Assembly: GCA_963402885.1 (NCBI GenBank)
Contig: OY727101.1
Coordinates: 17,274,417 to 17,338,416, forward strand
Reading direction: 5' to 3'
DNA length: 64,000 bases
Source: Antedon bifida
Taxonomy: Eukaryota; Echinodermata; Crinoidea; Comatulida; Antedonidae
Under the pieces are notes generated by a model. It was given only the letters and a program-made list of their open reading frames with translations, was not told where the DNA came from and did no database searches. Position numbers and translations under genes: made by a program. This document shows, one piece after another, positions 1-64,000 of the stretch; positions within the stretch are counted from its first letter, which is position 1, and every line of letters begins with the position of its first letter.

Positions 1-771
1 CAATTTGAAATTCCTTTAAGTTTGCCTTTTTTTGGGTGAAAAACTTCAATTTTTGGGAAAATTACTGATTTCACAGCGCAAACAACAAAAAAAGCTGCGC
101 AAACCTCCTTTAAATCAATTAATATTGATTAAAACACAACTAGACCTATATAGGGAGACAATTTATGGGGAAAAACATTTGAAATTCCTTTAAGATTGCC
201 TTTTTTTGGGTGAAAAACTTCAATTTTTGGGAAAATTACTGATTTCACAGCGCAAACAACAAAAAAAAGCTGCGCAAACCTCCTTTAAATCAATTAATAT
301 TGATTAAAACACAACTAGACCTATATAGGGAGACAATTTATGGGGAAAAAAATTTGAAATTCCTTTAAGTTTGCCTTTTTTTTGGGTGAAAAACTTCAAT
401 TTTTGGGGAAATTACTGATTTCACAGCGCAAACAACAAAAAAAGCTGCGCAAACCTCCTTTAAATCAATTAATATTGATTAAAACACAACTAGACCTATA
501 TAGGGAGACAATTTATGGGGAAAAAAATTTGAAATTCCTTTAAGTTTGCCTTTTTTGGGTGAAAAACTTCAATTTTTGGGAAAATTACTGATTTCACAGC
601 GCAAACCCCAAATAAAGCTGCACAAACCTCCTTCAAACCAATTAATATTTATTAGAACACAACTAGAACTATATAGGGAGACAATTTATGGGGAAAACAT
701 TTGAAATTCCTTTAAGTTTACCTTTTTTTTTGGTTAAAAACTTCAATTTTTGGGAAAATTACTGATTACAG
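1..771 (+). repeat. Satellite array, about 175 bp unit, forward arm
   Basis: About 4.4 tandem copies of a roughly 175 bp unit. Each copy carries TTTGAAATTCCTTTAAGTTT, a GTGAAAAACTTCAATTTT stretch, CAGCGCAAAC and CTATATAGGGAGACAATTTA. Copies start near 1, 175, 350, 526 and 699. The first three share one subtype (GCAAACAACAAAAAAAGCTG); the fourth has CAAACCCCAAATAAAG. The array runs off the left edge and stops at about 771, where the same unit begins again in reverse orientation. No gene seen in it. Confidence 0.95.
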
Positions 772-1965
772 CAATTTCAATTTTTTTCCCCATAAAATGT
801 CTCCCTATATAGTTCTAGTTGTGTTCTAATAAATATTAATTGGTTTGAAGGAGGTTTGCGCAGCTTTTTTTGGGGGTTTGCGCTGTGAAATCAGTAATTT
901 TCCCAAAAATTGAAGTTTTCACCCAAAAAAAGGCAAACTTAAAGGAATTTCAAATTGTTTTCCCCATAAATTGTCTCCCTATATAGTTCTAGTTGTGTTC
1001 TATCAATATTAATTGTTTTAAAGGAGGTTTGCGCAGCTTTTTTTGTTGTTTGCGCTGTGAAATCAGTAATTTTCCCAAAAATTGAAGTTTTTCACCCAAT
1101 AAAAGGCAAACTTAAAGGAATTTCAAATTTTTTCCCCATAAATTGTCTCCCTATATAGGTCTAGTTGTGTTCTAATAAATATTAATTGGTTTGAAGGAGG
1201 TTTGCGCAGCTTTTTTTGGGGGTTTGCGCTGTGAAATCAGTAATTTCCCCGAAAATTGAAGTTTTTCACCCAAAAAAAAAGGCAAACTTAAAGGAATTTC
1301 AAATTTTTTTCCCCATAAATTGTCTCCCTATATAGGTCTAGTTGTGTTTTAATCAATATTAATTGATTTAAAGGAGGTTTGCGCAGCTTTTTTTGTTGTT
1401 TGCGCTGTGAAATCAGTAATTTTCCCAAAAATTGAAGTTTTTAACCAAAATAAAGGCAAACTTAAAGGAATTTCAAATTTTTTCCCCATAAATTGTCTCC
1501 TTATATAGTTCTAGTTGTGTTCTAATAAATATTAATTGGTTTGAAGGAGGTTTGCGCAGCTTTTTTTGGGGGTTTGCGCTGTGAAATCAGTAATTTTCCT
1601 AAAAATTGAAGTTTTTCACCCAAAAAAAGGCAAACTTAAAGGAATTTCAAATTTTTTCCCCATAAATTGTCTCCCTATATAGGTCTAGTTGTGTTTTAAT
1701 CAATATTAATTGATTTAAAGGAGGTTTGCGCAGCTTTTTTTGTTGTTTGCACCGTGAAATCAGTAATTTTCCCAAAAATTGAAGTTTTTCACCCAAAAAA
1801 AGGCAAACTTAAAGGAATTTCAAATTTTTTTTCTCATAAATTGTCTCCCTATATAGTTATAGTTGTGTTCTAATCAATAATAATTTTTTTGAAGGAGGTT
1901 TGCGCAGCTTTTTTTGTTGTTTGCGCAGTGTTTGCGCTGTTTGCGCAGTGTTTGCGCAGTTTAGC
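772..1965 (-). repeat. Satellite array, same unit inverted, with alternating subtypes
   Basis: About 6.6 copies of the 175 bp unit in the opposite orientation to 1-771, with starts near 771, 950, 1123, 1300, 1477, 1648 and 1822. Two subtypes alternate strictly. One has AATTGGTTTGAAGGAGG with a GGGGG run; the other has AATTGATTTAAAGGAGG with TTGTTG. This gives a dimeric higher-order period of about 350 bp, repeated three times. A final copy is more diverged. Short minus-strand reading frames here are repeat translation, not genes. Confidence 0.95.
1919..1962. repeat. Short tandem repeat TTTGCGCAGTG
   Basis: About four copies of an 11 bp motif (TTTGCGCAGTG or TTTGCGCTG) amplify a piece of the adjacent 175 bp unit at the right edge of the satellite array. 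Confidence 0.85.
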
Positions 1966-2954
1966 AATACCCTGACCTTGCTTACTATATGAAAGCATAA
2001 CTCCAAAGATCTGAACATACCCGAAGGAATGCAACCTTGTAACACAATACAAGATGCCAAGTGTTTAATTTATTTATTCATTTGTAAATTACCATATGGT
2101 TAACTTGTGTTTCTCATATTTAATGTCTTAGTTCTTGTTATCATCAATGAACTACGAGGTTCATTATGATGATAATACCACTAAAACTACAATACAACAT
2201 TGGCCATGTTCATTATTATTTAATATAAAGAGGATACTGTATAAATTAGGGTAATAAATAAATATTTCACATACATCATTGTTTTAGGATTAAAAATTTC
2301 CAATACTACAAATAATTTTTTTTTTCCATTTGGAAAGAAGAATGACAAGACAATGTACAGTACTGTATTACAGATTTTGAATTTAAAACAAACCCTGTAT
2401 GTATGATAATGTGATAACATTTTGAATGACAATTTAGCTCAAGTACTCTGTACATTACAATTGCTGATTATGATAATAGCATTTCCACTTGAAATAGCCA
2501 ATTACAATGGAAATCCATGTTTAGCATTTAATACCTTGTCATAATTTTGAAGAATATTTGCTTAAATCGTAAATCTTAAATGCCCAATTAAAGATTAGAG
2601 ATGGACGTTCTTAAGCCTCTGGGTTATTATTGTTGTACGTACGTAGGAGGATGACACAGAATTACTATGTATGATAGTATTAGTAGGAGGATGTGTAATT
2701 AATAGTTTGAATAGTGGAAGCAGCAGATGGGACATCTCAGATTTGCTGATGATGATACATATTATGTAGCTTTTTGACATGTTTTGTTCTTTAGTTTCTA
2801 TTTGTTATCATAATTTACAAAATAAACTGAAAAAGAAACTAAAACTGAATTATGTCAGATGTAAAAATACAGTAGCCTGATATTAAATTCTTAAAAGTTA
2901 TCTTAGGTTAAAAACAATTAATAAAAAATGAAATGTGCTCCAAAGAAACAGATT

Positions 2955-3159
2955 TAAAGTTCTGTCTACACTATCAAACTTTTTGTGACAAAAAATGTGA
3001 TGTGCCCATGTATGGACATGATGATGTCATATCACTACTATATTTTGGCATATCACTACTATATTTTGGCATATCACTACTATATTTTGGCATATGACTA
3101 CCATATTTGAGCACATCACACTTTTTTTGTAAAACTAATTTGATAGTGTAGACAGAGAT
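2955..3159. mobile_element. Hairpin MITE, CTCTGTCTACACTATCAAAC family (family A)
   Basis: The left end reads AAAGTTCTGTCTACACTATC and the right end TTTGATAGTGTAGACAGAG, forming terminal inverted repeats. The interior holds ATGTGCCCATG, a GATGATGTCAT block and three to four copies of a 21 bp CATATCACTACTATATTTTG repeat, more than in other family members. It is non-coding and presumably moved by a transposase supplied elsewhere. Confidence 0.85.
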
Positions 3160-3625
3160 CGGTTCCTTTTTTGTGGTTTGTTTGTGGTGGATACACACTA
3201 CTACTGTAGCAAGACAAAAAAAACACGGTTTTAAAAACTGTATTTTTCTGCTCAATAGAAACTTTAGAACCAATTGTAAAATGTTATATAACTGTAGTGT
3301 AATTTGAAATGAAAGTGTTTGTTGATCTTGTTGATGAGATCCACTATTACTCTAAGGTTATTGACACAAACTAATTTGGTAGTGTGGACAGAGCTTAAAA
3401 TCAGTTCTTTTTTTGTTGTTTGTTTGTGTGGATACACAATCTAATGATATATATAGCAAGGAAAAGAAAATATTCTCAAAGACGGTTTTAAAAACTGTAT
3501 TTTTCTGCTCAATAGAAAGTTTAGAACCGATTGTAAAATGTTATATAACTGTAGTAGAATCTCAAATGAAAGTGTTTGATCTTGTTGATGCGATCCACTA
3601 TTACTCTAAGGTTATTGACACTATT
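3145..3625 (+). repeat. Tandem duplication, about 235-260 bp unit
   Basis: The stretch from the MITE right end through GGTTATTGACAC (about 3145-3370) is repeated with small changes at about 3385-3625. Both halves contain TTTTAAAAACTGTATTTTTC, TTAGAACC and GATCCACTATTACTCTAAGG. Each half begins with a MITE terminus (GTAGTGTGGACAGAGC), so the duplication carried the transposon end along. Short open frames here look fortuitous. Confidence 0.8.
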
Positions 3626-4115
3626 TATAGGTCAGCTTGTTGACACAAAGACTTCGAATCCTCAGTTTACAGATTGTCAATTCACGCAAGAATATTCAAG
3701 CCTATCAAATTATTATTATTATTTCCGCTCACGAGTACTTGAAAGAAGTTGCGATAAATCTAGCTTTACGATCTTCCTATTCAACAATAGCGGAAAAATA
3801 TTAGACGTAGAATATTGGAGATTGAAAAAGCGGGAAATTGAGTAGTGTCGCCCAAATGTCGGCGAACACTGAATGTTAAATGCACTGTAAGTAATTAAAC
3901 TACAGTAATTAACCACGCCCTTTTGTTTGTATACAGTACAGAATATCTGAATTTGAAGAAGCAGTTTCTCCAAATATATAAGTCTGTTAGTATCCCTATA
4001 TGAAATTATTATAGTTACCGTACAAATATACAAACATAACCGCATCCCCCATCAACATGAAATCACATCCCGGTTGGAGGGTGGAATTTCATGATTCTCG
4101 TCATATTTATTGTCA

Positions 4116-10029
<5,914 letters not shown>

Positions 10030-10100
10030 GACTGCCCCCTGTCAGGTGTAGTCAGAGACTAGCGGATAAACTTCTTAGGCCTAAGGCTAGCATTCTTGCC
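10030..10100 (-). other. TTBK: TTBK 5' UTR part of start-codon exon
   Basis: The start-codon exon extends upstream to a splice acceptor (TTTATTATAG) at about 10101. It contributes about 70 nt of untranslated leader before the ATG at 10029, which begins MAEDLLSPD. Confidence 0.65.
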
Positions 10101-10671
10101 CTATAATAAATATAGAAAAGTTATATAATGATTAACCATAATCTTTGGCAAAGAATATCATGATAGATTTTTCAGAATTTGAACCGACGTCCAGTACAGT
10201 ATGTGATATACAGATACAAAGGTGAAGGAGAGGGCAATGTAATATTTAATTAAAATTAATGTAATTAGTGTCTAGACCAATCAGCCTGTCAGTCATGGTA
10301 ATAATATCAATTGTTTTTCTTTATCTTATTAAATTTTATATCTACAGTACAGTACCCAAAACAATTTATTAATATTAATTGGGTGAAATAAGAACATGTT
10401 TAATGCAGTTATGATTTCTTTGAATGGTGACTGCTTTGGAATGATAATTGCTATAATATTAAGAAATTATTTAGGTTAAAGGTAATATACACATTGAATG
10501 TAGGCCTAATAACATGGCATTTTTTAAAGTACAGTTGTAAGAAGGATTCTCAAATGACAAGATCAATCATTAAAATGTACAGACTACACTACTTATTAAG
10601 TACAGTATACCAGCATACATTTTAGAAGATGGACGAATGGTTATAAAGAGCCTACAGCAGGGTAAAGAAGT

Positions 10672-10782
10672 GTGTTAAGGGGACACATTTGGGACCCAAA
10701 AATGTGTTCCCTGAATTTGTCGTAGTGTTATTACTTTCCCTCAGTCAGGGGTTGTCTCCCAAAGGAGAGGTTATACTGTGTT
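10672..10782. mobile_element. GGGGACAC repeat family (family B) copy
   Basis: GTTAAGGGGACACATTTGGG on the left and GTCTCCCAAAGGAGAGGTTA on the right, an imperfect inverted arrangement typical of this family. Confidence 0.7.
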
Positions 10783-11554
10783 GCAATTCTATGATTTATT
10801 CATATTATTAATTTAAATTAATTTTCCTTAATTTATGCTACAATAAAAGTTAGCATTTAGCTCAATATAAAATATAAACATTTTAATTTAAGAAACAATC
10901 TACATCAGAAACTTCTAATTATTCCAAATACAGAACATATCCTGTACTGTAGTGCAGTAGTAAGGTAATTGAAAAATAAAAAGACTTTAAATTGAAGAAA
11001 GGAACTAGAGACAAAATGGCCAATCTAACTACAGCACTGCAACAAGGCCTTCCATGAAAGCTGAATAATTGAAATTTACATGGACATTAATACTAGAATT
11101 AAATATCACAGAGAGTCAATGATTTAAAATGAACTGCAAGCAATTAGAGAACACAGTTGAATAGCGAACATCTCATGGCATCCATCTTAATATGTCATCA
11201 GTTGTATACTGCAGTTTATGTTACTACCTTGCTAACAGCATGATACTGTAATGCCTCAATGTATTAAGGCTATGTTGCCATAGGGGCTATCTTTATCGGA
11301 TAGAAAGAAATGTACAATAATAAATAGAAAATGTGATAACCTAGTTTTAAAGAAAATATGATGACATTAAGAAAATAAATATTGAATTGCTCTGGGAATC
11401 ATCTAACACAATTTTCAAACCATTGGTACAGTACTTTTAAATTAATTAAAATATTCCAGGTACTATTATTACTAACATTTGTAATTTTTTTCAAGTCAAC
11501 TTACTTACAGTACTGTAGAGATCGCTTCTGTTAATCCACAATAAACTAGAAATA

Positions 11555-11735
11555 CAGTAACCCTTTCTTTTGGGACACTACTCTATTCAGGGAACACCCT
11601 TATTCAGGAACCAGGTGCAATATATTTAACACTACAGGCAACCAATTAAACCTGCCTACAGTATAATTCAGGAAAAACAGGGAAACCTTTGCATGGCCCT
11701 AATGGTGTATCCCCTTAATAGAGGGTTGATTATAG
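11555..11735. mobile_element. Family B copy, decayed
   Basis: It contains TTGGGACACTACTCTATTCA, GGGAACACCCTTATTCAGG and CCCCTTAATAGAGGGTTGA, the last being the inverted end. Confidence 0.65.
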
Positions 11736-13507
11736 TCAACAGGGTTGATATTCAAGGTTTTACCCTGAATTCCACACACCTCAATATCAATTCAAATTCT
11801 AAAAAGCCTGATATTGCTAACAATCATTATTGTTGCCACACACCCTTTCGACATCCGCCTAAAAATCTTCTTACATAGTTATTACAGTAAATGTTATTTT
11901 ACAGTACTTCCTAAGATCCAACATTAAAGTTAGAATTGACCTCTGAACTCCAGTATACTGTACGTATCTCAAAACAGTTTCCCTATTCTGCTCAGTCACT
12001 CGGATATTTTAATTAATTACAGCTTTTAATTGATGAACTATAAATTTATCTATACTACAGTAACTTTCCTTTTTGTTATCATGCATCATCATCATCGTCA
12101 CTAGTAATAGTCATCGTTGTAGTAACAACGCCATATTGATTTCACTTCACCTGCTGCCTGGCACATTCCTCCTCCATCCTCCAGGTCAGACTGTACTTTA
12201 ATGTATCCAAGGAGACAATGCTTAATGTACCGAGGCCTAACACAAGACTAATGACCCTTGCAATTTACTAAACATGTGACTGTACAGTGTTAATAACTGA
12301 TCCATAGAGACTTGCCTAATGTGTCACCCAAAGGATGACTAATGCCAAAGGCATAAAATATTGTTTAACACATGCATGACTTACTGTATAATTTTGTAAA
12401 TAAATTGCTATATGTTCACAATATAAATGCTCACACTTAATAATGTAATAATGTTTAGAGTACAGTTAAAAATGTAGTGAGTGATTTGCACAAAATACAG
12501 TACAGAAAATTATGTAATAATACAGTAAGTCTGTAGAATGTGTACATTAGATACATACACTTACGTTACGTAGGCATTAATTAATCAACTTAGTAAATCA
12601 ATATTCTATATACTCCAACTGTGTTCTATTCTATACACAATATTTATTTCTATTATTTAAACTGTGGGGGAAACTGTAGTATTAAATTTATAATCCCATA
12701 CGGAAGAAAATATCTCTATCTTTAAATGTCACAAGATTAAATTCTCATTTTAAGATTCTAAGTGCAGATGTATTGTGTTCATTGCCAGTGAAGGATTAGG
12801 AACAACTGTACATTACTATTGGCATTTAAAACAACATGATAATGGTACAGTCGATGGTGCGAGCGAGGACCAATCACAATGCGGTTGATGCCTGTTCGTT
12901 CTCTAAATGTAATGTCCCTACTGTACAACAAGTTATAATTTTTATAAAACATAAATAAATAATAAAATAAATTATTAATCATTAAGCCAGCAAAAATATT
13001 TAAATGAGAATGAATAGTAAGCCTTAAATAGAATTTTAAAAAGTGATAATGATACACACACAGGCACAGTACAGTAAGTAGACAGTAACAGCAACTTTTT
13101 TAAGATTTAAAATGATAACAAAAAAAATTCATGGAGTAAATAAATAGGCCATTAAATATCACCTTTCACTACAAAAGCCATCACCATATTTTACTGATTT
13201 ATATGATGTGAAATTCATACATTAATTCCACAACATTTCATAGATGCATTTTCTAGGCCGTACCACTGCTACCTTTCCTAGCTTGCTGCCTAGCTAGCTA
13301 CGCAGGCCAGGGCCCATGGGGTGATGATACGTATTTAAAGGGAATTCCTCACTCAAGCTAGCCTACTACTGTCTCGAACGATTTGGCAGTTTCGAAATAT
13401 GTATGGTATGTGCAATATTTGTCGTTAATAACGAAACTCTCGAGTTAAGAATCAAAATTCTGATATATTTGGAATTAATAAACGACATAACATATAACAT
13501 TACTTAC

Positions 13508-13610
13508 CAATTGGGTCTTCACATTGTACAGATATCGTAAATTAATAATAAAACTCTATCAAAACAATCCTGGCGATAACTTCTGTCGCCATTTTTACTG
13601 TGTGTGGGAG
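13508..13610 (-). other. TTBK: Putative non-coding first exon of TTBK
   Basis: A good donor (GACCCAATTG then GTAAGTAATG, minus strand) ends a candidate exon at 13508. The 5' boundary near 13600 is a guess. Beyond it lies a more GC-balanced stretch (CTGGCGATAACTTCTGTCGCC) that could be the promoter. This is inferred from splice-site shape only. Confidence 0.4.
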
Positions 13611-14189
13611 CTACACATCCAATTCTAACAATGAAATGCGTTTCCAAAACAGTTGCGTAATTTCCGTTTCATTTATTTCATAAATAAATTATGTATTGTT
13701 TTAGCCTAGTCTAATCATTCCTTTTCACGAATCAAACTAGATATATCATATTATTTAAACCAATAATGTAATTAAAAATTATATTATAGGCTTTGAAGGC
13801 CAATCAATGGTTGTATCTGCTGAACTTTTAATAATTATCATTATCTCTATGCCCAAACTTTATTTAAAATATTTAATGATGTAAAATGCTTATATAAATA
13901 TTCTTATTTTATATAAAAAACGATCGTTTAATAATACTGACGTAATTAATGTACAAGTTTTAGACAAATGAACAGTAAACAGTAAATTTCTTCTCAAGAC
14001 TTCGTAAGTTTGTACTTTCAGTGCGCCCTCTGGAGGAGAGGTTTTTGGTGATTTTTACCCCCTACTGCTTCTTTTTTGTACTGTATACAAACTTCGTTTA
14101 TAGTGAGCATGGAGTAAAGAATAATATATTATAGTATATATAGTGTAGTAGACAAATGGTTAGGTTCAGGAAAAATACAAAAATGACAA

Positions 14190-14300
14190 ATAATAATAAT
14201 AATATCCTGGATTTATAATAGCGCCTAACATACTCTCATAATGCAGCTAGTAATCTAACTGGGTTCCCATCCCACACCTGGGTGGAAAGAGGCATGGTGA
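14190..14300 (-). mobile_element. SINE tail fragment, (AAT)n plus conserved segment
   Basis: AAATAATAATAATAAT is followed by ATCCTGGATTTATAATAGCG, and further on CCCATCCCACACCTGGGTGG. A shorter relative with ATCCTGGATTTATATAGCAT sits at about 23775-23830. Confidence 0.5.
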
Positions 14301-14807
14301 ATTATATTATCTTGATATATTGTGTAAACTGTTATATATTGCCTCTTATTGTTTTAATGTACCTGATATGTTTGTTTGAACTGGACTACTGACAAAATAT
14401 AAAACTATATGCACTAAATAACTTGTATAATTTTAATATAATATAGAAATTTGATTTAATTTTTAAAATGAACTATAGAAATAAAAAAAATGAAATATAA
14501 CTTGCTTCTGATTGGACATTATGTAAAACCTTGTTTATAAAATAATTTTGATTTTTCATACACAATCACAGTATCACAAAAACCATAAATACATTTCAAT
14601 TTGTTATACATGGTGTATACGAAACATTGAAGTTATAATTATCTTTCTTACATAATTTTTACAGTACTATTTCATGTCTATTACTGTACTGCAGCTACAG
14701 CAGTTTTATCCCAAAATCAAAGTAACAAATTTAAAACATGTAACAAAAAGACTTATGAAACATGGAAGTCTATAAAATCCTCATGATGTCCAATCTTTGG
14801 TAAACTT

Positions 14808-14962
14808 AAGCTCTGTCTACACTATCAAACTACTTTGACAAAAAAAGTGGATGTGCCTAAATATTGTAGTGATATGCCCAAATATGGTAGTGATATGTCA
14901 TCATGTCCATATATAGGCACATCACACTTTTTTTGTCACATAAAGTTTGATAGTGTAGAGCT
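14808..14962. mobile_element. Family A hairpin MITE
   Basis: AAGCTCTGTCTACACTATCA at the left and TTTGATAGTGTAGAGCTTT at the right, where a few bases of the terminus are missing. The interior has AAATATGGTAGTGATATG. Confidence 0.92.
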
Positions 14963-15194
14963 TTAAAAACACTTGTCTCAAGTTCTATACAAGTGGGTTT
15001 GGTCCTTTCTGTCTGATGGGAATAAGCTTGGGGTGGGCATATAACTGAGGATCAAAATGTCAATACTTGGATGAGTCATAGGAATCACCTGTGGAAAAAT
15101 GTCAGTACATTTATTACTGATATTATGTTCATTTCATTCATATATTATTAATTTTGTCCACATAATGAGTTTAGCATATATTTAGTTGCAATTT

Positions 15195-17100
15195 TCATGA
15201 TATATGCAATTGTATTTGTTGTTCTATCTCTTCTAAATTCTTCATGACTTCTCCTACTTTTTCTTCGTCCATTTCAAACCGAACAACATCTGTTTCCTAT
15301 GTAACATAAAAGAAACAAATACCTTGATTAAAATAATGTTTGATAAATAATAGCAACATTGTTAACTGCAACTCCAAACTGTATAAAAGTTAATATTATT
15401 CATATATATATTAGTGGTAATAAAATCTGGACAGCTTGCGACTATTATCATCTCATCGCTCCTGGATAATAAATAGAGGGCGGTATTGATATATTTTATA
15501 AATCTGATTCTTAGCTAAAAAACAACCACCTCCCATCTTTTTTTAACTTCAGATTTTGGCATGCACTCTTTGCATTATTCTATTTTTACATAAGTATAAG
15601 TCCGACATAGATACAAGATGTTCTTATAAATAAAGGCTTTAGGAGTGCAATTTCATTAGAAAAAAATCAAGACATCCGACAGGAATTTAAACAGGGATCA
15701 ATAGCATCTTAACATAAAGGTACAACTCCACTCCAATTGTGTTATTACAATTATTTATTACAGGGAGGATAAAATCTGCTAGCAGACGACATTTTTACTT
15801 TGTTACCTGTTAAAAATATCTATTATGTATCATAAGGTTTAAAACAAAATATGTAAAACATGTACCTGTTTCTTGTTAAGAGGGTTTGTAATCTGTAATT
15901 CCACAATAGCTGTTGGTGCACTTATTTGTTCAATGTTTTTTGCCTGTCCTTTTACGTCAATTCTCCAGCTCATACTTTTTAATGTGTTGTTCCAACAACT
16001 CTGAAAAGAGAAAAATATACTTTTTAATATATTTCAAATATTTTACATTTCCCTTATGTATCAAATCGCATGCCAACATATATGTGATTCTGACTCTTTA
16101 AGTTACACCCTGGGAAAATGTATAACATTCATGTCATGTTATTGAATTGTCTTGTACCTTATGTAGTGTGAAAGTAATTTTTAACAGTGACAAATCCAGT
16201 TTTTGAAATAGTGTTCAAACAATGGTAAAATAAAGTTCTGAACTGAACCTAATGTCCTATCTTTTGCATTGTAAATTTCAAAAAGTTGGGGTCTTGGATC
16301 TGCCTACTGTATGCATGGACCTATAAATTTATAGGTCCATGCTGTATGTATGCTCAAGTTGGGATTCCCTGATGTTAATAGACCCCAGATGCTTGGATCT
16401 CATTCTGGGAAGAACACCATATTCCCGTATTACCTGGGATATTACACTTTCATGGATTTTAGTTTTGTTATTTTTCCAGAATTTGGTGATTGCAGCGGCT
16501 TGTTCTTCCGTTAATCCTCCATCACGCTTCTTCTTGTGAGATGTTAAAAATGCCTCAAGCTGATTAAAGTCCATGTCAGCTGAAACTAAACTCTTTAATA
16601 AAACAAAAAGTAATTTCTTAATTCATTATTGTTATTTTATGTGGATACAATACAATAATTTAAGTAAATACACACCAGCCAGTACAGAGTAATGGAAAAA
16701 AAAACATTATTTGGTATAGGGATGATGTAGGCTAACCCATGATATAATATGAGTGTAGGGTGTGTATTGGAAGACCGTAGAAAAACAAAACGGATTAGGC
16801 TAGGCCTAGTAACTTTACTAGCAAGCCAAGACAAAAATAACACACCGGAGCATGTGACATAAATCCCCACCCAATTATTCCCTTCACAAAAATATCGATA
16901 GCCTAGCTCTACGACCGGTTTTATACCTTCAATAAACCTTTAAACTTTCTAAGTACCGACTGAAATTCATCATCGGATAGCTCTGGGAATAATTCACTTT
17001 TAATAAATTCATCCGTAAATTCTTTGTTTCCATAGTATTGTCTTTTAGCTATACCATTTAATAAACCCAAAAAAGTTTTACTCTGTTGTTTACCGGCCAT
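15195..17100 (-). CDS. COMMD1: COMM domain-containing protein 1
   Basis: Four exons: 16927-17100, 16434-16592, 15866-16000 and 15195-15296. All junctions are phase 0, giving 189 aa against 190 in human COMMD1. The N-terminal helical domain (about 1-110) contains ADMDFNQLEAFLTS and ITKFWKNNKTKIHES, nearly identical to vertebrate COMMD1. The C-terminal COMM domain (about 115-189) has LKSMSWRIDVKGQAKN and VRFEMDEEKVGEVMKNLEEI. COMMD1 is a scaffold of the Commander complex in endosomal recycling, with roles in copper transport and NF-kB turnover. The start at 17100 (MAGKQQSK) is the only one that gives the family length. The gene is head to head with COQ6. Confidence 0.97.
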
Positions 17101-17315
17101 TTTTGCACATGATAAAAGTTATCCAATCAACGTATGTGTTTTATCTTACCTTATCCAGAAAAAGTTTTGTTACGATCCAGGCGATTGGTCAATATTTGCT
17201 AGTTGTAGAGGACGCTCGTCAATGTTGTTTTCGTGAACAAAAATTATTTTTGAGCATGTCTGACTAAAATCCTTGTTAATTTCGAATACACATAATATTT
17301 ACTTAAAATTCAGTA
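17101..17315. promoter_or_regulatory. Shared COMMD1/COQ6 divergent promoter region
   Basis: 215 bp separate the two start codons. A CCAAT motif at 17122-17126 faces COQ6 and an ATTGG (reverse CCAAT) at 17184-17188 faces COMMD1. No TATA box is obvious. Both 5' UTRs must also fit here, so the core promoters overlap. Promoter function is inferred from position. Confidence 0.6.
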
Positions 17316-19793
17316 ATGCACTTTTTAAAAGTATTCTCAAGAACACTGCCTCAATGTAGATTTCGTGTTTTATTGACAGAAAACGTCAAAATACATTACC
17401 GATTTCTGTCATGTCAGTCTGCTGGACGATTCCAATGTGTGAAGGAGGTGGAACCAGATCAGAAGGAGAATCAGAATCAAGAAGATAACCACACAGAATT
17501 CTATGATATTGTTATTGCAGGAGGTGGGATGGTTGGTACGGCAATGGCATGTGCACTAGGTGTGTATGAATTGATTGAGGATGGTTCCTTCCTTCTGGTT
17601 CCACCACAGTCAAAGTACTTTTATTGGAATGAATTAAAGTTTATTTTTGGTTTTCAGGTCACAATTTAATGTTCGAACACCAGAGAATATTGCTGTTAGA
17701 AAGCGGTAGTAAGCCATCTTTTTGCGATGAACCTCCAGGAGCGTACAGTAACCGTGTCAGTGCTTTAAATCCACAAACTGTTGAGCTTATGAAAAGTAAG
17801 TGCAGCTCTACTACTCAATCAAAATTCAGTACTCACAATTCAATTTAACAAGGTTAAAGTTGTCCATTTTTCCCCTTCAGAGTTGGATGTTTGGAATCGC
17901 ATAGAAGACACAAGAACAAAATCTGTTTGCCGAATGCAAGTCTGGGACGCATGCTCAGACGCACTCATAACATTCGATCAAGGAGACCTCACAATAAGTG
18001 TTGCCCACATTGTTGAGAACGACGTCACATTGGGGGCGTTATCCAATCGACTCGATGAGAGCAACGTAGAAGTACAATACAACAGCAGAACGAAGCATAT
18101 TGAGTTCCCAACACAAGAGGACGCATCACAATTGGTTAAAATACAGTTAGATAATGGAAAGTTCATTGAAACAAGACTTCTGATTGGTGCAGATGGCAAC
18201 AGGTCAAAGATCAGGGAATCGGCTGGGATTAAAAATGTCGGATGGGATTATGATCAGTCGGGCATTGTGGCAACGTTGATGCTTTCGGAAGTAGGTTGAA
18301 AATCCTGCAAGAGGTGTAGAGTTCTGAAGAAGCATCTCTTTTCCAAATTTCTGTTTACTAAAATATTTGTTGACTCTGTCTACACTATCAAACTTTATGT
18401 GATGTGCCCATATATAGACATGATGATGAATACTACCATATTTGGGCACATTACACTTGCAGAGCTTAAGTTTACCAAAGTATTTCCTCTTTTCAGCCTG
18501 TAGAGAACACTGTGGCTTGGCAAAGGTTTTTACCATCTGGACCAATCGCAATGCTGCCTGTAAGTCTCTGGTTGTGGACAAAATTGCAATATTCATATAT
18601 AAAACCTATAGTAAACCTGTATAAACCTATAGTAAACCTGTAGGCCTAATTGTTTATTGTTATGTAACAAATGTGTTATTTTTGTTAGTTAACAGATACT
18701 CTAAGCTCATTGGTGTGGTCGATAGACCATGACAAAGCGAAAGTGTTGGTATCAATGCCAGAGGAGGAATTTGTTGATGCCATCAATTCTGCATTTGTAA
18801 GTAGCATCGAGCGTTGGTTTTTTTTGGTTACTACAGTACTTTCCTTTACACGTTGGGGTAATTTCTGTTTAATACAAAGAAAGCGTAATTGTGTTCATTT
18901 ATTTACAATCTATTTTTCTAGTGGAAGGACTACGAGAGTCATGATGTAGTGCATACCGCCTCAAACATGGTCGATAATTTGCTCAGACTTGTCAATCCTG
19001 ATGGTTCCGACTTTCGTCAGCTGCCACCGAGCATCATCGGGGTGACTGAGGGCAGCAGAGCGAGATTTCCATTAGGATTGGGGCATGCCTCGTACTATGT
19101 CAAACCCAGACTGGCTTTAATTGGGTAATTATGGTATAAAAGCTCTGTCTACACTATCAACTAGTTTGACAAACAAATATAATAGTGATATGACATAATC
19201 ATGTCCATATATGGGCACATCAAATTTTTTTTGTCATAGAGTTTGATAGTATAGACAGAGTTATGTTACCATGAAAAACCGATAGCTCTGTCATACCGGA
19301 TTGTGTCAATGTACCAATAGCAATTAAAACAAATTCTTTGTTCTTAATAGTGATGCAGCCCATAGAATACACCCCCTTGCAGGTCAGGGTGTGAACCTTG
19401 GCTTTGGTGATGTCATCAGCTTGACATCTAAGCTTGCAGAAGCCTTAACTGTTGGAGGTGACATAGGTAAAAAAAATGACTATTATGCAATTGTGGTGTA
19501 GTTTTGTGGCGGATTATTTAAAGAGCTTGAGTTATCACCCTACTAAGGTTCTAATTTTTCGAATTTCTGTTTAAATGATAAAATCTCTTTTTCTAGGTTC
19601 ACTTTTACATCTATGCAAGTACGAGACAGAACGACAGCGCCACATTGTACCAATCATGGCAACCATCGATGCTTTGAAAAGGCTGTATTCAACCGATAGG
19701 CCAGAGATTGTGCTTCTAAGAACTGTAGGCCTAAAGTTGACAAATGCATTGCAACCACTGAAAAATCAATTTATGGTTGGGGCTAGCAGTTGA
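17316..19793 (+). CDS. COQ6: Ubiquinone biosynthesis monooxygenase COQ6
   Basis: Eight exons: 17316-17559, 17658-17795, 17881-18290, 18497-18559, 18689-18796, 18922-19124, 19351-19466 and 19597-19793. Phases are consistent and give 492 aa (human 468). COQ6 is a flavin monooxygenase on the matrix face of the mitochondrial inner membrane that hydroxylates ring C5 in coenzyme Q synthesis. Visible motifs are the FAD-binding [19 protein letters not shown] near 65-83, the DG motif [14 protein letters not shown] near 225, and [20 protein letters not shown] in exons 6-7, which binds the FAD ribityl. The first 60 residues are rich in R, K and S with few acids before the flavin fold, as expected of a mitochondrial presequence. 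Introns 3 and 6 hold MITEs. Confidence 0.97.
18373..18470. mobile_element. Family A MITE in COQ6 intron 3, damaged
   Basis: CTCTGTCTACACTATCAAAC at the left; CATTACACTTGCAGAGCTTA is all that remains at the right. It lies 26 bp before the exon 4 acceptor. Confidence 0.85.
19139..19262. mobile_element. Family A MITE in COQ6 intron 6
   Basis: AAGCTCTGTCTACACTATCA at the left and TTTGATAGTATAGACAGAG at the right, with an ATGTCCATATATGGGCACAT core. Confidence 0.92.
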
Positions 19794-20444
19794 ACCAATC
19801 AAATGTTGTGGTAGTATACAGCATTGCCATTGGTCAATACATTCTAAAGACTGTTATTGAGTGGGTCCTGGTATTCTGGGAGATTGTTTGCTATTGGTTT
19901 TTAATGAGATGGCTTTCATTAAAAAATGGTCTCTCATTGGCCAATAGCGATGTCTCAGTATTGTCTGCTATTGGTTAGTAAAGGTTAGACATACCCTGGT
20001 ATTATTTGAAAAAAACATCCTAGGTCAATCATTTCCAGATAATTGTACCCATTAAAATTGTAATTCTCTGAAAGAATCTAAATATATTATAATTTACTAT
20101 TAAAATATTGTTGTAAGAGTACCAAAAAAAAAAAAAATTACATATGAATAATAGTGCTTTAAATTTGTTTTCTTTAAGATACTCTAATAAAGTTTTTATT
20201 TTAGCAGTTATGCAAAATGTCTCTTTATATTATATTTATTATTATATACAGTATTGATCAATATTCAAAATATTTACAATACATTTATTCATAATTTTAA
20301 ACTTTTTTTAACCATTTTTGTTGTGCATATTCATAAGCATAAAAATATTATATTATTTACTTTAATTCCATAATTTCTACAAATTTTTAACAACAACATT
20401 GTTATAAAAAAGTAAACTATACTGTTTGTAACAATGCTTGAAAA
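19794..20444. other. Convergent 3' ends of COQ6 and TARBP1
   Basis: 650 bp of AT-rich 3' UTR and spacer with no gene. A short imperfect repeat (TTGGTCAATACATTC, CATTGGCCAATAGCG) follows the COQ6 stop. Confidence 0.6.
20186..20191 (+). terminator. Candidate polyadenylation signal for COQ6
   Basis: AATAAA about 390 bp after the COQ6 stop, followed by a T-rich run. Confidence 0.45.
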
Positions 20445-23400
20445 CTATGAAGACATCATGCATTGTTTCGTGTATTCCCAGACGGCGAGGGCGCCACTGA
20501 CGTGAACGTTGAGTGAACGCAGCACACCAAGCTGTGGAATCTCAACGCAAACATCTAGTATGTTGATAAGTTCAACAGGTATTCCACATCTCTCATTTCT
20601 ACAAGAAAGGAGAAATAAGTTTAAAATTTGGCAACTTAAGGGTCTTTTTGCAGATGTACCAAATAAATAACATACAAGAATTTACATGTAAGATTTGTGA
20701 TCAGTAGTGATTTGTTGTAATTCTTCAATACAGCATTTTAAAAACAATTTTAAAATGATGTCGAGAAGATGGAGAGAGAGGCTACTTATTAAGAAAAAGC
20801 TGTTGCGTTCTAATTATTTCAAAATTTCTATTATGAAAAACATACCCCAATAGAATCAATGTTTCTGGCGGGAACTTGCAATCAGTGAGGCTTTTACTGT
20901 TAGCGGTCTGCTCCAAACCTACAAGTAAATACCCATCATGCCTCTTCTTCATCAAATATTCTTTCAAATGATAAGGCCGAACCTGAAAAAGAGAGTTATT
21001 GGTTATTAAATTTATTAAAAACACTAACGAATGGTAAGATACTTATTTTACTTTACTTTATTTTAAAATAGTTTACTAAGCCTTTTATATGCAAAATGTA
21101 GAATGAAAATAAGCCCACCCTTTTTAATTGTGCATGTGGGCTTATACCAGAGACTAAATACTTTAGTACTAATAATAGTGTAATAAGCCTTTTTAAAGCA
21201 AATTTAATCTATGCTGGCATACATCCTCAATATTGTTTCACCTTCAGGAATAAGCCCACCTTTCAATTTGTGCGTGTGGGCTTATACCAGAGCCAGTAGA
21301 GCAGCGACCATTTTACTTACTTCTTCTATATTTAGCCACTTCTGAGCTGTGACACTAAGATTCTGAAATTCCTTTGTCTCAGTTAATTGAAGATTGGGTA
21401 AGACGACTGTGCCTACACCAAATATCTCACTAGTACGGCAAAGACCTATTTTAAAAGAATATAAATACTGTATTTTATTCAAATGTTTCATCAAAATTGT
21501 TTAATTTTTTTATAGGAATAGGCATTTATTGAATGCTTGTGACACTAAATACATTTAATAAATAATTGAAAATATTTTGGGTTTCTGGCAAAATACCCTG
21601 AACATCTTTTACAGTATGGAGACAATGTAGTAAAGAGAAATTTTATATGATATTCATAACAAGATAACGAAGATGTAGTAGTGTAATAGAGACCTTGCAT
21701 TTCCATGACACGTTACCATGCAGCTGATGACTCATTCTGCGTATGTTTTTGAGCATGCTCAGAATTACATTTTTACTTGACAGCTGGTAGGTGTGTTGTG
21801 AAAACGAAAAGTCACTATTTACTCAATCAGCGAACATGAAGACATTTTCTCTAATATGGTAATGTTGTTTGTAATAAGAAATACTGTTTGATACCTCCTA
21901 GATTTGGGACTTTATTGACAAGTGATGTCACAAGAATTAATTTGCTTCTGTTGAGATTCATTCGTTGAAAGGCATCTACGTCTAGCCCCGGTATTGACTC
22001 TCCCGCTGGTACAATCTTTTTTTGGACATCATTGACACTGTCAAAGGCACTATCAGCATCATTTTTTTGGCTGGCTAGAAAGGTTAAAAAAAAAAATGTT
22101 ATCCAAAGAGCTTCTATAAATTTCTAGAGATCGAACTTCACTGTAATCACAGCTCAAAAAATTGATTCACCATGGACAGACACACACTGCTCTATTGGTA
22201 TCACTTAGCTGTCGCTTAGTTTTCGCTGTCTAGTGAGTTGTATAAGCTCTTTAAACTTAGCATAGTAAAAGATGTAATGATACAAAAACCATGCACTTAC
22301 TATTTTTCATTTTGCTAGCTTTCCATGCCCCAGGGACCAGCTCTTGTAGGCCTTGTCTGTCAGCAGATGGCTTCAGTTTATAGGGCAAGTTAGGCCTAGC
22401 CCATAAAGTTGCATTAGCTTCAATGAACAAATCTGCTGGAATTAACTGTTCAGGCATCATCAATGCTAGGTATGGAATTGTGTAGAATATAGTCTGAAAG
22501 TCAAAGGTCAAAATTGTGTTGCAAGATAAAAACATTTTGGCAGGTCCACAGATTTACATCAATAACTGGACAAATAAACAGATTTTGTATCATTTATATT
22601 ATGGTTTATTATGTCATAAAAATAATGCGCGATTTGCACACAACAAAAAGTTATTGGTTGCTGCAGCAACAGTAGTTTAATAATTGTATGCTAACCTCAA
22701 AATTACAATCATGTTGTGGATGAAACTTCAAAAGGAAGAAGTTTGCTTGTAGTCTGTCGAGGATACTGAAATGTGTACTGTAAAAAAGTAAAGTATAAGA
22801 TTTGAAATACATTACATTCATAAATGTTCAATTGTCGATAGAACCCTTTCCTTTGAACACCTCTGGGACACTTTCTTTTAACACTACTGCCAACCACTAT
22901 TCTGGGGACACTCTGATCTGAATGTGTCCCCTTAATAGTGATTCTACCTTATGTACATTTTAGCCATACTAGCTGTGCTTTATGAAAATTAACCCTAGAT
23001 CATAACACTTTAAGTCAAGTTAATCACAAAACTCTGTCTGTTTGTAGCTAACTTTAGGCTCATTTACTCTATTGGCACCTACCTACTATTGTTCTGAAAC
23101 TTCACACAGGCAGCTACACCAGGGTACAAGGCTTGTACCTCCTCTAGGCCTGATCTTTCACACTCTGTCCACAACTTGGAGAGTGAAGCCTGAGCATACA
23201 GCTGGATGGAGAAGTTCTTGGACAGACAAAATGGCAGGACTACAGGGAGAGCTTTTTTGAGGAATGTAGCCTGAAATAATTCATTATAAAAAGAACATTT
23301 GCATTTTTTCGTTGATTAATAGTGATTTTAGTTGGATGAGAATGGAGAAATTATTGGAAAGACAAAATGGCAGGACTACGGGGGGAGCTAATACTTTGGT

Positions 23401-26400
23401 TTGCAGTAATTAATGTTCGTCTTACCTTATGTTGTAGATCAGTGGTTATAGTGCCCAGGTGAGATAAGATGGTAAGCAATGAACACACTAGGTTTCTGTT
23501 CCAATCATCAGTAACTGTTGCCTGCAAGAAGCAAAAACATAAAGATTACTGCAGTAACATTACAAAAGCTGTTATATCTCCACATATGGCAGTATTTGTC
23601 CAGTATTAAAACAACACATGTGTTTCACAAGTGACGTTGTATCACAGTATTTGCCTATAATACTGGGTAAAATTAGTTATAGTACCAAGAATTGACTATA
23701 ACATGTTACAATAAAAAAACAAACAAAATTTATCTAAATGCCAAAGTCATTATAAAAGGCTATTATGTATATAATATAATATCCTGGATTTATATAGCAT
23801 CTAATGCTGTGTGACCTCTGAACCTCACAATGGGTGACTATGTTATTAATAATTACCTCTTTAAGTTGAGACCATAGTTGTTCTTGAAACTCTGGAAAAT
23901 GGTCCATCAAGATAATATTCGCCCATTCCTGGAAGTACTTGACAGAAGGCTGGTTATCCACCTGCAGACAATCAATAATTGGCGGGAAAATCTCTTGAGC
24001 AGTTTGCAGGTGGACACATGGTAAGAGCAACACAATTGTCTGCCAAATCTTCTCTTTTAATCGATGCTTCTCTGAATTACACACGTATCGTTGATTTTTC
24101 CTGCTGGTGTCCTTCTTATTCTCCTCCTGAATTACAAAAATGTGCCCAAATATGGTAGTGCTATTCCCAAATATGGTAGTGTATGACATCATCAAATATA
24201 CATGCACATCACATTTTTTTGTCACATAAAGTTTGAGAGTGTAGACAGAGCTTAAAAGTATCTAAAAATCTAAAAGTTCTCTCTTTTTCTGGTCAGCGCA
24301 GCTTTTAAACATACTACTCAAACTCAGACTATTATTTATGACAATTTTAAAAAAAGAATAATATTAAGCAACACTTATTCAGATTGGAATGTACATACCT
24401 TTTTAAGAAGTAACTGTATCATATGAGGAGCCAACTGTGACAAAATATCAGAATGATCAACATGTAGCTTCACAATAAAGTTGATGGCAATCACTCTCAC
24501 TAAGCGATGGTCTCTGTTGTAGCTGTATTGTATTTAAATTGTAGTTTAAAATATTTCTTTAAATCTACTCATAAAGACCATGACAGAGCTGGTGGACCCT
24601 GGCCATTTTATGCAAATTTGAGAATTTATCATTTCAAACAAGACTTTTAGAGCAAATACCATTGCCTACCTTTTATAGACTTGGTTAACAGAACACTTTT
24701 CACCCATCTCAACAATATCAGCAGATACATCTTGTAGTAACCTTTAAAAATATTTTAGATTATTAAACTATCCAAAACAAAAAGTATCAAGAATCGTCAT
24801 GCTTTAACAAGTTAAGCTGAGAGGCAAGAACATTTTTTTGCACTATTAATGGTAATGTTGAAATGTTGTATTGTTATTTTTAATGATACTTTTTCATACT
24901 GTGTATAGTTCATAGTTCATAGTTCATTTTATTTGTCCATATGGAAATTCATGTGACATACAATATTGCTCAAAGTTAAAAGGTTAATACAATAAAATTA
25001 CATAGCAACAAAATTTAACGACTCAACTACGGTTATTAAAATATCTAATATATATATATTCTTATGAATGTACATTCTTATGTATGTATACCATTGACAG
25101 AAATAAAATTATTGTAGAAATAATGTTCAAGCTTTGTAATTAGGAAAATTTAAAAATGATTACTTTTACAGGCCACCTTCAAACCAGATCTTTTTAGAGT
25201 CATTAGTGTAATAAAGTATATTTCCCATAAGCAGACAAAATCAACCAAAATGTCTTTATTCATACCTTTGATCTTTATTTAGAGGTGGACAAAACAAGTA
25301 AAAATTCATTAGTACATCCAAATATCTCAAAGTAGTAGAAAGGCAAGCCTGTGCATCGCTGGTTGCTAGGTACAGGAGTGAGTCACACATCTTGTTGGTT
25401 AGGATGTTCATGAGGCCTTGTTGATTCTCGCCAGAAACAAGGAAATCATTAGCAATCTGAAAAATAAATGTTAGAAAAATTGCCAAGAATAACCATAAGA
25501 GAATTCATTCACTATCCTTCTTAAAGGTGGCAATCCTGTTCACAAGATAAACATACACAAGATGCTCTACAATCTTATTACAAGTCTTTGGGAGTGAAGT
25601 TGTAAATTGAAAAAAAAAATAAAAAAATCCTGACATGACACGACTTGAACCCAGGACCCTTGGATTGGCAGCCAAGCATCACAACCACCAACTCCACAGC
25701 AATGTTGACAATTTAAACCGACTGAGCCTGATCCGAATAAGTGGTCTGCTTATTAGGGCAGGATATCAAGGGGAGAGAGAGAAAGCAAGATGCAGACATT
25801 ATTTGGCCAGTGTGCAGAAAGATGAGATGAGAGATGATCTCACACTCTTTCCTTTACAGGTTCATGAATCTTCTTGCTGGCTTTTGTTTTGTAAATTAAA
25901 TAAAAACACAAATTTGGCCTCAACAAACTATCGAGGAAATTGAATATAAGAAAAACCCAGGCTAGTAATCTGGAGGTCGTGAGTTTGAGTCTCACCCGAG
26001 AATTACTTGTTCTTAATTTACTTAGTAAAAAGTACAAAATTACTTCAGACTAAGGCAAACATTTGACAAATTTGAAACTTTATGTGACAAAAAATTTGAC
26101 TTGCCCATATACGGACATGATATCATTCCACTACCATATTTAGGCACATCACACTTTCTTTGTCAAACTACTTTGATAGTGTAAACAGAGCTTTACAAAC
26201 CTTTTTCAGTTTACCAATCAAAATGTCTGAATCAGATTTCAAGACATTAACTTGGAAGACTATTTGGATGAACGCTTCCACACACGCCCAGTACACTTTC
26301 TGTTGGTTTCTGAGATCTCTCACAACATTCCAACAAACATCAAAAGCTTCAAGACAACATTCAGGATTGGAAGTAATCTAGAAAGAAATGGAATATTGAG

Positions 26401-29400
26401 AAAGAGTGGTTCCAAAGAGGGGAAGGAGGAAAAATTAATGTTTTCACTTAAAAAATGACAAAATAAATGGTTAAATTTAACCAAAAACCCATTAGCTGGC
26501 AGCCAATTTTACTATTTTTCGCTTTAAATTACAGTTTTTTTAATTAAATACATTTTTTTTTATTTCAATTTTTTTGTCAAAGTGGATAACTATTAGGTGA
26601 CATTAAAATGGCATATTCAACAACATTTTCAAGAATTATTTTTTCAGGGGGACAATACTGTACATGTTGTTGAACATCTTCTATGTTTTGTTCCTCTTCA
26701 TAGAATTCCAATGTCATATCATTTATATCAAATCAAAATCATTTAAAATGTTTAATTGCTCTATGGTAAAAAGTCTTAAAATGAACTGAGTAGAATTAAT
26801 TTAGGTTGGGTGCAATATTATGATATTATGTTTTGTTCAACCGTTGAGTAAATGGGGGAATAATCTGCAACTTGCAGCCTACGGGGCTGAATTGCGCACA
26901 GGTGTGGATGACATATACTACAACTTTCTACTCCCATAAGGGTCCCTTTGTGTCGAGTGCTGCCACTAAACGGCGCATGATGCATGCCAGGTACAGATTT
27001 CTTTGTCATATTACGGTACAAACACAATCTCCAGCGTTCTTTCACGAAAACAAAGAATTACCTGAGAAACAAGAAGCTGAACACAGTGCATCGCTGGTAT
27101 GACTTCAACGCCTTGAATGATGGAGAGATCATTCAGACACGGCATCAGGATGTCTTGTGGATTCTTTGAAGAAAGAACATCACCACTATGGCCTTGGAGA
27201 AGGTAAAGCATGATTCTCCATTTACTGCTGAGGAACGAATTGACCAGTGAGCACTTATCGGAGTGGTCCAGCTTGTCTCCTAAGCTACCAACTGTCAAGA
27301 TATTTGTGACGATTGAGTCTACAGATTGGAGACTTTCTAACGGTATCGATGTACAAGACAACCTCCATCCTAGAACTCTGGTGCTGGCTATGTACCCAAG
27401 GATTTCTTTTTGTGATGCAACCTTTAATTTAAACAAATTATTTCACTTTAAAATATACCTAAGGTTTTGTTTTTGTTTGGGCTATTTTTTCGAGTTTGGA
27501 CAAAGGCTAGATATTTTGCCTTTTTTTCTACAGGCCTCTTTTTTGATACTTTACATAAACCCTGGATAAAAAGGGTTGTGATAGCAATAAAAACATCTGA
27601 CATAGTGCTACATTTTATTATTTTATGTAGTTATTTATGTAATGCATTTTTAATATTAAAATTTGGGAAAATTGGAGAAATTGACATTTTGGTATTGAGA
27701 AAGTTTCAGAGTCCATGGTTTAAGGGGAGTTGATTTCATAGTCTTGCTTCCATGTTTAATTTCTCAAGTTTAATATTTGTATTTTTCTATGTATTTATTT
27801 TCATTCAAATATTATGTTGTTTTACAAATTGTACTGTTCTTGGAAAGCAATGAATATTACTTACTTTCTTTATTTATTATTTCTAAATATAAACGTACAT
27901 CAGCACATTTGTTTATCCAACACTCACCAGTGAACTTGCTACCACGGCAGAACACTCACACACAAGTTTCATAAGACTTGTTGGCTGCAGAAGTTGATGT
28001 CGTGAGAGTTTGTCCAAGATGTTAATATACAATTGCAGGCTACTCTCACATATACACTGAAAGAAAGTCCACAATAAAAACTAGAACAGCCTTACACAGT
28101 TGAGATCCCTGGTTAAATCAGGAATTGGGATCCTGGTTCGGATTGAATGGAGTTGGTCATTGACCACATATCTATCTGTGGTTTCAATTTGGTAAAGATC
28201 TGGCAATAACTTTTTGAGTAATCCTGCTGACAGACAAATAGACACACGCAATCGACTACATAACCTGCTTGGCGGAGGTAGTGAGATATATACTATGAAC
28301 TAAAAAACAAACAGTAAACAATTAATCTAAAAAGCAGTATCGTGTATGTATATAAAAAGATTGAAAATACCTCAGTTTCGTCAATCACTATCAATCTTCG
28401 TCTTAGGTAAAGAATGATTTCTTCCGCACATAGGAAAACAGACTTTTCAAGGCCTACCGTCCAATCTTCGAATAAAATTTATTTAAAAAATGTACTTATT
28501 GAAAACAATTGATACAGCTATTTGTCAATTTATAACTGAAAACATTATTTTTTCTGGTTTTTTTTCTACAAAAAAACTGCAAAATGACCTATTCTAAGTC
28601 TGATTTTATTAATCTTTATTTTTTATGTTTTTGGGGCACAATACATATTTAATACATACAACTTAATTGGGGTGTCCCAAAAGAAGAGCTATAGAGATAT
28701 AATAGAGATGACAAATATACTCTACACTGCTGCAAACAGATTTTAGTATAAAAAAGACCTTACCATTTTCAATAGTCTTTCTTGGATCAGCTTCATTCAG
28801 AATTGCCAATAGCAGATGCAAAGCATTGTCCGCTTTGGTCACAGGTAGATAAACATGGCTACCAACCTTGTGTAGTACTTTGGTCAGAGGTTGGATGAGG
28901 TCAGACACTGACTGACCTCTCAGCAACTGTTCCCTGGAAAATAAAATTGGCATTTAGACGTGCGACAATTCTCACATTTTGTTACCCATGGTATTCAATT
29001 AAGTTAAACCAAAAAATAGAGTTCATGCATGGCTTTATGGAAAAGTAAAAGAATATGGGCACTGTACATAAATCTAACTAATTATATTGCTATCTTTACA
29101 AAAAAAAGAAATAACTTACTTGGTTTTGTAGTTGGCATCAACAATAAGCACCAACAACCTGGCAACCCTTGTAGCTTCTTTAGCAGACGACGCAGTATCT
29201 GTATCACATGTTAAATACTCTGTGACTTCCAGTTGTACAGCTTCAAATATATTCTCTACCTTGGAGTCTAGTTTTAATTCAGATGCATGCTGTTGTAGCC
29301 AGTCCACAATCTTAAGAACAGAACGTTTACAAAATATTAAATCCTTTATTTAACAAATAAACAAATAGATGGGTAAATGAATAAAAGCAGGACAAGATAT

Positions 29401-32400
29401 ATATGTCCAAGTACTTTAACTACCGAAAGCTCTGCTAATTTTTATGGCTGTTTTACTTTATCATTTTAATTTAGCTTTTTGCTTATTTTATTTCCATTGA
29501 GATCCAGCCACTGATACCCACAGCATTGCCATTATTTTCAGTAATTTGCCTTTGGATTTAAATATATATCTGATGGCAAATATAAATGGAAAAACGAGAA
29601 TAATGTAAAATACTATAAATAAAAATAAAATACCTTTTCCCAAATGGTGGTTTGTCTTCGCATACATTCCTCATAGTTAAGAGCAGAAAGCACATTGCTC
29701 AGCTGGAAGAGGCTAGCAGACGTTGGGTCAATCAGGTTTAGAGCAGTGTGTATCAGATAGCACTGGATAGCCCCACGGTGAAAAGGAAGAACAGTTGACA
29801 AGCCTATGCTTAGTAGTTCCCTAGAACAATGAATGAATGTATAACACAACATTTATTATTGGTTTATGAAATTAGAAGTGTGTTGCTCACTACATAATAT
29901 AAAGCATTTATAGGTACTTGTCAACAGTAGCCAATGTTGGCAATGATATACTGGAAATGAATTGATAAACAGGGCTTGATATGCTTTCGACCACTGGGGT
30001 ATCATCAAGATTAAAATCCTATTTATTTGATCTGCGTGGTACGGTGGAACATCGCTAATTCTCGCTGGAACGCATATTCAACATGCCCAAAACACCCTCA
30101 TCATCATCATTAATTAACATATATTTTAAATCGTATTTTCTACATTACCTAAGACTTTGTAACGAAGTATCTCCCCAGGACTGGCGTTGCTGTATCCTGG
30201 CAAGGGACTGAGATATGAATCCCAGTGGAACCGGTTTGGTCCGTAATTCCACAATTGCTGACAACAATTCCTGCAGGAAAACTGTGTGGCAAAAAGAATG
30301 AATTTATCAAGTAGTTGTTTCCGGCACTTTAATGTTGGCGCAGTGTGTTGGATGTTGGATTACTGATCGTAAGATCGTGGTTTGAATCCCACTCTTTGCC
30401 GCATTGCTTGTATCCTTAGGCAAGACACTTTACTTGCATTTGCCTCTCTCCACCCAGGTGTTTAAAATGGGTACAGGTTAAATCAAGAGACAACTTTGCG
30501 CTGATTACTACTTGCATTAGTATGTTTCCATACGTGTCTGATCCAAAAAATGACCAGGGTAATAATGTGCAGCGCATTGAGAGCTTGCTTATATGTGCTA
30601 TATAAAAATGAACTATTATTATTATTATTATCAGTGGATGAATTGAGGCAACAGCTAGGCTAATAGATGGATAGGAGATAAAATAGAGCAGATTTATTGA
30701 AACATTTGAAGGGTAAGAAGTAGGCATTCTCTTTGTACTTGCCCTTGGCTTGATCAACAGGCAGGCTGGCCACACATTTCGGAAAGAATTCTAATATCTT
30801 GGTAGAAACTTCAGAAAACCTCAACAAACTCTTCTCGCTGGTGTTGATATATAGTGTGTAATCAGTTAATACATTTAGCACTGGTCCAAGTACAAACTGA
30901 AAGAAACAAATTAAAAACCTATTAAATATACAGTAGTAATGTAGAACACCTATTAAGATGGAACCTTTGGGCCCCACAAAAGTGTCCCTCTAATGGGGGT
31001 GATCCTAAATACAGTAGGAGTTGTGTTAAAAGTGTTAAAACATATATTGCCACTCTTTTGTTTCACTTTATATTAGGGGTGGCCTAAAAAAGTATTTAAA
31101 TACTGCAAGCTCTCTACTTTTGAGAGGTGCACCAGAGGCTTAAAAATCTTTTACCTTTGAGCCAACTTGAGTAAGGACAGGACACGCAACAAGGTCAAGG
31201 GTCATAACCTGCATCACACCCCACCTGCTTACAGTTTTTGTTGCATGCTGGAAAAGTCGTTCAAAAATCACAACTAGCCAAGATGTGTGCAGTAATGGCC
31301 AGCCTACAAGCATGTACAGAATTAAATACATATAATACATATACATATGTTTATTATTACAAATAATCCAAGATAACTTTTCTTATAAAACAATTTTCAT
31401 TCTAGATCTCTACACTTTGATATATTAATTTCAATCAATTGAAGATGTACAGTAGAATAAAACAGGCTGATGTTTTTATATCTTTTTTCCACTTGTAATC
31501 AAGTCAATTTATTAAACACCGTGGGTAAAGATACGGTACCGTATCCTAACATCTGTTTGCGGTAAATATTAAAACTTGTCCTAATTATTAAAAACCTAAC
31601 TCTCTAAATAATCTCTCTTAAATTAAAAACAACAAAAAAATCAAGCAGAGAACCGATCCCGCAACCCTAGGCCATAAGAAAACAATTTCCATAACCTACT
31701 TGATTAACATATGTTTACATAGCGCCCTCTACAATTACCGTAGCTTTAGTTTTTAGAAGTATGGATACGGTGCCGTATCTTTAGACATAACGTTCATTAA
31801 AATAAATTCATAAACAAACCTGTAATGGGTAAATAAGTAGCTTCAATGAGCTTAGGCAGACGTGACAGCACTGGCATAACGACATGAACCTAAAATAAAA
31901 ACAATAAATTGGTTTATTTGAAATACAGAATATTCACACTTTTGAAAACTCTGCAGATATTTTTTTAAGAGAATTTTGTACATGTTCTGTTTAAAGGCAG
32001 TTTAAAAAAAATCATATTACAAAGCTTTCAATTTGCAGTGTTAGTGTGGGAATTGTGTAAATGCAGGGACATAATTGGGGCATGCTTTCCATTGGCAGAT
32101 TCTAAGTCTAAGTTCACAACATAATGCGTAGGTCATAGGTCATCAGAAATCCTTATTAAGTTGCTACTATTACCTGTGTTTCTTCCAGGGTCTCTAGAAT
32201 CAAAATCATATCTGCCCATAGCTTAGCGTGTTTATCTTCATTTTCTCTACGCCAACGAAATAGAGGAACCTCTGTACAGTCCTTTACATCACCTCTAGGA
32301 ACATCAAGACCTTCTGATAACTCCACGACTTTCTTCAGCAAATACAACACTCTCTTTCTAGTCAACGAGTCCCCTGAAGTACAACCATGCTGGATTGCTT

Positions 32401-33424
32401 CCCAGAAAGACTTTTCTGATAATATACTTGAAAGAATGTCTGGTTCCGTAATCAAGTCAATATGTCGATGAAAATAATCGACGAAGGCGCATAGTACAAT
32501 AAAGGAGTTACTGGAGTTTTTACCATTTGAGAACAGCATCTTCTGAAGTCTTGTCCACATGGTTAACACTTTCTCATCGGGTGTTCTAACCATTTTAAGA
32601 ATCTTTGGTATAAAAACAGTAGCAATCTGTCCACACACCCAATCTTCAGCGTTTTTAATGACGTTAAGCAATTCAATGAAACATCTATCGAGCCAATCTT
32701 TATCATAATCATGTGATTCAGTCGAAGGTGTTACGCATTTATTATTTGAGATACTTTCAAAAACAGTATTTAAAATTTCAAGTGTTGGATAAATTGGAAT
32801 ATTATTATCGGATGAAGAAAAGGACATTGTTGTATTTTCTGTTAATTTCTGTTCTTCTGCGTATGCTTTTAGTGAGGCAATGCATGCGTCATAAATGATA
32901 GACCTTGTTTGTGGTTTACTGCACATGCTCAGACAAGTTAGGCAAAGTTCACAGGCAGCATGAAAAATGTCTAACTTTTTTGTACATGATGATCCAGATT
33001 TATCGGAAAAAAATTCAACATTTTTTTCTAAAGCAATGGATCTACTAAAAACGGGGTAACAAATTTCACCAATTATCTTTTTTATTAATAATTGGAACTT
33101 GTCGTCAACTGATGCACCATCCTTTTCAGTAGACATATTATTTTCTAGGCCTAAACTACCTGACCTTTGGCAACACACGTACCCTGGCGAAGCATTGCAG
33201 TTTGTCGAGTTCTCTCCTCCGACCACCAACGAATTCCCAGATCTAGGCCTAGCCAACACATCTTTGACTAGCGTATTAAGAGCATTAAAGCATTCTAAAA
33301 TACAAATCTGATCATCCTGGCTGGATGATATAACATTAATTGTGTAATCTACAAGTTTATTTACAAGATCTGCATTTTCAATATTAATATAATCAGTAAA
33401 AAACTTATACATTACAGAAGACAT
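20445..33424 (-). CDS. TARBP1: TARBP1, SPOUT tRNA 2'-O-methyltransferase
   Basis: Twenty-four exons, 5' to 3': 32174-33424, 31820-31889, 31155-31303, 30743-30896, 30149-30281, 29634-29820, 29120-29310, 28764-28933, 28371-28465, 27928-28056, 27062-27421, 26201-26377, 25266-25456, 24670-24741, 24399-24522, 23857-24126, 23426-23521, 23083-23270, 22696-22765, 22301-22493, 21895-22074, 21321-21445, 20846-20982 and 20445-20598. All phases close, giving 1,621 aa, equal to human TARBP1. Residues 1 to about 1430 are helical-repeat-like and poorly conserved. The last 180 form the SpoU/SPOUT methyltransferase with its knotted AdoMet site: [26 protein letters not shown] and [24 protein letters not shown]1 forms Gm18 on tRNA, the job of yeast Trm3. 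The start at 33424 ([10 protein letters not shown] at -3) is the first ATG; no ATG precedes it in frame. Intron 4 has a GC donor. Confidence 0.96.
22840..22955. mobile_element. Family B copy in TARBP1 intron
   Basis: GAACCCTTTCCTTTGAACAC at the left and GTGTCCCCTTAATAGTGATT at the right, imperfect inverted ends, with GGGGACACTCTG inside. Confidence 0.65.
23575..23700. mobile_element. Relic of the CTGTATCTCC foldback family (family E)
   Basis: TATATCTCCACATATGGCAG, GTATTTGTCCAGTATTA and an inverted-looking TACCAAGAATTGACTATA. It resembles elements at 33826-34026 and 61940-62130 (for example ACACATGTGTTTCACAAGTG). Confidence 0.45.
24139..24255. mobile_element. Family A MITE, left end missing, TARBP1 intron
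   Basis: Two AAATATGGTAGTG repeats, CATGCACATCACATTTTTTT and GAGAGTGTAGACAGAGCTTA. The left terminus is lost and the copy begins about 10 bp from the exon 23857-24126 acceptor. Confidence 0.85.
25625..25700 (-). mobile_element. tRNA-like SINE head
   Basis: The minus strand reads GGTTGTGATGCTTGGCTGCC, then CCAAGGGTCC and a B-box GGGTTCAAGTCGTG. The anticodon stem CTTGG/CCAAG with a GCC-containing loop resembles tRNA-Gly, but acceptor-stem pairing is not evident, so this is probably a tRNA-derived repeat. Confidence 0.45.
25930..26070 (+). mobile_element. tRNA-derived SINE, second copy of the 7.2 kb family
   Basis: ACCCAGGCTAGTAATCTGGA, a B-box GAGTTTGAGTCTCACC, and the tail AAAAGTACAAAATTACTTCA...CATTTGACAA match the copy at 7160-7330 throughout. 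It runs straight into a family A MITE. Confidence 0.7.
26073..26192. mobile_element. Family A MITE, left end missing, TARBP1 intron
   Basis: AACTTTATGTGACAAAAAAT, an ATATACGGACATGATATCAT core and TTTGATAGTGTAAACAGAGC. It ends 9 bp from the donor of exon 26201-26377. Confidence 0.88.
30316..30625 (+). mobile_element. tRNA-derived SINE with (ATT)n tail
   Basis: The head GGCGCAGTGTGTTGGATGTT, the B-box-like GTGGTTTGAATCCCACTC and the body CTTGTATCCTTAGGCAAGAC and CTCTCCACCCAGGTGT are followed by a 3' part GCGCATTGAGAGCTTGCTTA...TATATAAAAATGAAC and ATTATTATTATTATT. A second copy lies at 39868-40068, so it is a dispersed family. It inserts antisense to TARBP1 in intron 4. Confidence 0.85.
30945..31030. 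mobile_element. Family B fragment
   Basis: GTAGAACACCTATTAAGATG, ACAAAAGTGTCCCTCTAATG and TAAATACAGTAGGAG: a short, decayed copy in a TARBP1 intron. Confidence 0.6.
31527..31783. mobile_element. MITE with palindromic termini (GATACGGTACCGTATC)
   Basis: Left end AAAGATACGGTACCGTATCC and right end GGATACGGTGCCGTATCTTT. The ends are inverted repeats of each other and each is itself nearly palindromic. The 257 bp element is non-coding and lies in TARBP1 intron 2. Confidence 0.82.
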
Positions 33425-33724
33425 GTTGTTTGAGTTGCACCATGTGCCGTCATGCAATCATTCATGCATGACGTGCAGAAGTTTTTATTATGTATGGCAC
33501 GCCATTTATGTCAAAATGTTTGCAGAGTGGTGTTACGACACCGTCTTTGGTCCGCTACCTCTGGTGAGCGAAGGTTCAGTTTTACGCAAATAGATAAATA
33601 AATAAGTGGAATTTTAGGAGTAAAATACATAATCTCAACTCATACTAGTAGTAGGTCATGTCTACTACCGGTACTGTAATTGAATATGGCTAAAAACAGT
33701 TTTTATTACCTTTATATTTTTCAG
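33425..33724. promoter_or_regulatory. TARBP1 upstream region, shared with truncated GMF copy
   Basis: The 300 bp between the TARBP1 start codon and exon 3 of the first GMF copy. TARBP1's promoter must lie at least partly here. On the plus strand it holds a candidate alternative first exon (33494-33563) ending at a CTCTG/GTGAGC donor. The final 40 bp (GGCTAAAAACAG...TTTTTCAG) matches intron 2 of the intact GMF gene. Confidence 0.45.
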
Positions 33725-35331
33725 TAAAAATAGAAGTGGATACACAAACGATAAAGAAAGAAAAGACAGTTGAGGTAAACTGAATTGTTCTGATCAAAGT
33801 TGCAATGAATTGGATGACTACAATATCCCGATTCCCAGTGCTGTATCTCCTCCTATCTATTTCCGAAGTATCAGAATATTTTGGAAATACAGCATCTCAT
33901 GTGGTGCCTGTATCGTGTAAGGTTAGGTTAAGGGTTACTTAGATACATGTGAAACACATGTGATGTTGTATTACCAAATATTCCTATTATACTTCGGAGA
34001 TGGATACAGTACCGAGAATCGGCTGCAATAATATCACGATACTATGTTATTGTAGTGTTTTGTTATTCTTTTCAGGATGTGTTACCGGAAGATATCCACA
34101 AGGAATTACCAGCGCAAGAACCTAGATATGTTGTATACAAATACACGATGAGCCATGAGGATGGCAGAACTTCTTACCCATTGATATTCCTATTTATTAG
34201 TCCTTCTGGTAAACTTAGTATACTGCCTAAATTCTTTACTGATTAAAGCTTGGTTCCCACTAGCGACGCAACGTAAGAAAATGCCCTTCCAATAATTGTG
34301 TTTCCCCCGCCTGCGTGAAATCAAACCTGCGATGTTTGCTTTAAGCGTGGTTCCCACTAGAACGCAACGCAGCGTTGTATTGACGCAAAGTGATGTATTG
34401 CGTAATCACAAGTGGGAACCGACGACGCAACAATGCTGCAAAAATCGTTTGATTTCACGCAGGCGGGGGCAAACACAATTATTAGAAGGGTATTTTCGTA
34501 CGTTGCGTAGGTTGCGTTACGTTGCGTCGGTAGTGGGAACCACGCTTTACATAGGCCTATACAATCTAGATTATTTTACATAATTAAAATTTAATTAAAT
34601 TATCATTAAATGTTCATTCGTTTATATTATGTCAACAGGTTGTGAACCAGTGATTCAAATGATGTATGCAGGATCTAAATATAGTATTGTGAATGCAGGT
34701 GGCTTTACAAAGGTTAGCATTGTTAAGCTCTATACTGTCTACACTATGTACCCAAATACGGTAGTGATATCCCCGAATATGGTAGTGATATGACAACTGC
34801 TTTTACAAATAATACAAATACCGATTTCGATAAGCAATATTAAAGCATGGATCCCACTAGAACGCAACGCAACCCAGCGACGTATCGCAGGTTTCAGTTC
34901 ACGCAGGCGAGGACAAACACAATTATTGCATGGAAGTGCATTTTCTTACGTTGCGTAGGTTTCCGTCACTAGTGAGAACCAAGCTTTAGGCCAATTAACA
35001 CAGACGAGCGGTAACTGTAATAAAAATATAGAATCTGTGTTCTTCATGACCATTTACACAGATACAGATTCTACGTGGGACAAGCTACGCGGTTTCCGCT
35101 CACCGTTACCGCTCGTCTGTGTAAATTTGCCTTTATATAGGTATATAATTATAGTGCATTACTTTAATAGATAAACTAAAAAACTACATTGTAAATATAA
35201 TAAAGAAGTCATTGATATCAAATAGCAACATTTGGTTAAATCTGTAATCATTTTTGTTATAGGAGTTTGAACTCCGATCTATTGAAGAATTCACCGAAGA
35301 ATGGTTGTTGAAGCAGCTTAAGGGACAGTAG
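33725..35331 (+). CDS. GMF: Glia maturation factor copy A, exons 3-6 only
   Basis: Four exons with GMF phases: 33725-33774, 34076-34208, 34639-34712 and 35263-35331. They encode KIEVDTQ, then [38 protein letters not shown] and EFELRSIEEFTEEW, ending LKGQ. GMF has an ADF/cofilin fold and binds Arp2/3 to debranch actin; QPRYVVY-, QMMYAGSK- and [12 protein letters not shown] motifs are diagnostic. The frame is open and splice sites are good, but the usual exons 1-2 (about 33 codons) are absent upstream, where TARBP1 begins. Either this is a 5'-truncated duplicate, or it uses a new first exon: 33494-33563 has an open frame, a GTGAGC donor and the matching phase 1. Introns 4 and 5 are full of foldback repeats. 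Confidence 0.85.
33826..34026. mobile_element. Foldback element, family E (GTGCTGTATCTCC ends)
   Basis: CCCGATTCCCAGTGCTGTAT at the left and GGATACAGTACCGAGAATCG at the right are imperfect inverted repeats. The interior has AATACAGCATCTCATGTGGT and GTGTAAGGTTAGGTTAAGGG. It lies in intron 3 of GMF copy A; a relative is at 61940-62130. Confidence 0.65.
34247..34551. mobile_element. GTTCCCACTAG foldback (family D), composite copy
   Basis: It starts AAGCTTGGTTCCCACTAGCG and ends GTAGTGGGAACCACGCTTTA. A second AAGCGTGGTTCCCACTAGAA terminus at about 34344 shows one element inserted next to or into another. The interior contains direct runs of GACGCAACG- and GTTGCGTTACG-type sequence. Confidence 0.88.
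34724..34795. mobile_element. Family A MITE fragment
   Basis: TTAAGCTCTATACTGTCTAC, then two GGTAGTGATAT repeats. The right half is missing. Confidence 0.75.
34849..34989. mobile_element. Family D foldback copy
   Basis: AAGCATGGATCCCACTAGAA at the left and CACTAGTGAGAACCAAGCTT at the right. The interior has CACGCAGGCGAGGACAAACA. Confidence 0.85.
34989..35131. mobile_element. Separate MITE, ACACAGACGAGCGGTAAC termini
   Basis: ACACAGACGAGCGGTAAC on the left and GTTACCGCTCGTCTGTGT on the right are perfect 18 bp inverted repeats, with weaker matching outward (GGCCAATTA against TAAATTTGCC). It directly abuts a family D element in intron 5 of GMF copy A. Confidence 0.85.
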
Positions 35332-35461
35332 CGGGATTTGTGAAGTGAGATTATATTTTGAGGTGATTAGAAAACCTAATCTAGATCAACAGAATTCATT
35401 ACAAATGAAACCAAGTACTTTTCTCACGATTATCATTCAATGTATACGTGAACCCTAAATT

Positions 35462-35635
35462 AGCGTGGTTCCCACTAGCGACGCAACCTACGCAACGTAA
35501 GAAAATGCCCTTCCAATAATTGTGTTTGCCCGCCTGCGTGAAATCAAACCTGTGATATTTACAGCACTGTTGCGTCGTCGGTTTCCACGTGTGATTACGT
35601 CGTTGTGTTGCGTTCTAGTGTGAACCACGCTTTAC
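35462..35635. mobile_element. Family D foldback copy
   Basis: TAGCGTGGTTCCCACTAGCG at the left and TCTAGTGTGAACCACGCTTT at the right, 130 bp after the GMF copy A stop. Confidence 0.87.
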
Positions 35636-36676
35636 ATGTACTAAGAATATATTTTGCGACGACTTTTAGGACCTTAGTTAATTATGTTTAGAATTTAAAA
35701 TCTTGGATAATAAGCTTACTAATACATCTTGGATAATACTTACTAATAAATGAATTCGATAAAGAAAGGATATATTTTCTGTTTTTGTTCTGAATATGTT
35801 TAAAGCCTTGTTTTCGCAGCCAAAAACAAAATCATCGGTTAATTTTTTAACCAATAAAATGCGTACGATCAGTTATTACCAAAACAACCAGACGCCCAAT
35901 CACAACGCAACAATTTGTCCTCCAGGTCAAAGGTTAAAAATTATCGCACTTATCCAATATTAAGTATCCCATTTGTATGAGATAATTATCGGTTAATTTT
36001 TCTCGACTGGAATTGGTTAGGATGTTTTGAGGAACAAAATATCTCAACTTAAATAATGTGCCTACTTTTTTTTCTTGCATCTTGACAAACTATGAATATG
36101 ATTTTTCCAAAATTGATCAAATTTTACTGCAACAAACAAGACTTAATCTACTTTGATTAGGCCTACATTATCTCCATTATACAGAGGTCCAATTTTGTTT
36201 AAAATGTTTCTTCGGTTTTGAAAAATATACAGTTATTTTAATTATTAATAATTTTTTTTTTATCTTATGTGGGCTCATCCCACTTTTATTTCCATACATA
36301 TTATGTTCCTATCTCTTTACATATATTTTTCTCAAACACATTTCATTTCAATACACTATAGGCCTACATATTATTATTTTAACCATGTTTGTTTTCACCA
36401 TCTGTCTACATACACTTTTTTTTTTAAGAGTTTTGTTCATTTGTTTAATTATTAATTATTAATAGTTAATGACCTCAATGGTTTTCATGTGTATCTCTTG
36501 CACTGTTGTCTGTGAGGCTGCTTCTGATACAACAATATTCAAAATTTAAACCGTTGCGTTTTAAGCTGCATGCGAGTAGTCGTGACGATTTTGGGACGAG
36601 CAGGAGGTTTTAGACAAACTGACCCCTTCCCACCACTAACACAACTTGTAACTTCAACAACACTTCTAACAATTAA

Positions 36677-37373
36677 ATGGTAAGTACCGTAAGTTGTACT
36701 ATTATAATGTCTGCATACGTCTGGTTTCGAAAATTAGCATGACAAATATAGCTGTTTATTGCATATACATGGCTGCAGTCGCGTGCGCAAATTTGAGTTA
36801 GTGTTTACCGACCGACCGACATAGTGAGCTGTAGAGTCGCGTTGCACGCGACTAAAATCAAATAGGACAGAGTCCTATAGATCTGACCATGGAGTTAAGT
36901 TAGTACCTCCATGATCTGATCCTACGACATGGTTATACTTAAGACCATCGAGTTGAGTTTGATTAAGTTATAAAGCGTGGTTCCCACAAGGACGCTACGC
37001 AACGACGTATTGACGCAAAGTGATGTATTGCGTAATCACAAGTGGGAACCGACGACGCAACAGCGCTGCATAAATCGCAGGTTTGATTTCACGCAGGCGG
37101 GGAAAAACACAATGATTGGAAGAGGGCACTTTCTTACGTTGCGTAGATTGTGTTACGTTGCGTCGCTAGTGGGAACCACGCTTTAGCACCAAACCAACCA
37201 CAACCGACATCGTACAATTATTATTATTGTGCATTAAAGATTATATCGGTAACAATGAAATATTAACCTTTATTTTCAGGCGACAGTAACAGTATGTATT
37301 GGTTCTGAGGTATTAGCGGACTTCAACAAGTTTCGTATGAACGTCGTAAAAGCTATTAATACCTGTATGATAT
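36677..37373 (+). CDS. GMF: Glia maturation factor copy B, exons 1-2 only
   Basis: Exon 1 contributes only the ATG (36677-36679, followed by GTAAGTACCG). Exon 2 (37280-37373, 94 nt) encodes ATVTVCIGSEVLADFNKFRM and ends TCMI in phase 1, matching the first 32 residues of GMF (known family start: -VCDV-, -KLRKFR-). The initiator codon alone in exon 1 is also seen in the intact copy and is typical of ADF/cofilin-family genes. No forward exons 3-6 follow; instead an inverted exon 3 sits at 37923-37975. It could supply an alternative 5' end by splicing to exon 3 of the intact gene (39426), since phases agree. It could also be a relic. Confidence 0.78.
36972..37187. mobile_element. Family D foldback copy in GMF copy B intron 1
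   Basis: AAGCGTGGTTCCCACAAGGA at the left and GCTAGTGGGAACCACGCTTT at the right, a 215 bp near-complete copy. Confidence 0.9.
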
Positions 37374-37420
37374 GTAAGTAGCAAGTTTTGTATGTAGAAA
37401 ATGAGAGGAGACAATATTTT

Positions 37421-37680
37421 AAGCTTGGTTCCCACTAGATACGCAACGTAACGCAACCTACGCAACGTAAAGCGTGGTTCCCACTAGCGACGCAACCTAC
37501 GCAACGTTAGAAAATGCCCTTCCAATAATTGTGTTTGCCCCCGCCTGCGTGAAATCAAACCTGCGATTTTTGCAGCAATGTTGCATCGTCGCAACGCGTC
37601 GGTTCCCACTTATGATTACGCAATACATATAACTTCGCTGCGTTACGTTGCGTTGCGTTCTAGTGGGAACCAAGCATTAC
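37421..37680. mobile_element. Family D foldback, nested copies
   Basis: AAGCTTGGTTCCCACTAGAT, then a second left end AAAGCGTGGTTCCCACTAGC about 48 bp later, and the right end TTCTAGTGGGAACCAAGCAT. It begins 48 bp after exon 2 of GMF copy B. Confidence 0.88.
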
Positions 37681-37711
37681 TGAGCACACCGTACCGTGAT
37701 ATAGCGTATCC

Positions 37712-37862
37712 GGACAACCACCCCCTGGACAACTACCCCTAAAGACAATCACCCCCTAACTAGGACAATTACGGCCCCTAGGACAATTACCCTCTAGGAC
37801 AACTAGCCCCCAGACAACTACCCCTCTAGGACAACTACCACTCGGACAACTACTGTAGTCCA
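37712..37862 (+). repeat. Minisatellite, GGACAACTACCCCCT unit
   Basis: About nine imperfect copies of a 14-17 bp unit (GGACAACTACCCC, GGACAATTACC, GGACAACTAGCCCC) between GMF copy B exon 2 and the inverted exon 3. Confidence 0.88.
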
Positions 37863-37922
37863 ATTGCATTTTCCACTTTGATGATCTCTACGAAAATATA
37901 TTAACGAGATTTCATATTTTAC

Positions 37923-37975
37923 CTTAAGCGTCTTTTCGGTCTTTAACACTAGCTGTGTATCCATTTCTATTTTTA
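37923..37975 (-). pseudogene. Inverted orphan GMF exon 3
   Basis: On the minus strand, TTTTTTTTCAG is followed by a 53 nt exon encoding KIEMDTQLVLKTEKTLK, then GTAAAATATG. It matches exon 3 of copies A and C but is one codon longer. The flanking intron also matches (TGTGGCTAAAAACAGTTTTT upstream on the minus strand). It points against the surrounding GMF exons, so it cannot join them. Confidence 0.82.
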
Positions 37976-38092
37976 CTGAAAAAAAACCAAAAAATCATTA
38001 ATGATAAAAACTGTTTTTAGCCACATTCAACATCACTGTATAATGTTTAAAACTGGAACGCGACGCAGCGACGTATCGACACAAAGGGCTCA

Positions 38093-38266
38093 TAAAGCTT
38101 GGTTCCCACTAGAACGTAACGCAAGGACGTAAACGCAACGCAAGCGTTTTAACCAATGACAAGCGAAGTTATAGACAGTTAGCAATCACAAGCGAATAAG
38201 CCATCGCTTGTGATTGGTCAATACGTCCTTGCGTTACGTTAGTGGGAACCAAGCTTTAGTGGGAAC
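38093..38266. mobile_element. Family D foldback copy, variant
   Basis: AAGCTTGGTTCCCACTAGAA and TTAGTGGGAACCAAGCTTTA ends. The interior GTTTTAACCAATGACAAGCG and GCTTGTGATTGGTCAATACG is shared with the next copy and differs from other family D members. Confidence 0.88.
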
Positions 38267-38328
38267 CGACGACGCAATAGAGTGCTGCAAACATCACAGA
38301 ACACAATTTTTTGAAGGGCATTTTCTTA

Positions 38329-38508
38329 AGCTTGGTTCCCACTAGAACGTAACGTAAGGACGTAAACGCAACGCAAGCGTTTTAACCAATGACAAGCGAA
38401 GTTATAGACAGTTAGCAATCACAAGCGAATAAGCCATCGCTTGTAATTGGTCAATTCACTTGCGTTGCGTTACGTCCTTGTCTTGCGTCGCTAGTGGGTT
38501 GTTTTTAA
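38329..38508. mobile_element. Family D foldback copy, variant
   Basis: TTAAGCTTGGTTCCCACTAG at the left and TCGCTAGTGGG at the right (truncated). It is nearly identical to 38093-38266 over about 130 bp, so one probably copied recently. Confidence 0.87.
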
Positions 38509-38657
38509 ATGTGCCGGCAATCAGGTCATAGGTCAAAGTCATTCGTGCGTGTTAATTTAGACAGTACACTTTTGTCACTTCCTGCTTTTGTATTTTTAGT
38601 TCAATCCTCGATCGCCGCCCAATATAAATTTCTTCTTTCCCCTTTAACTTTTGGAAA

Positions 38658-40395
38658 ATGGTAAGTTTCTAGGGGCCTAGGGCCGATCGAGTCTCTTTCT
38701 CAGTTTTGATTATGTCATTTTAATAGACCTAGGCCTAGGCCTATCTATGAAGGCCGGACTGTCTCATTCTGTGTGTCTCATTATATTGTCTGTCGGAATC
38801 TGATAATGGGCAGTTCATGGAGGTATAAAACAGTTGAGTTCCTAAACAGTAACACAGCAGCTGTTTATTGAATTTATAGAGTTCTGGGCACAAACTGGGT
38901 TTCATATGATTTGGTGTTAACTAACAAACAAACAATGAACATAGGCTAAATTTCACAGTTTTGAACATTGAGAGAAACCGCGGACGCAAAACTTTATTAA
39001 TGAAAGGGATGATCAATATAATACAGATGACTGAAGGGTTTTTAGTAGTAGTTTGTTGTTGAGATTACATTTGTCAGGGTTACCTAGCAAATAAAAAGAC
39101 GCTGGTGAGAAATCCAAGTATCATACCATTAATATATATATTTCACAGTTTTGAACATGCTTATTAATTATACAGTCTAATACCGTTAGCATTAATAATG
39201 AAATATTATAACCTATTTATTTTCAGTCGTCGGAACTTAAAGTATGTGAAATTGATTCTGAATTATTAGAGAACGTGAAGACGTTACGTCTCAAAAGAAA
39301 CCCAAATAATGAATGTATGATATGTAAGTATACTGTGTTGAGAAAACAGTTCAGTTTTAGAGACATGTATACTAATCCTATATAGTGTTGAATGTGGCTA
39401 AAAACTACTGATTTTTGTTTTTCAGTAAAAATAGATGTGGGTACACAAACAGTAAAGATTGATGAAACATTTGAGGTAAAATCTGTTTATAAACAATGTA
39501 AAATGAATGACCCAATAATGTAAAATGAATGACCCAATAATGTGTAATGAATGACCCAATAATGTATAATATGAATGACCCAATAATGTGTAATGACGAA
39601 ATAATGTATAAAATTGTAATTGCATGAGTGCAATAGGACTGTATATGAACCCTGCTGCATTTATTTGACTATTTTTAGCAATTTATTAACTTATCATCGT
39701 GTTTGTTTGTTTTCAGGATGTGTTACCAGAAGATATACAGGAGGAATTACCAGCGCATCAACCTAGATATGTTGTGTACAGCTACAAGTTGAAGCACGAC
39801 GATGGCAGAATTTCCTACCCCTTTATATTCATATTCATTAGTCCTTCAGGTAAACTACTACTACTATGAGGGCGTGTAGCGCAGTGTGTTGGACATTGAA
39901 TTATTAATCGTGAGATCGTGGTTCCAATCCAACTCTCGCCGCATTGCTTGTATCCTTAGGCAAGATACTTTACTTACATTTGCCTCTCTCCACCCAGGTG
40001 TATAAAATGGGTACCGGTTAGATCAAGGCACAACTTTGCACTGATTACTAGCTGTATTATTATGGGAATAATTTTGGTTTATACATTGCATATTAAAATC
40101 TATAACTAATTTATTTTGGCAACAGGTGGTAAACCAGAGCTTCAAATGATGTATGCAGGATCTAAACTAAGTATTGTGAACGCGTGTGGCTTTACAAAGG
40201 TTAGCACTGTCAGGATTATGTAAAACAGACATTTTTCTTCTATGATTTACAGTAGTAAAGTGATAAAATAGCAGCATTTGTGTATAAAAATTTTCTTTGT
40301 ATACTGATTTTTTTTTGTTATAGGTGTTTGAGCTCCGATCTGTGGAAGAATTCACAGAAGAATGGTTGAAGAAAAAGCTTAGTTTCTTCCGATAA
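38658..40395 (+). CDS. GMF: Glia maturation factor, complete gene (copy C)
   Basis: Six exons: 38658-38660 (ATG only), 39227-39323, 39426-39475, 39717-39849, 40126-40199 and 40324-40395. All phases close, giving 142 aa, the same as human GMFB. It has the single ADF-homology domain of GMF, with [13 protein letters not shown] at the start, [48 protein letters not shown] and [18 protein letters not shown] at the end. GMF binds Arp2/3 complex, blocks branch nucleation and promotes debranching of actin. AATAAA follows at about 40626. Introns 1 and 4 carry a 165 bp repeat and a SINE. The neighbour CNIH1 is also its neighbour in human. Confidence 0.96.
38968..39140 (+). repeat. Direct repeat 1 flanking GMF exons 2-6
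   Basis: GAGAGAAACCGCGGACGCAA through AGACGCTGGTGAGAAA and ATACCATTAATATATA, in GMF intron 1. It matches 40423-40590 over about 165 bp in the same orientation. Confidence 0.88.
39507..39612 (+). repeat. Tandem repeat, about 22 bp unit
   Basis: Four to five copies of GAATGACCCAATAATGTGTA in GMF intron 3. Confidence 0.93.
39868..40068 (+). mobile_element. tRNA-derived SINE, second copy of the 30.3 kb family
   Basis: GTAGCGCAGTGTGTTGGACA, GTGGTTCCAATCCAACTC, CTTGTATCCTTAGGCAAGAT and CTCTCCACCCAGGTGT match 30316-30625. The 3' third and the (ATT)n tail are missing. It sits in GMF intron 4. Confidence 0.85.
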
Positions 40396-40422
40396 TCTAT
40401 CACACCTCTGGCACAGGTCACC

Positions 40423-40590
40423 ACGAGAGAAACCGCGGATGCAAAACTTTATAATGAAAGGGATGTCAATACAGTAAATGGATAACTGAAGGATTTTCAG
40501 AAGTGGGTGGTTGATATTACATTTGTCCGGGTTACCTAGCAAATTAAAAGACGCTGGTGAGAAATAAGTATCATACCATTAATATATAAC
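40423..40590 (+). repeat. Direct repeat 2, just after the GMF stop codon
   Basis: GAGAGAAACCGCGGATGCAA through AGACGCTGGTGAGAAATAAG and ATACCATTAATATATA, about 30 bp after the GMF stop, so transcribed in the 3' UTR. Confidence 0.88.
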
Positions 40591-42128
40591 ATAACATCCT
40601 CTTAACAGTACATTAATATGATTGGGAAATAAAATGAATACCTATAATTATGCTTTAAATAAGTAGGTCACTCCTGTCGGAGCATGTAATAGTAATTTAA
40701 GAAATTATCGTAATTTTATCTGTTTGATTTTTGTAGTTTATTTTTTGTACAACAATGAAGAAGAGCGTAACAACATACTCTCTGTCCACTTTTGGTCAAA
40801 TTTTATTTGTTAAAGAAGATTTTTAATTGAAATCTTATTTTAAAAATTGATATTCGCAATACAGTTATTACTGTAATATGCATTTTAAAGTCCTAAACAC
40901 AGTGCCTTATAAAATCACTAAAGAAGGTTGGACATGCCTCTAAATAAAAGAGAATTTGTATTTGTGTTATATTTTTGTTATGAAAGCCATTTGGCAGATG
41001 TGGGACATTGAAAATTGTAAAATGAAGTACTTATTCCAGTGTTTTATATTTTTTAAGTGTATTTACTGATATTTAAATCCCCCTTTGGATCTTCTTACTG
41101 TATTTATAAACTCCTAATAAGGTACATTCATTTTTGTACTAACCCTCACCTCTAAAACAAGGCTTTAAACTACCATAAAACTACTTTCAAAGTTCTGTAG
41201 GAGGTAATACATGTCACTGTAAACATCAGGGATTTCAACAAAATTCCAAATTATATAATTAGTGGTATATGTTGTGGTACATTCCTTTGTTAATGTTAGT
41301 CTCAGGAATTATGCATTATTATTTTTAAGGGGTGGGGCGCACTTTAGGGTATTAACTCTACTGAAAACTAGACTCTGACAATCAAACTTTCTGGAAAATG
41401 AGCGCCAAAGATCCATTGTCCGTGTTTGATTCATTAAATAATTAAGTAATTTTTGTGTACTAATTATATGTATAATATATATATTAATATCTATATTAAT
41501 TTTGCATGGATTGTTGTACAGCTAAGAGGCTGGACAAGACAATCATTTGTAACACTTAAATATTTAAAGATATATTGTCCCCCTAAAAATTGTTTTTAAT
41601 TTTTGTTGAATATGCAATTTTACTGTCACATAATAATTATTCACTTTGACCAAAAACTGGATCGAAAAAAAACCAAATTAATTACCAAAAAAATGAAATA
41701 CTTAAATTGTCTATCAGACAAAAATTAATTGTTTCTTTTGTCTTTTTTTAAAGTAAAATAATTATTTTTGTTGGTTTTTTCCTACAGAAGTGAATAACTT
41801 TATTAAAACTGCAAAATGTCTGATTTTATTTCCATGTTTTTGGAGGACAATACATCTTTAATTACTGAAAAATATTTTTGTGATTAGTTACAAATGTCAG
41901 TTTTGAGTAGTAGAGACTTATGTCAGCGGAAGATTTTGTTGATGTTATTCAAAACTCAATATAATAACTATTAAATTATAGTCGTTCATGAAATAAATTA
42001 ACACAAATTTAAAAAGACGATCTTAACTTTCATTTTGTAACAGAGTACAATGTAATCGGCTATAGAACAGTTACATTTATTCCTAAAAATACCTTACATT
42101 ATTTCAGATTATAACATACCCAAAGACT

Positions 42129-42266
42129 AAACTTTGTGACAAAAAAAAGTGATGTGCTCATATATGGACATGATGATGTAATATCAAAACATGTTTGGGC
42201 ACATCACCACCATATTTGGAAACACACATTTTTTGTCAAACTAGTTTGATAGTGTAGATAGAGCTT
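42129..42266. mobile_element. Family A MITE, left end missing
   Basis: AAACTTTGTGACAAAAAAAA, an ATATATGGACATGATGATGT core and TTTGATAGTGTAGATAGAGC. Confidence 0.9.
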
Positions 42267-42449
42267 TACACAGTATTATTTCTGGAAGTTCTCAATATTC
42301 TGCTCTATGGATAAGTAGAGAAAATATTTGCACCACAAAGTTTTACTATCTATATTACCATTTTGAGTGAAAATAAAACATATTACAGTAGGAACCAACA
42401 AAAGTTATGGATATTTATGAAAATTAAGTATTTATGAATATTCATAAAG

Positions 42450-42615
42450 CAGTTCAGGGCACCCCTTCTAAATGACCACTTTGCCATGAAATGAACGAAT
42501 GGCAATAAATATGTTATAACACTACGGCCAACCCCTATTCAGAAGACACCCAATTAAATGGACATTTTGAAAGTCACAAAAGTACCATCCCTTTAATAGG
42601 GGTTTTACCTGTGGA
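42450..42615. mobile_element. Family B copy
   Basis: GCACCCCTTCTAAATGACCA, CAACCCCTATTCAGAAGACA and ATCCCTTTAATAGGGGTTTT: decayed, inverted ends. Confidence 0.6.
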
Positions 42616-43639
42616 CCTACTGATATGTTGTGGCCAACCTAAATTGAACACATGAAAATTGCTTGAAAACAACACAAAATACTATTACAATACAGTATGC
42701 CTACTTTTCTGGTATAAATTTTCATTATTAAAAAAACATCAAATTTACCACCATAAAAATATCATAGCCACCAAATCAAGACAGTATTTTAACACCACAA
42801 AACAATACAAAACATTGTGGGTATCACCAGGATTTTGGTAGGTGACGGGAGGAAGATGAAGGGGGAAAATGTAATGCTCCCATATTTTACAAAGCTACAA
42901 AAAATAATTCACACAAGGAGGGTAATTGACCCATACGCACCATCTAGCTCATTCTGCTGCACCTATGTATTTGTGGGTTGCATAGTTTTAAAATGGGGTG
43001 GAAAGTAAATAAGTCAAATCATGCACCTCATTTTATAGGTAGTCCATGGTCAAATTATTGGTAACATATACTGTACAATGTATGCATATAGCTGGATGAG
43101 ACTATGTAGTATATACTACACGGCTGCACTGAACACGAAAGCGCCATTACAAACAGACTTGACAGACAATATGAAATGTTTGTGTGGTCGATAATATGAG
43201 TTACATTCAAAGTTTGGGAAATCCCCTAACTACCCAGGGGACACATAGCAAACCATTATTCAAGGGACACAACCCTACTGTATGTGAACCCATTTTAGTG
43301 TAATGCTCCATTTGACGTATTAGAGTATGACTTTTGACTAACTCGCTTTCATTGCATCCCAGTGGTAAACAAGCTAAACCCCTTTTTTTGGAATTAAAAA
43401 AAGCTGTTGGTAAAAGAATGTTAAAGCTGGTACTAAAATGTGAAAAAAAAAAACTTTAATGGAATAAAGATTTTCATCACAAAAATCAATCAAGTTGCTG
43501 CATAGAAAACAAAAATATTACTTATTTCTCTACAAACTACAGTATTGCCAATAAAAAATACTGAATTGACAAACGCAACAATATTTCGAATGTTAACATA
43601 ATATAACTTTCTGTTCTGCAAAAGTAACTTAATAACCTC

Positions 43640-43995
43640 TATTTATTAAGGGGACACTTCACACATAAAACGAACATGGGGAAACACAGTAGAACCTCTT
43701 TGGGACACCCTATTCAGTGGTTTAACGCAGGGAGCAAAGGCCCCTTGTTTAGCACTCCTAGGGCCTTCCAATGCTAGGTAATTACACTGGGCTGCTCATA
43801 CTCCAAGGCCCCTGGGTTTAGCCAGTGAGCCCTCATAGCCGTTACGCCAGTCCCCCTATTCAGAGGACACCCCCAGACACTTTCCTGTGAAATGTGGGGT
43901 TCTAATATATGTTTTAACACTACTATTCAAGGGACACCCCTACTGTATTAAGGGAACTTTTTCTTGGGTGTCCCCTCAATTACGGCTCTAGTGTA
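43640..43995. mobile_element. Family B, several joined copies
   Basis: ATTAAGGGGACACTTCACAC, TAGAACCTCTTTGGGACACC, CCCCTATTCAGAGGACACCC and TTGGGTGTCCCCTCAATTAC indicate two or more overlapping copies in one 350 bp block. Confidence 0.65.
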
Positions 43996-44299
43996 TTTCA
44001 CTAGCAATGTTTACTATAGTACAATTTGCTATAACTCATCCCATAAACTAATTAAGTATACTTCCCATTTGAACTACTCAATTCTATATCTAATTCTGTT
44101 TTTACTGTAAAGAGACCATGTTATAAAAAAGCCTATTTCTGGTGGAAAATTAGCCTCCGTCAAGACTGCTAATATTGATTTGTACAGTTTGAATGTTACA
44201 AAACGTTGCTTAAACGTGTGGTAACTTCTGGAGTTTGATGAATAGTTAGCCTCTGTGAAGCCACCTCAATTATTCCTTATTCACATTCTCTATAAGTTA

Positions 44300-46518
44300 T
44301 TAAGATGACACCAGCACGTAAATCATACTGCAAAATAAAAATAGATACAAATAAATAGAATAATTTGATGATAGAGTTAAATGTATTGAAAACAAAAGGC
44401 ACTATACACCAGCTACTAAACAAAATTGTAATTGAGCCCCCAAGTTCTTTTTATTAATTTTGCGCTTTTTACATTTTCTGTTGATTGTTTTGCGCTATAT
44501 AAATTGAACATTATTATTATTTTGTATGTATTTTATTTATTGTATAATCTTTATTGAATACCGTGATTGTAATTGTGAAATTGGAAAAAGCGCAAACTAT
44601 TTTATCTACCTTTTTTATTGTTGTTTTTTTTCTTTTGTGTGGTTGGTGAAATAAATGAATGGATACTGCTGTATATTATATGAAAATATTAAAAAACAGC
44701 AAGGAGTATAAATGAAACAAATACCTGTACAAATAGTAAAAGAAAGATAGAAGATAAAATGCTAATTTAATCCATCCTTCTTTCATGCACCTGGACAGGC
44801 TATCTGCATTCATTATAGTGGTAGGATCATACAGGCCAGGCCCTGACATAACAGGACGATTTGCATATCTAAAAAAAATAAAAATATTGCATTTTACTAT
44901 TTTTCTTAACAAAATGAAAAACAACATTAAATATTCTGAAGACATTTTATGACAAGGTTTTTCTCTCCCCCACTCTGATTTTTACAACCAAGTGTTAAGC
45001 TCTGTCTACACTATAAAACTAGTTTGACAAAAAAAGTGTGATGTGCCCAAATATGGTAGTGATATACCCAAATAGTTATATGACATCATGTCCGTATATG
45101 GGCACATCACATTTTGTTGTCACATAAAGTTTGATAGTGTAGACAGAGCTTTATTAATTACCTGTAGATGTGATATGCCACCAAAGGTATATTTAAAAGT
45201 ACAGTAAGAACTTGAAATGCACAAAAGAATAAGATGGTGTACAGTAGGTGAATAAAGTACTCTGGTAAAACCAACTGAAAAAGAAAAAAAATCAGTTTTT
45301 TTAGAGCCTTAAACTATGTAGGTGTCCCCGCCCACCTCTGACAATTTACTGTTTCTGTTAAATGTTAAAAAAATACAGCTGCGTACATACAGGATTCAAA
45401 CTGTTACATTGATCAATTGGATTTTTGTAATCTGTCTTGAGTTCATCAAATGCAATTATCTATAAAAAAAAAGATAAGAAAATCATTTAACAATTTTACA
45501 TTTTTTAATATTAAAGCCCCCTTCCCTGCAATTTTGGACGTTTTTTGGAAAATAATACATATATATCACTTTAAAAACATTAAACCATGTCATTCCTTGT
45601 CTTAAATGTACGTTTTATGGTATTTATGATAAAAAGTGAGAAACAATGCACTACCTAAGTAGCTCGCGGCGATCGACCTCTCGTGGACGGTCTTAGGCCT
45701 AACCTAGCTAGGCTTAGTTTTGTAGGCCTAGCTGGTAAACATCGGTAACGTACGAACATCGTACGCTAGCTATATACCTAGCCTGACGTTGTATAGTTGC
45801 TGCATTAATTGTCTTTCTATTTTTGCCAGACTCCGTTGATACAAATTGGGGAAAACCCGGTATTTTCGCTGAAAAGTTAGGAGTCTTCCATTTGTTTTGG
45901 CCTCACGATCGATCGAAAAGTGGGCGAATTACAGGTGAAAAGCAAAAATATCAATCCGCGCGCAATGCATTTTGGGATTTATAGCGGGCCGCTATAATTA
46001 TTAGAATCGACTTATTTTTCACATTTTTAACCGTTTAAAGACGAAAAAAGTTATCGCAATAGGACCATATAGTATTATTTTTACATTAAATATAGTTTGT
46101 GATCTTAAATTAGATCTAAAAAACGTAGGGAAGGGGGCTTTAAGGTCTATACACATCATAAAAACTAAAGGCCTTTTTCACACTCAAAAATAAATGGAAT
46201 GTGCCGGTGCAGCACATACAACATAAAAGCAACGCCCACTACCTTTGATTGAGCCCATGTAGCTACACAAAAGCAAGACAAGAGCCTGACTGAGATGGTA
46301 TATATAACCTGTCTGTTGTGAGAGGCTTGCTTGGCTAGCCTAACCTAGCCTAGTTACATGCCTGTCGATTTCTATACCTGAAATATACATGTATTTTAAT
46401 AAATAGCACAACAAGGAGTAATATATAGAATACTTACATGAAATATTGCAAAAAATATAAGAACAGCTGATAAAATCATTGCAAAAAGGTAGCAAAACGC
46501 AGCAAATGTGAAAGCCAT
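44300..46518 (-). CDS. CNIH1: Cornichon homologue 1, ER cargo export receptor
   Basis: Five exons: 46438-46518, 45391-45459, 45162-45274, 44725-44868 and 44300-44327. All phases agree, giving 144 aa, equal to human CNIH1. It starts [11 protein letters not shown] and has the cornichon signature [20 protein letters not shown], then [20 protein letters not shown] and [19 protein letters not shown], ending SMIYVLVSS. Hydrophobic segments at about 8-28, 58-75 and 118-135 fit a multi-span ER membrane protein. Cornichons link cargo such as TGF-alpha-type ligands and AMPA receptors to COPII. Intron 1 holds a 630 bp TTAA element and intron 3 a MITE. The gene is head to head with its paralogue CNIH4. 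Confidence 0.97.
44997..45151. mobile_element. Family A MITE in CNIH1 intron 3
   Basis: AAGCTCTGTCTACACTATAA and TTTGATAGTGTAGACAGAGC ends. It finishes about 10 bp from the donor after exon 45162-45274. Confidence 0.93.
45511..46143. mobile_element. TTAA-flanked DNA transposon (piggyBac-like MITE)
   Basis: TTAAAGCCCCCTTCCCTGCA at the left and CGTAGGGAAGGGGGCTTTAA at the right give inverted termini bounded by TTAA, the target duplication of piggyBac-type elements. The 633 bp interior is GC-richer in places (CGCGGCGATCGACC, TCCGCGCGCAATGCATTTTG) and non-coding. It lies in CNIH1 intron 1. Confidence 0.88.
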
Positions 46519-46704
46519 GATTAATTTCTTTCGCCAAGTTACAAAACGATGTACCGCCCCCAACAAATCAAAATAGTATTAGGCTCTGTTTCCAGCCTCG
46601 CGACGCGAAAACAACAACTTCCACGACAGCAATCTTTTTGTAGAAAAATCATTTACATTTTAAAGAATTTTAGTGTATAAAATGAATAAAAGTCGACTTT
46701 GAAA
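46519..46704. promoter_or_regulatory. Shared CNIH1/CNIH4 divergent promoter region
   Basis: 186 bp lie between the two start codons. A CpG-bearing stretch (AGCCTCGCGACGCGAAAAC) is at its centre; no TATA box is clear. Promoter role inferred from position. Confidence 0.6.
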
Positions 46705-49700
46705 ATGGTTTCAGGCGAAATATTTACCTACGTTCTCACTCTAATTGACAGCACGGTTTTACTTTTTCTTGCTGTTTATTTTGTATCCTTTTTAACTGTC
46801 AATTCGTTAGGCCTCGATTCTCATGGGAAAAGAGGCAATTGTTGGCCACGACTTTGCAGGGAATTGTGAGCTCAGCCTTCTCCACAACCAGGCCTAGAGG
46901 AGCCTAGCCATAAAAGTTTTATTATAATTTATTTAATAATTTGAACAGTTTTATTTAGTTTATAATACATAACCTAGTATAGGCCTAGTTAGTAAACCTA
47001 GTTGGATGTAACACGCTTGGCCCTAGTTAGTTGACCAAAGAGTTAATAATAATAATTAATAACTAGAATTTAATTCGTCACTTTGACGAATTATAGGTGA
47101 TCATTTTTATCATTTTACTGAAATTAATTTTTTTTTAAACATGCACGTACGTTAACATACGATCGGAAAATGTTGATGTATGCCATCCTATTATATGCTT
47201 ATAGTGCTGAGTTGTGCCTATATGCCATATACAATATGTACAGTATATACTGTATATCTATATACAGTGTAGCATAGGTGAAATTACGGGACACATGTTC
47301 TAATTTTTTGGCATGATGACGTTATCAAACTAAACTTTAAGATAACAATTTCGAAAGATAATTAATTGAGCAAAAAAATATAAGATTTGGAAAAAAATTT
47401 GGCACGTAGAAGCGCTGTGCGCGCTCTTTGAATTGTGTATAACTTTGACGAAAAATATGAAAAAACTACTTTTTCACTTCAACTGGCCATATGTTAACGT
47501 CACAACATCCGATAGGCTTAATTTTTATATGAATTAATATCTACATTTTATCAGCTTTCATAATAAATTATAATCATCAAGGTAACCTTCAATTCTGAAG
47601 AGCTGTAAGATATTCAAATTTACTGCGAAGGTGAAATTACACGGCCTACGTTATTTAAGTTTTTACGCGTGATGACGTCATTAAAATGAAGGTAGTGTCA
47701 ACTCATGATAAAGATAATTAATTAAGCAAGCACATACTGAAAGTTGTGTGAAATTCGAGCACACATAACCAAGATGCGCTCTGTTGAATGTGATAATCTA
47801 CACAAAAAGATAACAAATCCTAATTTTTAAATTCAAGTGGCCATTTGATGACGTCAAAACATTTTGTACGTAAAATGTGTACATGAATTCATATCTACAA
47901 CTCAATGGCTTCCAGAATAAGTTAAAAAAATCGGGGGTCATCTTGCATTCTGAAGAATTATTTTCATTTTAAAAAAGACTTATTTTTTACCATTTTCAGA
48001 ACTTTTGTAAAATAAATGTGCGCATTTTGTCATTTTTAACGTGCTCGTATAGCGTTATTTTAAGTTGGAACTGACTCAAATTTGGTGAATGTACTAAGGA
48101 TGGTGAGTAGAATGAGATTTGTAAAAAAAATTCATATTTTTTACGCTTTTTAAGTATCGCGCGCGCAAAAACGCATTTTTGCGCAGTAATTTTTTGAAAC
48201 ACGCAAATGGCCTAATTCATGCTCTAAATTGATCAAAACTTAATTTTGAGCGTTTTAAATTTTTAACGCGCGATATCACGCGCATGAACCTACGTGCGCG
48301 TGCGTTTTTATTTGCTAATATTTTTACCCTTGATCTGAAGTTTACGTGTAGTGAATTTCATTAATATGTGATAATGAATTATGGAGATATGATTGATAAT
48401 GTGATTTCGCAAAATGGCGTATAAATGTCGTCACGGATGAGTGATCACGCTGGAAAGCTTATTAGGATTAAGTTGTATTATTTGAAAGATATTCTGAAAT
48501 TTTTGTAATCATTGACATTAAACTTTTTGAGATAATTGTTACACAAAATAGTGTACAGAAACAATAAAAAGACTAGACATGTAACTCGTCACTTTGACGA
48601 GTTTGGTTTTCCGCCGCGCAAGTGGTGCAACATGAACGTGTAACGACGTACCTTACCGTACCGAACATTAAGGGGATAGGTTGAGGACAAAAGGAAGTGT
48701 CCACGTTGGCATTATGACCTGAACTGAAGAATATGATATGTTTTTATTGCTGAATATCACGGATATCTGTAAAAGAGCTAATAAGAAACTAGGAATGATT
48801 TATAGATCTTTTAAATTCTTGAATAAAGATGGATTTTTAAATGTCATTAATTATGACGCAAAAGATTAAAATTCGACTTTTTCCATTTAACTGGCCATTT
48901 AATGACGTCAAAACATTCGATTGACAACATCTTCACATGATTTCGTATCTAAAATCCAATAGCTTCCAGAAAACGTTTTAATCGTGATTATACAATGTTA
49001 TTCTTACGAGCTACAACAGATTAAACTTTACTGTAAAGGTGAAATTAATGAAACCAGCATTATGATTGCCAAATTCGACCCTTTCACGCCCTCTATCCTG
49101 TAAAAATAACGTCTTATTTGGCCTGCTACATTATACAAATAGGTAGGAAATAAACAATTTGGGCTATTCCATTGCTGAATTTTATTATTTAAATTCATAT
49201 ATAGTATACACAGTATAATCTGTATCCATATCACATACAGTGTAGAATAGATGAAATTACGGGACCCGATATTTATTGCAATTTTTAACATGTTGACGGT
49301 TTTAAAATGAAACGCGAAGGTAGCATTTCCGAAAGGAAATTATCTCAGCAACAACGTATTAGCGTGTAGAAGAAATTTGAATACGTAAAATATTGATGCG
49401 CGCTCTTTTAAATGTAATGAATTATGACGCAAAAGATGAAAATACGACCTTTTTTATTTAACTGGCCATATGATGACGTCACAACATCCGATTGGCAACA
49501 TTTTTACATAGTTTCGTATCTACAATCCAATAGCTTCCAGAAAAAGTTTTAATCGTGATTATCACATTTTATTCTTACGAGCTATAACAGATTAAAATTT
49601 ACTGTAAAGAGTAAATTAATGCCACACGTGATTTAAATTTTTAGGCATGATGACGTCAAAAAAATTAAAAAATTTTTAACTCCTGCGAAAGAAAGTTGAT

Positions 49701-52221
49701 TGACCTAGACAATATCAAAATCGGGGTGAAAATGGAAAACGGATAAGTGGAGATGCGCTCTATTCAATGTGGTAAGCTATGACGAAAGATACAAAAATCC
49801 TAAATTTTATATTCGCGTGGCCATACGATGACGTCACAATGTCCGGTTAGCCATATTAATACCTGATACGATATCTACAACTCATCTACTTCCGGAAGAT
49901 GCCAACCACAAAAAGTTGACCGTCTAGTTTAGAAATTACGACTGTTTAAAAAAAGGCATATTTTAAACGAATTTTTTAACCTTTTCATAACAAACGCGCG
50001 CAAATTGTCCAATTCGACGTGCTCGTATGACGTATCTTTAAGTCGAAATTGTTTAAAATTTGGTAAAATTACTAGAAAAGGCTGGAAAAACATAAATCAC
50101 GCGAAAAAAATACGTTTTCAATGCTACGTGCGCACCGCACACGTAAAAATGTGCGCACGCGTGGGAATTTTTGACATGCTTAAAACGACATGAAACGCGT
50201 AGAAAGTTGATTATAAATGAATTTTGCGCATTTTGAAATTTTAAATGCGCGTGCTCGCGTAACTTTGTGTAAAACACGCAATTTTTTTTCCACAGAAAGT
50301 TAGCGCATAATATAAATTAAACTTTTGCAAAGTTTCAAGTTGAAATGTTATTTGGTTGTCGAGCTATGTTAAATACGAGAAAATCGTTAAATCGCGCGTA
50401 CGTCACGTTGCGCAATTGTAAGCATCATGAAAAGCTTCGCTTGACGACGTTACATAAATGTCAAAATGTCAACATAGTTAAAAAAATGTTATGTTTGCAA
50501 GTTTTAGAGAAAAGCGTTACACAAAAATCATACAGAAAGAAAGAAGATGAAAAAAAAGATGATGATGATTTCGTACAATCACAAGAGGTTTTCCTGCAAC
50601 TTCGTTGCGGAAAACCAAAAAAAAATAATAAAAAAAAAAAAAATAATAATAAAGATTTTATACAATAACAATAGGTGATCATTTTATTCTAAATGATCAC
50701 CTAAATAGGCCTAATAATGTTAATATTATTTTTAGGTTGAAAATGCATTGATTATTTTCCAATTAGACAAGTAGATTATCACATTATCTGATTTAGAATC
50801 AGATTATTTAAATGCACAATCATGCTGCTCTAAATTAAATACAGTAAGTATTTTAATTGAATGTTGTAATTAGATATTATTATTAATTATGAATGTATAT
50901 AAATATTATTGAATGTATTTGCTTGGCACCACATGGCAATTAATATCCATATTATGCTGTTGTGCATAAATTAATATTTAATCATCAAATCTTAAAACTC
51001 TCGTGTGATTTGCATTTTTATTGACAAATTTGAACCCAAATAGCATAAAAAATCTTAATTGCACTACATTACAGCAATTAAAAAAAACAATTGTGTAATT
51101 TTATTAAAACTGCAACCTATATTGATATTTGTGTAATCCATTTTTCTTTTCAGTGGGTCATACCCGAGATGCTGGCCAGTCTCGCTGCAACTCTTCTGCT
51201 TCTATTTAATTTTCATTGGTTTTTGTTCCTGTATAATATACCATTATCCGGATTCTTAGTTTACAGGTAATAAGTGTAACTAGTTAACAAAAAGTATGAT
51301 AATCCCAAATATGGTAGTGATATACCCAAATATGGTAGTAGTGATATCACATCATCCATATATGGGCACATCACATTTTTTTGTCACATAAAGCATTACT
51401 AGTTTATAAAAACAGGATTTTACATTTGATATGTACCATGAAATAGTGAATGATACTGTAAAACCCTTAATAGGAGGGCACATTTGGTACCCAACAAAGT
51501 GTCTCTAACCTCCTTTGGGAAACCCCTATTCAGGGGACACCTTCCTGAAAAACATATGAGGCCCTCATATGTTTTTCAGGAAGGTGTCCCCTGAATAGGG
51601 GTTTCCCCAAAGGAGGTTCTATCTACTGTATTACTTAAACCCATTTTTGTTTGTATTTGTAGGTATTTAAATATTCCAGCTGGTAATTTTGGTATGTTTG
51701 ATCCCACTGAAATTCACAACCGAGGCTACTTAAAGGGTTACATGAAAGAAACAATGGCAAAGATGGGCTTTCACCTAATTAGCTTTTTTATCTATTTATA
51801 TTGGTGAGTATGTAGTATGCTATTTAGGGCTGGGGTTCAAACCAGGTCAAATTTGCACTTCCTTACCATTAGTGATTATGGCACATACCAAAAATGCATA
51901 CAATCAACTACCAAACTATTTATCTGATTCTCAGCGCTGTATCTCCACATATTATCTGCGTAATTGGCGAGTTACTCGCTGTTGGATGTGTATGGAAAAA
52001 AAAAATACGACACCGACCTCGAAACAAGTTTGGTTTTGTGAGATTTCATGATTTTCCCGAGAGTACAGACCAGCATGGAACATTGTACTGTTTACAAATT
52101 TGGGAGTGTGGATTGACGCCTGTGCTTCAATACATGGAAAATACCAAACAGTAGCATTACTAATAGATTTCTTAATTTCTTTTTTTTTTCCAGTTTGATT
52201 TCGACGTTAATCAATGGATGA
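46705..52221 (+). CDS. CNIH4: Cornichon homologue 4
   Basis: Five exons: 46705-46782, 50775-50843, 51154-51266, 51663-51803 and 52194-52221. Phases agree, giving 142 aa (human 139). It starts [20 protein letters not shown] and has [20 protein letters not shown], the CNIH4 form of the cornichon motif, then [19 protein letters not shown] and [21 protein letters not shown]4 lacks the extra loop of CNIH2/3. It is a multi-span ER protein that helps export G-protein-coupled receptors through COPII. Intron 1 is 4.0 kb, mostly two Helitron-like elements. Exon-intron phases match CNIH1 exon for exon, showing common descent. AATAAA signals lie at about 52319 and 52337. Confidence 0.95.
47063..48572 (-). 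mobile_element. Helitron-like element 1 (non-autonomous)
   Basis: Read on the minus strand, the 3' end has hairpin AATTCGTCA-AAG-TGACGAATT (47072-47092), 5 nt, then CTAG (47063-47066) followed by T. That is the Helitron 3' signature: hairpin, CTRR, insertion before T. The 5' end would be TCTTTTTATTGTTTCTGTAC, directly after the CTAG of element 2, and begins with the expected TC. The body contains two diverged sub-units with GGTGAAATTAC, GATGACGTCA and GATGCGCTCT. No Rep/helicase coding seen. Confidence 0.66.
48573..50545 (-). mobile_element. Helitron-like element 2 (non-autonomous)
   Basis: On the minus strand the 3' hairpin AACTCGTCA-AAG-TGACGAGTT (48583-48603) is followed by ACATGT, CTAG (48573-48576) and T. 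The body is homologous to element 1: GGCCATATGATGACGTCACA, CAATAGCTTCCAGAAAAAG, GTGCTCGTATGACGT and CAGTGTAGAATAGATGAAAT. Its inferred 5' end near 50545 (TCTTTCTTTCTGTATG) aligns with the start of element 1. Beyond it lie a strong hairpin (50588-50617) and low-complexity A/T. Confidence 0.62.
50588..50617. other. Strong hairpin next to Helitron-like element
   Basis: GGTTTTCCTGCAAC, loop TTC, GTTGCGGAAAACC: a 13 bp stem with one bulged T. A GGTTTTCCGC half-match occurs by the 3' end of element 2 at 48605. A GGTGATCATTT/AAATGATCACC inverted pair follows at 50673-50702. Confidence 0.7.
51293..51395. mobile_element. Family A MITE, both ends damaged, CNIH4 intron 3
   Basis: Two AAATATGGTAGTG-type repeats, ATCCATATATGGGCACATCA and TTTTTTTGTCACATAAAG; terminal GTCTACAC sequences absent. 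Confidence 0.8.
51460..51640. mobile_element. Family B element with long near-perfect palindrome
   Basis: Arms 51507-51560 and 51564-51618 are inverted copies (CCTCCTTTGGGAAACCCC, GGGGACACCTTCCTGAAAAA, CATATGAG) with a 3 bp spacer and one single-base indel. The outer flanks (ACCCTTAATAGGAGGGC, TTCTATCTACTGTA) are family B ends. It lies in CNIH4 intron 3. Confidence 0.93.
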
Positions 52222-54033
52222 TGGTCTGAACTTGAGACACTTTTGGCCCAAAATGTCAAATTCCTGGAAATTCCCACAAATATTGCTATCTTTCTACTGT
52301 ATTATCACCTTATTTGGCAATAAATTAACATGATTAAATAAAAAATTGCAAAACAATGTATATATTTTGTTATCTTACAATTAATTTGTTTGGTAAGCAT
52401 TAAACTTGTGCAGTATTTTACTGTTCATTTGGAAATAAATTACTATATCAACTTTTGTTTTATTTGTGGGAAAGTGTTTCTGGTTTTCTAACATGGCATC
52501 ACTTCATTTACGAAGAGGAAAAATATTCAAATTCAATTTTCATAAGATACATCATTATGTAATAACATGAGAGTTTTTTTTTATTATGAATATTCCATCT
52601 TCCATATGTTCTCTCCTCCTGTACAGTACATGCATGTCAACAACAACAAAAACAGAAATAATTACGAAGTTTTTTTTTTTTAATTGTTCATCATTATGGG
52701 AGGTGTATGACAGGAGTTTTCTCCTATTTACAAAGTTTAAATGAAACACAATCATCATCATCATGTTATATGTTAATAAATCTAGAGACCAATTGAAAGA
52801 GTTGCTCTAATCAATGTACAAAGTTATATTCTTAGTCATTTCGTCGACAGCCAAATAAGGAACATGTAATGTGATCACATGGTCCTAACACAATTTTCTC
52901 TATTGAGGAACCACCACTACTACGAGAGAGGACTGTGGAAAAATCACTTACAGGGAGACCTGTATTGAGAGTGACATCTGCTGATGTGAGATCTCTTTAA
53001 CGAGGGGGAGTAACCACTCCAATGCAAGACCACCCCACATTGAGTGATGATTATCTATTGTATCATCTATTCTGTATCTGTGATTACAAATTGGATTCAA
53101 ATAATAATTGATCAAAATATGGTACACAAGATAATTATTGGGTATAAAAAGCTAATAATAGGATCAAATTTAAATATATACAGGTACAATTGCAGAAAAA
53201 AAAAGAGAATTGAACAAGCAATCTGCATACAGTAAATGCACAGATGTAGACTAATTTGCATAAATGCACAGATGTAGACTAATCTGCATAAACTCACAGA
53301 TGTAGTCCGAGGCTAGTATGGTGTATCTATGCATCAAGGACAAATGTTTTCAAAAAATGTTAAAATACTGTATTTCTTTGTTAACCACCTTTAGAAAACC
53401 AATGCAAGCATATAACTCTGGATATGCAAGCAAACTTCACACTAAAAACAAAAATTGGTCTAAATATCATGTCATCTATGAAAGAATAATAGGATTTATG
53501 GCTTCACTGGGTTTTTGTTAGATCAAATGTATAGACAATGTGTCTTTATATACACCAACTATAAAAGCAAGTAATTCAATTTAAAAGGAAGATCTTTTCA
53601 AATGAAAATACTGAAACATATTTTGTAGTTCATCTAAAATTCATTGTACAAAAATTCAATCTTGATCACATAATTGTTTAATGTGTTCAGATCAAACACT
53701 GATTCTACTTTAATTCTCACAACTACCCTAACACCCTCTGTTTTTATATTACTATCTGACTGACTGCATGAATCAGATTATGAACTAGACAATAACAGAG
53801 GGTGTAAGGTCAGAGAAGATAATAGCATGTTATTGAGGTTTTAAATAATACAGATTAAATCAACCATTTGAATAAAATTTTCCACCCTTCAACCCTCCCA
53901 CCCTCACCCCCCTGCAAAATTATCTAAAACCATAAATAAGTTATGAATGTAAGAGCATTCATGGAAAAGCCTAAGTCTACATGTCCCTTCACAATTATTA
54001 TTCCAACTGTTTGAAAAAGCATGACGTGTTCAT
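52222..54033. other. Convergent 3' ends of CNIH4 and MTA
   Basis: 1.8 kb with no coding exon. It contains CNIH4 AATAAA signals (52319, 52337), a decayed family B-like piece at about 52850-53040, and a 28 bp repeat at 53226-53310. The part next to 54034 is presumably MTA 3' UTR. Confidence 0.6.
53226..53310 (+). repeat. 28 bp tandem repeat, three copies
   Basis: CACAGATGTAGACTAATTTG CATAAATG occurs twice and a third, diverged copy ends GATGTAGTCCGAG. Confidence 0.9.
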
Positions 54034-57000
54034 TTAATCAATGACGATTGGCTCGCCTGCTGCTTTTACAGTACCATCAGGAGCAGATGGGGGAAGCTTG
54101 GCGACTCCCGTCATCGGCATCTTTGCCATCCCCGTAATGGAAGGTTTACTCGCAATGGCGCTGAGAGGGTTGGAAGCGGGTGGCAACAGCTTCATCGGTG
54201 CTGACGGTACTAGCGGTTTACCTCCGGTTTGCGAGTGAAGCTTTCCCTGGCTGGCGAGGCTTGGCATGCCTGTCGCAGCCACGATCTTGGGCGGCGTGTG
54301 CTTGGCGGCTATTTTCATCAGCTTGTACGGACGACGTGCTGCACGTTTCTGGGTAGCGTTCGACACCTGCTGTCTCAGACGTCTACAAAAACACAAATTA
54401 GTTTGTTATACTTAGCAAACCATATATGCACTGGAGTAAAGCTTATGAACTGGGAAATTTTTTTTTGCAAAATCAAGCAAAGAAAAGTTTCACAAAATTT
54501 CCTCGTGTAGACCAGTTTTGTCTGAAGAAAACAAGTGTACACTAGCAAACTTGGTAATGGTTTCTAGGCAGTCAGATATATATATAATCTGACTGGTATA
54601 AAGCTCTGTCTACACTATCAACTTTATGTGATGTGCCCATATATGAACACGATGACATCATATCACTACCATATTTGGGCACTTCAAACTTGTTTTATAA
54701 TGTTAACAGCTTAATAAAGTTAAATACTTACTTGGTCGTTTCATTGGCATGAAAGAAAACATCATCCGGGGCATCAAGCCAGCTTAGCTTCTTTTTCTTT
54801 GCTTCTGATCCCATCTGTTTCAATAAAAAAAATAACTTTTATCACAACAAAATTCATACTATGCTCAAGGTTTTAATTGTTCTAGGTGTAGAGACACATA
54901 TTCAGCACTCAGCCTAAATCTTATTTCAAGGCCTACCAATTACTTAATTTTAACACAGCATATATGCAAGAACAGTAGCTGTATTTCTTTCCCACCCACA
55001 CCTAGACATCTCTAACTAGATCCCTGCATACTATTCTTCTTTCTATAGTTTGTTCACTATAGTGGGTTTTTATATGTTTGTTTCATTTTTTGGGCCTCAT
55101 CATGTAGCATACAAATTTAAAATAACATACATAAAATGTTAAAAAGATGTAAAATAAAAGCAAATTATTATAAAATAATACTTACATCTGCTTTTCTTCC
55201 AGATTCTGAAAAAACAATAATACAAATCATGAATTATAAAACACAATTTTACTTTATGGTGTTTTTTCCTCCGAAAATTACACTAAAGTTACATTCACTG
55301 ATGGAGAAATCGGCACTTAAAGTTGTATCTTGATACAAACCATTTAAACTGTATGGCAGGCATCCAACTTAATACCTCTACACACTGTTATCTCTATTAT
55401 ATATATATATATCAATATTAATAATAAATATTCAGCCTGCCTAATTATGTTATGAAACATAAATACTTTGTAAAAGGAGATAAAGAATGCACAGTGCGAA
55501 TAACAAACTGCTATGGGAATACAACAATTGTTATGGTTGTAGAGTTAGGTATAGGGTGCAGGATGTAAGTATGCACTGCATATGTTAACTTTAATTTTGA
55601 TTATAATAATTATATGTAATCGTTTGGTAAGCAGAGCTGCCACTTTTGAATTTATTTATACTACATTATGTAACCTCTTCAGTCAAAGTCTGGTCTCCCA
55701 GAGGGCCCAGTTATGATCAGTGGCTGTGTGTGAACTAGTACACCGGTAACCCTACTTGTTTTGAAAAGATGTACTAGGTTCTTTAAAGTACACATGAGCT
55801 AGATGTGTACACTAGACTTATGGTTTATAGTCTTTATCCGAGAAGACTTATTCTGCTACCAGAACCATGGAGCGAGCGAACTCCGAACCCTTGCCGATGT
55901 TATGGATACATAATACGGTTCCATTGTCTGAATATTGACAAATTGACAAAAGTAGGCACAGAATATTCCATTACACCATGTCCATATATGGGCACATCAC
56001 ATTTTTTTGTCACATCAATTTCGATAGTGTAGACAGAGCTTTACAATAAAGATTCATTCACTCACCCCTTCCCATTGAACCAGGTATGTACGGTCTTTTG
56101 GTTGGAGGACCTGAAAATAATCAGTTAAAACATGATCTTCCAATATTATCCAACTAAAAATATCAACAAATATTAATAACAAAATATTGACAAACATTGT
56201 AAATAAAAAAGAGAATATCAATCCAAGAATTTACAATAGAATAGGATATAAATTATCTGATTGACATACATATTATTATGAATAAGGAAAAACATTCATT
56301 CAAGTACAACCGAGAAAGCATGAAAAATGAAGATTAATAAATAAAACTCTGAATATGCCATTTTGCCGTTTTATTAAAGTTATTCACTTCCACGAAATTA
56401 ACAAAAATAATGAATAAAAATAAAACCAATTTTACATTTTTTTTGCTGTTAAATACATTTTTTCGGGTAAACAATTTTTTTCCGATCCAGTGAATAACTG
56501 TTAGATTAAAATGGCATATTGAAAAAAAAAAAGTTGTGAACAATTTATATTAAAATAATAATGCAAAACAATATAATTCAATTTTATAAACATAACAGAA
56601 TACAATAGTAGCATTGTCATAAAAAGAAACAATAACAAAATTTAAGATTATAAATAAAAATTATTAAAACATTTTTTAACATTCAAAAAGAAAAAAGGTA
56701 AAATTGGTGATCTCTCACAAACCACAGGAAATGGAAAATGGCAGATAGAAGAGAAAACAAGTTTTTTTTTTTCACAATAAACATGACACATAATGAATAG
56801 ACAAACACACTTTGTTATAGTATCATTTATTTTACTAAAAAACGTAACAAATACATTTTGATGATATTAAAATAAATCTCATTTGTTTGACACATCAAAT
56901 GGACAGGTCACCATACAACAATCAAGATTTAGGTTTACAAGTTGAGTCTATCATCGGCAACCCTTAATCGAACACGGCAACAGCGTTTTTGTTAAATAAT

Positions 57001-60000
57001 AGAAAATTGTACACAGAAATGAACAATGCCATATTATTTACTGTGAGACTGAATCGATGTAGAGACAACAGCAACAGGACTGGCAATATACAAATACCTT
57101 TCATCTGTTAAATTGAATAACTTTTTTATAATACATACATCAAATAATATATGATATTGCAGTATGATGCTCTCTCCAACTTTTCATCTAAAGCTTTGTC
57201 TACACTATCAAACTTTATGTGACAAAAAAAATGTGATGTGCCCATATATGGACATGATGATGTCATATCACTACCATATTTAAGCATATCACTACCATAT
57301 TTGGGCCCATAACACTTTTTTTGTCAAACTAGTTTGATAGTGTGTAGCCAGAGCTTTAGAATTAGAACTAATTCCTCCATGGGTTTAGGATGGTTGGATA
57401 TAGGATAGGATATTTGGATATGGATTTTTTTAATGTAAATTCTGGTATAAAGGGTGGAGTCAGGATTTGTGACTGGAATCATGGTACATAAGTAAGCTGC
57501 CCTATAAGCACAAGATAAGGATGGTGAAGTAATCCGTTCACCAAATAAACATATAGTGAAATCAAATAAAAACAATTAAATAAAAAAATAATTTTATGAT
57601 TGAGAATAATTGATGAATTGCTTAAAATTCAAAAAGCAAAAATGACCACGGAAAATTTATCAAAAAATGGTAAAGGAAAAAAGATGCGAAAAGCCGAGGA
57701 AATGTTACGCCGATAGCATTTTGTTCTTACCAGCCACGCCATTTTGCGAATCAGGGTACACTCGTTTAACAGGCGCCAACACGGTTCTGGGAAGACTCCT
57801 TGCTTCCGTGTATGTTGCATAATTCGTCTTGCGAGCTAAACGACAGGTTTCAGAAATAAATCATAACACATAAAACAATCAAATTAGTTTACGAGTGTGA
57901 AGAAATTATCATAAATTTCATTGTTATGTAAAATAATGAAAAAATATTAACTGAAATATAATTCATTTTAAATATTATAATCAAATCTTAAATATTATAA
58001 ATTAGTAATTGAAATGATAGAAATAAAAAACTATCAAAAGTTTAACAAAAAGAAGAATGTATGTTACTTGAACTGAACGACTTAAATTGTTAAAGAACCC
58101 AAAACTTTTAGTAACTAAATGCAATGTTTTCCAATCAAATGGAGCTGTCAAATATCATTAAACATCATGCTAAATAGAGGGTGCTATCACAGTTTAGTCA
58201 GAAATGTTGTCTTTGTGTTTAAAGATATGAAATTGAATGACAACAAATTCTTATCTTACATGATATATTGCTGGCAAGTGGTGGAGGGAATGACATTCTT
58301 GGGGGTTCTCCTGAACCATACATATGTCTATTGTACCCAGTCTGCATTTGCTGGTTTTCCAGGTCAGAGGTCATAGCTAACATCTCCACCCCTATCTTTG
58401 ACACCACCAACTCCAGCTTCGGTCGAACTCTGACCTTGTATGGCTTATATTTTTTAAGATCTTCTGCTGGAATGGACTGACCTGGGGAAAAAAGCATTTT
58501 AAAGTTGAATAAAACACCTGTAAAAAATGTAAAAAAATAAACTATAACACTGGAATTACGAGGTTTTACAGAAAAAAATAAAAACATAAAAGCTACTTAC
58601 ATTCGGCTTTAATACTAGAAATATTAATAGGGTTGAACGGGTTACGTGCAGCGTGACGTATATTGAGTATTTTTGGGCAGACCCGCCTTGATAATTTGGT
58701 TAGAGGCGTGGTTGTTAGTAGGAACGATTGTCGTGTTTTCACCCCAGAAGCACGTATTGCACTCGTACGTATGGTCAGCCCGTGCGCTGTTTGACAGTGA
58801 CGGGCTAAGTGTGACTTCAGTTTGAATTCCTGTAAGAAAGATGTTAACAATTTAACAACAAATACTCAGTAATTAGAAGAGCAAAAGCTGTTATTTTTCC
58901 TGATTTCTGCATCTTTAATATTATAAAGTATTTTGAGAGAATAATAAAAAATATTTACAGAATAAAAAAAAACTATAATAGAGCATTTTTTGCAAATTGT
59001 TTAATACAGTTACCAAATACACCAATTGTGGTATATTACTCCTAATTGGGACACCTCTATTAAGGGGACACCTCTATTAAGGGGACACCCCTATTAAGGG
59101 GACACCCCTATTAAGGGGACACCTCTATTAAGGGGACACCTCTATTAAGATGTCCCCTTAATAGAGGTTCTATTGTACTAGAATAATGGTTGAAAACTAA
59201 CAGTGTTACATCTTGAGTTATGTAATTTATTGGACAAAGTGTTAAGTATGTTTACCTTTTCACAACCAGCTATGGTGCAATGGAAAACTCGGTGCATTCC
59301 GCCGGCGATTCGTTCTATTCCATCTTGCCGAGGGCGCAACATCGACGGCCGTTCTCCATCTATTGATGAGGATATATTTGATGACACATCATCTGATGTA
59401 CAATGACAGCCCAAAGAAACAGAGAGAAACACATCAAACGATGGACATGTACACACAAATGCCTACCTTGATCCAAACTTGATAGCATGCACTTCAGGTC
59501 TATCCAACTAGCCTAGCCTACTAACACCATACAATATTTATGCCTACTATGGCCTGACTATATAACAATAAACGTTTATATGCTATATACAGGCACGATA
59601 TATATATTATATTCAAACAAGTGTCAAATATGGGCATATAATGACTATATATGGGCACCATAGATGACACGCGACTATATTTGGTATGGTACTCAGACAA
59701 TCTTAATTGTAAATTAGATGGTCTCCAATATTTCTAACATTTGTTACAGTACTCACCACTATTTCTGAAGCTCCTGATTGATTATTGTTATTGATTATTA
59801 TTGATGGTTATAGATTTTATTATATTGACCCTGGTGGAAACTAAACTAAATCTACATATAAATATTGATTATATTCCTCTAATATTTTAATTATTAAAAT
59901 AGGTTCATATAAACCTAAATATTTTCTCTATTAATAAAGCAAAAACATTTTCAATTAGCTTTGTGTTTAAATTCTTTCTACAAATCAGTGCAGGCAAATG

Positions 60001-63000
60001 ATAAAACATTAATGAAATATAATATGAAAGCTGAATGGAAAATGTTTTTGCATTAGCGTAAAAAAAGAAAAAATAAGAAATTACCGACCTAGATACATTG
60101 ACAAAAAATAATCTCAAACCTGGCTCATGCAAATTAAGCAAGAAGCTGGCTACTGCTCCTAGCCCCTACCGTAGCTACTCGAGTATTGGCACACCCCCGT
60201 CGGCTCCCTTATGGGCCCCAAGACAAGGGGGTGCACTTCTACCCGAGCGAATTGCTTACCCGAGTTTAAGCGCACGCCCTGGCTTCTTCTTCAATACTTC
60301 GTAACCGGACCAGAAAAATCTGCGAAGCTGTAGCCGCAAAAAACAAAACACAATCTTTGCGAAGCATAAAAAAACTATCTGCCATTTTCCATTGTGACCA
60401 TAAAAAAAGAGAAAACTGGGGAAAAATGTTTGTTTTTGTCACTTTTTTCAGTGACAAAAAATATGTTAATTCATTGGAGAATACTCGAGTAACTACGGTA
60501 ACTGGATAAACAGACTCCAATCCCTTTTGTACTGAATATGACATTTAAGATGAACACAGTTAAAGCAGATATGTAGAGAAATATAATAAATTAAAAATAG
60601 TAGAAAATGAATAGTGCAAGTTAAGCTCTGTCTACACTATCAAACTGATGTCATCTACCATATTTGGGAATATCACTACCATATTTGGGTACATCAAATT
60701 TTTTTGTCAAACTAGTGTGATGATAGTGTAGACAGAGCTTTACACAAACAAGCAAGATAGAAGCCAATACATAACAAAATATTATAATTAGTATTGGGTT
60801 TGAATTTGAGTTCAGGACTGAGCTGACATGGCATTGATGTACCAGAACTCTGGAGTAGTCGCACACTCACTTAGTATTGGCATCTATCTCTTTTATATAT
60901 CTAATGTGTTCATCTTGGTGTGATGACTTTGACATGACATATGAAGTTGAAAACAAAGGCAACAAATAGCATATTAAGCCTTGTCTACACTATCAAACAT
61001 TATGCGGCAAAAAAATGTGATGTGCCTATATATGGACATGTCATATCACAACCATATTTGGGAATATCACTACCATATTTGGGCAAATATGGTAGTGATA
61101 TGACATGTCCATATATAGTTTGATAGTGTAGATAGAGCTTTAAACAATAGTGTACAAAACACAACACACTAAAATCACAGTTTCATTAAATCACACATTT
61201 AGAAACCTTTTTTTATCTTATTGAAAAATTAGTAAAAAGTGAAAAAATATGCATTTTAAAAAAGGGCGTAAGAAAATTACAGTAGAACTCCTCATTTGGG
61301 AAACCTCTATTAAGGGGACACTTTTCTGTAAAAAAAAACCAATATAGATATAGAAATAGAGCAATATAACACTATTCAGGGGACACCCTTATAAAGGGGA
61401 ACCTTCAGTAGCTCCAGAAGGTGTCTCCTTGATAGAGGTTCTACTGTAAAAATATGTATTTGAAAACATGATGAATCAATTGAAATGAGAAAGCAAAAGC
61501 TTCAATAAATGTAAAACAATAATTTCTGTTTAATCAAATATTGCATGCAGCTATCGATAAATATTAATATTAAAACTGGTTTTCCAATTTTTAAAATTCA
61601 ACAATGAATTATAGCAGAACAATCCAACTTTAAAATAATTTCCAATCGAAAACTAATAGCCAATATAATTGTTACACTTTCTGTATTTATACATGCCGCA
61701 TGCAGTTTTGGTTAATTTGTAACTTACCAAGTCGTGTAGGCATCTTTAGGCCTCCACATTTCTTCCAGTACGTCCAACAAGTGGCACAGAGACGGCACTG
61801 CATGTTGGCTGGTCCCCACGAATACCATTGGTAAGACGTTTGGGCTAGATGCGTAAATAAGAAATTTGTGTTTGAAAAAAAGATATACAGACTTTATATC
61901 GTAAGACAGAAATGTAACTACTTTATTTCTTCATTTAATTCTAAGTGCTGTGTCTCTGCATGTGACAATATTTGTCCAGTATTATAGACAAAATTTGTAA
62001 TATAGCCTATCATATGTATCACATGTGGTTCCTGTATCATGGAAGGTTAAGGGTTACTGTAGGTTAGTGTCTATGATACACATGTCATATACTGGACAAA
62101 TTTAGAGGTAGGCGAGAATTGGCTGATATTTTGGCACATCTCAAGACTAATTTGACCCCACCCTCTCCTCCCCGCCTATTGCAAATGGCAGGATATTCAT
62201 AGACTTACTGTAACAGCTCTCACAAGCTCTTGCTCCGGGTGGAAGTTGGCCTTGCGCATCGTGAGGCGTGCCTGGTTTATTTAAGATCTGGTTCGGGTTT
62301 GGCTTGTTACTAAAAGAGAAATGCATGAATAAATGTAACAATAAGGAAAATAAATAAATGTATTGTTTTAAATGTTCAGAAACATTAGAGAGCCGATATA
62401 TATTTATACTTACTAATTAGGTATATAGACTTGTTTCAATTTGCTCTCAGCCTCGGCTGCCTTCAGTCTCTTCTGCTGTACGTATCTGTCCGTGGTTTTC
62501 CACATGTAGTAATACTCTATAACACTCTTCAGGGACTTCCAGGGAAGCTGAAAACAAAATATATAATAGCAAATATTTTATTTGTTTTACACATTGTGGA
62601 TGGAAGCATGGGTATTATGTGTCTAATGCTAAGTTCCAACTAGGACGTAAGCACAACTAAGTGGTTTGACCAATCGCAAGCGATGGATTATTCAAACTGC
62701 TGCTTGTCATTGATCAACTTGCTTGCCGGTGCTAGACCCGTGCCGGAACAAGTTAGAAAGACCCTTTAGAGGAGGAGCATGTTGTTGTTATTGAAAAAAA
62801 CTTCTTTCCCACAAAGCGCATAGACTTAATCCTGAATCGACAGGCTAGATAAGCTAGGTTATAAAATTGTGACCAAATTAGAAATTAAGTAATACTTACA
62901 AAATCTTGTCTGATGTCATTAAAATCTTTGCCATACTTTTCTAGCGCTTCTTCAAACATGTTAGCCTCTGATGCTGACCATTCCTCCATTTGGTCCCGGC

Positions 63001-64000
63001 ATAACACAGGGCCCGCCGATGGTACAAGTAAAGACACTGCCTTTGATATATCATAGTTGTTCTTATGTAAAGCATCCATTGCATGGAACTGGAGAGAAAA
63101 AAATGAGGAAAATTTATTTTTAAAAATCAAATAGTTTTATTAAAATTGAATCTCTCACACTCATTGTTATTGATTTTAAGGTTTATTCTATGTGCTGTTG
63201 ATCTACTTAATTTGTTTTAAAATATTATATTTTAACATGAATAAAAGAAAAACAATTAACTGGAACTGGAGAGAAAAAATTGAGGAAACTATATCTTAAA
63301 ATCAAATAATTAAAATTAAATCTCTCACCCTTATTTTTATTAATTTTATAAATTAAAAAAATGTTTTTGTTTAAAGATTTATTCCATGTGTCATTAATCT
63401 ACTTAATTTGTTTTAAAATATTATATTTTAACATAAATAAAAGAAAAACATTTAAAATTGAATGCAAATTCAAAAATATCATTTTATTTTCATAGGAATC
63501 TGCACATTTAGTAAGTGGCACCTGCCGATTGAATGTAACTTACCAATGTGATATCCCTAGACGCTGCAGCAGCACTCATATGTAAGCTAGGCTGCCTTAC
63601 AGAACTGCTACAATCAAGGGCCCTGGCAAACGTTCCTACTGACCTGCAAAAATACATTTACTCTGCATAAAAATGTTGGTGAAAATTAGTTGACCTGGGC
63701 TAGCAGTACATGCATCCTGCAATTTGCAGTACTTTAGTCAAGTCTCCCAAATCAAGAAAATCTGGTTTTTAGAATGTATTTCACAGATCGGTAAATTTGG
63801 CATCTTTGTGGTGGGGAGTGTTTCCGGTATTCTGAGATTTGTTTTTTAATTGACTTAAGCTCTGTCTGATGTGCCCATATATGGACAAGATGATATCATA
63901 TCACTACCATATTTGAGCTTAACATTGTAATGTATTTATTTAAAAATTATATTAATAAGCAACCCAAAATATTTAACCTTACCTAGCCACTACCAGAAAT
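54034..64000 (-). CDS. MTA: Metastasis-associated protein (MTA), NuRD subunit; N-terminus beyond right edge
   Basis: Fourteen exons, 5' to 3': 63983-64000 (partial), 63544-63643, 62900-63088, 62414-62547, 62209-62309, 61728-61844, 59256-59359, 58601-58829, 58260-58481, 57731-57835, 56066-56110, 55186-55205 (20 nt), 54732-54814 and 54034-54382. Phases close over 604 residues, from residue about 222 by human MTA1 numbering. Order: end of ELM2 ([20 protein letters not shown]), SANT ([20 protein letters not shown]), GATA zinc finger (ACESCY...[10 protein letters not shown]), then a C2H2 finger, C-x4-C-x12-H-x4-H ([20 protein letters not shown]), absent from vertebrate MTA but, as I recall, present in fly. 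RBBP4-binding motifs follow ([29 protein letters not shown]), ending EPIVID. MTA is the scaffold joining HDAC1/2 and RBBP4/7 in the nuclear NuRD complex. The BAH domain should lie off-window. Confidence 0.95.
54600..54713. mobile_element. Family A MITE in last MTA intron
   Basis: AAAGCTCTGTCTACACTATC at the left; the right end is decayed (ATAATGTTAACAGCTTA). It ends 19 bp from the donor of exon 54732-54814. Confidence 0.87.
55680..55960. repeat. Unclassified GC-balanced block in MTA intron
   Basis: It differs in composition from the AT-rich surround: GTCTCCCAGAGGGCCCAG, a GTACACTAGACTTATGG stretch and CATGGAGCGAGCGAACTCCG. No exon signals in MTA orientation and no second copy noticed in the window. 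A SINE-like insert is possible. Confidence 0.3.
55976..56043. mobile_element. Family A MITE, right half only
   Basis: ACCATGTCCATATATGGGCA, TTTTTTTGTCACATCAATTT and GATAGTGTAGACAGAGCTTT. It ends about 20 bp from MTA exon 56066-56110. Confidence 0.87.
57190..57356. mobile_element. Family A MITE, near full length
   Basis: AAAGCTTTGTCTACACTATC and TTTGATAGTGTGTAGCCAGA ends, a GATGATGTCATATCACTACC core and a CATATCACTACCATATTTGG repeat. Confidence 0.93.
59030..59180. mobile_element. Family B element with internal tandem expansion
   Basis: Six GGGACACCTCTATTAAGG-type 20 bp repeats are followed by the inverse end ATGTCCCCTTAATAGAGGTT. The right end TTCTATTGTA matches family B termini elsewhere. 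It lies in an MTA intron. Confidence 0.9.
60165..60500. mobile_element. MITE with ACTCGAGTA termini, GC-rich half
   Basis: ACCGTAGCTACTCGAGTATT at the left and AATACTCGAGTAACTACGGT at the right are inverted repeats with one mismatch. The left interior is the most GC-rich stretch of the region (CACACCCCCGTCGGCTCCCT, CAAGGGGGTGCAC). Lies between the GATA and C2H2 finger exons of MTA. The minus-strand open frame inside it has no MTA likeness. Confidence 0.8.
60622..60740. mobile_element. Family A MITE, internally deleted
   Basis: TTAAGCTCTGTCTACACTAT and TGATAGTGTAGACAGAGCTT ends. The left interior is missing; two CATATTTGGG repeats remain. Confidence 0.92.
60975..61140. mobile_element. Family A MITE, rearranged
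   Basis: AAGCCTTGTCTACACTATCA and TTTGATAGTGTAGATAGAGC ends. The right half is an inverted copy of the left interior (GGTAGTGATATGACATGTCC), making it almost fully palindromic. Confidence 0.92.
61280..61452. mobile_element. Family B element
   Basis: ACAGTAGAACTCCTCATTTG at the left and CTTGATAGAGGTTCTACTGT at the right are inverted ends, with AGGGGACAC repeats inside. Confidence 0.82.
61940..62130. mobile_element. Family E foldback element
   Basis: AAGTGCTGTGTCTCTGCATG, TTGTCCAGTATTATAGACAA, GTGGTTCCTGTATCATGGAA and AGGTAGGCGAGAATTGGCTG parallel the copy at 33826-34026. In an MTA intron. Confidence 0.65.
62632..62705. mobile_element. Relic of family D foldback
   Basis: AAGTTCCAACTAGGACGTAA and GACCAATCGCAAGCGATGGA resemble the 38.1 and 38.3 kb variant copies. 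It is the only family D trace noticed outside the GMF cluster. Confidence 0.5.
63085..63460. repeat. Tandem duplication of about 180 bp, MTA intron
   Basis: GGAACTGGAGAGAAAAA, ATCAAATA, ATCTCTCAC and TTAATTTGTTTTAAAATATT recur at about 63085-63260 and 63262-63460. The unit includes the splice acceptor of the SANT exon and its first few bases. Confidence 0.88.
63856..63920. mobile_element. Family A MITE, mostly deleted
   Basis: TTAAGCTCTGTCTGATGTGC and CACTACCATATTTGAGCTTA. The palindromic core CCATATATGG remains; most of the arms are gone. Confidence 0.8.

Follow-up and report, generated by a model that had tools for sequence, protein, structure and literature searches.

Three adjacent glia maturation factor copies in the crinoid Antedon bifida: an intact gene, a front-truncated copy and a back-truncated copy beside an inverted exon 3

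GMF and the Decay of Tandem Duplicates

Tandem duplicates that decay into truncated pseudogenes are a known general kind of locus. The glia maturation factor (GMF), one of the small proteins of the ADF-homology family, destabilises branches from the Arp2/3 complex. Two papers are in line with this debranching role (PMC6057921; PMC13348673). Among the titles found in the literature on GMF, ADF-H, Arp2 debranching, pseudogenes and MITE inversions, none announces a comparable GMF cluster.

The locus described here lies in a window of 64,000 nucleotides (the whole stretch of DNA that was analysed), which contains no Ns and belongs to a contig 17 Mb or more in length, one of 27 in a 316 Mb genome assembly. 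The mitochondrial code of the same genome is of the echinoderm type. All four GMF-related blocks of a preliminary description were recovered by DNA self-matches and by mapping of exons and frames in the window, and they form three copies: A (33725-35331), B (36677-37373, plus an inverted exon 3 at 37923-37975) and C (38658-40395). Like other tandem duplicates decaying to pseudogenes, these are adjacent paralogues on a common strand, with unequal losses, transposon insertions and, in exon 2 of B, a relaxed dN/dS; they differ from them in that A is free of internal disabling mutations and one exon 3 is inverted. Internal exon ends are GT/AG, with open reading and agreeing phases throughout, in line with the open frames and good splice sites first reported.

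The DNA matches between exons within the window are, at their E-values, well beyond chance (A4-C4, 6e-43; A5-C5, 3e-28; A6-C6, 6e-18; A3-C3, 1e-14; inverted exon 3 versus A3, 3e-15, and versus C3, 1e-8; B2-C2, 8e-10); with the phases, they bear out the local duplication proposed earlier. No further convincing GMF exon was found in the window by tblastn, the remaining matches having E-values of 0.5 or worse. Genome-wide, GMF accounts for two of the eight ADF-H family matches, exon 4 of A and exon 4 of C, in a search that detects exon 4 only and that a GMF fragment without this exon would escape.

The Intact Copy C

Copy C is an intact six-exon GMF gene on the plus strand. Its exon 1, whose coding part is the ATG only (38658-38660), was assigned by motif, and exon mapping placed exon 2 (39227-39323), exon 3 (39426-39475), exon 4 (39717-39849, also a genome-wide ADF-H match), exon 5 (40126-40199) and exon 6 with the stop codon (40324-40395). 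The spliced product aligned end to end with mouse GMF-gamma (4jd2; residues 1-142, E 7.9e-47), and nothing notable distinguishes it from GMF beta/gamma of the ADF-homology family. The six best of its nine PDB matches were labelled GMF (E 7.9e-47 to 4.4e-30), followed by actophorin (7.7e-6), a full-length likeness to GMF rather than to cofilin or another ADF-H protein. The ADF-H domain is complete (Pfam PF00241, Cofilin_ADF, 99.4 bits; profile positions 2-125 of 125, residues 15-137). Judged by its sequence, the product would be an ordinary GMF, predicted to destabilise Arp2/3 branches. Two plus-strand direct repeats with 87% identity lie in intron 1 (38970-39138) and just past the stop codon (40425-40588).

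Foldback Repeats

Seven unstranded MITEs (foldback repeats) are packed into 4.3 kb (34.2-38.5 kb), in and between A and B, and none lies in C. They include E1, a nested double element in intron 4 of A (34245-34548); E2, in intron 5 of A (34842-34987); E3, downstream of A (35460-35633); and the nested E5, past exon 2 of B (37420-37678). E4, in intron 1 of B (36972-37184), served as the query for the genome search. E5 is one flank of the inverted block, and the other is formed by E6 (38094-38257) and E7, of which the left TIR only was found (from 38327, in the block 38094-38500). An apparent older MITE relic lies beside E6/E7.

The element is about 209 bp long with the TIR AAGCGTGGTTCCCAC, and among 30 fetched copies, E4 included, TA stands on both sides in 13 and on the left side in 22. 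From this TA flank, we take the class to be Tc1/mariner-like. The search with E4 returned 1789 first-look candidates genome-wide, 40 of which were scored. The elements are thus short and numerous, with TIRs and a target-site duplication, and were judged noncoding by length only. Compared with TA-flanked TIR MITEs in general, what differs here is their dense local clustering within and between the broken copies.

The Front-Truncated Copy A

Copy A consists of exons 3-6 only, all on the plus strand. Exon 3 (33725-33774), exon 4 (34076-34208) and exon 5 (34639-34712) were identified by DNA match and exon mapping, and exon 4 also by the genome-wide ADF-H match; exon 6 with the stop codon (35263-35331) lacks the FFR ending common to C and mouse GMFG. 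Relative to GMF beta/gamma, A is without residues 1-33, and its ADF-H domain is incomplete (Cofilin_ADF, 78.5 bits; Pfam profile positions 20-124 of 125). Ahead of exon 3, a relic of intron 2 (33647-33724, plus strand) aligns with intron 2 of C (0 of 500 shuffles equal; 1 of 300 once the splice-site end is removed), and the 5' breakpoint falls at about 33602-33647. Further upstream, DNA alignment to exon 2 was at the level of shuffles (p 0.58 for exon 2 of C, 0.36 for that of B); within the window no recognisable exon 2 precedes A, and a strongly diverged one could escape. A tblastn extension of exon 4 into intron 3, resembling GMFG residues 10-48, was rejected against shuffles (p 0.09 and 0.79), and the open frame concerned lacks a Met ahead of exon 4.

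The frame of A is open, and all seven splice dinucleotides and the stop codon are kept. In a neutral simulation (indels at 10% of substitutions, transition bias of 2, independent splice sites, assumed rates), such intactness had a probability of 0.003 for 0.10 substitutions per site and of 0.0002 for 0.15. Differences between A and C fall 15/10/26 on the three codon positions, with 26 of 51 at third positions (p 0.007). The corresponding dN/dS is 0.47 (bootstrap 0.25-0.93) on 64 synonymous sites, which alone is no proof of constraint, since an A neutral since the split would also average about 0.5; more weight lies on the unbroken frame and the preserved splice sites. No DNA relative of the locus appeared among 14 pattern matches in viral contigs or 65 in genome contigs, so A and C were polarised by the mouse GMFG protein alone: 14 changes at polarisable positions fall to A and 4 to C (p 0.03), and those of A include both F near the C-terminus.

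Copy B and the Inverted Exon 3

Exon 1 of B, with the ATG only as its coding part (36677-36679, plus strand; ATG/GTAAGT), was assigned by position and a nine-base motif. The window contains this motif, ATGGTAAGT, at exactly two places, exon 1 of B and exon 1 of C; because 24 of 100 shuffles also hold it at least twice, it is the position that supports the exon. The alignment of intron 1 between B and C, with MITE and repeat left in, is weak (5 of 300 shuffles equal). Exon 2 (37280-37373, plus strand) was identified by DNA match, exon mapping and codon alignment, and its donor at 37373, like the acceptor of C exon 3 at 39426, had been placed exactly in the preliminary description. It shares 11 of 30 residues with exon 2 of C. 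Differences between the two are flat across codon positions (10/7/11), and dN/dS is 1.11 on 19 synonymous sites, an imprecise value (bootstrap 0.47-3.27) that depends on the alignment (1.7 in the first, 1.11 in the better codon alignment). On these few sites, exon 2 of B looks neutral.

The inverted exon 3 (37923-37975) lies on the minus strand between foldback repeats, reversed as originally claimed. It keeps its acceptor and donor and is one codon longer (+3 nt, in frame) than exon 3 of A or C; only its position ties it to B. When the head of B intron 2 was aligned with intron 2 of C, 166 of 300 shuffles scored equally well, so this intron shows no junction and the inverted exon could derive from a fourth copy. 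Compared with GMF beta/gamma, B has exons 1-2 plus an adjoining inverted exon 3. Exons 4-6 were not found in it, and from their absence we infer their loss. Being incomplete and, in exon 2, flat across codon positions, B has the character of a pseudogene, and its open frames are weak evidence to the contrary because its exons are short.

Copy Number and Age

The three exon 3s are equidistant. Over 117 ungapped columns of exon and flank, 10 sites unite A with the inverted exon, 10 A with C, and 10 the inverted exon with C. In the DNA self-matches, the exon 3 stretches differ from one another by 23-30%. Three distinct and equidistant exon 3s imply that at least three tandem copies once existed, which goes against the earlier view that A and B are complementary pieces of a single gene.

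The duplication of A and C is not recent, given a dS of 0.32 and alignments of introns 3 and 4 that do not rise above shuffles (260 and 81 of 300 as good); the alignment of intron 5 is weak (13 of 300) and that of intron 2 real (1 of 300). The preliminary description had supposed that the breakage was recent or that the parts were still used. By the same measures recency finds no support as a general statement, although late breakage is possible for A, and continued use finds none for B, with its flat codon positions and dN/dS of 1.11. The comparison of dN/dS between copies that it had proposed set A-C against B2-C2 with the values and bootstrap ranges given above, the first by itself no proof of constraint and the second imprecise.

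Proposed History and Alternatives

The locus was probably once a tandem array of three or more GMF genes, in which C was kept intact, A was cut at its 5' end, and B was cut at its 3' end with exon 3 flipped. In this history, read from sequence, A would have lost its first two exons and the beginning of intron 2, which would have brought exon 3 right up to the region where a TARBP1-like neighbour starts. B, which under the same explanation is a dead fragment, would have kept exons 1-2 and lost exons 4-6, and the inverted exon would most simply be its own, flipped in place. This flip may have occurred by recombination between the flanking MITEs E5 and E6/E7; TA flanks cannot reveal a swap, so they offer no proof of it here. 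For some of its history A would have been under at least partial constraint; it may have lost exons 1-2 late, or it may still be used as a truncated gene.

The latter would make A a living truncated GMF, transcribed from the region between A and the TARBP1-like gene with a new first exon and without residues 1-33, which we consider unlikely. A weak candidate for this exon (33452-33563, plus strand) runs from an ATG at 33452, 33464 or 33494 to the donor CTG/GTGAGC, 161 bases ahead of exon 3; it is an open frame whose phase-1 donor fits that exon, close to the ATG (33424) of a divergent minus-strand TARBP1-like frame. The retained frame, splice dinucleotides and stop codon, set against their neutral expectation, the third-position excess relative to C, and the Cofilin_ADF score are all consistent with a living A. 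However, such an exon turns up in 15% of random sequences of equal composition (3.4% for a length of at least 60 nt), A carries the greater share of polarised changes, both C-terminal F among them, and a late deletion accounts equally for the intact frame. The candidate protein does not resemble the N-terminal 34 residues of GMF (p 0.65, 0.12 and 0.37) and has no similarity to GMF exon 2. That A is specifically a young chimera, having lost its own promoter with exons 1-2 and gained the divergent TARBP1-like start region and a new exon of 23-37 residues ahead of an ADF-H protein lacking the N-terminal 33, is on the sequence quite unlikely.

A single gene (exons 1-2 of B with exons 3-6 of A) that was cut and had its parts exchanged, the inverted exon 3 coming from another, lost copy, is improbable. 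The losses in A and B are reciprocal, exon 2 of B joins exon 3 of A in phase, and the shuffle-level head of B intron 2 leaves the ownership of the inverted exon without a junction; yet that exon is no closer to A than to C, a swap of order is hard without duplication, and exon 2 of B looks neutral whereas A does not. Very improbable is a role of B exons 1-2 as an alternative start of C, spliced to C exons 3-6 to give a GMF with another N-terminus. Phases fit, the splice sites of B exon 2 are intact, and the joined exons encode an open 141-residue protein (Cofilin_ADF, 97.6 bits), but B exon 2 shows no coding constraint, sides with mouse GMFG against C at 0 of 32 positions in the first alignment, and would have to be spliced past E5, E6, E7, the inverted exon and exon 2 of C. 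Least probable of all is the misassembly, or mixing of haplotypes, of one or two GMF genes that had been suggested as a cause. The odd order and the dense repeats would suit it, whereas the divergence among the exon 3 stretches is not that of one locus read twice, and the contiguous, N-free assembly and repeats of about 0.2 kb, which would be short for long reads, also make it unlikely.

On its sequence, then, the locus looks like ordinary gene-family decay with one remnant still open. It would offer a compact example of how a tandem family breaks up, with one gene kept, one cut in front, one cut behind, and an exon flipped between foldback transposons. Its wider interest is whether A, open and showing signs of constraint, serves as a truncated GMF; if the chimeric protein is real, it could act on the intact GMF encoded next to it, by interference or by tuning.

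Organization of the GMF cluster

Every glia maturation factor (GMF) block of the preliminary description is present, and the arrangement is real and was rightly described. After splicing, copy C (six exons, 38658–40395) yields 142 residues that align end to end with mouse GMF-gamma (GMFG). Copy A (33725–35331) comprises exons 3–6 with a stop at the end, copy B (36677–37373) has an exon 1 of ATG only plus exon 2, and the inverted exon 3 (minus strand, 37923–37975) retains acceptor and donor. Phases agree across the GMF exons of the copies, whose exon-to-exon matches within the window range from 6e-43 to 1e-8.

A genome search for the ADF-H family, which detects GMF exon 4 and is blind to exons 2, 3, 5, and 6, gave 8 matches out of 15 candidates. 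The two on the contig of the window correspond to exon 4 of C and of A; in tblastn with C, the remaining six loci gave no match at E 1. By this exon 4-based search, the cluster is thus the sole GMF locus seen. Elsewhere (contig C12), two adjacent ADF-H matches 5 kb apart, with an almost identical exon, look like a tandem pair of what is presumably a coactosin-like gene.

The window spans positions 17274417–17338416 of contig C14, in a genome that comprises 315.6 Mb in 27 contigs. In ND1 of its mitochondrial contig, AAA occurs at expected Asn (SGY[AAA]VEYAGGPF, EYANIMFM[AAA]TLT) and ATA at expected Ile, as in the echinoderm/flatworm code, and we take the source to be an echinoderm.

Number of copies

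The three-way alignment of exon 3 and its flanks contains 79 invariant, 8 all-different, and 33 gapped columns; same-state columns number 10 each for A and inverted, A and C, and inverted and C. Exon 3 of A (A3) and that of C are equally distant from the inverted exon. Judged from these sequences, it is not a late copy of A3 and at least three GMF copies once existed; the earlier reading of A and B as complementary pieces is not supported. B is the simplest owner of the inverted exon on account of its location between B exon 2 and C. The head of B intron 2 aligned to C intron 2 no better than shuffles did (166/300 as good). Homology of A begins within intron 2 (~33602–33647), and no exon 2 trace was found upstream of this breakpoint. 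A ~165 bp direct repeat, 87% identical (38970–39138 in C intron 1; 40425–40588, 30 bp past the C stop), encloses C exons 2–6. No further copy turned up in the window or among 39 fetched loci, which total 126 kb and in part overlap the window; the repeat may represent the 3′ end of another lost GMF copy.

MITEs and the inversion

Seven MITEs (E1–E7) with the terminal inverted repeat (TIR) AAGCGTGGTTCCCAC lie within 34245–38500, none of them in C. Outside the cluster, signs of the family in the window are limited to a partial match to E6/E7 (62623–62693, 77–82%) and a single weak TIR-like site (26401, mismatches 4/19). The whole genome gave 1789 first-look candidates; the 40 scored, E4 itself excepted, are 89–94% identical to E4 over nearly its full length, and TA stands at both ends in 13 of 30 fetched copies, counting E4. 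For E4, in B intron 1, identity reaches 94% with the best copy outside the cluster and 88% with E1 in A intron 4, so these insertions were probably separate from the old duplication.

The preliminary description named, among likely causes, an inversion aided by foldback repeats. MITEs do bracket the inverted block, E5 on one side and E6/E7 on the other, both repeat strands in each, so that a flip by recombination between E5 and E6/E7 is possible; we infer the flip itself from this layout.

Other repeats were observed. A degenerate tandem repeat of GGACAACTACCCCCTA lies within the inverted block (37712–37853), and a repeat in C intron 4, at 39866–40070, has an 88% identical copy at 30338–30524 and seems to resemble a tRNA-derived SINE. 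Two satellite arrays (period ~175 bp) occupy 2–1930, meeting at ~766, with consensus units that seem partly reverse complements. Short tandem runs of a 21-base unit (~CATATCACTACCATATTTGGG) are dispersed through the window in both orientations (3028, 4447, 8461, 8847, 14850, 34751, 51297, 60655, 61043, and others).

Age and constraint

Between A and C, dS is 0.32, dN 0.15, and dN/dS 0.47 (bootstrap 0.25–0.93), with differences of 15/10/26 per codon position (third positions, p 0.007). Polarized by mouse GMFG, the 32 amino-acid differences fall 14 on A and 4 on C (p 0.03), with 14 undecided. The dN/dS comparison between copies, suggested in the preliminary description, gives 1.11 for exon 2 of B and C (bootstrap 0.47–3.27; codon positions 10/7/11). 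In neutral simulations from a C-like copy (assuming indels at 10% of substitutions, a transition bias of 2, and independent splice sites), the probability that exons 3–6 acquired no stop was 0.18 at 0.10 substitutions per site and 0.086 at 0.15; when frameshifts and splice losses had to be absent as well, it fell to 0.003 and 0.0002, respectively. For B exon 2, the probability of such joint retention was 0.14 at 0.10 substitutions per site and still 0.02 at 0.20, which makes its preserved frame and splice sites weak evidence. Taken together, the codon-position and dN/dS contrast and these retention figures suggest that B is best seen as a dead fragment and A as constrained over part of its history.

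The breakage had been proposed to be recent, or the parts still in use. When A is compared with C, introns 3 and 4 show no more similarity than shuffled sequence does, whereas intron 5 aligns weakly and intron 2 clearly; this divergence indicates that the duplication is not recent. Recency in general is not supported, nor is use of B; A may have broken late.

Present use of A could involve a start near a TARBP1-like gene, a minus-strand frame (ATG at 33424; Pfam TARBP1 25.2 bits, slightly below the cut-off of 27) that places A head to head with it. A candidate first exon, with a frame open from any of three ATGs (33452, 33464, or 33494), would end at 33563 with the donor CTG|GTGAGC, whose phase fits A exon 3; such an exon arises by chance in 15% of random sequences, and the predicted product scores 78.5 bits for Cofilin_ADF while missing residues 1–33. 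We regard such use as unlikely. Further upstream lies an FAD protein (FAD_binding_3, 23.1 bits, cut-off 22), presumably COQ6-like. A minus-strand open frame at 62888–63136 has the look of an exon from a gene for a metastasis-associated (MTA) protein.

Overall, the arrangement most likely has an ordinary cause, breakage within a tandem GMF family in which one member would have been retained and at least two broken, the MITEs sitting in the stretch of the broken members. The cluster is new in detail only; its kind is already known.
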